Below are positions 1-34,430 of a stretch of 34,430 bases of DNA, piece after piece. Numbering within the stretch: the first letter of the stretch is position 1; every line of letters starts with the position of its first letter. Under the pieces are notes generated by a model. The model saw only the letters and a list, made by a program, of their open reading frames with translations. It was not told where the DNA came from and ran no database searches. The stretch covers positions 1-34,430 of the IMG/VR virus record IMGVR_UViG_3300032242_000420; one strand, written 5' to 3'. A program made the position numbers and the translations under genes. Origin of the DNA: a virus.

Positions 1-2
1 AT

Positions 3-203
3 CGTTGGAAGTATTGGGATGCACTTAAAAAAGTTCGTAGTGAATTCATGGAAAACAAAACTAATTTTGACGCATATGATTTTGAAGATTACCTTGAAAA
101 GAAGTATGGGGTAAAGATGAATATAGTAAACGGTAACATTACTGATGGGTACGAAGTAGTAGATGAAAAACTCTACTTGGTATTTTTATTGAAATGGGGA
201 TAA
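3..203 (+). CDS. Hypothetical protein, 5' end outside window
   Basis: An open frame enters from the left edge and ends at TAA 201-203, leaving 66 visible residues. The visible part is charged and rich in aromatic residues (start RWKYWDALKK, end VFLLKWG). The frame is unbroken and the next gene starts one base after its stop, which supports it being coding. No motif is recognised. It belongs to the same run of small phage genes as the two that follow. Function unknown. Confidence 0.6.
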   Translation, partial: RWKYWDALKKVRSEFMENKTNFDAYDFEDYLEKKYGVKMNIVNGNITDGYEVVDEKLYLVFLLKWG

Positions 204-204
204 T

Positions 205-477
205 ATGGCAATAAAATACACAGAATGTTTTCATCCAGCATGGCCCAGTGCCTCAGTCTCTTTATGTAGGGATAACAAATATAAATTAGGACACAAAACA
301 GTCTATCAAAGAGATTGTAGATATCACAAAGAAGATCCAACTATCATTGTAAAATGGATGATAAGAAATTTTGGTGAAAGACACCAAGGTTGGGACTTCT
401 CCTTAGCTGGAGGATGTGTTACAATAGAGTTGTGGGATGATAAATTTATAACAATGTATGAAATGTGGCAAATGTAA
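205..477 (+). CDS. Small hypothetical phage protein
   Basis: A 90-residue protein starting one base after the previous stop; its own stop TAA (475-477) overlaps the ATG of the exonuclease gene. This tight packing is typical of a phage operon and is the main support for the call. The protein has several Cys and His residues (C8, C21 and a C-x-x-H near residue 38), but they do not form a clear zinc motif. No transmembrane segment is seen. Not recognised; possibly an early accessory protein co-expressed with the exonuclease. Confidence 0.65.
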   Translation: MAIKYTECFHPAWPSASVSLCRDNKYKLGHKTVYQRDCRYHKEDPTIIVKWMIRNFGERHQGWDFSLAGGCVTIELWDDKFITMYEMWQM

Positions 478-1025
478 TGGCAAATGATATAATGATTGAC
501 TTAGAGACACTTGACACAAGTCCATACTGTGTTATACTAACTATAGGTGCAGTTAGATTTGATCCTAAAGGTAGTGGTGTAGTAGAACGATTAGAATTAC
601 GCCCTACGATTGAAGAACAAACTGAACAATTTGATAGGATAATTGATGACAGTACGATTGAATGGTGGTCAAGACAAAACCCTGCAGCCCTTGAAGAAGC
701 AATGGGGGATGCGGGACGTATCTCATTTAGTGAATGTATGGAAGCCCTTTATAAGTTTTGTTGGAATCGTAGGGCTGTGTGGTCTAATGGGGCTGCATTT
801 GATGTCGTGGCTTGCGAAACCGCATGGCGACAACTTGAAATGCGAATACCGTGGCCATTCTATACCGTACGAGATACTAGAACGTTGTATGAAGTTGCAG
901 GGGTCAAACTAAGTGATGGTGGACATTCAACTAGTCACAAAGCGGTAGAAGATGCAGAACGTCAAGCAATTGTTGTGCAAAAAGCATATCGTAAATTAAT
1001 TAGTGCAGGAGTTATTCCACCGTGA
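477..1025 (+). CDS. dexA: DEDDh 3'-5' exonuclease, T4 DexA-like
   Basis: Predicted 3'-5' exonuclease of the DnaQ superfamily, 182 residues. All four catalytic positions are visible: D8 and E10 in IDLET (ExoI), D109 in GAAFD (ExoII), and H154 with D159 in HKAVED (ExoIII, DEDDh type). The stretch STIEWWSRQNP matches the corresponding STIEWW region of T4 DexA, which acts on single-stranded DNA. A GTG at 465 would add four residues, but the ATG at 477 overlaps the upstream stop as TAATG and is preferred. Its stop overlaps the GTG of the downstream DnaE-like gene, suggesting translational coupling; an exonuclease beside a polymerase-like protein resembles the epsilon/alpha pairing of Pol III. Confidence 0.85.
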   Translation: MANDIMIDLETLDTSPYCVILTIGAVRFDPKGSGVVERLELRPTIEEQTEQFDRIIDDSTIEWWSRQNPAALEEAMGDAGRISFSECMEALYKFCWNRRAVWSNGAAFDVVACETAWRQLEMRIPWPFYTVRDTRTLYEVAGVKLSDGGHSTSHKAVEDAERQAIVVQKAYRKLISAGVIPP

Positions 1026-1606
1026 GAATAGATAGTGATATTGACATTGACTTTGGTTCAAGAGATAGATTGCTTGAACTGATTAATCACACAAGTGCGG
1101 CAATGCGTAATGTCAATCCTATTCGCAAACACGCAACTGGAGTATATGTTACTCCTATACCTTATGACCCAGTCAATGACTTTGCTAGCATTGATTATAC
1201 AGTAGCAGAAAAGCGTGGGTATTTCAAACTAGACTTATTGAATGTTCATGTCTATGAGAACGTCCGTGATGAACAACATCTTAATGAATTGATGGTTGAG
1301 CCTGAATGGAGTAAACTGAAGGATAAGTCTTTCGTTGAGAAACTGATTCACTTGAACAATCAGTTTTATAACTTAGAGAAGATGCCAGAACCTATAGATA
1401 GCATCCCAAGATTAGCAATGTTCTTGGCAGTAATTCGTCCTGGTAAAAAGCATTTGATTGGGAAATCTTGGAGTGAGATTAATAAAACTGTCTGGGATAG
1501 AGGAACTGATGGATACATATTCAAGCGTTCGCATTCTTGTGCTTACGCACAGTTAGTAGTAGTACACATGAACCTCTTATGTGAGCAGGAACACAAAGGC
1601 GTGTGA
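1022..1606 (+). CDS. Miniature DnaE-like (family C polymerase core-like) protein
   Basis: A 194-residue protein that reads like a compressed catalytic core of bacterial DNA polymerase III alpha. Landmarks in the same order as in E. coli DnaE are: DIDIDF at residues 6-11 (counterpart of D401/D403), KHATGVYVTP at 36-45 (KHAGGVVIAP in DnaE), FKLDLL at 68-73 (FDFLGL; third catalytic Asp), AVIRPGK at 136-142 (ALFRPGP), and FKRSHSCAYA at 167-176 (FNKSHSAAYA). The PHP, fingers, tau-binding and OB domains are absent, and full DnaE is about six times longer. The GTG start overlaps the exonuclease stop (GTGA), with GCAGGAG about ten bases upstream. Whether it polymerises is unknown; it could be a regulator, primer-handling factor or decoy. 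The resemblance is seen by eye, not by search. Confidence 0.7.
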   Translation: MRIDSDIDIDFGSRDRLLELINHTSAAMRNVNPIRKHATGVYVTPIPYDPVNDFASIDYTVAEKRGYFKLDLLNVHVYENVRDEQHLNELMVEPEWSKLKDKSFVEKLIHLNNQFYNLEKMPEPIDSIPRLAMFLAVIRPGKKHLIGKSWSEINKTVWDRGTDGYIFKRSHSCAYAQLVVVHMNLLCEQEHKGV

Positions 1607-1619
1607 TTTTTTGAATAGG

Positions 1620-1627
1620 CATAAATA
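1620..1627 (+). promoter_or_regulatory. Late-type promoter motif, HNH gene
   Basis: CATAAATA, six bases before ATG 1633, no Shine-Dalgarno. Similar to T4 late TATAAATA. Confidence 0.6.
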
Positions 1628-1632
1628 ATATT

Positions 1633-2289
1633 ATGCCTGCACCAAAAGACTATATAAAAATTCAATATCCTAGAAAATGTAATCATTGTGATTACATTTC
1701 TAATAATCCACAGATGTGGCATTATCATAATAAAACACATGACCCTATTCCCGACGGACAACTGTGTGATCAAGGGTGCGGACAACCTGCTCTTTTCAGA
1801 AACACTGGCGGAAAATATTCGTGTTGTTCTACTACCTATCAATGTGAGTCATATATTAAAAAACATTCTGATAAAGTGAAACAACAGTGGAGCAGGCCCG
1901 AAGCAATTGAGCGTAAAGAACAAACCAAAGCAATACTATTGAAAACAGCATGTACACCTGAAGCAGTTAATAAAATGAAAGAAACCAAAAGAAAAAAATC
2001 AGGTCTATTAACACCAGAAGATGCTAAAAATTTTAGACACTATGCTAGATCAATACGACAGCGGGCACAGATGTGGGCTACTGATAATGGATATAAATTG
2101 GGGCATCAAACTTACCATGTAGATCATAAGTTAAGCATACTTGATGCGTGGAAGTTAAATCTACCAGCTGAGATTGTAAATCATCCAGCAAATTTACAAG
2201 TGATAGAAGCAAAAAGAAATAGTAGTAAGGGAAGTAATAGTAGTATTACTGTTGAACAGTTATACGAAATGATTAAGGCATTCTCTTGA
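1633..2289 (+). CDS. HNH homing-type endonuclease with N-terminal zinc finger
   Basis: A 218-residue putative HNH endonuclease, probably a free-standing homing enzyme. The C-terminal half carries YHVDHKLSI (H162, D164, H165), HPANLQVI (N187) and NSSKG (N196, K199), the pattern of phage HNH enzymes. The N-terminus has a C2H2-like finger (C16, C19, H30, H36) and further Cys around residues 45-71, likely for DNA binding. The middle is Lys/Arg-rich and helical. The ATG lies exactly six bases after a late-promoter-like CATAAATA and has no Shine-Dalgarno. Its 3' end overlaps the convergent gene by 17 bases. Such genes are usually mobile insertions between host-phage genes. Confidence 0.8.
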   Translation: MPAPKDYIKIQYPRKCNHCDYISNNPQMWHYHNKTHDPIPDGQLCDQGCGQPALFRNTGGKYSCCSTTYQCESYIKKHSDKVKQQWSRPEAIERKEQTKAILLKTACTPEAVNKMKETKRKKSGLLTPEDAKNFRHYARSIRQRAQMWATDNGYKLGHQTYHVDHKLSILDAWKLNLPAEIVNHPANLQVIEAKRNSSKGSNSSITVEQLYEMIKAFS

Positions 2290-2653
2290 CGAGGGTGATG
2301 CTACGGCGTTTGCTTCTACGTTTACTTAATTCATTCATACTACAAGTAGGGCCATGAACCACTACTAGACTTTTATTATTAAAAGTCCTGAGATATGGTT
2401 TAAAGGGTAACCAATCATCCTTTAAGAATAGATTGATGGGTATTAATCTATTACTTTCCCACCACCAAACTTCTCCTAGTTCTAAGAACTTTTCTTTGAT
2501 ATTGCTATCTGCTATAGCACCGTAATCATATATAGTGGTAACCATATCATCACGATTTTGAACAATTCCAACATAATCTTGGTTGGCATATGAACATACT
2601 GTGATGAACGGATGATTTTCTGTCAGTCTTTTGAAAAATTCGTTTTGGATCAT
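2273..2653 (-). CDS. Conserved hypothetical phage protein
   Basis: A 126-residue protein encoded on the minus strand between two plus-strand genes. Its centre contains GEVWWWESNR followed by PINLF and LPFKPY, and it ends in a basic tail (SKRRSKRRSITLVKR). I recall the pattern of W-rich centre plus basic RRS tail from other T4-like environmental phages, where it has no assigned function. The basic tail suggests nucleic acid contact, but this is inference. A GATAAATA motif on the minus strand (2678-2671) lies 18 bases upstream of the ATG, implying late expression. No Shine-Dalgarno is evident. Confidence 0.7.
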   Translation of the reverse strand: MIQNEFFKRLTENHPFITVCSYANQDYVGIVQNRDDMVTTIYDYGAIADSNIKEKFLELGEVWWWESNRLIPINLFLKDDWLPFKPYLRTFNNKSLVVVHGPTCSMNELSKRRSKRRSITLVKRMP

Positions 2654-2670
2654 TATTTTAGTTAACAGTT

Positions 2671-2678
2671 TATTTATC
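2671..2678 (-). promoter_or_regulatory. Late-type promoter motif, minus-strand unknown gene
   Basis: GATAAATA on the minus strand, 18 bases before the ATG at 2653; back to back with the plus-strand motif at 2712. Confidence 0.6.
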
Positions 2679-2711
2679 GGGTAACCAAAGTTATTTAAAT
2701 TAATATATTAT

Positions 2712-2719
2712 ACTAAATA
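2712..2719 (+). promoter_or_regulatory. Late-type promoter motif, structural gene at 2818
   Basis: ACTAAATA in the divergent intergenic region; the same variant recurs before the small terminase gene. Leader to ATG 2818 would be about 90 bases. Confidence 0.5.
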
Positions 2720-2807
2720 CGTTATAGGAGCCTACATTTGTGTATTCAACATCAGTTTTTTATTACGTCCAGCGCAACATTGTTGTGTTATTGTCAGGCT
2801 ATTCACC

Positions 2808-2813
2808 AAGGAG
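2808..2813 (+). promoter_or_regulatory. Ribosome binding site that decides the start at 2818
   Basis: AAGGAG, four bases before ATG 2818. It is the reason for choosing this start over GTG 2740, which also has an ATAGGAG (2724-2730). Confidence 0.55.
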
Positions 2814-2817
2814 ATAT

Positions 2818-3504
2818 ATGCCAGTTTATGCTAAGCCATTAACCTTACACAAGGGCGTGGATAATCAAATCCAGTTTCAATTTTTGAACCAAGAGCAAAA
2901 ACCCATAGATATTACCGGGAAAGATATTACTTGCCGTATATTAAATTACATGGGTAATGAAATATTGATACAGAAATCGTTAACATTGCAATTTGCTGCT
3001 ACAGGAATTTGTGCGTTGATATTAAATGCCGCGGACCTTGAGAATATTGAGGCTCAGAAATGCTATTACACACTAGAAATCCCAGTCAATGACTTTGACT
3101 TCCCAGTATTTGTAGACCAAAATGCAGGCGCTCGTGGTGTAATGAATATCGTTAATAGTGTATTACCTAACTTTGTTCCATCATACAATATCACAATACC
3201 AACCGGACAAGCATTCCCCAATAGTCCTAATGCAAATGGAAGTAGTCTTACATATTTCTCAAGCGTGTTAAGTACCAATAACAACCCAATACTAACCATT
3301 CAAACGGAATATATTGATTTCTACGGAAACACTACCATTCAAGGTAGCAGTATCGTAGATGGAGATTGGTATGATATCACAACTACAGAAGAAGTATCCA
3401 ATGTTACTCAAACAGTTGGTTATGTTATTCAAGGGTTTCATCCTTATATAAGAATGGGATTTACTAGTAATGCGGGTGCAGTGGCTAATATATTGACCAG
3501 ATAA
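2818..3504 (+). CDS. Probable virion structural protein (beta-rich)
   Basis: A 228-residue protein, Asn/Thr/Ile-rich and predicted to be mainly beta. The N-terminus (MPVYAKPLTLHKG, then FQFLNQEQKPIDI) resembles small immunoglobulin-like phage proteins attached to baseplates or fibres. The frame is open back to a GTG at 2740 with ATAGGAG upstream, which would add 26 residues. I prefer ATG 2818, because AAGGAG lies four bases before it and the added residues look unlike a protein N-terminus. A late-type motif ACTAAATA (2712-2719) precedes it, leaving a leader of roughly 90 bases. The role is inferred from composition and promoter class, not from a known family. Confidence 0.6.
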   Translation: MPVYAKPLTLHKGVDNQIQFQFLNQEQKPIDITGKDITCRILNYMGNEILIQKSLTLQFAATGICALILNAADLENIEAQKCYYTLEIPVNDFDFPVFVDQNAGARGVMNIVNSVLPNFVPSYNITIPTGQAFPNSPNANGSSLTYFSSVLSTNNNPILTIQTEYIDFYGNTTIQGSSIVDGDWYDITTTEEVSNVTQTVGYVIQGFHPYIRMGFTSNAGAVANILTR

Positions 3505-3505
3505 T

Positions 3506-3534
3506 TTGCTTTAGTGTTTCTATTGTGTTACAAT
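3506..3534 (+). promoter_or_regulatory. Sigma70-like early promoter of primase
   Basis: TTGCTT (3506-3511), 17 bases, TACAAT (3529-3534). The predicted start site falls on the A of ATG 3541. Confidence 0.7.
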
Positions 3535-3540
3535 CAATAG

Positions 3541-4515
3541 ATGTTTGATATCCTGTCTATATTACCTGGTAAAAAGAAACAAACAAGTTCAGGTTGGACT
3601 AGCTTTAACGCTGTTTGTTGTACCCACTTTGGCCACAGACAGGACAAAAGAATGCGCGGCGGCATCAAGTTTGATGGAAACAACTGGAGTATGCATTGTT
3701 TCAATTGTGGGTTCAAGTGTAATTTTGTACTTGGCCGTTCTATCAGTACTAAAACTCGCAATCTATTAGTATGGTGTGGTGTTGATGACCAGCAAGTTAA
3801 AAGATGGAGTTTAGAAAGTCTACAACAAAAAGACTTGATAGACTTTACTCAGCCAAAGAAACAAAAGATAAAAATCAAGTTCAACGACCACACTCTACCC
3901 GAAGGTGAGATTGTAGATAGTAATAACCCATTACACAAAGTATATGTAGAATATCTGCAACGTAGGAAGATAGATAGTAGTGAATATCCTTTCTTAATCA
4001 CTCCGAACGAGCCTGGCAGAATGAGTAACAGGGTAATCATACCCTACACATATAAGAATAAGATTGTAGGACATACAAGCAGATTCTTAGATAACAAAAT
4101 TCCAAAGTACATCAATGAACAACAGCCTGGTTATGTATTCAATATTGATATGCAAAAATCAGAATGGAGTGTATGTATTGTAACAGAGGGTATATTTGAT
4201 GCACTAAGTATTGATGGTGTAGCACTGATGCACAATGACATTAGTACTGACCAAGCACTATTGCTTAGTACATTAAACAAGCAACTTATACTAGTTCCAG
4301 ATAGAGATAGTACAGGATTGAGTTTGTGCGATAAAGCATTAGAATTGGGATATAGTGTAAGTCTACCCGATTGGGATGATGATGTAAAAGATGTGAATGA
4401 CGCTGTAGTTAAGTATGGTAAACTACCTACCCTATTAAGTATACTACAATGTGCAACAAATAGTAAAATCAAAATAGAAATGAGAAGGAAGAAAATTGCC
4501 AAAGCAGGAAACTAA
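3541..4515 (+). CDS. 61: DNA primase, T4 gp61-like (DnaG-type)
   Basis: DnaG-type primase of 324 residues that would make RNA primers for lagging-strand synthesis with the adjacent helicase. The N-terminal zinc-binding region has C26/C27, H29, C53, C56 and C60. The TOPRIM domain is visible as TEGIFDA (E216), PDRDSTG (D254, D256) and DWDDDVKDVND (about 278-287). Length is close to the T4 protein. A sigma70-like promoter (TTGCTT-17-TACAAT) ends seven bases before the ATG and there is no Shine-Dalgarno, so the mRNA may start at the ATG. The helicase gene begins inside its 3' end, as expected for a primosome pair. Confidence 0.9.
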   Translation: MFDILSILPGKKKQTSSGWTSFNAVCCTHFGHRQDKRMRGGIKFDGNNWSMHCFNCGFKCNFVLGRSISTKTRNLLVWCGVDDQQVKRWSLESLQQKDLIDFTQPKKQKIKIKFNDHTLPEGEIVDSNNPLHKVYVEYLQRRKIDSSEYPFLITPNEPGRMSNRVIIPYTYKNKIVGHTSRFLDNKIPKYINEQQPGYVFNIDMQKSEWSVCIVTEGIFDALSIDGVALMHNDISTDQALLLSTLNKQLILVPDRDSTGLSLCDKALELGYSVSLPDWDDDVKDVNDAVVKYGKLPTLLSILQCATNSKIKIEMRRKKIAKAGN

Positions 4516-5938
4516 AAAGCAACTAGATTATACCACTGATGTTCAGAAATTATTTCTGAGGATGATGGTTACAAATGCAGAGTTGTATACCCGTGTTATG
4601 AATATTATGAACAGCGAAAACTTTGAGCGTTCATTGCGCCCAGTAGCGGAATTGTTCAAAACTCATACTGACAAGTATAGAGTATTGCCAGATACAACAC
4701 AAATCAAAGCAACAACTGGTATTGATATTGAACCTATTCCAGAATTGAACGATGGTCATTATGAATGGTTCTTTGATGAATTTGAATCATTTACTAAACG
4801 ACAAGAACTAGAACGTGCGATTCTTAAAGCAGCAGACTTGCTTGAGAAGGGTGAGTTTGAGCCAGTTGAATCACTAATCAAAAAAGCAGTACAGATTAGT
4901 TTACAGAAAGACATGGGCACAGATTACTTTGCTGATCCTAAAGGTCGTATCAACAAATACTTTAACAGTGGTGGACAAGTATCTACTGGCTGGCCCCAGA
5001 TGGATAAACTATTGTATGGTGGATTCAGTCGCGGTGAATTGAATATCTTTGCAGGTGGTAGTGGTTCAGGTAAGTCATTGGTGATGATGAACATTGCACT
5101 AAGTTGGTTGCAGATGGGATTGAGTGGTGCATACATCACATTAGAATTGAGTGAAGAATTAACAAGTTTGCGTACTGATGCGATGTTGACCATGATGGGT
5201 ACAAAAGCGATTCGCAAAGACATTGACACAACTGAACTTAGAGTTAAGATGGCAGGTAAGAAGTCTGGTAAGTATCGTGTTAAAGCATTGCCAGCACAAA
5301 GTAATGTAAACGATATTCGTGCTTACTTGAAAGAAGTACAGATACAGACTGGTATTAAGATTGACTTTGTTATGGTCGATTACTTAGACTTGGTTATGCC
5401 AGTAAGTGTTAAAGTCAATCCAAACGACCAGTTTATCAAAGACAAGTATGTTGCTGAGGAATTGCGTAATCTTGCGAAGGAACTTGGAATACTATTAGTA
5501 ACAGCAAGTCAATTGAATCGTACTGCGGTTGACGAGATTGAGTTTGACCATAGTCATATTGCAGGTGGTATCAGTAAGATTAACACAGCAGATAATGTGT
5601 TTGGTATCTTCACAAGTCGTAGTATGCGTGAGCGTGGTAAGTATCAAATTCAATGTATGAAAAGTCGTAGTTCAACAGGTGTAGGTCAAAAGATTGACTT
5701 AGAATATGATGTTGAGACTATGCGTATCAGCGATCCAGGCATTGACGGTGAACAGAGTTATACTCCAAAGCCAAGCGCAAATGACATTATGAGTACATTA
5801 AAGCCACAGTCTACTTTAAACGATTATACTGTTGACCAAACTACAGGTGAAATAACAATCGAACCATTGACTAAGACTGTATATGCTGATGTTCAAGGTT
5901 CAAAGTTGAAGTCTTTATTAAACTCATTGAAAAAGTAA
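4496..5938 (+). CDS. 41: Replicative DNA helicase, T4 gp41-like (DnaB family)
   Basis: A 480-residue hexameric DnaB-type helicase that unwinds DNA 5'-3' at the fork. The Walker A motif GGSGSGKS lies at residues 187-194 and the Walker B strand FVMVDYLDLV near residue 295. A helicase loop with TASQLNR follows near 341, then an arginine-bearing KSRSS segment near 388. The N-terminal helical domain (residues 10-135) matches the gp41 arrangement. The longest frame starts with TTG 4496, 20 bases inside the primase gene, with AGAAGGAAG just upstream; the next Met is residue 23. I keep the TTG because of the ribosome site, but the start is not certain. It would form the primosome with the upstream primase. 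Confidence 0.92.
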   Translation: MPKQETKKQLDYTTDVQKLFLRMMVTNAELYTRVMNIMNSENFERSLRPVAELFKTHTDKYRVLPDTTQIKATTGIDIEPIPELNDGHYEWFFDEFESFTKRQELERAILKAADLLEKGEFEPVESLIKKAVQISLQKDMGTDYFADPKGRINKYFNSGGQVSTGWPQMDKLLYGGFSRGELNIFAGGSGSGKSLVMMNIALSWLQMGLSGAYITLELSEELTSLRTDAMLTMMGTKAIRKDIDTTELRVKMAGKKSGKYRVKALPAQSNVNDIRAYLKEVQIQTGIKIDFVMVDYLDLVMPVSVKVNPNDQFIKDKYVAEELRNLAKELGILLVTASQLNRTAVDEIEFDHSHIAGGISKINTADNVFGIFTSRSMRERGKYQIQCMKSRSSTGVGQKIDLEYDVETMRISDPGIDGEQSYTPKPSANDIMSTLKPQSTLNDYTVDQTTGEITIEPLTKTVYADVQGSKLKSLLNSLKK

Positions 5939-5939
5939 G

Positions 5940-6725
5940 ATGTATGATCCTTACATTATTGCTTTTGCAAGCGGGACCTCAGGTAGATTTATTTCATATA
6001 TTGTTCGTAGCATATTGAGTAATAATGCAGAAGATTTTTTAATTACAGAACAAAATTCAGCGCATTTATATAAATCTAATTTTGGGACTATATTTAATAA
6101 TACATCTGTAAATGCGGATGAAATTTATGAAAAAATTGATTTTAATTTTGATGAACCCATTAAAATTTTAACTTCACATACTTTTCCCCAGATTGATATT
6201 ATTAACAAAAGATTCTCAAAAACAAAGATAATAGTTATTACATATGAAATGTCAGATTTATTAGAGATAGCAGGAAATAATTTTTTTAAAAATGCATTGG
6301 GTGATAATCACATTTCAGAAGTTGTTGACAATTCTAGTCGTATATTAGAAAGCATGATTGAAAAAATCTTTTTAAGAAAGATACCAAAAGAAAATCTTAC
6401 TCAGAGACAAGTGCAACAGATTATAGAGACCATGCGGGGTTGGGCGATTAAAAATATTTCTTTACGATTTGAAGATGGGTTATTTTATAGGCCAAATGTA
6501 GATATATTGTATGAGCATTTATTGATATTACCCTATAATGAAATCTATGATAAAACCAAAACAGGCGAGTATATAGGGTTACAAAAACTAGAAGATTTCA
6601 TGGGATTCAGGGCCAATGATATTACACGTAAAAATTATGAAAAATACGTTAAGGGACAAGAGAATTTAATATCTACCAAAATGCCCTGGATATTAAAGAA
6701 TGATATAGAAAACTCCAATAACTGA
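5940..6725 (+). CDS. Hypothetical protein, possibly P-loop/sulfotransferase-like
   Basis: A 261-residue protein starting two bases after the helicase stop. Its N-terminus, IIAFASGTSGRFIS (residues 6-19), resembles a nucleotide- or PAPS-binding loop, and KIIVITYEMSD near residue 100 could be the second core strand. These are the only hints of a sulfotransferase or kinase-like fold, and I regard that as weak. The gene is markedly richer in A/T and in Asn, Ile and Lys codons than the primase and helicase before it, suggesting separate acquisition. It shares the replication transcript by position but has no evident replication role. Confidence 0.6.
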   Translation: MYDPYIIAFASGTSGRFISYIVRSILSNNAEDFLITEQNSAHLYKSNFGTIFNNTSVNADEIYEKIDFNFDEPIKILTSHTFPQIDIINKRFSKTKIIVITYEMSDLLEIAGNNFFKNALGDNHISEVVDNSSRILESMIEKIFLRKIPKENLTQRQVQQIIETMRGWAIKNISLRFEDGLFYRPNVDILYEHLLILPYNEIYDKTKTGEYIGLQKLEDFMGFRANDITRKNYEKYVKGQENLISTKMPWILKNDIENSNN

Positions 6726-6731
6726 TAAATA
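6724..6731 (+). promoter_or_regulatory. Late-type promoter motif
   Basis: GATAAATA, 17 bases before ATG 6748; TAGGAT ribosome site follows. It overlaps the end of the preceding gene's stop region. Confidence 0.65.
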
Positions 6732-6747
6732 CAAGTAGGATAATTAT

Positions 6748-6987
6748 ATGCAAAAACAAACCCGATCCCTCTTGCAGGAATTAGAAGCACTTGGTAATAA
6801 CCGTGACACTACCCACATTATTGAGAGTAGGGCTCATAATATCATCACTAGTGCTATTAATTTACTTGAGTTAATTAATAAGCATTACCCTGAGGAACAG
6901 GCTCAGATATTAGAGCGTAAGTTATTAAGTGCTATTAAGAGCAAAGATCAGCAGAGATTTTCCAAATCATTGAGGAAAAAACCGTGA
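6748..6987 (+). CDS. Small helical hypothetical protein
   Basis: A 79-residue, all-helical-looking protein with a basic C-terminus (RFSKSLRKKP). A GATAAATA late-type motif ends 17 bases before the ATG and TAGGAT lies between them, so it probably opens a late transcript. Its stop TGA overlaps the GTG of the next gene (GTGA), pointing to coupled translation with that Ala/Gln-rich protein. Similar small proteins occur in T4-like environmental phages. The function is not known; a role with the downstream virion-type protein is inferred only from coupling. Confidence 0.65.
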   Translation: MQKQTRSLLQELEALGNNRDTTHIIESRAHNIITSAINLLELINKHYPEEQAQILERKLLSAIKSKDQQRFSKSLRKKP

Positions 6988-8252
6988 AATTAAAAGAAGT
7001 ACAACAACTAACAGAGGCTACTAGACAAGAACAGGCCAATACAAGGGCAAGTCAACAGTTTAATAGTACTGTTATTTCTCAATTGATTGCAGGTATAGAT
7101 CAAGGTTTAAAGAATGGCACTATTGTTTCGGCAAAACCTGCACAAAGTACGGCAGCACCTACAAATTGGCCCAGTGGAACAAATACTTGGACGGCTTCTA
7201 ACCAGCAAACTCCTGCACAAATACGTCAACAAAAGCAAGCAGCGGCAGCAAAAACAGCGCAATCTCAAATGGCAAAGAATTCGGCAGCACCAACTGCAAC
7301 GGCAGCACCTGAAACACCTGAACAAAAACGTATAAGATTACAAAAGGCAGCGACACAAACTGCTAGAACAGGTATGACTCCTAAACCGGCCGCGCCGCAG
7401 CCCGCAGCACCGCAATTTAAAGGTCCTAAAGTAAATGGATTGCAGGTTCGTAATATGGGAGAAGGTAAAAAATTTAATAGATTAAATAGAATATTTGAAA
7501 ATCTTGTAAATATCAACGAATTAGCAGGTGCACCTACTCAAAGTATTAGCCAGTATATACAGGCACAACTTCCAATAATAACAAAAAGTAAACTATTCAA
7601 TACTTCTCCCTATAAAGAATCAATTGCAAAAATTGCCGATGAAGTTGAATCTACATATGCCAAAGACAAGGGGCAATCTGCATTAAACAAATTGGCTGAT
7701 TTTAGTTGGGGCGCACTAACAGAAAAAAACCCTTTAAAAGGACAGGGTGGTGTCTCAGCACAAACAGCACAAAATCAATTGGCACCCAATTCAGTAACAC
7801 AAACCGCACCTGAAACACCTGAACAAGAAAGACAATCCAAAATTGGTGTAAAACAAATTAACAAAATTATACCTACATTACGTAAACGAGATTTATTAAG
7901 TGTTAAGAAAAATATTGATAATACATTAACGAGTAGAGGGTCGGCCACTGCTGCAACTAATACACCTGCGCCCGGCAATAACGCTTTTGGACAAATGGCA
8001 GGTCAATTATCAGGGGCTAATACTAGTAAATCATCAACCGGTGGAACAACTACAACAACTCCAACTGGTAGAGTTCATACTGCTGCTAAAACAAACGCAT
8101 CGGCGCAATCTACAGAAACTCCACCGGCAGCAGATAATACAGTAAGAATGCCAAAAGGTAAAGTCAGAGCAGCAAGAGAAGGTGGAGTTACCCCTGAAGA
8201 ACAAGCAAAGTTTGATGAAAAAGTCAAGCAAGCAATGGCTAATCAAAAATAA
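6984..8252 (+). CDS. Low-complexity Ala/Gln/Thr/Pro-rich protein, probable prohead/internal protein
   Basis: A 422-residue protein of low complexity, dominated by Ala, Gln, Thr and Pro. It begins MKLKEVQQLTEATRQ; the LTE|A at residues 9-12 fits the T4 prohead protease consensus (L/I-x-E before A/G/S). Two diverged internal copies of a segment ending in APETPEQ are present (about 7246-7330 and 7758-7832). The only ordered-looking part is residues 160-260. The C-terminus is charged (VTPEEQAKFDEKVKQ). The GTG start overlaps the preceding stop. Composition, late promoter context and the cleavage-like site suggest a scaffold or internal head protein; this is inference. Confidence 0.6.
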   Translation: MKLKEVQQLTEATRQEQANTRASQQFNSTVISQLIAGIDQGLKNGTIVSAKPAQSTAAPTNWPSGTNTWTASNQQTPAQIRQQKQAAAAKTAQSQMAKNSAAPTATAAPETPEQKRIRLQKAATQTARTGMTPKPAAPQPAAPQFKGPKVNGLQVRNMGEGKKFNRLNRIFENLVNINELAGAPTQSISQYIQAQLPIITKSKLFNTSPYKESIAKIADEVESTYAKDKGQSALNKLADFSWGALTEKNPLKGQGGVSAQTAQNQLAPNSVTQTAPETPEQERQSKIGVKQINKIIPTLRKRDLLSVKKNIDNTLTSRGSATAATNTPAPGNNAFGQMAGQLSGANTSKSSTGGTTTTTPTGRVHTAAKTNASAQSTETPPAADNTVRMPKGKVRAAREGGVTPEEQAKFDEKVKQAMANQK

Positions 8253-8283
8253 TTAACCAAAACCGACTTTTTTTCGTTCCAGG

Positions 8284-8291
8284 CATAAATA
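8284..8291 (+). promoter_or_regulatory. Late-type promoter motif, structural gene at 8336
   Basis: CATAAATA, 45 bases before the ATG, with a hairpin and AAAGGAA between. Confidence 0.7.
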
Positions 8292-8321
8292 AGTGTATGA
8301 AGCAGTAGGCTTCAACTTATT
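8288..8321 (+). promoter_or_regulatory. Hairpin leader of structural gene at 8336
   Basis: Inner stem TGAAGC (8298-8303) with GCTTCA (8309-8314), loop AGTAG; outer arms AATAAGT (8288-8294) and ACTTATT (8315-8321) are also complementary. The ribosome site AAAGGAA follows directly. Confidence 0.6.
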
Positions 8322-8335
8322 AAAGGAATTTTAAA

Positions 8336-8725
8336 ATGGCACAATTTACAAGAGTTAATGGTGACTTACTACCAGTATTACATTTAGACGCAGCAGCATA
8401 CACAAACAGTGGTGCAAACGCAGTTACTTCAGCAGCTTCAGTTCAACCACAAGGTCCTAAGCTAGACTTCTTCACAGTTACAGCAGCAAGTTCTGGTGCA
8501 TTGACTGGTACTCAAGTTTCACTAGCTATCCAAGCTACTCAGCAATTGGCTACAGTTTACATCTATGAGTTCACAACAGCAGGTCCTGACACATTAGCAA
8601 TGGCTGTATATCCAACAGCAGCATGGACAACTGGCACACTACAAACTGCTATTCGTAACGAATTGGCAAACGCTGGTGTTTCAAACTTAGTAGTTGTTAC
8701 TAGTTCAGCAACATTCACTAACTAA
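8336..8725 (+). CDS. Small Ala/Thr-rich structural protein
   Basis: A 129-residue protein rich in Ala, Thr, Val and Ser with alternating hydrophobics, as in beta-rich virion or head-decoration proteins. It is a single-gene unit: late-type CATAAATA at 8284-8291, a hairpin leader, AAAGGAA seven bases or so before the ATG, and an intrinsic terminator directly after the stop. Isolation with a strong ribosome site and terminator suggests high late expression. Codons look optimised (GCA, ACA, GTT dominate), in keeping with an abundant protein. No family is recognised; decoration protein is a reasonable guess only. Confidence 0.7.
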   Translation: MAQFTRVNGDLLPVLHLDAAAYTNSGANAVTSAASVQPQGPKLDFFTVTAASSGALTGTQVSLAIQATQQLATVYIYEFTTAGPDTLAMAVYPTAAWTTGTLQTAIRNELANAGVSNLVVVTSSATFTN

Positions 8726-8748
8726 TAGTTAGATTTATGTATAAAAGA

Positions 8749-8773
8749 ACCCTAGATTTTCTAGGGTTTTTTT
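8749..8773 (+). terminator. Intrinsic terminator after structural gene at 8336
   Basis: Perfect eight-base stem ACCCTAGA/TCTAGGGT with TTT loop, running into seven T residues. Confidence 0.85.
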
Positions 8774-8779
8774 ACCTCT

Positions 8780-8787
8780 ATTAAATA
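8780..8787 (+). promoter_or_regulatory. Late-type promoter motif variant
   Basis: ATTAAATA directly after the terminator and six bases before ATG 8793; no Shine-Dalgarno. Confidence 0.5.
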
Positions 8788-8792
8788 GTAGT

Positions 8793-9245
8793 ATGAGTTA
8801 CACCATCAGTTGCTATACACTATTTGATATTACACAGACTAATGTACTCAACCGTCACCGTCCCGATATGGACAAAGAATGGCATCACAAACGCAATACA
8901 CAGAGTAATTTTGATACTATTCAGCAAGCAATTTCACTACGTAGTCAGCCAGAAATAGTACGTATTCCAGAAAAAATTCTCATAAGATTTGACGAATTTA
9001 CTGAGTTTGGATTTTTATTTGAACAACAAGATAATGAAACATATCCATGTTGGTCCTTTGATTTTGATGTGCAACATCCCAGTGTATTTTTTGATGGGGT
9101 AAACGAATTAGGTGGATTATATCGTGATTGTGATCGTGTTCCAATGATAAAATGTCACACCGAATGGGATCAACTTCCTGCATTTTTGGACACAAGTGAT
9201 GAATTAAGAAACATATATTTTAAGGTAATAAACAATGATAAGTGA
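8793..9245 (+). CDS. Conserved hypothetical phage protein
   Basis: A 150-residue protein beginning MSYTISCYTLFDITQT, with a centre rich in Phe/Trp/Asp (CWSFDFDVQHPSVFFDG) and TEWDQLPAFLD near residue 126. I recall this pattern from several T4-like environmental phages, without a function. The ATG lies six bases after ATTAAATA (8780-8787) with no Shine-Dalgarno, so it is a candidate for leaderless late expression. Its stop overlaps the start of the next gene by eleven bases, so the pair is probably co-expressed. Confidence 0.75.
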   Translation: MSYTISCYTLFDITQTNVLNRHRPDMDKEWHHKRNTQSNFDTIQQAISLRSQPEIVRIPEKILIRFDEFTEFGFLFEQQDNETYPCWSFDFDVQHPSVFFDGVNELGGLYRDCDRVPMIKCHTEWDQLPAFLDTSDELRNIYFKVINNDK

Positions 9246-9711
9246 TAAACTACTACGAAAGTTAACTAAAACTATCCCAGACTCTGAATTAAAAAGACTT
9301 AGTGAATTATCAATTGTTCAAGGACCAGATGGTTCATATTTTCTGTTTAATAAATATTCAATTAAAAAAAATAATGGATACTATATAGTTGAAATTGATA
9401 GAATTGCAAGTACTATTTCATTTAATCTATTAAAAAATGCAGTAGCCTGGTGCACCTATGATAAACGTAATAACATATACGAAACAAATAGGATATACAA
9501 CCTTGATAACAAGTTGTCTAGCATAGATGCTGCTATTCTGGTACATCAGAAATTGGCAAAAAAGGCTAAAAATTTAGAAGAAAAATTGATTTACTTAGCC
9601 AAATTGGGTGAAGAAAAAATGGAGAAAAAACAAATATTAGAAGAACTGGACAACTATGTTGCTAGTTCTAAGATTTGGCAGGACAAACAGTTCAACATGA
9701 AATCCGCATAA
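9235..9711 (+). CDS. Conserved hypothetical phage protein
   Basis: A 158-residue protein overlapping the end of the previous gene. The first half is mixed alpha/beta (DGSYFLFNKYSI, then NLLKNAVAWCTYDKR around residues 62-76); the second half is a charged helical or coiled-coil region (LAKKAKNLEEKLIYLAKLGEEKMEKKQ). I recall the NAVAWCTYD core from related phages, where it is unannotated. The gene is Lys- and Asn-rich and very A/T-rich. Probably a virion-associated or late protein by context; function unknown. Confidence 0.7.
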   Translation: MISDKLLRKLTKTIPDSELKRLSELSIVQGPDGSYFLFNKYSIKKNNGYYIVEIDRIASTISFNLLKNAVAWCTYDKRNNIYETNRIYNLDNKLSSIDAAILVHQKLAKKAKNLEEKLIYLAKLGEEKMEKKQILEELDNYVASSKIWQDKQFNMKSA

Positions 9712-9724
9712 TAAAGAAAGAAAA

Positions 9725-9732
9725 GATAAATA
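9725..9732 (+). promoter_or_regulatory. Late-type promoter motif
   Basis: GATAAATA, 28 bases before ATG 9760. Confidence 0.65.
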
Positions 9733-9759
9733 TATTATATATTTCTCTGGAATACAACT

Positions 9760-10473
9760 ATGAAACTAAACGAATTAAACAACAATCGCCGTGCTTACTC
9801 TACTAAAGTTCTAAAAGAACAGTACGAGATGCCATTCAATGTAGATAACATGAGTATGTCATCTACAAGAACCATGCTTACAAAAGTGCGCGGTTTGATG
9901 AACGAGTCAAAGCAATCACATGACTATCACAATAGTCAAGCATCAAGTTCTTATATGAAGTTGGTGTTTATGGAGCAAGCACTTAGTGACCATTACAATG
10001 AACTACGTTCACTTCCACAGCCAAGAATCATGGTTGAGAACGAAGAAGTTGAGAAGTCACAAGTTGTTCTAGCAGCACAAGACATGGTAGACCAAGTACA
10101 AAAGATGCTTGAAGATGTTGGCCAAATGCAAGTTAAAGAATTACCTGCATTAGTATCAAGCATTGAAAGTGAAATTGGTGTTAACGAAAGTCAAACATAC
10201 AATGACGCAGTTTCAGCACAGTTAGATACATTATCTGCTGCATTGAAAGAATCATCAACTGCATTGAAGAATGCATTGAATGGTTTAACTGGACAAGCAG
10301 TAGACGCAGCATTTGATGCTGGTGCAGACTTGGGAGCAGAAGCAGGTGTTGATGCAGGCATGGATGCTGGTGCTGAAATGGGTGCAGAAGAACCCGCAGG
10401 AGAAGAAATTCCTCCCCCAACCGAAGAACCTGAAATGGCCCCATCAGGTGGCGTTGGTAGAGCAAAGAGATAA
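9760..10473 (+). CDS. Conserved virion-associated protein with acidic, Gly/Ala-rich C-terminus
   Basis: A 237-residue protein starting MKLNELNNNRRAYSTKVLKEQ. Residues 30-180 are helical with MLTKVRGLMNES and YMKLVFMEQAL, patterns I recall from proteins of marine T4-like phages annotated as virion structural. The C-terminal 50 residues are Gly/Ala/Asp/Glu-rich (DAGADLGAEAG repeats) then Pro-rich, ending GRAKR. A GATAAATA motif 28 bases upstream and a weak TGGA ribosome site support late expression. The next gene starts one base after its stop. A scaffold-like or core role is plausible from the acidic helical character, but not shown. Confidence 0.7.
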   Translation: MKLNELNNNRRAYSTKVLKEQYEMPFNVDNMSMSSTRTMLTKVRGLMNESKQSHDYHNSQASSSYMKLVFMEQALSDHYNELRSLPQPRIMVENEEVEKSQVVLAAQDMVDQVQKMLEDVGQMQVKELPALVSSIESEIGVNESQTYNDAVSAQLDTLSAALKESSTALKNALNGLTGQAVDAAFDAGADLGAEAGVDAGMDAGAEMGAEEPAGEEIPPPTEEPEMAPSGGVGRAKR

Positions 10474-10474
10474 T

Positions 10475-10813
10475 ATGTTCCTCTTTGAACTTGATGGTGC
10501 AGATCCGTTAAGTACTAAACTTATCGTTCTTGTCAATCAACTTAAGTCTGATGTTGAGAACGGTATAGTAGATCCTAGTAGTTATACAACGGAAGAATTC
10601 TTAGAATATCTACAAGATAAGGGTGACATTGTTTTAGATGTCACCGACTTGTATGATATGATTAAGAACCCGCCGTTGAATACACTTATCAAAAATATAC
10701 AAGGTGATAAAGTTATCTTCAAAGGACATGATGATACACAAGCAGCACCTGATCAAACACAAAGTCAACAAGTTGTACAACAAATGGCACAAAGTGCTAT
10801 GCCAACACAATGA
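10475..10813 (+). CDS. Conserved small phage protein, Gln-rich tail
   Basis: A 112-residue protein. The frame is open upstream to 10313 inside the preceding gene, but ATG 10475 lies one base after that gene's stop and gives a sensible N-terminus (MFLFELDGADPLS), so I start it there. Residues 1-85 look like a compact helical domain (TTEEFLEYLQDKG, LYDMIKNPPLNTLI); the last 25 are Gln/Ala/Thr-rich and disordered-looking. Its stop overlaps the IscA-like start as ATGA. Likely belongs functionally with the preceding virion-associated protein; function unknown. Confidence 0.7.
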   Translation: MFLFELDGADPLSTKLIVLVNQLKSDVENGIVDPSSYTTEEFLEYLQDKGDIVLDVTDLYDMIKNPPLNTLIKNIQGDKVIFKGHDDTQAAPDQTQSQQVVQQMAQSAMPTQ

Positions 10814-11130
10814 TAACTGTTACAGACAAAGCAACAAACAAAGTAAAACAAACACTCGCAAAACGAGGCAAAGGATTAGGAATCAGAATAGGCGTCAAAA
10901 CGACAGGCTGTTCTGGTTTAGCCTATGTGCTTGAGTATGTTGATCAACCGTTGCCGGAAGATATAAAAATTGACTGTGATGGTTGCTTACTATATGTTGA
11001 CCCAAAAAGTTGTGCTTATCTTCAAGGTATGACAATAGATTATGTACGTAATGGACTTAATGAAGGGTTTGAATTTCGTAACCCAAATGAACGTGATAGA
11101 TGCGGGTGCGGCGAGAGTTTCAGAGTATAA
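10810..11130 (+). CDS. iscA: A-type iron-sulfur carrier protein, IscA/HesB-like
   Basis: A 106-residue A-type Fe-S assembly protein. The three ligand cysteines are present in their family positions: C34 in TTGCSGLAYV, and C98 and C100 in RCGCGESF. The family core YVDPKS and LNEGFEFRNPN is also intact. Length matches bacterial IscA/ErpA/SufA. Such proteins accept a 2Fe-2S or 4Fe-4S cluster and pass it to apo-enzymes. It overlaps the upstream gene by four bases (ATGA), so it is translated with late-type genes. It is an auxiliary metabolic gene that might mature a Fe-S enzyme of phage or host; no Fe-S client is obvious in this window apart from possible nucleases. Confidence 0.93.
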   Translation: MITVTDKATNKVKQTLAKRGKGLGIRIGVKTTGCSGLAYVLEYVDQPLPEDIKIDCDGCLLYVDPKSCAYLQGMTIDYVRNGLNEGFEFRNPNERDRCGCGESFRV

Positions 11131-11139
11131 CCAAACTAT

Positions 11140-11168
11140 TTGCTTTTCACCATACAGTTTGATATAAT
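11140..11168 (+). promoter_or_regulatory. Sigma70-like early promoter of RecB-like nuclease
   Basis: TTGCTT (11140-11145), 17 bases, TATAAT (11163-11168). ATG 11176 is eight bases downstream, so the transcript has almost no leader. Confidence 0.7.
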
Positions 11169-11175
11169 TGACTTG

Positions 11176-11862
11176 ATGTACAATCCAAACAAATACAAAT
11201 ACGAAGCAATCAAACGAATAGATACTCCCGAAGGTCGTAGATATGCTACACCCGATGGTGAGAAACTTCCCAGTGTCACTACTATCTTAGACGCTACTAA
11301 ATCAGAAGAAAGCAAAAAAGCACTTAACGAGTGGCGTAAACGAATGGGCCCTCAAAAGGCACAAGCAATTACAACTGAAGCAGCAAATCGTGGAACACGA
11401 ATGCATAAGTTTCTTGAGGATTACATTAAGACAGGTGTAATTACTGAATCTGGTAGTAATCCCTACAGTATTCAAAGTCACAAGATGGCACAGACTATTA
11501 TTACTGAAGGTCTTAGTAACTGTACTGAATATTGGGGAACAGAAGTTCCGTTATATTTCCCTAGAATTTATGCAGGTACAACAGACTTGGTGGGAATACA
11601 TGATGGCGATGAGTCCATAATGGATCACAAGCAAACGAACAAACCTAAAAAGCGTGAGTGGATTGATGATTATTTTGTTCAGTTAGCAGCGTATGCTAAT
11701 GCTCACAATGAAGTACACGGTACAAAAATACGCAAAGGTGTCATTTTTATGTGTTCTGCTGATAATAACTATCAAGAATTCATATTAGAAGGTAGTGATT
11801 TTGACAAATATAGTGACATGTGGTTTAAGCGAGTAGAGCAGTTTTACATGAAATACCTATAG
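11176..11862 (+). CDS. PD-(D/E)XK exonuclease, RecB/Cas4/MGME1-like
   Basis: A 228-residue PD-(D/E)XK nuclease. Motifs seen are RGTRMHKFLE (72-81), AGTTDLVG with D137, the catalytic MDHKQT (D150-x-K152) and the QLAAY helix (Q169, Y173), in the order found in RecB-type and mitochondrial MGME1-type exonucleases. The frame extends up to a TTG at 11140, but ATG 11176 is preferred because the extension has no ribosome site and contains the -10 box of a promoter (TTGCTT-17-TATAAT). The ATG is eight bases after that -10, so a nearly leaderless early mRNA is predicted. Likely role: processing of ssDNA ends in replication or recombination. Confidence 0.85.
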   Translation: MYNPNKYKYEAIKRIDTPEGRRYATPDGEKLPSVTTILDATKSEESKKALNEWRKRMGPQKAQAITTEAANRGTRMHKFLEDYIKTGVITESGSNPYSIQSHKMAQTIITEGLSNCTEYWGTEVPLYFPRIYAGTTDLVGIHDGDESIMDHKQTNKPKKREWIDDYFVQLAAYANAHNEVHGTKIRKGVIFMCSADNNYQEFILEGSDFDKYSDMWFKRVEQFYMKYL

Positions 11863-11880
11863 CAGTTAAGTCGTTATTAT

Positions 11881-11888
11881 GATAAATA
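11881..11888 (+). promoter_or_regulatory. Late-type promoter motif, tail fibre gene
   Basis: GATAAATA, 26 bases before ATG 11914; overlaps the left arm of the inverted repeat at 11886-11915. The following AGTGTA is shared with the motif at 8284. Confidence 0.65.
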
Positions 11889-11915
11889 AGTGTAAACGTG
11901 AAGAATTACACTTAT
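11886..11915 (+). repeat. Inverted repeat spanning promoter edge and fibre start codon
   Basis: Perfect 10-base arms: ATAAGTGTAA (11886-11895) and TTACACTTAT (11906-11915), ten-base spacer. The right arm includes the A and T of ATG 11914. Confidence 0.6.
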
Positions 11916-14900
11916 GGCCATAGTACAAATCAGTAAAATCCAACAACGAGCAGGTAATCTAGTTGATTTACCACAATTAGACAATGCTGAATTCGGCTGG
12001 GCTACCGATGAAAATAGACTTTTCATTGGAAGAACCGGAAACACTTATGCAAATGAGAATATTGAAGTATTGACTTCATATTCTAATATTAGTTTCAGTC
12101 AAATTAAAGGCAGTGACGGTGCCAATTTTAATATAACTGCACCATTAAGTAGCGGACAAATATTAACATATGTATCCAGTACAAATACATGGGAAAACTA
12201 TAAAGGAACTACTGCTCAATTAGATGGTAGTAAACTTCAATTAGGTGATGTGGCTAACATCTCTATGCTAGGCGGAGCAATAGCCTATATATTAGAAACT
12301 GATGGTTTAGGTAATTTATCTTGGACACCAAAGGGTACATTATACACAAGTATTAAAGCATTATCTAATGCAAATCCTATTGTGATGTCCGTACCAAATA
12401 CAACACCTTATGTTAATGGTACAGTAGTTACTATTACAGGCGTTGCTGGAACAAATGCTAATTCTATTGTTAATGGTCAATCATTTTATATAACTCTTGC
12501 TAATGATTATCCTACTAGTGGTAATGTTAAATTATATACTGACTTGGCAAGAACTACAGGGGCAAATGGATATTATTTAACTGCTACAGCAAATACTGGT
12601 ATTGCTACTGCTGTTATTGCAGGTGGAGGAACTGGTTCCGGTCAAGCAGCAGGTTCAAATACTACTGTACAATTCAACGATCAAAATATTTCAAATGGTG
12701 TAGCAGGTTTTACTTTTGATAAAACTTCTACTACATTAACAGTTGCTACCGGTAACATAATAACAGGTAATGTTCTTGCAAATACTAGTATTACTGCACC
12801 AAGCTTAGTTTCAAATATTGCTACTGGTACAGCACCAATTATAGTTACAAGCACAACATTAGTCCCTAACTTATTTGTAGCACGTGCTAACGTTTCTGAA
12901 TATGCTAATACCGCACTAACTACAACTGGAACATGGTATCCAATATTTGTAAATGCAACCTCAGGTAATTTAGCACAAGGTGCTAATGCAAACTTATCAT
13001 TTAATGCAGCGACAGGTAATTTAAGTACTACATTATTAAATGTAACCGGTAACGCTAATACAGGTAACTTAGGTACAACTACATTAATTGCTACCACTGG
13101 CAATATTACTACAATCAATAGTGGATTGATGAAGAACAGTACAAGTAATATCACTATCGCTAGTGCCGGAAATGTTTCTACATTCATTGGTGGCAATGCT
13201 ACAGCACAATTAGTGATAACAGCATCTGGTGCTAATATCGCAGGTACTGCTAACATAGTTGGTAATGCTAATGTAGGTAATTTGGGAACAGCAGGACAAA
13301 TTGTATCTTCTATCGCTACCGGAACTGCACCATTAACTATTTCAAGTACCACTCGTGTTGCAAACTTAAATGTAAATTATGCAAATGTAGCAGATTACGT
13401 TGTTGTGACTAACCAATCTACGGGAATTTACTATCCAACATTCGTAAATGCAAATACTACTGGTAATTATGCATACGCAAGTAACACACTAATTAGTGCT
13501 AACTTAGCAAACGGGGCAATAATTGCTACTACTTTTGTTGGTAATATTCTTGGCAATATTGGTGGTATATTAGCAAATGGAACTAGTAATGTAAGTATAC
13601 CTTCAGTTAATGGTAATGTTAATTTAACAGCAGTTGGTAACACAACATTAACAGTTACTGGCACTGGTGCTAATATAGTTGGTACGGCAAATGTTTCTGG
13701 CAACGCTAACGTAGGTAATTTGGGTACTGCTCAAGTTCTTGCTAGTGCTAATGTAACTGCTCCGCAACTGATTTCTAATGTTGCAACAGGTACAGCACCT
13801 TTCGTAGTAACATCAACTACACAAGTTGCAAATCTAAATGTAGCAAATGCAGGTTTGGCAACATATGCAACAACTGCAAATGCAGTAGCAGGTGCTAACG
13901 TAAGTGGTCAAGTAGGTAACGCATTAGTAGCAGGTACCGTTTACACAAATGCACAACCAAATATTAATAGTGTTGGAACGTTGACTGGATTGACTGTTTC
14001 AGGTAATATCAATAGCACAGCTAATATACTTGCTAATGCAATTTTAGGCAACAGTGCTGGGTGGGGCAACTTATCAATTACAGGAAAAATAGGAATTTCA
14101 GGTGATTATAACTCCGGCGGAATTATTGATATTGTAGGTGGCAACGGTAACGCATCTGGATATACAGTCGGTGGATATGTACAGCTTAGAGGTGGGAATG
14201 CGCTTGGCATCGCCGGCGCTGCTACTCTTGCTGGTGGTACTGCTGACGGCACAGGTGCTCAAGTCTTGGCGCGCGGTGGAACCTCTGCTGGGGTTGGTTT
14301 AGGTGCAGGCACTGGTGGTAATTTAGAAATGAAGGCGGGCACAAGTGTTGGAACTGATTACGCCGGCGGTATTACTTTTATTGGAGGTGGTGCTGGAACT
14401 GGTGCCGGCACACCCGGTAATGTAGTTATTCAAGTTGCCACCGCGTTGTCCACAGGAACAACTACTCAAACTCTATCTAATATTATTGTTGTTACTAGTA
14501 CGGGCGCAAATATTACTGGAACTGCAAACATAAGTGGCAATGCTAACATTGGTAATTTAGGTACAACAAGAGTGCTAGCAAGTGGTAACATAACTGCTAC
14601 ACAACTAATATCTAACGTTGCAACCGGCACTGCTCCTTTAGTAGTTACAAGCACAACACAAGTGGCTAACTTATCAGTAGCTACAGCAGGTAGTGCAACT
14701 ACGGCAGGTACTGTAACAACAAACGCACAGCCAAACATCACTAGTGTAAGTGCATCGTTTACCAATCTTACATTTGCTAATGCACAAACTATTAGTGGCA
14801 ACAACATGACACTTACTACAGGTGCAAATACATTACTTGGAACTATTACTGGTAATTGGTCATTGAGTGCTGGTAGTAAATTACAAGCAACATATGCTGA

Positions 14901-15261
14901 CTTGGCAGAATACTATGAAGCAGATCAACCATATGAGCCAGGTACTGTTGTGGCATTTGGTGGTGATAAAGAGGTTACACTAGCAGAATCATTAACTCCA
15001 AAAGTAGCAGGTGTAGTATCAACTAACCCTGCATATGTAATGAATTCAACATGCAAGGGTGAACATATTGTAGCACTAGCATTGCAAGGTCGTGTACCGT
15101 GTAAAGTGCGCGGAACTATACATAAAGGTGATATGTTAGTAAGTGCTGGTGGAGGTTATGCTCGCCCATCATCATTGCCATTAATGGGCACTGTTATTGG
15201 CAAAGCACTAGAAAACTTTGAAGGCGAAGGCGTTATTGAAGTTGCGATTGGCAGACTTTAA
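11914..15261 (+). CDS. Large repetitive tail fibre/adhesin protein
   Basis: A 1115-residue protein. The N-terminus (AIVQISKIQQRAGNLVDLP, then EFGWATDENRLFIG) is the short beta module found at the base of many phage fibres. Residues about 290-930 are Asn/Thr/Ala/Gly-rich beta repeats, with four recognisable copies built on SNVATGTAP-VVTSTTQVANLNV and GTANVSGNANVGNLGT. A Gly-rich, more GC-rich section occupies roughly residues 727-860. The C-terminal domain from about residue 992 (YADLAEYYEADQPYEPGTVVAFGG to VAIGRL) is a common fibre-tip domain resembling the Peptidase_G2 intramolecular chaperone type. Its start codon lies in the arm of an inverted repeat with a late-type promoter. Probable receptor-binding protein. 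Confidence 0.8.
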   Translation: MAIVQISKIQQRAGNLVDLPQLDNAEFGWATDENRLFIGRTGNTYANENIEVLTSYSNISFSQIKGSDGANFNITAPLSSGQILTYVSSTNTWENYKGTTAQLDGSKLQLGDVANISMLGGAIAYILETDGLGNLSWTPKGTLYTSIKALSNANPIVMSVPNTTPYVNGTVVTITGVAGTNANSIVNGQSFYITLANDYPTSGNVKLYTDLARTTGANGYYLTATANTGIATAVIAGGGTGSGQAAGSNTTVQFNDQNISNGVAGFTFDKTSTTLTVATGNIITGNVLANTSITAPSLVSNIATGTAPIIVTSTTLVPNLFVARANVSEYANTALTTTGTWYPIFVNATSGNLAQGANANLSFNAATGNLSTTLLNVTGNANTGNLGTTTLIATTGNITTINSGLMKNSTSNITIASAGNVSTFIGGNATAQLVITASGANIAGTANIVGNANVGNLGTAGQIVSSIATGTAPLTISSTTRVANLNVNYANVADYVVVTNQSTGIYYPTFVNANTTGNYAYASNTLISANLANGAIIATTFVGNILGNIGGILANGTSNVSIPSVNGNVNLTAVGNTTLTVTGTGANIVGTANVSGNANVGNLGTAQVLASANVTAPQLISNVATGTAPFVVTSTTQVANLNVANAGLATYATTANAVAGANVSGQVGNALVAGTVYTNAQPNINSVGTLTGLTVSGNINSTANILANAILGNSAGWGNLSITGKIGISGDYNSGGIIDIVGGNGNASGYTVGGYVQLRGGNALGIAGAATLAGGTADGTGAQVLARGGTSAGVGLGAGTGGNLEMKAGTSVGTDYAGGITFIGGGAGTGAGTPGNVVIQVATALSTGTTTQTLSNIIVVTSTGANITGTANISGNANIGNLGTTRVLASGNITATQLISNVATGTAPLVVTSTTQVANLSVATAGSATTAGTVTTNAQPNITSVSASFTNLTFANAQTISGNNMTLTTGANTLLGTITGNWSLSAGSKLQATYADLAEYYEADQPYEPGTVVAFGGDKEVTLAESLTPKVAGVVSTNPAYVMNSTCKGEHIVALALQGRVPCKVRGTIHKGDMLVSAGGGYARPSSLPLMGTVIGKALENFEGEGVIEVAIGRL
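12791..12880 (+). repeat. Fibre repeat, copy 1 (partial)
   Basis: Encodes the TAPSLVSNIATGTAP-TSTTLVPNL version of the fibre repeat; lacks the NVGNLGT half. Confidence 0.55.
13243..13375 (+). repeat. Fibre repeat, copy 2
   Basis: Encodes GTANIVGNANVGNLGT then SIATGTAP-SSTTRVANLNV. Confidence 0.6.
13681..13845 (+). repeat. Fibre repeat, copy 3
   Basis: Encodes GTANVSGNANVGNLGT then LISNVATGTAP-TSTTQVANLNV; closest to copy 4. Confidence 0.65.
14518..14682 (+). repeat. Fibre repeat, copy 4
   Basis: Encodes GTANISGNANIGNLGT then LISNVATGTAP-TSTTQVANLSV. Copies 3 and 4 flank the Gly-rich, GC-richer section. Confidence 0.65.
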
Positions 15262-15262
15262 T

Positions 15263-15270
15263 AATAAATA
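15263..15270 (+). promoter_or_regulatory. Late-type promoter motif
   Basis: AATAAATA two bases after the fibre stop and 19 before ATG 15289; ATAGGAAT ribosome site between. Confidence 0.55.
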
Positions 15271-15288
15271 AGATATAGGAATAATAAA

Positions 15289-15819
15289 ATGACATCACAT
15301 GTATACACTGCAAATTCAACATTTCAAATGTCTGCTAATTTAGCAACAGATAAAATCAGAATTGCCACAACAACCTCAGCTATTCAATATGACACTGGAT
15401 CACCTAAAGTAATTGGTTCAGGTACCATTGCAGTAGCAACTACATCGGCAACGGTTACTGGAACAAGTACACAATTTACTACAGAAGTACAAATAGGACA
15501 ATGGTTATGCGGGAACACAAGTAATCTTATTCTTGGGCAAGTTGCTAGTATTGCCAATAACACTAGTTTGACACTGACTGCTAATGCCACTACAACCAAT
15601 GCATCAGTAGCATATGCTATAGCACCAACATCAGATGGATTTGCTTTAGCAACTGCTAATAGTTCTATCATTCCAGCAAATACTACATTGAATAGTGTTA
15701 TTGTTGGTCAAGGTAATGTAGTATCATTCTTGAATGTTGCTGGAACTGCCGGTGCATTCAGCATCACTGAATTGGGTATGCCTCACGCTAATATGGCAAA
15801 CGGTTACCTAGTAGGTTAA
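15289..15819 (+). CDS. Small beta-rich fibre-associated structural protein
   Basis: A 176-residue Thr/Ala/Asn-rich protein. Residues about 45-105 (VTGTSTQFTTEVQIGQWL, ASIANNTSLTLTANAT) match a beta module that recurs in phage tail-fibre and tail proteins. The late-type AATAAATA (15263-15270) and ATAGGAATAA ribosome site lie directly upstream, and the gene follows the large fibre gene by 27 bases. It is likely a fibre accessory or whisker-like virion protein. Assignment is from composition, module and position. Confidence 0.7.
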   Translation: MTSHVYTANSTFQMSANLATDKIRIATTTSAIQYDTGSPKVIGSGTIAVATTSATVTGTSTQFTTEVQIGQWLCGNTSNLILGQVASIANNTSLTLTANATTTNASVAYAIAPTSDGFALATANSSIIPANTTLNSVIVGQGNVVSFLNVAGTAGAFSITELGMPHANMANGYLVG

Positions 15820-15833
15820 TTTTTACTCCTTGA

Positions 15834-15841
15834 GATAAATA
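15834..15841 (+). promoter_or_regulatory. Late-type promoter motif, gene at 15925
   Basis: GATAAATA at the head of an 84-base structured leader. Confidence 0.7.
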
Positions 15842-15850
15842 TATAATACA

Positions 15851-15904
15851 TTCGCATTCGGCGAGTTTATGCAGTACCCACTGCGTAGCGGCTAGAACCC
15901 GCTA
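15851..15904 (+). promoter_or_regulatory. Three tandem stem-loops in 5' leader
   Basis: Stem A TTCGC/GCGAG (15851-15865, loop ATTCG, one wobble); stem B ATGCAGT/ACTGCGT (15869-15886, loop ACCC, one wobble); stem C TAGCGG/CCGCTA (15886-15904, loop CTAGAAC). B and C abut and share base 15886, so one closing pair must yield. The segment is much richer in G/C than its surroundings and lies between promoter and AAAGGAAAA of the gene at 15925. Confidence 0.65.
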
Positions 15905-15924
15905 ATTTTACAAAGGAAAAACAA

Positions 15925-17196
15925 ATGGGACGTCCTCTAAAAATCGCAAAGGCTCAAGCAGTCTTAACAATCACTGATACAACAGCAGCAACTGGTGAAG
16001 TAACAGTAACACAAAATTTAATTACAGTACCAAACGTTGGTGTAATGGCTGGTATGCCATTCGTAGTAGCAAGTTCTGTTGGTGGATTAACTGCCAACAT
16101 TACATACTATGTTCTTGCTATTACAGGAAATCATACATTTACTGTATCTTCAACACAACTAAGTGTTCAACCTCGTACATATCCAACTATAACTGACACC
16201 ACAGGTGGTTCAGTTAGTGCATCAGTTGCCGTAGTTGATGCATATTTCAACAACCCATTAGGCGGCGCAGGCTTCCCAACAACTAATGCTAATACATATA
16301 GTGTAGTTGGTGGTAACACAGCAATCATTGGTAAACAAGTGTTGGCTAACATTGCAATTGGTTATAATGGTACAGGTACTGTATTCGCAAGCACAAGTAG
16401 TAATGTTGTAGTTGGTTTAGGTACTGACTTTGCTAATGTTCCTACAGGTACACACTTATATGCAGTATACAATGCAGGTCAAGGTGCAGTAACATTATTG
16501 GGCACCACAACTGGTACTAAAGGTAATTTGAAAGTTGTTGTTGCTAATACTACTGTTTCAGGTAATATTATTGGTACATCAGGTAATGCACAAACATTAA
16601 CAGCGTCTACTCCAGTATCATTTGATTCAACATTTGGTGGATTGACAGCAGGTACAACTTACTTTGTTAAGGCTATTGCTAACGCAGCAGCATTTACTGT
16701 TTCTGCTACACCAGGCGGCGCAGAAGTTCAATTGACAGCAAATAATAGTGTTACAGGTAATGCTATTCAAAATCGTGTTGTGTTAGGTGCTGTATCAGCT
16801 AACAATGCATTTGGCGTTAGTGGTTACGGTGACCCATTCGTTCAAGCATTACCAGAAGCAGGCTACATTGTTCGTCAAAAGGGTAAACAAAAGTATCTAG
16901 TAACAGGTACAGTATCTGGATTGACAGGTCAGTGCTATTTGGCTAATCTTGCTAACACAGCATTAACACCAAATACAATGCACATCATTGCTACATATGC
17001 TAATAGTGCTACACAATCTGTTCAGAGTTTATCTGACCATACTGGTTTGTTGTTCACTGCTACTTCTGGCCCAGTTGCTACAGGCAATATTGTATTAGAA
17101 AATGCTTCACCGGTATTTGCTACATTCAATTCAGCAGCAGTTGCTAACACATCTAATGCAATGCCTTATCCACTAGTACAAATTGCTAGCGCATAA
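15925..17196 (+). CDS. Beta-rich virion protein with duplicated fibre-type modules
   Basis: A 423-residue Gly/Thr/Val/Asn-rich protein beginning MGRPLKIAKAQA. Two related modules of the type GGLTANITYYVLAI-FTVSST are visible near residues 53-80 and GGLTAGTTYFVKAI-FTVSAT near 232-258. A central segment (YNGTGTVFASTSSNVVVGLGTDF) resembles fibre beta modules. The C-terminal third (YGDPFVQALPEAGYIVRQKGKQKYLVTG) looks like a distinct domain. It has a GATAAATA promoter, an 84-base structured leader and AAAGGAAAA before its ATG, all pointing to strong late expression. It is probably a major fibre or head-fibre protein; the exact location in the virion is not clear. Confidence 0.7.
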   Translation: MGRPLKIAKAQAVLTITDTTAATGEVTVTQNLITVPNVGVMAGMPFVVASSVGGLTANITYYVLAITGNHTFTVSSTQLSVQPRTYPTITDTTGGSVSASVAVVDAYFNNPLGGAGFPTTNANTYSVVGGNTAIIGKQVLANIAIGYNGTGTVFASTSSNVVVGLGTDFANVPTGTHLYAVYNAGQGAVTLLGTTTGTKGNLKVVVANTTVSGNIIGTSGNAQTLTASTPVSFDSTFGGLTAGTTYFVKAIANAAAFTVSATPGGAEVQLTANNSVTGNAIQNRVVLGAVSANNAFGVSGYGDPFVQALPEAGYIVRQKGKQKYLVTGTVSGLTGQCYLANLANTALTPNTMHIIATYANSATQSVQSLSDHTGLLFTATSGPVATGNIVLENASPVFATFNSAAVANTSNAMPYPLVQIASA

Positions 17197-17198
17197 TC

Positions 17199-17513
17199 AT
17201 GGCAACCGCAGCAAGTAAGGCAGTTAAAATGCAACCTGAAACTGAAATTGCAGTACTTCAAGTCCAAGTTAAAAACATTGAGGATAAAATCAATGAAGTT
17301 AAAGAGGACTTGAAGAAGATTCACGAGTGTCTTGACGCTAATGCAGAAGAAACTAGACAGATGTTAAAATCTATGCGTGAGCAAGATGTTAAAGAACATA
17401 CTGAATTAGCAAGCAAGATTTCTGTATTAGAGAAATGGCGCTGGATGATGATGGGAGCAGGCGTAATAGTCGGCTCACTAGGATTCAATACAGTAGCATC
17501 ATTACTAAAATAA
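17199..17513 (+). CDS. Coiled-coil protein with C-terminal membrane anchor, XhlA-like
   Basis: A 104-residue protein with a long charged coiled coil (residues 14-78) followed by EKWRWMMMGAGVIVGSLGF, a single transmembrane helix at about 82-101. This architecture (coiled coil, E-K-W-R-W, one TM) is that of the XhlA/hemolysin-type accessory proteins of phage lysis cassettes. It starts two bases after the previous stop and ends just inside a bidirectional terminator. No endolysin lies nearby, so a lysis role is only a possibility; a membrane tether for virion assembly or an inhibition function is equally open. Confidence 0.7.
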   Translation: MATAASKAVKMQPETEIAVLQVQVKNIEDKINEVKEDLKKIHECLDANAEETRQMLKSMREQDVKEHTELASKISVLEKWRWMMMGAGVIVGSLGFNTVASLLK

Positions 17514-17539
17514 AAAAAGAGACTTAGGTCTCTTTTTTT
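17512..17539. terminator. Bidirectional terminator between convergent genes
   Basis: Seven A, GAGAC, loop TTAG, GTCTC, seven T. The A and T tracts make it work on both strands; it separates the plus-strand fibre block from the minus-strand Nudix gene, whose stop lies in it. Confidence 0.85.
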
Positions 17540-17943
17540 GTAAGCGTCTTTAGTTTTTCTTGCACTACATCAAAGTTTACGGTACTAAACAATCCTGGAT
17601 GTAATGGTTTAGGATATTGATTATCTCCCGCCCATGCATACCCACAATGTTCTTCATTTAATATTGGAACAAACTCATCCTCTACTTCACAAAAGAATGT
17701 GTGATATGTAAACGTGTGATTGATGAATTTTTGTATAGGGATTAATTTTGCATTATTTGGAAATATTCCTATCTCCTCAATACATTCTCTAGCAATACCC
17801 TCAAATAATGTTTCATCATCTTCTATTTTGCCACCAGGGATTCCCCAGTTGCCTGGGTTCTTGTTATCAGTTCTTAATAGATACAGGTAGCGATTTGTTT
17901 TATTGCTATAAAAGAAAACGCCTGCGGATGTATTGCTCATACT
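17524..17943 (-). CDS. Nudix hydrolase
   Basis: A 139-residue Nudix (NUDT) pyrophosphohydrolase. The Nudix box is complete: G37-x5-E43-x7-R51-E52-C-I-E55-E56-I-G58-I59. The surrounding NWGIPGGK and the Tyr/Phe-rich C-terminal half fit the family, whose members hydrolyse nucleoside diphosphate-X compounds such as dNTPs, ADP-ribose or NAD-like molecules. The frame extends to 18003, but that extension overlaps the end of the gp15 gene by 44 bases; ATG 17943 gives the normal N-terminus (MSNTSAGVFFYS). GATAAATC on the minus strand is just upstream. Substrate cannot be told from sequence; it ends at the bidirectional terminator. Confidence 0.88.
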   Translation of the reverse strand, partial: SMSNTSAGVFFYSNKTNRYLYLLRTDNKNPGNWGIPGGKIEDDETLFEGIARECIEEIGIFPNNAKLIPIQKFINHTFTYHTFFCEVEDEFVPILNEEHCGYAWAGDNQYPKPLHPGLFSTVNFDVVQEKLKTLTKKET

Positions 17944-17959
17944 ATGATTTATCACAGTA

Positions 17960-19336
17960 TTATATGACGATAGAATAATCCCCTTGATCATACCACCCTT
18001 CAAAACTTTTCATCCACATATCATCAACAAAGCGATACTGGACATTTGTGGTAAGATTTGTTACATATTCTAATGTTGTGGGTGTAGCAATAGTGCTATC
18101 AAAACTTACAAACCATTCACCAGTATTTGCATTGTACTCAATAATATCATTAGCAAAGGCAACCAAGTTACCCCAAGACACAGTAGAGTCACCCGGAGAA
18201 CCTATATTTTCTACAATTAGATATCTGCGACCGTTAATTGGTCCAGGTAATCCTGCATTTGGGCCAGTCGTTAATGGATTAATTACTCCATCAACTGGAC
18301 TTAATGTATTTTGTGGTAATGTATCAGGATCAATGTTATAGATTAATAATCTATCATCATTTGGGTTAGGAACAATTGTTCCTACAATGTCAGTATTCAT
18401 ATATGGGTTTTGCAACCATATCTGACTAATTCCAGGCTTGACGGTTCCGTATACGTTCAATACACTAGACCAATAGATATCTGTATCAGGGTTAGGTGGT
18501 AAGTTTAAGTCAACATTACTTGGATAGAAAGCCACTGCCTGTGGCAATATTTGTAACGTATTTCCTATCAGTAATACTTTATACCCGTAAGGTGTTATTT
18601 TTTGTCGTGTACCCAATAACAAATCATCATCTTGCATATCTTGTAATGAGTTACCCGCAAAGATACTTGCAATGATTTTCTCAATAACACCCATCTTCTT
18701 AATTTTACTTGCTGTAGTAATCCATATAGGCATATAGAATTTCCAACTCATAATGTCAATTGGATTACCTGTACCTACTGGGATGCTACGACTACTAAAA
18801 GTTAATCCATCTTGGAATACTGCACTAAGACTAGTCCAGTCAATAAAGTTATCAGTACTTTGTATCTCTAATGCAGGATTAAACAATGTACCTAGTTGTT
18901 CAATCAATTGTAATTTTTGATTATAATTTGTAGTCCAAAAATCTACGGTAATACGCAATGTATAAGGAACAGGCATCAATCTTTCAATTGTAAATGCTTG
19001 ACCTTGAACAGTTTCATATTGTTGTGTTTCTTGATTATATGCACGTTGACGCACATTTATTTTATCAACAAATGTAGGATCTTGTGTCCACTTTTGATTG
19101 TACTCCAATCCACTTATATAATAAGTAATCAGTGGCGCGCTAGGTAAATTACTTGCACTATTATTAGCAAGAATCGTAGCCGCCTGTCTACTACTGTCAC
19201 CATACATAATAGGAACACGAACAATGATATCATTACCTGCAGGGTCTTTGCCTTTGGTAACTTCCCAGTTACTGAATATCTTTGCAAACTGTATTAAAAA
19301 TCTGCGTATCTGACTGTCATAAAAATATTGTGCCAT
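17960..19336 (-). CDS. 15: Tail completion / sheath stabiliser protein, T4 gp15-like
   Basis: A 458-residue protein whose N-terminus (MAQYFYDSQIRRFLIQFAKI then RVPIMYGDSSR) parallels T4 gp15 (YFYNSSFRRY ... RVPITYAS). The later FWTTNYNQKLQLIEQLGTLFNP and RSIP-containing strands also fit. In T4, gp15 caps the tail sheath and tube end and binds the head. The T4 protein is 272 residues; here about 180 extra residues at the C-terminus (from about 280) form a Pro/Asn-rich region and then a beta domain with NDIIEYNANTGEWFV. It is ten bases downstream of the gp14-like gene on the same strand, as expected for functionally linked neck and tail proteins. Confidence 0.82.
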   Translation of the reverse strand: MAQYFYDSQIRRFLIQFAKIFSNWEVTKGKDPAGNDIIVRVPIMYGDSSRQAATILANNSASNLPSAPLITYYISGLEYNQKWTQDPTFVDKINVRQRAYNQETQQYETVQGQAFTIERLMPVPYTLRITVDFWTTNYNQKLQLIEQLGTLFNPALEIQSTDNFIDWTSLSAVFQDGLTFSSRSIPVGTGNPIDIMSWKFYMPIWITTASKIKKMGVIEKIIASIFAGNSLQDMQDDDLLLGTRQKITPYGYKVLLIGNTLQILPQAVAFYPSNVDLNLPPNPDTDIYWSSVLNVYGTVKPGISQIWLQNPYMNTDIVGTIVPNPNDDRLLIYNIDPDTLPQNTLSPVDGVINPLTTGPNAGLPGPINGRRYLIVENIGSPGDSTVSWGNLVAFANDIIEYNANTGEWFVSFDSTIATPTTLEYVTNLTTNVQYRFVDDMWMKSFEGWYDQGDYSIVI

Positions 19337-19345
19337 GTTTACTCT

Positions 19346-21088
19346 TTAAATTTGAGGGGGTATTGGATCTGGTGCCAATCCTAAAACTGTTGATAATGCT
19401 TGACGTTGTGGTATAAATGTACCATTCGTAAGTTTTGTCTGTGCAGTATCATTAATAAATCCAGACAATTGTGATTGATCTTGACTAGTAAAGCCAGTAT
19501 CTGTTCTTATGTTACTTGAGATTCTGACCCAAATTCTTCCGTCCCAACGGAATAGTAATTGAGGGAAGTAATCAATACGTAAGAAATAATCTCCTACTTG
19601 CGGATTAGTTGGGAAACTGATGCCAGCGCCTGATACATAAGCACCATCTAACCCAACATTGCCTAGAGGGAATCCATTTGGTGCAGTACCATCACCTGTC
19701 ATGTAACCACCGCTATAGCCGAAACTACGTGGGCTACTACGTGCAATATATTGGAATGCAGGATCACAGTCTGCTCTATAATCCATTTCTTGATTTATTG
19801 TACCAGTGAAGCCGGGTGCTTCTGGGTTAGCATCAGCAGTAGCATATGTGTTATCAGCAGTACCGTATGGTCCTGTTATCATGCCGTTACTAACTACTGT
19901 TAATATTGTATCACCTTTAACAGGACCTGAATTAGTATCACTACGTTCGGGTGCTAATGTAATTGTTTCTAAATGAGTTGTGTTGAAAACATCTAATTTT
20001 TCGTAACCCATATCAACAGTCATATCCCAAATATTCTTTATCGCTGCTTTGGGTATTCTAATCACAGGACTAGGCGTTCTATATTTAGGATTGCGTACCA
20101 TCATTACAGTGCCAGTAGTAGCAGGATTAGGTACGCCACCGTTAGTGTTTACATTGATAGGTGGAGCAGGATTGTTAATTTTATTTGATGGTACACCATT
20201 ACTTGAATACTCACCGTATGTTGGGACAATGTAGAAGTTGTTGGTATTATAACCTGATTTGGGAACAATACGTGCTGCTTCTTGCAGTACTGCGTCATTG
20301 ATTGCAATGTTTTTATTGTACGTAGCAAGAATATCTTTTAGATTTTCTGCGGTATCTAATTCCCAATATGTAGGATTAGGTGGCATAATACCTGCCGGTA
20401 CATCAGTTAATGCTTTATAATTTTTATCACCATACGTAATGACATACCCAGCAGGATATGGTTTTGTGTTATCCCATATACCTAAATAAGTATCTTGGTC
20501 TATTGGCGCATTTAATATCTGAGTAAATTCTTCACTATCAACTAGTGGTTCGCATTTGATACGCCACAAGTGTGGGAACCATGTTGGACTAAATCCTTCA
20601 CTTGCATAATTAGCATCTGTGACCTGCATGAATCTTTTCAACGCAGTTGGGATTGTTTCTTTTAGTGGGTTGTAATCTAATAAGTGAGGCAACTCAATTA
20701 CGTCACCAACCATCAATTTACGTCCGACCAATTGAATCATATCATTATAGTGAACTGTAATGAAAATGATATCATTGTTTAAGAACAATCCAAACTGACT
20801 TAAGTCAAAATCTAAATTCTGTACGTTATAGTGACCACGTAGTCGATAGATATTTGGGTCATATGTTCTATCACGGTTTTCCAAGAACAACAAGTCTTGT
20901 ATATTAGTTGGATTTAGTGCATCGTATTGCGGTTGAGTATAATCAGTAGAAGTTCCTTGATTTGTAGGACCCATATACTTATGGACATACAAATCCGTGG
21001 CACCTGCGGTAAACTGTTCTGATATTATCTTATCAAAAAAGTTATAATCGTTTGTTTTATTGGGACGCCAAAGCGATAGTCTAGGCAT
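19346..21088 (-). CDS. 14: Neck protein, T4 gp14-like, enlarged
   Basis: A 580-residue protein. Residues 1-190 match the gp14 plan: FFDKIISEQFTAGATDLYVHKY, then FGLFLNNDIIFITVHYNDM and LMVGDVIELPHLLDY. In T4, gp14 with gp13 forms the neck that receives the tail. The T4 protein is about 256 residues, so this one carries a large addition. Residues 201-244 contain IWDNTKPYPAGYVITYGDKNYKA in split form, resembling a small carbohydrate-binding module (CBM5/12 type). A C-terminal part with GDYFLRIDYFPQLLFRWDGRIWVRI looks like a further beta domain. GATAAATA (21116-21109, minus) lies 21 bases upstream. Confidence 0.8.
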   Translation of the reverse strand: MPRLSLWRPNKTNDYNFFDKIISEQFTAGATDLYVHKYMGPTNQGTSTDYTQPQYDALNPTNIQDLLFLENRDRTYDPNIYRLRGHYNVQNLDFDLSQFGLFLNNDIIFITVHYNDMIQLVGRKLMVGDVIELPHLLDYNPLKETIPTALKRFMQVTDANYASEGFSPTWFPHLWRIKCEPLVDSEEFTQILNAPIDQDTYLGIWDNTKPYPAGYVITYGDKNYKALTDVPAGIMPPNPTYWELDTAENLKDILATYNKNIAINDAVLQEAARIVPKSGYNTNNFYIVPTYGEYSSNGVPSNKINNPAPPINVNTNGGVPNPATTGTVMMVRNPKYRTPSPVIRIPKAAIKNIWDMTVDMGYEKLDVFNTTHLETITLAPERSDTNSGPVKGDTILTVVSNGMITGPYGTADNTYATADANPEAPGFTGTINQEMDYRADCDPAFQYIARSSPRSFGYSGGYMTGDGTAPNGFPLGNVGLDGAYVSGAGISFPTNPQVGDYFLRIDYFPQLLFRWDGRIWVRISSNIRTDTGFTSQDQSQLSGFINDTAQTKLTNGTFIPQRQALSTVLGLAPDPIPPQI

Positions 21089-21108
21089 GTTTATTTCACT
21101 TTATTACT

Positions 21109-21116
21109 TATTTATC
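21109..21116 (-). promoter_or_regulatory. Late-type promoter motif, gp14-gp15 unit
   Basis: GATAAATA on the minus strand, 21 bases before the gp14-like ATG at 21088; divergent from the early promoter at 21149. Confidence 0.65.
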
Positions 21117-21148
21117 GTAAATACAGACGAGGGCGTATTACCAAAAGG

Positions 21149-21177
21149 TTGACAACAAATGGTTCCTGTGTTATACT
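21149..21177 (+). promoter_or_regulatory. Sigma70-like early promoter of MazG operon
   Basis: TTGACA (21149-21154), 17 bases, TATACT (21172-21177), near-consensus. It drives the five-gene operon beginning at 21209 with a normal leader and TTGGAG ribosome site. Confidence 0.8.
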
Positions 21178-21208
21178 ACGCATTCAATTGAAACTTTGGA
21201 GTTAATCA

Positions 21209-22375
21209 ATGGCTACACGCAAGCATTCAGACGAGCAATTCGTTAAAGCACTAAATCCTCGGGACGCTGATACAAAATACATGGGTGAAGAACCCTTCTT
21301 CCCAATTCAGCCCGATCCTGAACAACGATTTTCAGCACTTGCCCGAGGCTTCACATGGTACACCCGTTTCTATACTAAAAAAGACGCAAAAGAACTATTG
21401 TGTCAATATCTGGATTATAACAAACGAACTGAGGAAGCTAAGTTGGTTCGTAAGGTCCATGAAAGCGAATTCATTATTACATTGTGCTGGGTAGCACGTA
21501 TGACAATGCGCGGTTTGGAATTGACTGAGCATGAAGAACTTACACTACAAAACGATATTGGACGACTTGTCAAATCATTGACAGAAACGGAAACTAAAAC
21601 TAGTGCGACTAGTATTGTAAAAGAAGAAGTAGTAGCAGTACGTCCCAACATTCAAGAAATTTTGAAAGAAAAAGCACGGGACGCCGCAGGTGAAATGGAA
21701 GGCATGATTGACGATTTTATCACTATTGGCAAGGCGTCAGAAAAGACAGTTGATATTGTTGCAAAATATAATGTCATGCCGCAACATATCCCAATCATTG
21801 TTGAAATCTGGAAGCGCAAGCAAGATGAATTCCAGCGACTAAGTGACGGTGACGAGTCACTAAAAGAGGGTTATGCGTTTCTAGGTAAGATTCAGATTCG
21901 TAACATTTTGAAATTCATTGACGGTGTGCTAGGTGACTTGAACAGTTATATTAGCATTAAGAAAGCAAGCAAGGCACCGCGTAAACGCAAAGCGGTTCCT
22001 GTTGAGAAAATTGTTGCTAAACTGAAGTACTTGAAGTTGTTTAAAGATGTACAGGCTAAACTTGATTTAGTTAGTGTACATCCTACGAAACTTCATGGTG
22101 CAAGTGAAGCGTGGGTTTACGATACAGGTAAGCGTAAACTGCATCATTATATTGCTGACGAGTACAGCAAAGTGTTTAGTGTCAAAGGTAACACATTGCT
22201 AGGGTTTGATGCAAATACTAGCGAAATGAAAACACTACGTAAGCCCGGTGAGCAAATTAAAGAAGTCATGGGTAGCAAGCCCGCAGCACGTAAGTATTTC
22301 AAAGATATCAAAGCAGTCGGTGCAGTCCCGAACGGCAGGTTCAACGAGAATATGATTATTTTGAAAGCGTTTTAA
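21209..22375 (+). CDS. Conserved hypothetical early protein
   Basis: A 388-residue protein, charged and mainly helical, with a basic middle (KKASKAPRKRKAVPVEKIVAKLKYLKLF spread over about 250-278) and a C-terminal beta-containing part. No catalytic motif is recognised. It opens an operon of five genes joined by stop/start overlaps, and is preceded by an almost ideal sigma70 promoter (TTGACA-17-TATACT) and a TTGGAG ribosome site, so it should be expressed early. The basic linker suggests nucleic acid or protein binding. I recall unannotated relatives in T4-like environmental phages. Function unknown. Confidence 0.75.
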   Translation: MATRKHSDEQFVKALNPRDADTKYMGEEPFFPIQPDPEQRFSALARGFTWYTRFYTKKDAKELLCQYLDYNKRTEEAKLVRKVHESEFIITLCWVARMTMRGLELTEHEELTLQNDIGRLVKSLTETETKTSATSIVKEEVVAVRPNIQEILKEKARDAAGEMEGMIDDFITIGKASEKTVDIVAKYNVMPQHIPIIVEIWKRKQDEFQRLSDGDESLKEGYAFLGKIQIRNILKFIDGVLGDLNSYISIKKASKAPRKRKAVPVEKIVAKLKYLKLFKDVQAKLDLVSVHPTKLHGASEAWVYDTGKRKLHHYIADEYSKVFSVKGNTLLGFDANTSEMKTLRKPGEQIKEVMGSKPAARKYFKDIKAVGAVPNGRFNENMIILKAF

Positions 22376-22554
22376 TGGACATTCAACAACGAATGACAGA
22401 GATAATGGTTTTGATTGACCAGTCAATCACTTTGACTGATGACAGGAATGAACTATTAATGTTGGCATGTGCTATGCTACAACGTACCAAAGAAATTTTT
22501 GATGGTGCGTTAGGCGTAGAAGGTAGAAAAGAAATGTTTAAGGATTTAGTATGA
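22375..22554 (+). CDS. Small hypothetical protein
   Basis: A 59-residue reading frame (MDIQQRMTEIMVL to MFKDLV) beginning on the last base of the upstream stop (TAATG) and ending in ATGA shared with the next start. The perfect overlap arrangement on both sides argues that it is a real gene. It is helical with a conserved-looking LLMLACAMLQRTKEIFDG. No family is recognised. Confidence 0.6.
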   Translation: MDIQQRMTEIMVLIDQSITLTDDRNELLMLACAMLQRTKEIFDGALGVEGRKEMFKDLV

Positions 22555-22727
22555 AAGATAAAATTATAGATTGGTGTACTATACACCGCAAAAAGATTGC
22601 ATATACAATTGCAGGTCTTAATTTTTTAGGTGGTATAAGTTTACTACTTAACGGACAAGATGCCAATGCATGGATGCAAATTTTTATAGGGAGTGTCATT
22701 CTACTCGACACCGCAACAACACCATGA
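22551..22727 (+). CDS. Small membrane protein, two predicted TM segments
   Basis: A 58-residue frame (MKDKIIDWCTIHRKK to LLDTATTP) with hydrophobic segments at about 17-34 and 41-55 separated by a short NGQDANA loop. Both N- and C-terminal ends overlap neighbours as ATGA. The basic N-terminus suggests the ends face the cytoplasm. The size and topology are compatible with a small holin-like or superinfection-exclusion protein, but the early operon context makes the second more natural. No homologue is recognised. Confidence 0.6.
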   Translation: MKDKIIDWCTIHRKKIAYTIAGLNFLGGISLLLNGQDANAWMQIFIGSVILLDTATTP

Positions 22728-23164
22728 ATATTGACTTAAACAAATACCTACAATTTGTAGAAGCCGTTACCAGTCAAGCAAGCAATGACTTAACTACATT
22801 CCATGATACAGTAGACCGTCTTGATAGTAACTACGAGTTAATTGACGGTGAGATGAAACATGGACCTGACGTTAACATTCCACTATTAATCACAGCATGT
22901 TTTGGATTAGCCGCAGAAAGTGGTGAGTTTATTGAAGTGCCCAAAAAGATTATTTTTCAGGGTAAAGCATTGACTGACGATAATGTTTTTCATATGAAAC
23001 GTGAACTTGGTGATATCATGTGGTATTGGATTAATGCATGTCGTGCATTGAACCTAGACCCTAACGATGTGATTGCTGAGAATGTACGCAAGTTAGAAAG
23101 TCGTTACCCCGGTGGACAGTTTGACGCATTTTACAGCGAAAATCGCAAAGACGGCGACTTATAA
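22724..23164 (+). CDS. mazG: MazG-like nucleotide pyrophosphohydrolase
   Basis: A 146-residue all-alpha NTP pyrophosphatase of the MazG/dUTPase-like superfamily. Metal-binding acidic residues are visible as AAESGE (E65, E68) and RELGD (E94, D97), separated by a helical hairpin with KKIIFQGK. The family hydrolyses NTPs/dNTPs or alarmones; phage MazG has been proposed to act on ppGpp or dNTP pools. The frame is open to 22670, but ATG 22724 overlaps the preceding stop (ATGA) and starts a normal helix. It ends in TAATG with the next gene, within the early operon. Confidence 0.88.
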   Translation: MNIDLNKYLQFVEAVTSQASNDLTTFHDTVDRLDSNYELIDGEMKHGPDVNIPLLITACFGLAAESGEFIEVPKKIIFQGKALTDDNVFHMKRELGDIMWYWINACRALNLDPNDVIAENVRKLESRYPGGQFDAFYSENRKDGDL

Positions 23165-23358
23165 TGGGGTTAGGTCCTCCCAGTTGTGATGATTGCCATG
23201 TTTGGCTAATCTTATATATGGGTGAAAGATGGATGTGTCCAGTTTGCGAAAAAGATTCAAAGAATGGATATAAACATTTGTTTGAAGGGGAACAGCTTTT
23301 GCCTGATAGCGAAATACCCTTCTTGAGGTTTATGAAGGGCAAATCTCCTAATCCATAA
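23164..23358 (+). CDS. Small zinc-ribbon protein
   Basis: A 64-residue protein with two Cys pairs, C8-x2-C11 and C25-x2-C28, spaced as in a small zinc ribbon. It starts at TAATG overlapping the mazG stop, so it ends the early operon. No catalytic motif is seen; small zinc ribbons of phage often bind host polymerase or nucleic acid, but there is no direct evidence here. An inverted repeat and a late-type promoter follow immediately. Confidence 0.7.
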   Translation: MGLGPPSCDDCHVWLILYMGERWMCPVCEKDSKNGYKHLFEGEQLLPDSEIPFLRFMKGKSPNP

Positions 23359-23388
23359 GTTACCTGATAAATAGTATTATTAGGTAAC
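23359..23388 (+). repeat. Inverted repeat bracketing gp13 late promoter
   Basis: GTTACCT (23359-23365) and AGGTAAC (23382-23388), perfect seven-base arms around GATAAATA, starting directly after the zinc-ribbon gene stop. Confidence 0.5.
23366..23373 (+). promoter_or_regulatory. Late-type promoter motif, gp13-like gene
   Basis: GATAAATA, 20 bases before ATG 23393; bracketed by GTTACCT and AGGTAAC. Confidence 0.65.
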
Positions 23389-23392
23389 ACTT

Positions 23393-24190
23393 ATGTCAAC
23401 ATATCCAACCGCTTCAATTCTTTCTACACCCACTGGTTTAACACTAGATGAGTTAAAAGAGGCACTATTCAATAATCTTAGATATCGTCTTGGTGACGGG
23501 ATGATTGATATTGAATTAGATCCTCAACATTATGAAGCAGCGTACAATTACGCTATCAAGGTCTATCGTCAACGTGCCCAAGGTGCTACGGAAGAATCCT
23601 ACACATTGATGACTATTGAGAAGAATGTAGATACATACACTCTTCCTGCTGAATTTATCAATGTACGTAGTATTTTCCGTAGAACGATTGGTTTAGAGAC
23701 TGGCCCATCAAGCAGCAGTTTTGACCCGTTCAGTAGTGCTATTCTGAATACATATTTGCTTAACTATAACTATGCAGGTGGTATGGCAACATATGACTTT
23801 TATGCTGGTTATATTGAATTGGCAGCACGTATGTTTGGTGGTTATGTAACCTATACATTTAACCCAGTGTCCAAAGTATTGCGTATTGTTCGTGATCCAA
23901 AAGGTACCGGTGAGCGTGTATTGATATGGGCCGATGTACAAAAGACAGAAGAAATATTATTACAAGATCCGGGTGCTGGGGTTTGGATTGGTGACTTTAT
24001 TTTAGCAAATCTTAAAGTTATGATCGGTGAAGCACGTGAGAAATTTGGTACTATTGCTGGTCCGGGCGGTGGTACAACATTGAATGGTACTGCTATGAAA
24101 TCAGAAGGTAAAGCCGCAATGGAATTACTAATTGAAGAATTGAAGAAATATGTTGATTACAGTCAACCATTAACATGGGTACAGGGATAA
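23393..24190 (+). CDS. 13: Neck protein, gp13-like
   Basis: A 265-residue protein whose first 90 residues (LTLDELKEALFNNLRYRLGDG, then DPQHYEAAYNYAIKVYRQRAQGATEESY and DTYTLPAEFINVRSIF) follow the pattern of gp13 neck proteins of marine T4-like phages. gp13 joins gp14 in the neck that completes the DNA-filled head. Length is near the T4 protein (309). A GATAAATA promoter ends 20 bases before the ATG; a weak AGGTAA serves as ribosome site. It is separated from the gp14-like gene by the early operon and lies on the opposite strand. The alternative is another connector protein of the same fold. Confidence 0.7.
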   Translation: MSTYPTASILSTPTGLTLDELKEALFNNLRYRLGDGMIDIELDPQHYEAAYNYAIKVYRQRAQGATEESYTLMTIEKNVDTYTLPAEFINVRSIFRRTIGLETGPSSSSFDPFSSAILNTYLLNYNYAGGMATYDFYAGYIELAARMFGGYVTYTFNPVSKVLRIVRDPKGTGERVLIWADVQKTEEILLQDPGAGVWIGDFILANLKVMIGEAREKFGTIAGPGGGTTLNGTAMKSEGKAAMELLIEELKKYVDYSQPLTWVQG

Positions 24191-24199
24191 CCTAAACAG

Positions 24200-24228
24200 T
24201 TTTCTTTTCAATGCTCCTGTAGTATAAT
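24200..24228 (+). promoter_or_regulatory. Sigma70-like early promoter of dNMP kinase
   Basis: Weak -35 TTTTCT (24200-24205), 17 bases, TATAAT (24223-24228). The -10 box lies at the tip of an inverted repeat. The segment TCCTGT shortly before the -10 is shared with the promoter at 21149. Confidence 0.55.
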
Positions 24229-24245
24229 AAGTACTATAGGAGCAT
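24211..24245 (+). promoter_or_regulatory. Long hairpin covering -10 box and ribosome site of dNMP kinase gene
   Basis: Arms 24211-24224 and 24232-24245 are complementary over 14 pairs with one G-T wobble; loop of seven bases. It begins 20 bases after the gp13-like stop. The left arm and loop contain TATAAT; the right arm contains ATAGGAG, the only ribosome site for ATG 24254. It could terminate upstream transcription, or mask the ribosome site on read-through mRNA. Confidence 0.6.
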
Positions 24246-24253
24246 TTTCATAT

Positions 24254-24913
24254 ATGATTATCGGAATTACCGGACTAATCGGGTCAGGCAAAGACACAAT
24301 TGCTGACTATCTTACTACACATCATGGGTTCAAACGAGTTAGTTTTGCTGCTAGTCTTAAGGACGCAGTAGCAGCAGTTTTTGGTTGGGACCGTGAATAC
24401 TTAGAGGGTACTACAAAAGCCAGCCGAGCATGGCGTGAACAGAAAGACGAATGGTGGAGTAATCGTTTAGGAATGGAAATTACCCCAAGATGGATACTAC
24501 AATGTTGGGGCACGGATGTATGTCGTAATCACTTTCACAATGATATCTGGGTAGCAAGTGTAGAACATAAACTATTAAACTCAAAAGAAGATATTGTAAT
24601 TACAGATTGTAGGTTTGACAATGAAGTTGCTGCTATCAAAAATGCAGGTGGAATAGCACTTAGAGTAAAGCGCGGGCCTGATCCAGAATGGTATGATTCG
24701 GCTGTATCTTTTAACAAGGGACCAAATGCTAATTCTACTTGGGCACTAAGCAAAGGTAAACTAGACAAACTAAAGATTCATGCTAGCGAATATAGTAGTA
24801 TTGGATTAGACTATGATTATATTGTAGAAAACAATAGCACAATTGACGACCTACATAGCAAGATTTATATGATAATCAATAGCCAATCTCAAGGTCTCCC
24901 CGTCGCCAAGTAA
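24254..24913 (+). CDS. 1: Deoxynucleoside monophosphate kinase, T4 gp1-like
   Basis: A 219-residue P-loop kinase. Walker A is GLIGSGKD (residues 7-14), followed by the FKRVSFAASLKDAV lid and base region, RWILQCWGTDVCR around residue 80, and DIVITDCRFDNE near 113-124. These match T4 gp1, which phosphorylates dGMP, dTMP and hydroxymethyl-dCMP for dNTP supply. The start is ATG 24254 with ATAGGAG upstream, the latter lying in one arm of a strong hairpin (24211-24245) that also contains a TATAAT -10 box. The 3' end overlaps the convergent zinc protein by 38 bases. Confidence 0.9.
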   Translation: MIIGITGLIGSGKDTIADYLTTHHGFKRVSFAASLKDAVAAVFGWDREYLEGTTKASRAWREQKDEWWSNRLGMEITPRWILQCWGTDVCRNHFHNDIWVASVEHKLLNSKEDIVITDCRFDNEVAAIKNAGGIALRVKRGPDPEWYDSAVSFNKGPNANSTWALSKGKLDKLKIHASEYSSIGLDYDYIVENNSTIDDLHSKIYMIINSQSQGLPVAK

Positions 24914-25229
24914 CATCTTTTTTCTTAACTACTTCTACGCAATTTAGACATATACTGCGTAGATTGGTATGTTCTATATGTTCTAAATTCCCGTCAATAT
25001 GAAACACAGTTATTTGTGTGGGGAATAGACTTTTAAAGCCACATAAATCGCATGTGGCTTTTTTCTTGTAACCACTCTTAGTCCAATTGGCTTTTTGTGG
25101 TTTTACTTTTTGCTTCTTCCTTCCGCATTCATCGCATATGCTTCTGTAATGTGTGACTTCGCCACGTTTATAGTTTATGGCTGCGTGGTTCTTGTTACAT
25201 TTCTTACAGATTGGTCGTTGTAATAGCAT
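24876..25229 (-). CDS. Zinc-binding HNH-like protein
   Basis: A 117-residue protein with four CxxC pairs: C8/C11, C32/C35, C60/C63 and C94/C97, indicating two zinc sites. The second half contains VFHIDGNLEHIEHTNLRSIC (H77, D79, N81, N89), close to the core of zinc-supported HNH nucleases. I recall this protein from many T4-like environmental phages, usually unannotated. The ATG lies five bases from the end of GATTAAATA on the minus strand, without a Shine-Dalgarno. It may be a nuclease or, given its fixed place beside the sheath gene, a structural or regulatory zinc protein. Confidence 0.75.
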   Translation of the reverse strand: MLLQRPICKKCNKNHAAINYKRGEVTHYRSICDECGRKKQKVKPQKANWTKSGYKKKATCDLCGFKSLFPTQITVFHIDGNLEHIEHTNLRSICLNCVEVVKKKDVTWRRGDLEIGY

Positions 25230-25233
25230 AATG

Positions 25234-25242
25234 TATTTAATC
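25234..25242 (-). promoter_or_regulatory. Late-type promoter motif variant, zinc/HNH-like gene
   Basis: GATTAAATA on the minus strand, ending five bases before the ATG at 25229; no Shine-Dalgarno. Confidence 0.45.
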
Positions 25243-25243
25243 G

Positions 25244-25257
25244 AACCTTCGAAGGTT
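25244..25257. repeat. 14-base perfect palindrome
   Basis: AACCTTCGAAGGTT between the minus-strand zinc protein start and the sheath promoter. It lies directly upstream of the GATTAAATA motif of the minus-strand gene; possible operator or hairpin. Confidence 0.5.
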
Positions 25258-25285
25258 TGGTTATACCGACTTTTTTCAATTTATT

Positions 25286-25293
25286 CATAAATA
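25286..25293 (+). promoter_or_regulatory. Late-type promoter motif, tail sheath
   Basis: CATAAATA, 57 bases before ATG 25350, followed by a hairpin leader and AAAGGAAAA. Confidence 0.7.
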
Positions 25294-25297
25294 ATAG

Positions 25298-25326
25298 TAT
25301 GCAATTAGTAGGTTGTAAACCTCATA
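25298..25326 (+). promoter_or_regulatory. Hairpin leader of tail sheath gene
   Basis: AGGTT (25310-25314) pairs with AACCT (25318-25322); outer TATG (25298-25301) with CATA (25323-25326). Lies between the late-type promoter and the ribosome site. Confidence 0.45.
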
Positions 25327-25349
25327 ATCTTACATAAAGGAAAATAAAA

Positions 25350-28300
25350 ATGGCATTAACATCACCAGGCGTAGAAGTCACAATCATTGACCAAAGTCAA
25401 TATCTACCAGCACCAGGCGGTTCTGTACCGCTAATCGTTTTCGCAACAGCACAGAACAAGGCTAATCCGTCTGGTACAGGCGTAGCAGCAGGTACTACTG
25501 CTGCAAATGCAGGTAAACTATATCAAATTACAAGTCAACAAGATTTGGTAAATTTCTATGGTGTACCGTTCTTCTATACAACAACTGCTGGAACACCAAT
25601 TCAAGGTTACGAATTAAACGAATATGGTTTATTAGCAGCGTATTCAGCATTAGGTATTACCAATCGTGTTTACACATTACGTGCTGATATTGATTTAGCA
25701 TCATTAGTAGGTTCAGTTGGACGTCCAACTGGTTCACCAACTAATGGTACATATTGGTTAGATACAACTAATACTACATGGGGTATTTTTGAATTTAATG
25801 CAACTACAGGACAGTTTGTTCCAAGAACTCCACTAGTTATTACTGATGCAGCATATTTACTTAATGGCGCTCCAATTAACAGTATTGGAAATATTGGAGA
25901 TTATGCTATTAACGCTACTGTTGAAGCAAATAGTAGTTACCAACAATATTACTACAAAGCCTTCAATAATACATGGACTGTTTTGGGAAGCCCAGAATGG
26001 CAGAGTCAATGGGCAACTGTACAAGGTTCAAATTCTAATCCTACATTAAATGCAGGAGATTCATTTAATATTAGTTTAAATGGTCAATGGTCTGTTACTA
26101 TCACTGTTCCTGATAACGGCGGCGGCGTAGGTTCAGCGGCTGGTGTAGCAAATGTTATCAATACATTAGGATTTAATTTTATAAATGCAGTGGTAATATC
26201 AGGTAGATTAAACATCTTCTCACAACAACCTTCTTTATCTGGTAATCAATATCTTGCTATTAGTGCTAATAGCGGTACAGTACTAAATGCTTTGGGTATA
26301 GAACCAATGACTTATTATCAACCACAAGTTGTTTATGGTACTTCTTCACAAATGCCGTTATGGACAAGCAGTCAACAATATCCTCACCCAACTGGATCAG
26401 TTTGGATAAAGGCTAGTAGTGCTGGTCTTGGATTGACACCAGTAGTATCAGAATATAATTCAACCTCTGCTTCATGGAAAGTAAAACCAGTAACATTGGC
26501 TGATAACGATTTTAGTGCAACTGTGCAAATAGATTCAACTGGCGGAAAGGCTATCCCAGTTGGTACAGTTTATGCTCAGTATCGTAATAGTAATTACACG
26601 AACTCAACTAATCCTGTATACTTATGGGGTAGAGGAGCGACTGGTCCAACTGTAGCGACTGGTACAGAAACTAATTTTACAATTTCATTACCATATAGTT
26701 TGACAACTGGATATATTGGTCTTCGTACTAGTTTACCTAATTCAACATCTTTATCACAAGCATATGCAGTTGCAATACCTAATAATTGCACCCCTACTCA
26801 ATTCGTTACGGCATGGTTAGCGGCTAATATACCTTATACAAATGCAATAGTAACCACTGACGGAGCAGTACAAATAATACATACTCAAGGTGGCGAAATA
26901 TTAATGACTGATTTTATTACTACACCGGGAGCAAATAAAGGTAAAAGTTTCAATATATTATCACAAGCTGGATTTATTGCCGGTACTACACCTTTCGTAA
27001 AAGCCGGTGCTGGATTATATTCTCCTAACGTTACACGTTTTTCAGGTATCGCAACTACTGGTGGTTCTGGATCTGGTTGTACAGTAAGTGTTGACGTTCA
27101 ATCAGGTGATTTATATACAATGGTTGGCAGTGGAGTTACAGCAGGCGGTACTAGTTATACTGTTGGAAATACTCTTACTGTAAGTGGAGCATTATTAGGA
27201 GGCACCAGCCCTGCTAATGATCTAACATTGAAAGTAGTTTCTGTATCCAGTGGTGTAGTAACAGCAGTTACTCCTGCATCAAATCCTGGATCAGCAAATA
27301 CATTATATCCTACTCAAATTAGTAATTGGGTTCCATTAATGTTTACTGCTAATCAAGGTGCCCCAGCAGCAGCCCCTGCACAAGGTGCAAATTGGTTCTG
27401 GAGTGTTATCGACCAAGTTGATATCATGGTTCAGGCTAATGGTCAATGGAATGGTTATAGAAATGTAAATTACGATGACCAAGGATTCCCTGCACACAGT
27501 GGTAGTAATATGACTGACCCAATGGGACCAATCATTGCTGCAACTGCACCAGAATATCAAAGTGATAATATGTCTCCGTTAGTATACGGTGACTTGTGGA
27601 TTGACACAAGTGACTTAGAAATGTTCCCGATCATCCGTCGCTGGCAGTATGATTCAAAGAGCATGACTGATATGTGGGTATTGATTGACAATGCTGACCA
27701 AACAAGTAGCAAAGGCGTATTGTTTGCAGATGCACGTTGGGCAACTAATGGTGATGTAAATGTGTATGATGATCCTATCCCAAGTATTGCTAGTTTGTTG
27801 ACTAGTGACTACTTAGACTTAGATGCTCCATCAGCAGATATGTATCCAACAGGTATGCTATTGTTTAACACACGCCGTTCAGGTTATAATGTTAAATCAT
27901 TCCAAGCAAATTACTTTAATGGTATCAACTTCCCTGGTGCAAGTTTGCCAAATCAAACTGCAACATGGTTAAGTGAGAGTGGATTGAAATCTAATGGTAG
28001 CCCATATATGGGCCGTCAAGCACAACGTAACATGGTTGTTAAATCATTACGTTCAGTGGTTGACACTAACTACGACATTCGTGATGAAGATAACTTCTTC
28101 AACTTGATGGCTACTCCTGGTTATCCTGAACTACAACCTAATATGATTGTATTGAATGCAGATCGTGGTGAGACAGGTTATATCTTAGGTGATACTCCAA
28201 TGAGATTGCCGTCAGATGCTACTGCAATTCAAGCATGGGCAACTAACGCAGCAGGTGCAACAAGCACAGGTGAAGAAGGTTGTGTATCACGTAACACATA

Positions 28301-28955
28301 CTTAGGCTTGTTCTATCCAAGTGGTATCACAAGTGACCTAAGTGGTAACTTAGTTGCTGTTCCTCCAAGTCACATGATGTTGCGTACTTTCTTACGTAAT
28401 GATAACATTGCTTATCCTTGGTTCGCAGCAGCAGGTACACGTAGAGGTAACATTGAAAATGCTACTAACATTGGTTACATTGATAGTGTTACTGGCGAAT
28501 TCATAACTACTAAAACACGTATTGGTATCCGTGATGTATTGTACATTAACTTTATCAACCCACTAGTATTCTTTACTGGTATTGGATTGTTAAATTACGG
28601 TAACAAGACAAGTTACAATAGTTCTAGCGCATTAGATAGAACTAACGTTGCACGATTGATTGCTTATGTACGTAGACAATTAACATTAGCAGCACGTCCG
28701 TTTGTATTTGAACCTAACGATGCACTAACTCGTCAACAAATTCAAGGTGTTGTTCAAACATTGATGGTTGATTTGAAGGCTAAGCGTGGTATCTATGATT
28801 ATCTTGTTATATGTGATGCAAGCAATAACACACCGGCAAGAATTGATAGAAATGAACTATGGGTAGACGTTGCAATTGAACCAGTCAAGGCAGCTGAATT
28901 TATCTACATCCCGGTTCGTGTACTAAACACAGGTGAGATATCACAATTGAAATAA
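25350..28955 (+). CDS. 18: Tail sheath protein, gp18-like, greatly enlarged
   Basis: A 1201-residue contractile tail sheath protein. The N-terminus (SPGVEVTIIDQSQYLPA) and the C-terminal 350 residues (RIGIRDVLYINFINPLVFF, TNVARLIAYVRRQLTLAARPFVFEPNDALTR, ELWVDVAIEPVKAAEFIYI read in parts) are the standard sheath core. T4 gp18 has 659 residues, so around 500 residues are added, mostly between about 130 and 760. The added part contains beta modules with NGTYWLDTTNTTWGIFE, AWLAANIP and a Gly-rich GGSGSGCTVSVDVQSGDLY segment. Late-type CATAAATA, a hairpin leader and AAAGGAAAA precede the ATG; a terminator hairpin follows the stop. Expected to be one of the most abundant virion proteins. Confidence 0.92.
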   Translation: MALTSPGVEVTIIDQSQYLPAPGGSVPLIVFATAQNKANPSGTGVAAGTTAANAGKLYQITSQQDLVNFYGVPFFYTTTAGTPIQGYELNEYGLLAAYSALGITNRVYTLRADIDLASLVGSVGRPTGSPTNGTYWLDTTNTTWGIFEFNATTGQFVPRTPLVITDAAYLLNGAPINSIGNIGDYAINATVEANSSYQQYYYKAFNNTWTVLGSPEWQSQWATVQGSNSNPTLNAGDSFNISLNGQWSVTITVPDNGGGVGSAAGVANVINTLGFNFINAVVISGRLNIFSQQPSLSGNQYLAISANSGTVLNALGIEPMTYYQPQVVYGTSSQMPLWTSSQQYPHPTGSVWIKASSAGLGLTPVVSEYNSTSASWKVKPVTLADNDFSATVQIDSTGGKAIPVGTVYAQYRNSNYTNSTNPVYLWGRGATGPTVATGTETNFTISLPYSLTTGYIGLRTSLPNSTSLSQAYAVAIPNNCTPTQFVTAWLAANIPYTNAIVTTDGAVQIIHTQGGEILMTDFITTPGANKGKSFNILSQAGFIAGTTPFVKAGAGLYSPNVTRFSGIATTGGSGSGCTVSVDVQSGDLYTMVGSGVTAGGTSYTVGNTLTVSGALLGGTSPANDLTLKVVSVSSGVVTAVTPASNPGSANTLYPTQISNWVPLMFTANQGAPAAAPAQGANWFWSVIDQVDIMVQANGQWNGYRNVNYDDQGFPAHSGSNMTDPMGPIIAATAPEYQSDNMSPLVYGDLWIDTSDLEMFPIIRRWQYDSKSMTDMWVLIDNADQTSSKGVLFADARWATNGDVNVYDDPIPSIASLLTSDYLDLDAPSADMYPTGMLLFNTRRSGYNVKSFQANYFNGINFPGASLPNQTATWLSESGLKSNGSPYMGRQAQRNMVVKSLRSVVDTNYDIRDEDNFFNLMATPGYPELQPNMIVLNADRGETGYILGDTPMRLPSDATAIQAWATNAAGATSTGEEGCVSRNTYLGLFYPSGITSDLSGNLVAVPPSHMMLRTFLRNDNIAYPWFAAAGTRRGNIENATNIGYIDSVTGEFITTKTRIGIRDVLYINFINPLVFFTGIGLLNYGNKTSYNSSSALDRTNVARLIAYVRRQLTLAARPFVFEPNDALTRQQIQGVVQTLMVDLKAKRGIYDYLVICDASNNTPARIDRNELWVDVAIEPVKAAEFIYIPVRVLNTGEISQLK

Positions 28956-28958
28956 TAT

Positions 28959-28980
28959 GATAACCCCTTAGGGGGTTATC
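28959..28980 (+). terminator. Terminator-like hairpin after tail sheath
   Basis: Perfect nine-base stem GATAACCCC/GGGGTTATC with loop TTAG, directly after the sheath stop. The following TGTTTATT is only a weak T tract, so it may instead protect the mRNA 3' end. Confidence 0.6.
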
Positions 28981-28991
28981 TGTTTATTAAA

Positions 28992-28999
28992 GATAAATA
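28992..28999 (+). promoter_or_regulatory. Late-type promoter motif, tail tube
   Basis: GATAAATA, 23 bases before ATG 29022, with CAGGAGAAA between. Confidence 0.7.
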
Positions 29000-29021
29000 A
29001 GATTAACAGGAGAAACATAAA

Positions 29022-29654
29022 ATGGCAACAGCCTCACAATCATTGTTCAACATGACAGTAGCATCTGATAACGCCGGTGGCAATCAGGGCTTATTAATGC
29101 CAAAACTACAATTTAGATTTAGAGTAAACTTTTTGAATTTTGGAACAAACACAAGCACAGTTGAATTAACTAAACAAGTTATTGACTGCTCACGTCCAAA
29201 CGTACAGTTCCAAGAAATCACATTACCAATTTACAACTCAACAATGTATTTGGCAGGTAAAGCAACATGGCAAACAATGTCAGTTAACGTTCGTGATGAT
29301 GCTTCAAATAGCGTATCTAAGTTAGTTGGTCAACAACTACAGAAGCAAATGGACTTTGTTGAGCAAGCAAGTGCTGCATCTGGTCAAGACTACAAGTTTC
29401 AAACAAACATTGAAATACTAGACGGTGGTAATGGTACTAGCGCTCCAGTTGTATTAGAAACTTGGGAGTGCTATGGTTGCTTCTTACAAACTGCAAACTA
29501 CAATACATTGAACTATGGTACAAACGAAGCGGTTACAATTGCATTGACAATTCGTTTTGATAACGCAATTCAATCTCCAATTGGATCTGGTGTTGGTTCT
29601 ACTATTGGCAGAACTTTAGGTTCTATTGCTACTGGTATCGGTGGTTCACTATAA
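29022..29654 (+). CDS. 19: Tail tube protein, gp19-like
   Basis: A 210-residue tail tube protein forming the inner tube within the sheath. The core LQFRFRVNFLNFG, VIDCSRPNVQFQEITLPIYNS and the loop WQTMSVNVRDDASN followed by ETWECYGCFLQTANYN and ALTIRFDNA follow the gp19 plan (T4: 163 residues). The extra length is a Gly/Ser/Thr-rich C-terminal tail. GATAAATA and CAGGAGAAA sit directly upstream, and it follows the sheath gene with a terminator hairpin between them, as in the T4 18-19 order. Confidence 0.9.
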   Translation: MATASQSLFNMTVASDNAGGNQGLLMPKLQFRFRVNFLNFGTNTSTVELTKQVIDCSRPNVQFQEITLPIYNSTMYLAGKATWQTMSVNVRDDASNSVSKLVGQQLQKQMDFVEQASAASGQDYKFQTNIEILDGGNGTSAPVVLETWECYGCFLQTANYNTLNYGTNEAVTIALTIRFDNAIQSPIGSGVGSTIGRTLGSIATGIGGSL

Positions 29655-29666
29655 TAACCACAACAC

Positions 29667-29674
29667 TTAAATAA
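29667..29674 (+). promoter_or_regulatory. Late-type promoter motif variant
   Basis: CTTAAATA, ten bases before ATG 29684. Weaker match than its neighbours. Confidence 0.4.
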
Positions 29675-29683
29675 ATCTAGACT

Positions 29684-30832
29684 ATGGCTGGATTTTTTCA
29701 AGACTTACTACAAGGCGCTGCCGGAACATTTTTCGGCAGCGATTTCCTTCGTGATTATACCCATGCTAGTAAGACATTTAGACCTAATGCATACCAGAAT
29801 GCACCCAAGTTTAAATATCTATTTCACGTTTATTTTCAACTTAATCCAACAGGATTGCCAGAAGCCAATTATGGTTTGTTAGTTAAGTCAGTAAAACTTC
29901 CTAGTTTTAATTTTGATATAGCAACAATGAATCAATATAATCGTAAAAGATTGATTCAATCAAAAATAAAATATGGTCCAGTAAATATTAATTTCCATGA
30001 TGATAACGGAAACACAGTTAGAAAATTGTGGAAAGGTTATTATAATTATTACTATGCCGATGGTACAAGGCCACAAGTAGTATTCAATGGAGCAAGAGGA
30101 ACCGGCAACGGTGCTGGAACAGCAGATGCTACATATAATAGTAGAACACAATATCAACCATCAATTACAGGCAATGAAAATTGGGGTTATCAGGGCGAGA
30201 CAAGTGATCCAACTGGTCAAAAAATACCTTTCTTTAAAAATATAACTATATTTGGTTTTAATCAACACAATTTTGTAGCATATACATTAATTAATCCTAT
30301 AATAACAAGTTTCAACCATGATACGTATGATTATGCACAAAGTAGCGGTATAATGGAACATCAGATGACATTAGATTACGAAACTGTAGTTTATAATGAA
30401 GGTGCCATTGATGGCAAGAATCCAGGTAACATTGTTACTGGATTTGGTGATGAAGCCAACTATGATAGAACATTAAGTCCTATAGCAAGACCTGGTTCTA
30501 ATGCAAACATATTAGGGCAAGGTGGATTAGTCGATGGTGTAGGTGGTGCAATAGAAGCATTATCTAACGGAAATATATTAGGTGCTGTACAAGCTGCAGG
30601 TACAACATACAATACATTTAAAAATACAAACATATTAAATATTGCTAAATCAGAAGCAGTAGCAGGATTAACTAACACCTTAGCCGGAACACCAAACAGA
30701 AACGTTACAGTAGCAACTCCTATATTTGGTGCTGTACAAAACGCTATCGGTACTGCTGGTGCAAAACTATCAGGAGCACAATCATCACCTCAACAAGTAG
30801 GTGTTAATTATGCAGGAAAACAAGTACCGTAA
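29684..30832 (+). CDS. Tail-tube-fold structural protein (gp19/gp54-like)
   Basis: A 382-residue protein. Residues 40-120 (PKFKYLFHVYFQLNP, LLVKSVKLPSFNFD, INFHDDNGNTVRKLWKGYYNYYY) show the tail tube fold pattern. Compared with the tube protein it has a long inserted segment (130-200) and a disordered Gly/Ala/Asn-rich C-terminal third. Proteins of this type in T4-like phages are either tube paralogues or the gp54 tube initiator of the baseplate; sequence alone does not settle which. CTTAAATA lies ten bases before the ATG and there is no clear Shine-Dalgarno. Confidence 0.75.
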   Translation: MAGFFQDLLQGAAGTFFGSDFLRDYTHASKTFRPNAYQNAPKFKYLFHVYFQLNPTGLPEANYGLLVKSVKLPSFNFDIATMNQYNRKRLIQSKIKYGPVNINFHDDNGNTVRKLWKGYYNYYYADGTRPQVVFNGARGTGNGAGTADATYNSRTQYQPSITGNENWGYQGETSDPTGQKIPFFKNITIFGFNQHNFVAYTLINPIITSFNHDTYDYAQSSGIMEHQMTLDYETVVYNEGAIDGKNPGNIVTGFGDEANYDRTLSPIARPGSNANILGQGGLVDGVGGAIEALSNGNILGAVQAAGTTYNTFKNTNILNIAKSEAVAGLTNTLAGTPNRNVTVATPIFGAVQNAIGTAGAKLSGAQSSPQQVGVNYAGKQVP

Positions 30833-30843
30833 GAAAGAATATT

Positions 30844-31203
30844 ATGCCACAAATTTTAGATAACCGCACTAACTTGGATCAAACAGTTAAAATATTTGAT
30901 TCATTTTATGCATTTAATGCAGTTGTTAATTCTGTAGAATACGATATTGTACATTCTTATTTTATATCAGTATGTGCTACAAAAAACATTGCTGCTAATT
31001 TTACTGCGGTATTATTTAGAATAGCACAAGAAACTCAAATTCCTATTCTTCAATTACTAGATCAAATTAAAGGTAAGAAGAAGATGGAAATGAATCAAAT
31101 TCTTGCATATTATCTTAATAGTTTTAAAAGCAAAACATCACTATATGGTATTGCCATCGTACCAAAATCAAATCAACCGGTGTCTCGCAACATCGTACAA
31201 TAA
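30844..31203 (+). CDS. Conserved structural-cluster protein
   Basis: A 119-residue protein (MPQILDNRTNLDQTVKIFDSFYAFN...). It is helical, with VVNSVEYDIVHSYF and LAYYLNSFKSKTSLYG. I recall this protein occupying the same place, between the tube-fold gene and gp4, in related environmental phages. It starts eleven bases after the previous stop, with GAAAGA as a weak ribosome site, and is followed at two bases by gp4. It is likely a small virion or assembly protein. No function is known to me. Confidence 0.75.
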   Translation: MPQILDNRTNLDQTVKIFDSFYAFNAVVNSVEYDIVHSYFISVCATKNIAANFTAVLFRIAQETQIPILQLLDQIKGKKKMEMNQILAYYLNSFKSKTSLYGIAIVPKSNQPVSRNIVQ

Positions 31204-31205
31204 TC

Positions 31206-31643
31206 ATGGCTAATTGGGCACAAGGTATATTTACTCCTAAAAACCCACAAAAATATGTAGGGAAACATAATCCTAAATATAGATCAGGTTGGGAATTAAC
31301 ATTCATGACCTTTTGTGATACACACAAAAACGTTACACATTGGGCTAGTGAATCAATGTCTATCCCTTATCGTAGTCCATTAGATGGCAAGATTCATATG
31401 TACATCCCAGATTTCTTTGTAGTCTATCAAAATAAGTTTGGAAAAGCAATTGCTGAAGTAGTAGAGATTAAACCCAAAAAACAAAGTTTAATAGAAAGTC
31501 GCACGGCAAGTGCAAGAGATAGAGCAGTAGTTGCTATCAATCATGCCAAATGGGCTGCTGCAAGTGCATATTGTAAATCGCAAGGATTTGCTTTTAGAGT
31601 TATTACGGAAGATGATCTCTTCCGTAATGGTAGTAGAAAATAA
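31206..31643 (+). CDS. 4: Head completion nuclease, T4 gp4-like
   Basis: A 145-residue protein with the TnsA-like PD-(D/E)XK nuclease pattern: E30 in SGWELTF, D69 in YIPDF, and E87-x-K89 in VEIKPKK. The segment GIFTPKNPQKYVG at 7-19 and PYRSPLDGKIH at 54-64 match T4 gp4 (also called gp50/65), needed to finish DNA-filled heads and make them joinable to tails. Length agrees with T4 (about 150). An 11-bp perfect hairpin occupies its last codons (31602-31628). It converges with the desaturase gene one base away. Confidence 0.88.
   Translation: MANWAQGIFTPKNPQKYVGKHNPKYRSGWELTFMTFCDTHKNVTHWASESMSIPYRSPLDGKIHMYIPDFFVVYQNKFGKAIAEVVEIKPKKQSLIESRTASARDRAVVAINHAKWAAASAYCKSQGFAFRVITEDDLFRNGSRK
31602..31628. 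terminator. Strong hairpin in last codons of gp4-like gene
   Basis: Perfect 11-base arms ATTACGGAAGA and TCTTCCGTAAT, loop TGATC, ending 16 bases before the convergence with the desaturase gene. No T tract follows, so factor-independent termination is uncertain. Confidence 0.45.
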
Positions 31644-31644
31644 A

Positions 31645-32436
31645 TTATTTACTCTTTGCTAGTTTAAGAAACATCAAAGTATTGATTACATACTTACCTG
31701 GATCAAACTGCCACCACTTTGTTCCTATACGATAGTCACCGGGACGTGCATGATGATTGTTATGCCAGCCCTCACCAAATGTCAAGTATGACCACCACCA
31801 TACATTATGACTAGCATCTTTTGTTTCTACTGGGCGAACACCAAATATAGGATCATGGTCAATCCAGTTACTAAAACGTGAAGCAATAGTATTAAAGAAT
31901 ACTGGGATTAAGTATAAGTAAACTGCAAGTAAAGGATTGATTAAAAACAATACAACAAGTAATGTTAATATCATTAGTATATAATATTCGTGCATAAGTC
32001 TTTGCACAGGGTCGTTAATAATATCTTTAACTGTCCATTTGTTGAATGGTTTGCCATAATCACCCACAATAGCGCCAACTGGACCTAGTGTTACTGGACT
32101 ATGCGGATCACCCTCTTTATCGGCATATATATGATGCTGACGATGTACAAATACCCATCCTACACTACTTCCGGTGCAACCAATATTACCAAAAAAACTG
32201 AATAGACGCTTTAATGGTGTAACTAATTTATAAGAACGATGTGTTAATAATCTATGAAAAGTTACAGTAATACCTAAACACGTGATTAAAAAATAACCAA
32301 ACAAAGACAGCAACCAATAGTTTAATCCTGCTGGATTTAGTATAGCCCATGCGAACGCAACTAATGCTAATACTTGCATCAGAATAAAAAACCATTCTCT
32401 TGGATACCACAACGATTTTATATTTTTAGATAACAT
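31645..32436 (-). CDS. Fatty acid (acyl) desaturase, auxiliary metabolic gene
   Basis: A 263-residue integral membrane di-iron desaturase. The three histidine boxes are intact: HRLLTH (61-66), HRQHH (98-102) and HNNHH (225-229). Four hydrophobic stretches around 17-33, 40-58, 153-166 and 167-183 fit the family topology, and size matches bacterial delta-9 acyl-CoA/acyl-lipid desaturases. The frame extends to a TTG at 32469, but ATG 32436 has ACAGGAAAT six bases upstream, and the extension contains the late-type promoter itself (GATAAATA, 32467-32460 on minus). It would insert a double bond in host acyl chains using O2 and host electron donors. Late expression suggests membrane remodelling during assembly or lysis. 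Confidence 0.93.
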   Translation of the reverse strand: MLSKNIKSLWYPREWFFILMQVLALVAFAWAILNPAGLNYWLLSLFGYFLITCLGITVTFHRLLTHRSYKLVTPLKRLFSFFGNIGCTGSSVGWVFVHRQHHIYADKEGDPHSPVTLGPVGAIVGDYGKPFNKWTVKDIINDPVQRLMHEYYILMILTLLVVLFLINPLLAVYLYLIPVFFNTIASRFSNWIDHDPIFGVRPVETKDASHNVWWWSYLTFGEGWHNNHHARPGDYRIGTKWWQFDPGKYVINTLMFLKLAKSK

Positions 32437-32459
32437 GATATTTCCTGTGTTTATAGCAG

Positions 32460-32467
32460 TATTTATC
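32460..32467 (-). promoter_or_regulatory. Late-type promoter motif, desaturase
   Basis: GATAAATA on the minus strand, 24 bases before ATG 32436; ACAGGAAAT follows. Divergent from the motif at 32514. Confidence 0.65.
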
Positions 32468-32513
32468 AAGATTTTTTTACGATTTGAATTATAAAAGTTA
32501 ATATGGTTATACT

Positions 32514-32521
32514 ACTAAATA
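32514..32521 (+). promoter_or_regulatory. Late-type promoter motif, small terminase
   Basis: ACTAAATA, exactly six bases before ATG 32527; no Shine-Dalgarno. Confidence 0.55.
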
Positions 32522-32526
32522 CTTTT

Positions 32527-33003
32527 ATGACCAAAAAACTAGAAGAATTATTTGAGTTACCTCAAAACGAAATAGACACTTTGGCAAAACCTACGCCAGA
32601 TAATGCCCAAGAAATTACTACTGAAGCATTAGATAGTTTGTCAAAGATAGAACAAGCATTGCCCCAAGTACGTGGATTAGAAGCAGCAGATGATGAGATG
32701 GATTCATTAGCAGAGATGGCCACAAGCAGTTACAAAGATTTGATTGACCTCGGGATGCAAGTTGATAGCAGATATGCTAGTGAGATATTCAATGTTGCAG
32801 GAACTATGCTAGGCCATGCTATTACAGCAAAGACTGCTAAACTAAATAAAAAGTTAAAAATGATTGATTTGCAATTGAAAAAAGCACAACTAGATCAGAA
32901 AGAGGCAAGTAAAGAAAAAGAAATTGAGGCTACCCCGTTGGGCGAGGGTAGAGAACTTGATAGAAACGAATTGCTTAAGATGTTGGCTGCAAAATCCACT
33001 TAA
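32527..33003 (+). CDS. 16: Small terminase subunit, gp16-like
   Basis: A 158-residue protein, helical, with a strong coiled coil at about 112-138 (KLNKKLKMIDLQLKKAQLDQ) and EIFNVAGTMLGHAI in the centre. It resembles the small terminase of T4-like phages (T4 gp16, 164 residues), which recognises DNA and stimulates the packaging motor. The frame is open to 32503, but ATG 32527 lies exactly six bases after ACTAAATA with no Shine-Dalgarno, so the extension would be upstream of the likely transcript start. The large terminase is not in the window. Confidence 0.78.
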   Translation: MTKKLEELFELPQNEIDTLAKPTPDNAQEITTEALDSLSKIEQALPQVRGLEAADDEMDSLAEMATSSYKDLIDLGMQVDSRYASEIFNVAGTMLGHAITAKTAKLNKKLKMIDLQLKKAQLDQKEASKEKEIEATPLGEGRELDRNELLKMLAAKST

Positions 33004-33006
33004 AAA

Positions 33007-33014
33007 GATAAATA
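33007..33014 (+). promoter_or_regulatory. Late-type promoter motif
   Basis: GATAAATA, 20 bases before ATG 33034, CAGGAATAA between. Confidence 0.65.
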
Positions 33015-33033
33015 ATATATACAGGAATAAAAA

Positions 33034-33663
33034 ATGAGAAGCCTTAAACAACATATTATGGAAAGTGTAAAGACCTACAAGTACACTATCAAAATTGCCG
33101 GCACCATTGATAAAGACTTTATAGACATGTTTAAGTACAATCTAAACAAGTTTGATCCAGTGGAAATCAGTGAACCAAAGAGTACTCCAATACAGAAATC
33201 ACCATACGGTTTCCCTAATTTAGAGAACGAAAGTGTAACATTGATTAAAGTTGAGTTTAGATACCCAGCAACAGAACCAATGATTCAGCAACTTGCTCAA
33301 CTATTAGGTTACAATGTCAATATGGTTCGTATGATAGCAACTCATTTTGATGATAGCATTGACAGCGAAATGGTTGGCTATGAGAATGAGATGGAAGATA
33401 CTCCATTGCTTACCAAAGAAGAAATGGGTGAACAGCCTGATGCTAAAGAAGCAAGCAGAGCATATGGTGGTTCATATTTACAATCAATCAAAGACCAAAC
33501 TAAAGAGTCTAAGATTGATATTCCATATGCAGGAACAAGAACACCAGATGCGTTTGATCCTTTCAAACCATATTTAGATGATAAGAAGTCAGGCGACAAG
33601 AGCCCAATGACTACTATTAAGATGCCACCAAAGCCAAGTACTGGCGCAGCATATAACCGTTAA
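33034..33663 (+). CDS. Conserved probable prohead/assembly protein
   Basis: A 209-residue protein beginning MRSLKQHIMESVKTYKYTIKIAG. Residues 15-110 look like an alpha/beta domain (TIKIAGTIDKDFIDMFKYNL, LIKVEFRYPATEPMIQQLAQLLGYN in parts), while the C-terminal half is charged, Pro-rich and probably disordered. The N-terminal IME|S (8-11) fits the prohead protease consensus. GATAAATA (33007-33014) and CAGGAATAA precede the ATG. It is ten bases upstream of a second candidate of this sort. A scaffold or internal-head role is inferred. Confidence 0.65.
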   Translation: MRSLKQHIMESVKTYKYTIKIAGTIDKDFIDMFKYNLNKFDPVEISEPKSTPIQKSPYGFPNLENESVTLIKVEFRYPATEPMIQQLAQLLGYNVNMVRMIATHFDDSIDSEMVGYENEMEDTPLLTKEEMGEQPDAKEASRAYGGSYLQSIKDQTKESKIDIPYAGTRTPDAFDPFKPYLDDKKSGDKSPMTTIKMPPKPSTGAAYNR

Positions 33664-33673
33664 GGAAAAGAAA

Positions 33674-34430
33674 ATGGATTTCAGAGATATATTAAAATCA
33701 TTCGATAATTTATCAGAAGGTGAAAAGACTACTACTGATAAAGGTACTGTTCACAAAGCAGGCGCAGGTGGATATGGTAATAAACACGGGTCAGAAGATG
33801 TAACCGATCAATATGGTAAACCAGTTGGTCGCAAAAGTCTATCTAAAATGGACGATAAGCCTGCCGTAAAACGTGGCAAAGGTCGTCCTCCGAAGAATGC
33901 TGATTCATCAGGTGAAGTTAAAAAGTATGATAGTTCAGAACTAAGCAAAGCAATGGGCATGGGTAAAGCACCTAAAGCAACAGGCAAGCCTAGTGTTAAG
34001 CATAGTCTTAAAGAATACTTTGACATAATGGATGAAGCATTAAGTGAAGCAGGATTAACAGTTCAACCTATGCCAGCGACTCCGGCAGCAAAGGCACAAC
34101 AACAGATGGCAACAAAGCCGTCTTTTATGATTAAAGATCCTGCTAATCCTTCAATGCCAGCTATCACTACTCAAGACCCAGCAGTAGTGCAAGCAGCTAA
34201 GAATGGTACAATGTCAATGCAGAAGCCAGGTGCTGCTCCTACTAGTCAAGGTGCTACTCCAGCAGCTGGTGCAGGTTCACAAGTTGCTCCAATGGGAGAA
34301 GATCAATTAGATGAACTAAGTCCTCAGTTGATGAAACGAGCGGTAAAAAAAGCAGACACCATGATGAACAAGAATTACTATGATGACAATCATAATGCCA
34401 CATATGATTATGCAAATCAAGCATATAGAA
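33674..34430 (+). CDS. Low-complexity prohead/internal-type protein, 3' end outside window
   Basis: An unbroken frame of 252 codons runs off the right edge. It starts at ATG 33674 with AAGGAAAAG upstream. The protein is Lys/Gly/Ala/Pro-rich. Residues about 70-78 (KRGKGRPPK) match an AT-hook DNA-binding motif. LSE|G at 13-16 and ALSE|A near 125 fit the prohead protease consensus. A tail with DQLDELSPQLMKRAVKKAD begins a more ordered domain. DNA-binding, basic and cleavable: this resembles an internal head protein packaged with DNA, but the rest of the gene is needed to tell. Confidence 0.65.
   Translation, partial: MDFRDILKSFDNLSEGEKTTTDKGTVHKAGAGGYGNKHGSEDVTDQYGKPVGRKSLSKMDDKPAVKRGKGRPPKNADSSGEVKKYDSSELSKAMGMGKAPKATGKPSVKHSLKEYFDIMDEALSEAGLTVQPMPATPAAKAQQQMATKPSFMIKDPANPSMPAITTQDPAVVQAAKNGTMSMQKPGAAPTSQGATPAAGAGSQVAPMGEDQLDELSPQLMKRAVKKADTMMNKNYYDDNHNATYDYANQAYR

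Follow-up and report, generated by a model that had tools for sequence, protein, structure and literature searches.

The window analysed here (34,430 nt of viral DNA, positions 1 to 34,430 of the IMG/VR record IMGVR_UViG_3300032242_000420) encodes a 194-residue protein that exhibits, in the order typical of the bacterial replicase α subunit DnaE, the sequence landmarks of a family C polymerase, and its gene overlaps that of an exonuclease. This raises the question whether so short a protein is a stripped-down, perhaps the smallest, family C polymerase, as the original prediction proposed, or a palm domain reused for another purpose, such as a decoy or an inhibitor of the host Pol III. Both genes were found at the positions given in that prediction (477-1025 and 1022-1606, sharing the four bases GTGA), and the phage that carries the DnaE-like protein has a phage-type primase and a DnaB-like helicase. 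The relevant part of the window is organized as follows:

205 to 477, forward strand: ORF of unknown function, 90 aa; its stop overlaps the start of the exonuclease gene (TAATG)
477 to 1025, forward strand: DEDDh exonuclease, Rv2179c-like/DexA-type, 182 aa; ATG start, 4-base overlap with the polymerase gene
1022 to 1606, forward strand: C-terminal half of a split minimal Pol III α, 194 aa; GTG start, phrog_11778, with the metal-binding residues and reduced fingers
1579 to 2274, forward strand: insertion of ~696 bp comprising the greater part of an HNH-like ORF, in place of the last polymerase residues
1633 to 2289, forward strand: HNH-like ORF, most of it inside the inserted segment
2275 to 2329, forward strand: former 3' end of the polymerase gene, left as a relic that reads HSLDEGDATAFASTFT up to the stop
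2273 to 2653, reverse strand: convergent small ORF, phrog_11637
3541 to 4515, forward strand: DNA primase, phrog_47
4496 to 5938, forward strand: DnaB-like replicative helicase, phrog_19, PF03796

The search of PHROGs assigned the 194-aa protein to phrog_11778 ("DNA polymerase", E-value 5e-55), and tblastn reported 90 phage records, nearly all of them large myoviruses, including RaK2-like and PA5oct/Paride-like phages, Atu_ph07 and Phosso; the closest cultured relatives are Paride, Atu_ph07 and Phosso, with 46-47% identity, while 438 stretches in IMG/VR match the protein. The relationship to DnaE is detectable with a family profile, but not by single-sequence searches, as Pfam and phmmer against the PDB with the window protein as the only query returned nothing useful. 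A profile of 28 family members compared with the profile of 81 DnaE sequences gave a score of 42.2, as opposed to a maximum of 23.1 for 200 column-shuffled controls and 15.1 for the reversed profile, which rules out a chance match of motifs. In single-target comparisons, residues 34-142 align to E. coli DnaE 508-642 (E-value 5.6e-5) and residues 152-179 to 739-768 (E-value 2.3e-4), in collinear order. Against all PDB sequences the family profile matched Pol III α chains alone, with weak scores (E-value 0.26-0.54), and the Pfam Pol III fingers domain PF17657 was matched by 9 of the 28 members (best E-value 3.3e-5).

The structure prediction agrees with the profile comparison. AlphaFold2 returned a confident model (pLDDT 91.9, pTM 0.78), for which the top 12 Foldseek matches in the PDB are all Pol III α (best E-value 5.9e-4), and the named proteins among the first 21 matches in a viral library are DNA polymerases or DnaE. 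With TM-scores of 0.28-0.39 over the query, which are modest, there is no tight superposition, in keeping with a half taken by itself and with changed domain angles; nonetheless, Foldseek recognized the palm/fingers fold of family C in the 194-aa protein. On the strength of profiles and predicted fold, we conclude that the product of 1022-1606 is a true relative of DnaE.

The alignment places the active-site motifs as follows (all on the forward strand):

1037 to 1054: DIDIDF, residues 6-11; D6, D8 and D10 correspond to D401, D403 and D405 of E. coli DnaE
1127 to 1141: KHATG, residues 36-40; matches KHAGG 510-514 of E. coli DnaE
1223 to 1234: FKLD, residues 68-71; K69 and D71 correspond to K553 and D555 of E. 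coli DnaE
1436 to 1447: RPGK, residues 139-142; matches RPGP 639-642 of E. coli DnaE
1529 to 1549: SHSCAYA, residues 170-176; H171 is the counterpart of H760, the steric gate of E. coli DnaE

All five motifs thus follow in the order originally read from the sequence, starting at residues 6, 36, 68, 139 and 170. The three catalytic aspartates of E. coli DnaE (D401, D403 and D555; PMC8485763) all have counterparts, as had been claimed, but these are D6, D8 and D71 and not D8, D10 and D71. The three aspartates are retained in all 35 relatives compared, and D6, D8, D10, K69, D71, R139, P140, K142 and H171 are invariant in both the 28- and the 35-member alignment, which include members with identity down to ~30%. 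H171 is located in a predicted helix (169-191). Among close relatives the dN/dS ratio is ~0.08, hence the protein is under purifying selection. In the RefSeq record of Atu_ph07 (NC_042013, gp74; L082:9986-10561) the annotated start of the homolog, at locus position 10067, lies past DIDIDF, while an in-frame ATG at position 9986 yields the full protein with the catalytic pair.

The motifs are conserved, but the segments between them are drastically shortened. The stretch from DFDVDF to KHAGG, which comprises the thumb, spans ~104 residues in E. coli DnaE and ~24 here, and that from RPGP to KSHS ~115 and ~27 residues, respectively, so that ~90 residues of the fingers are missing. In DnaE the latter stretch includes arginines thought to contact the triphosphate; with this segment lost, catalytic competence is not assured. 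With 194 residues and such motif spacing there is no space for the PHP domain, the thumb or the C-terminal clamp- and τ-binding regions.

The 194-aa protein also lacks an essential part of the palm itself. A GRGS loop ahead of the catalytic aspartates is required in palms of family C, and this nucleotide-binding motif is absent from the protein, which begins five residues before D6 (M-R-I-D-S-DIDIDF). In the relatives the GRGS part of the palm was found in a second protein of ~171-177 aa (phrog_11127), encoded elsewhere in the genome; we refer to it as the N-half and to the 194-aa protein and its homologs as the C-half. The N-half matches PF07733, aligns to E. coli DnaE 319-393, exhibits a GRGS motif invariant across the alignments, and its structure model has Pol III α as the nearest fold. 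The last residues of the N-half correspond to the FLN of E. coli FLNPERVSMPDFDVDF, just where the C-half takes over; accordingly, the polypeptide was split within the loop that precedes the catalytic aspartates, apparently without losing any sequence. The idea of a stripped-down polymerase therefore stands as far as the family C-type palm and fingers with three aspartates are concerned; since the GRGS part resides in another protein, the C-half is not a self-contained polymerase.

The N-half was not found within the 34-kb window. Among the relatives, both halves are encoded together in seven contigs (G002, G004, G006, G009, G017, G018 and G019) as well as in Slickus01 and SCTP-2, and they co-occur in every near-complete relative examined. 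Long contigs of the nearest relatives of the window contain the N-half along with the C-half, with the exception of the fragment G005; the fragments G020 and G021 lack the C-half. The counts of N-half and C-half genes in cultured phages agree nearly exactly by host genus (Escherichia 34/34, Pseudomonas 11/11, Erwinia 8/8, Salmonella 8/8), and the remaining matches to the N-half, from Streptomyces, Enterococcus and Bacteroides phages, are presumably full-length host-type enzymes. The halves are separated by ~44-54 kb in G002, G006 and G009 and by a greater distance in others; no adjacent or fused halves were found among the fetched loci and genomes, the nearest pair being ~4 kb apart (G017). 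In Slickus01 (L116, OQ508957), whose genome of 141,644 bp is well below the 200-kb threshold of jumbo phages, the distance is ~11 kb.

Analysis of the genomic neighborhood revealed that the C-half gene is typically followed by a convergent small ORF, a structural-type gene, the primase and the DnaB-like helicase; the convergent ORF is present 3' of the gene in most jumbo-phage relatives, and in XacN1 and RAS14 the genes downstream are different. An AAA+ clamp-loader gene is located ~1 kb downstream of the N-half in several genomes. Such neighbors place both halves in replisome gene clusters. A family B polymerase is encoded in 16 of the 17 related genomes or contigs, including each of the nine listed above with both halves. 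In Atu_ph07 it is annotated as two genes (gp276/gp277, L085:31878-34847), according to which both polymerases of this phage may be split.

The exonuclease encoded upstream matches the Rv2179c-like family PF16473 over residues 3-169 (E-value 3.3e-32) and possesses the DEDDh residues D8, E10, D109, H154 and D159, in agreement with its description as a complete DEDDh exonuclease. E10, D109, H154 and D159 are invariant among 69 relatives, nothing before residue 10 being listed, possibly as an effect of the alignment edge. An overlap of four bases (RTGA) with the C-half gene occurs in 62 of the 76 loci in which an exonuclease was detected (a count that includes the window twice, also as L001), and in the other 14 the exonuclease gene lies ~200-920 bp upstream. 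The overlap from which translational coupling was proposed is therefore real, but it is limited to the clade of the window, where the exonuclease adjoins or is near the C-half in five long contigs; examination of Atu_ph07, Paride, CBB, Phosso, RaK2, Slickus01, SCTP-2 and two other distant contigs did not reveal an exonuclease of this kind. At four loci (L002, L011, L014 and L016) the exonuclease is ~60-65% identical to that of the window while the C-half is ~89% identical, which suggests replacement of the exonuclease or recombination at the gene junction.

The opposite end of the C-half gene has been altered by an insertion. An ORF that we call HNH-like from the appearance of its sequence, with no Pfam match, starts 30 nt past the polymerase stop in the window, L002, L049 and L079. 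Alignment with uninterrupted relatives delimits a clean insertion of ~696 bp, downstream of which the displaced 3' end of the gene persists as the relic listed above. The HNH-like ORF fills nearly all of the insertion and leaves no room for a ribozyme, which rules out an intron. In the carriers of this ORF the codons around the active-site SH..AYA motif have been recoded, which would fit a homing target at this stretch or next to it.

Altogether, the 194-aa protein probably represents the C-terminal half of a minimal polymerase of family C (DnaE-type) made of two subunits, most likely an accessory enzyme of the phage replisome for short-gap or primer extension beside the family B replicase. 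The N-half, encoded near the clamp-loader gene, would supply the GRGS loop that grips the triphosphate, the C-half would contribute the metal-binding D6, D8 and D71 as well as the lysine K69 and, on the fingers helix, H171 as the steric gate, and the two would assemble into one Pol β-like active site. The enzyme, if active, should be distributive, because the thumb, the PHP domain, the clamp-binding tail and the large fingers insert are missing, and it could serve at the phage fork in the filling of short gaps or in primer extension. A function of the C-half independent of the N-half, as a small polymerase or nucleotidyl transferase, is very unlikely: the protein does fold confidently by itself in the prediction and has all three metal ligands in one chain, but the triphosphate-binding GRGS part is supplied by the N-half, where it is invariant, and both proteins are encoded in all near-complete relatives examined. 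A non-catalytic role for the two halves, as a replisome scaffold or as a decoy for the host clamp, τ or Pol III, with the active site as a relic, would account for the loss of the thumb and of part of the fingers in phages that own a family B replicase. Yet a decoy has no need of D6, D8, D10, K69, D71 and H171, all invariant among members with identity down to ~30%, nor of the likewise invariant GRGS; together with the low dN/dS ratio and the strict co-occurrence of the halves this disfavors the decoy and inhibitor functions considered in the original prediction, and we regard a role of this kind as unlikely.

The two-subunit polymerase may, in the clade of the window, have acquired a further component. 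The exonuclease co-translated with the C-half could act there as a detachable proofreader or as a trimmer of primers or flaps, and a complex reminiscent of the Pol III core, with α-N, α-C and an ε-like exonuclease, would be an extension of the reading preferred above and not its competitor. We put it forward tentatively: the position of the exonuclease directly upstream, the prevailing RTGA overlap and the proximity of the two genes in the long clade contigs speak for such a complex, but overlapping genes are common in phages, the divergence of the putative partners is not coupled (~60% against ~89% identity), and the other phage groups with both halves have no such exonuclease, so that the trio could at most be a clade-specific addition. 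Somewhat less likely still, the three genes might constitute a core in which a thumbless two-protein family C site, deprived of most of the fingers, is combined with its own proofreader and acts beside the family B replicase in the manner of Pol α or Pol β, by extending primers or filling gaps.

If active, the two halves would rank with the smallest polymerases of family C and have a naturally split active site; they would reveal which parts of DnaE catalysis requires, and why a second polymerase, of the bacterial type, is kept by a phage that already has a replicase of family B. A split minimal Pol III α made of two remotely encoded proteins, along with a family B polymerase, has been described in the group 2.2 jumbo phages (Iyer et al. 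2021, PMC7824862); in the earlier papers on CBB and Atu_ph07 the small α-like N-half was noticed (CBB_328 and gp316, respectively) and its partner was not recognized. The window protein is thus half of a two-protein polymerase that is already on record, and a new metagenomic member of the family published in 2021 from large T4-like phages, and the notion of the smallest family C polymerase is correct in part, but not new. Our search of the literature found no published experiment or polymerase assay on either half. Many database records label the C-half as a hypothetical or membrane protein, and with such labels and the truncated start of Atu_ph07 gp74 the split polymerase is easily missed. 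To the description by Iyer et al. we add the exact split point, the loss of the thumb and of the fingers segment, the exonuclease overlap (RTGA) confined to one clade, the presence of both halves in a 141-kb phage, and the HNH insertion in the 3' end.

Compared with known systems, the window C-half belongs to the same family (phrog_11778) as that of the group 2.2 jumbo phages, and its relatives share with them the N-half partner, the family B polymerase and the remote placement of the two genes; what sets the window member apart from those is the DEDDh exonuclease gene that overlaps it and the HNH insertion at its 3' end, and while Iyer et al. 2021 treat jumbo phages, Slickus01 shows that both halves also occur in a smaller genome. 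The exonuclease resembles the T4 DexA and Rv2179c-like enzymes in its match to PF16473 over nearly the whole length and in its DEDDh residues, but differs from them in the overlap of its gene with that of a polymerase half and in the putative partnership of the products. With bacterial DnaE the C-half shares the collinear motifs, the three catalytic aspartates, the equivalents of K553 and H760 and the nearest fold, whereas the palm is divided over two proteins that dispense with the PHP domain, the thumb, the large fingers insert and the C-terminal clamp and τ regions.
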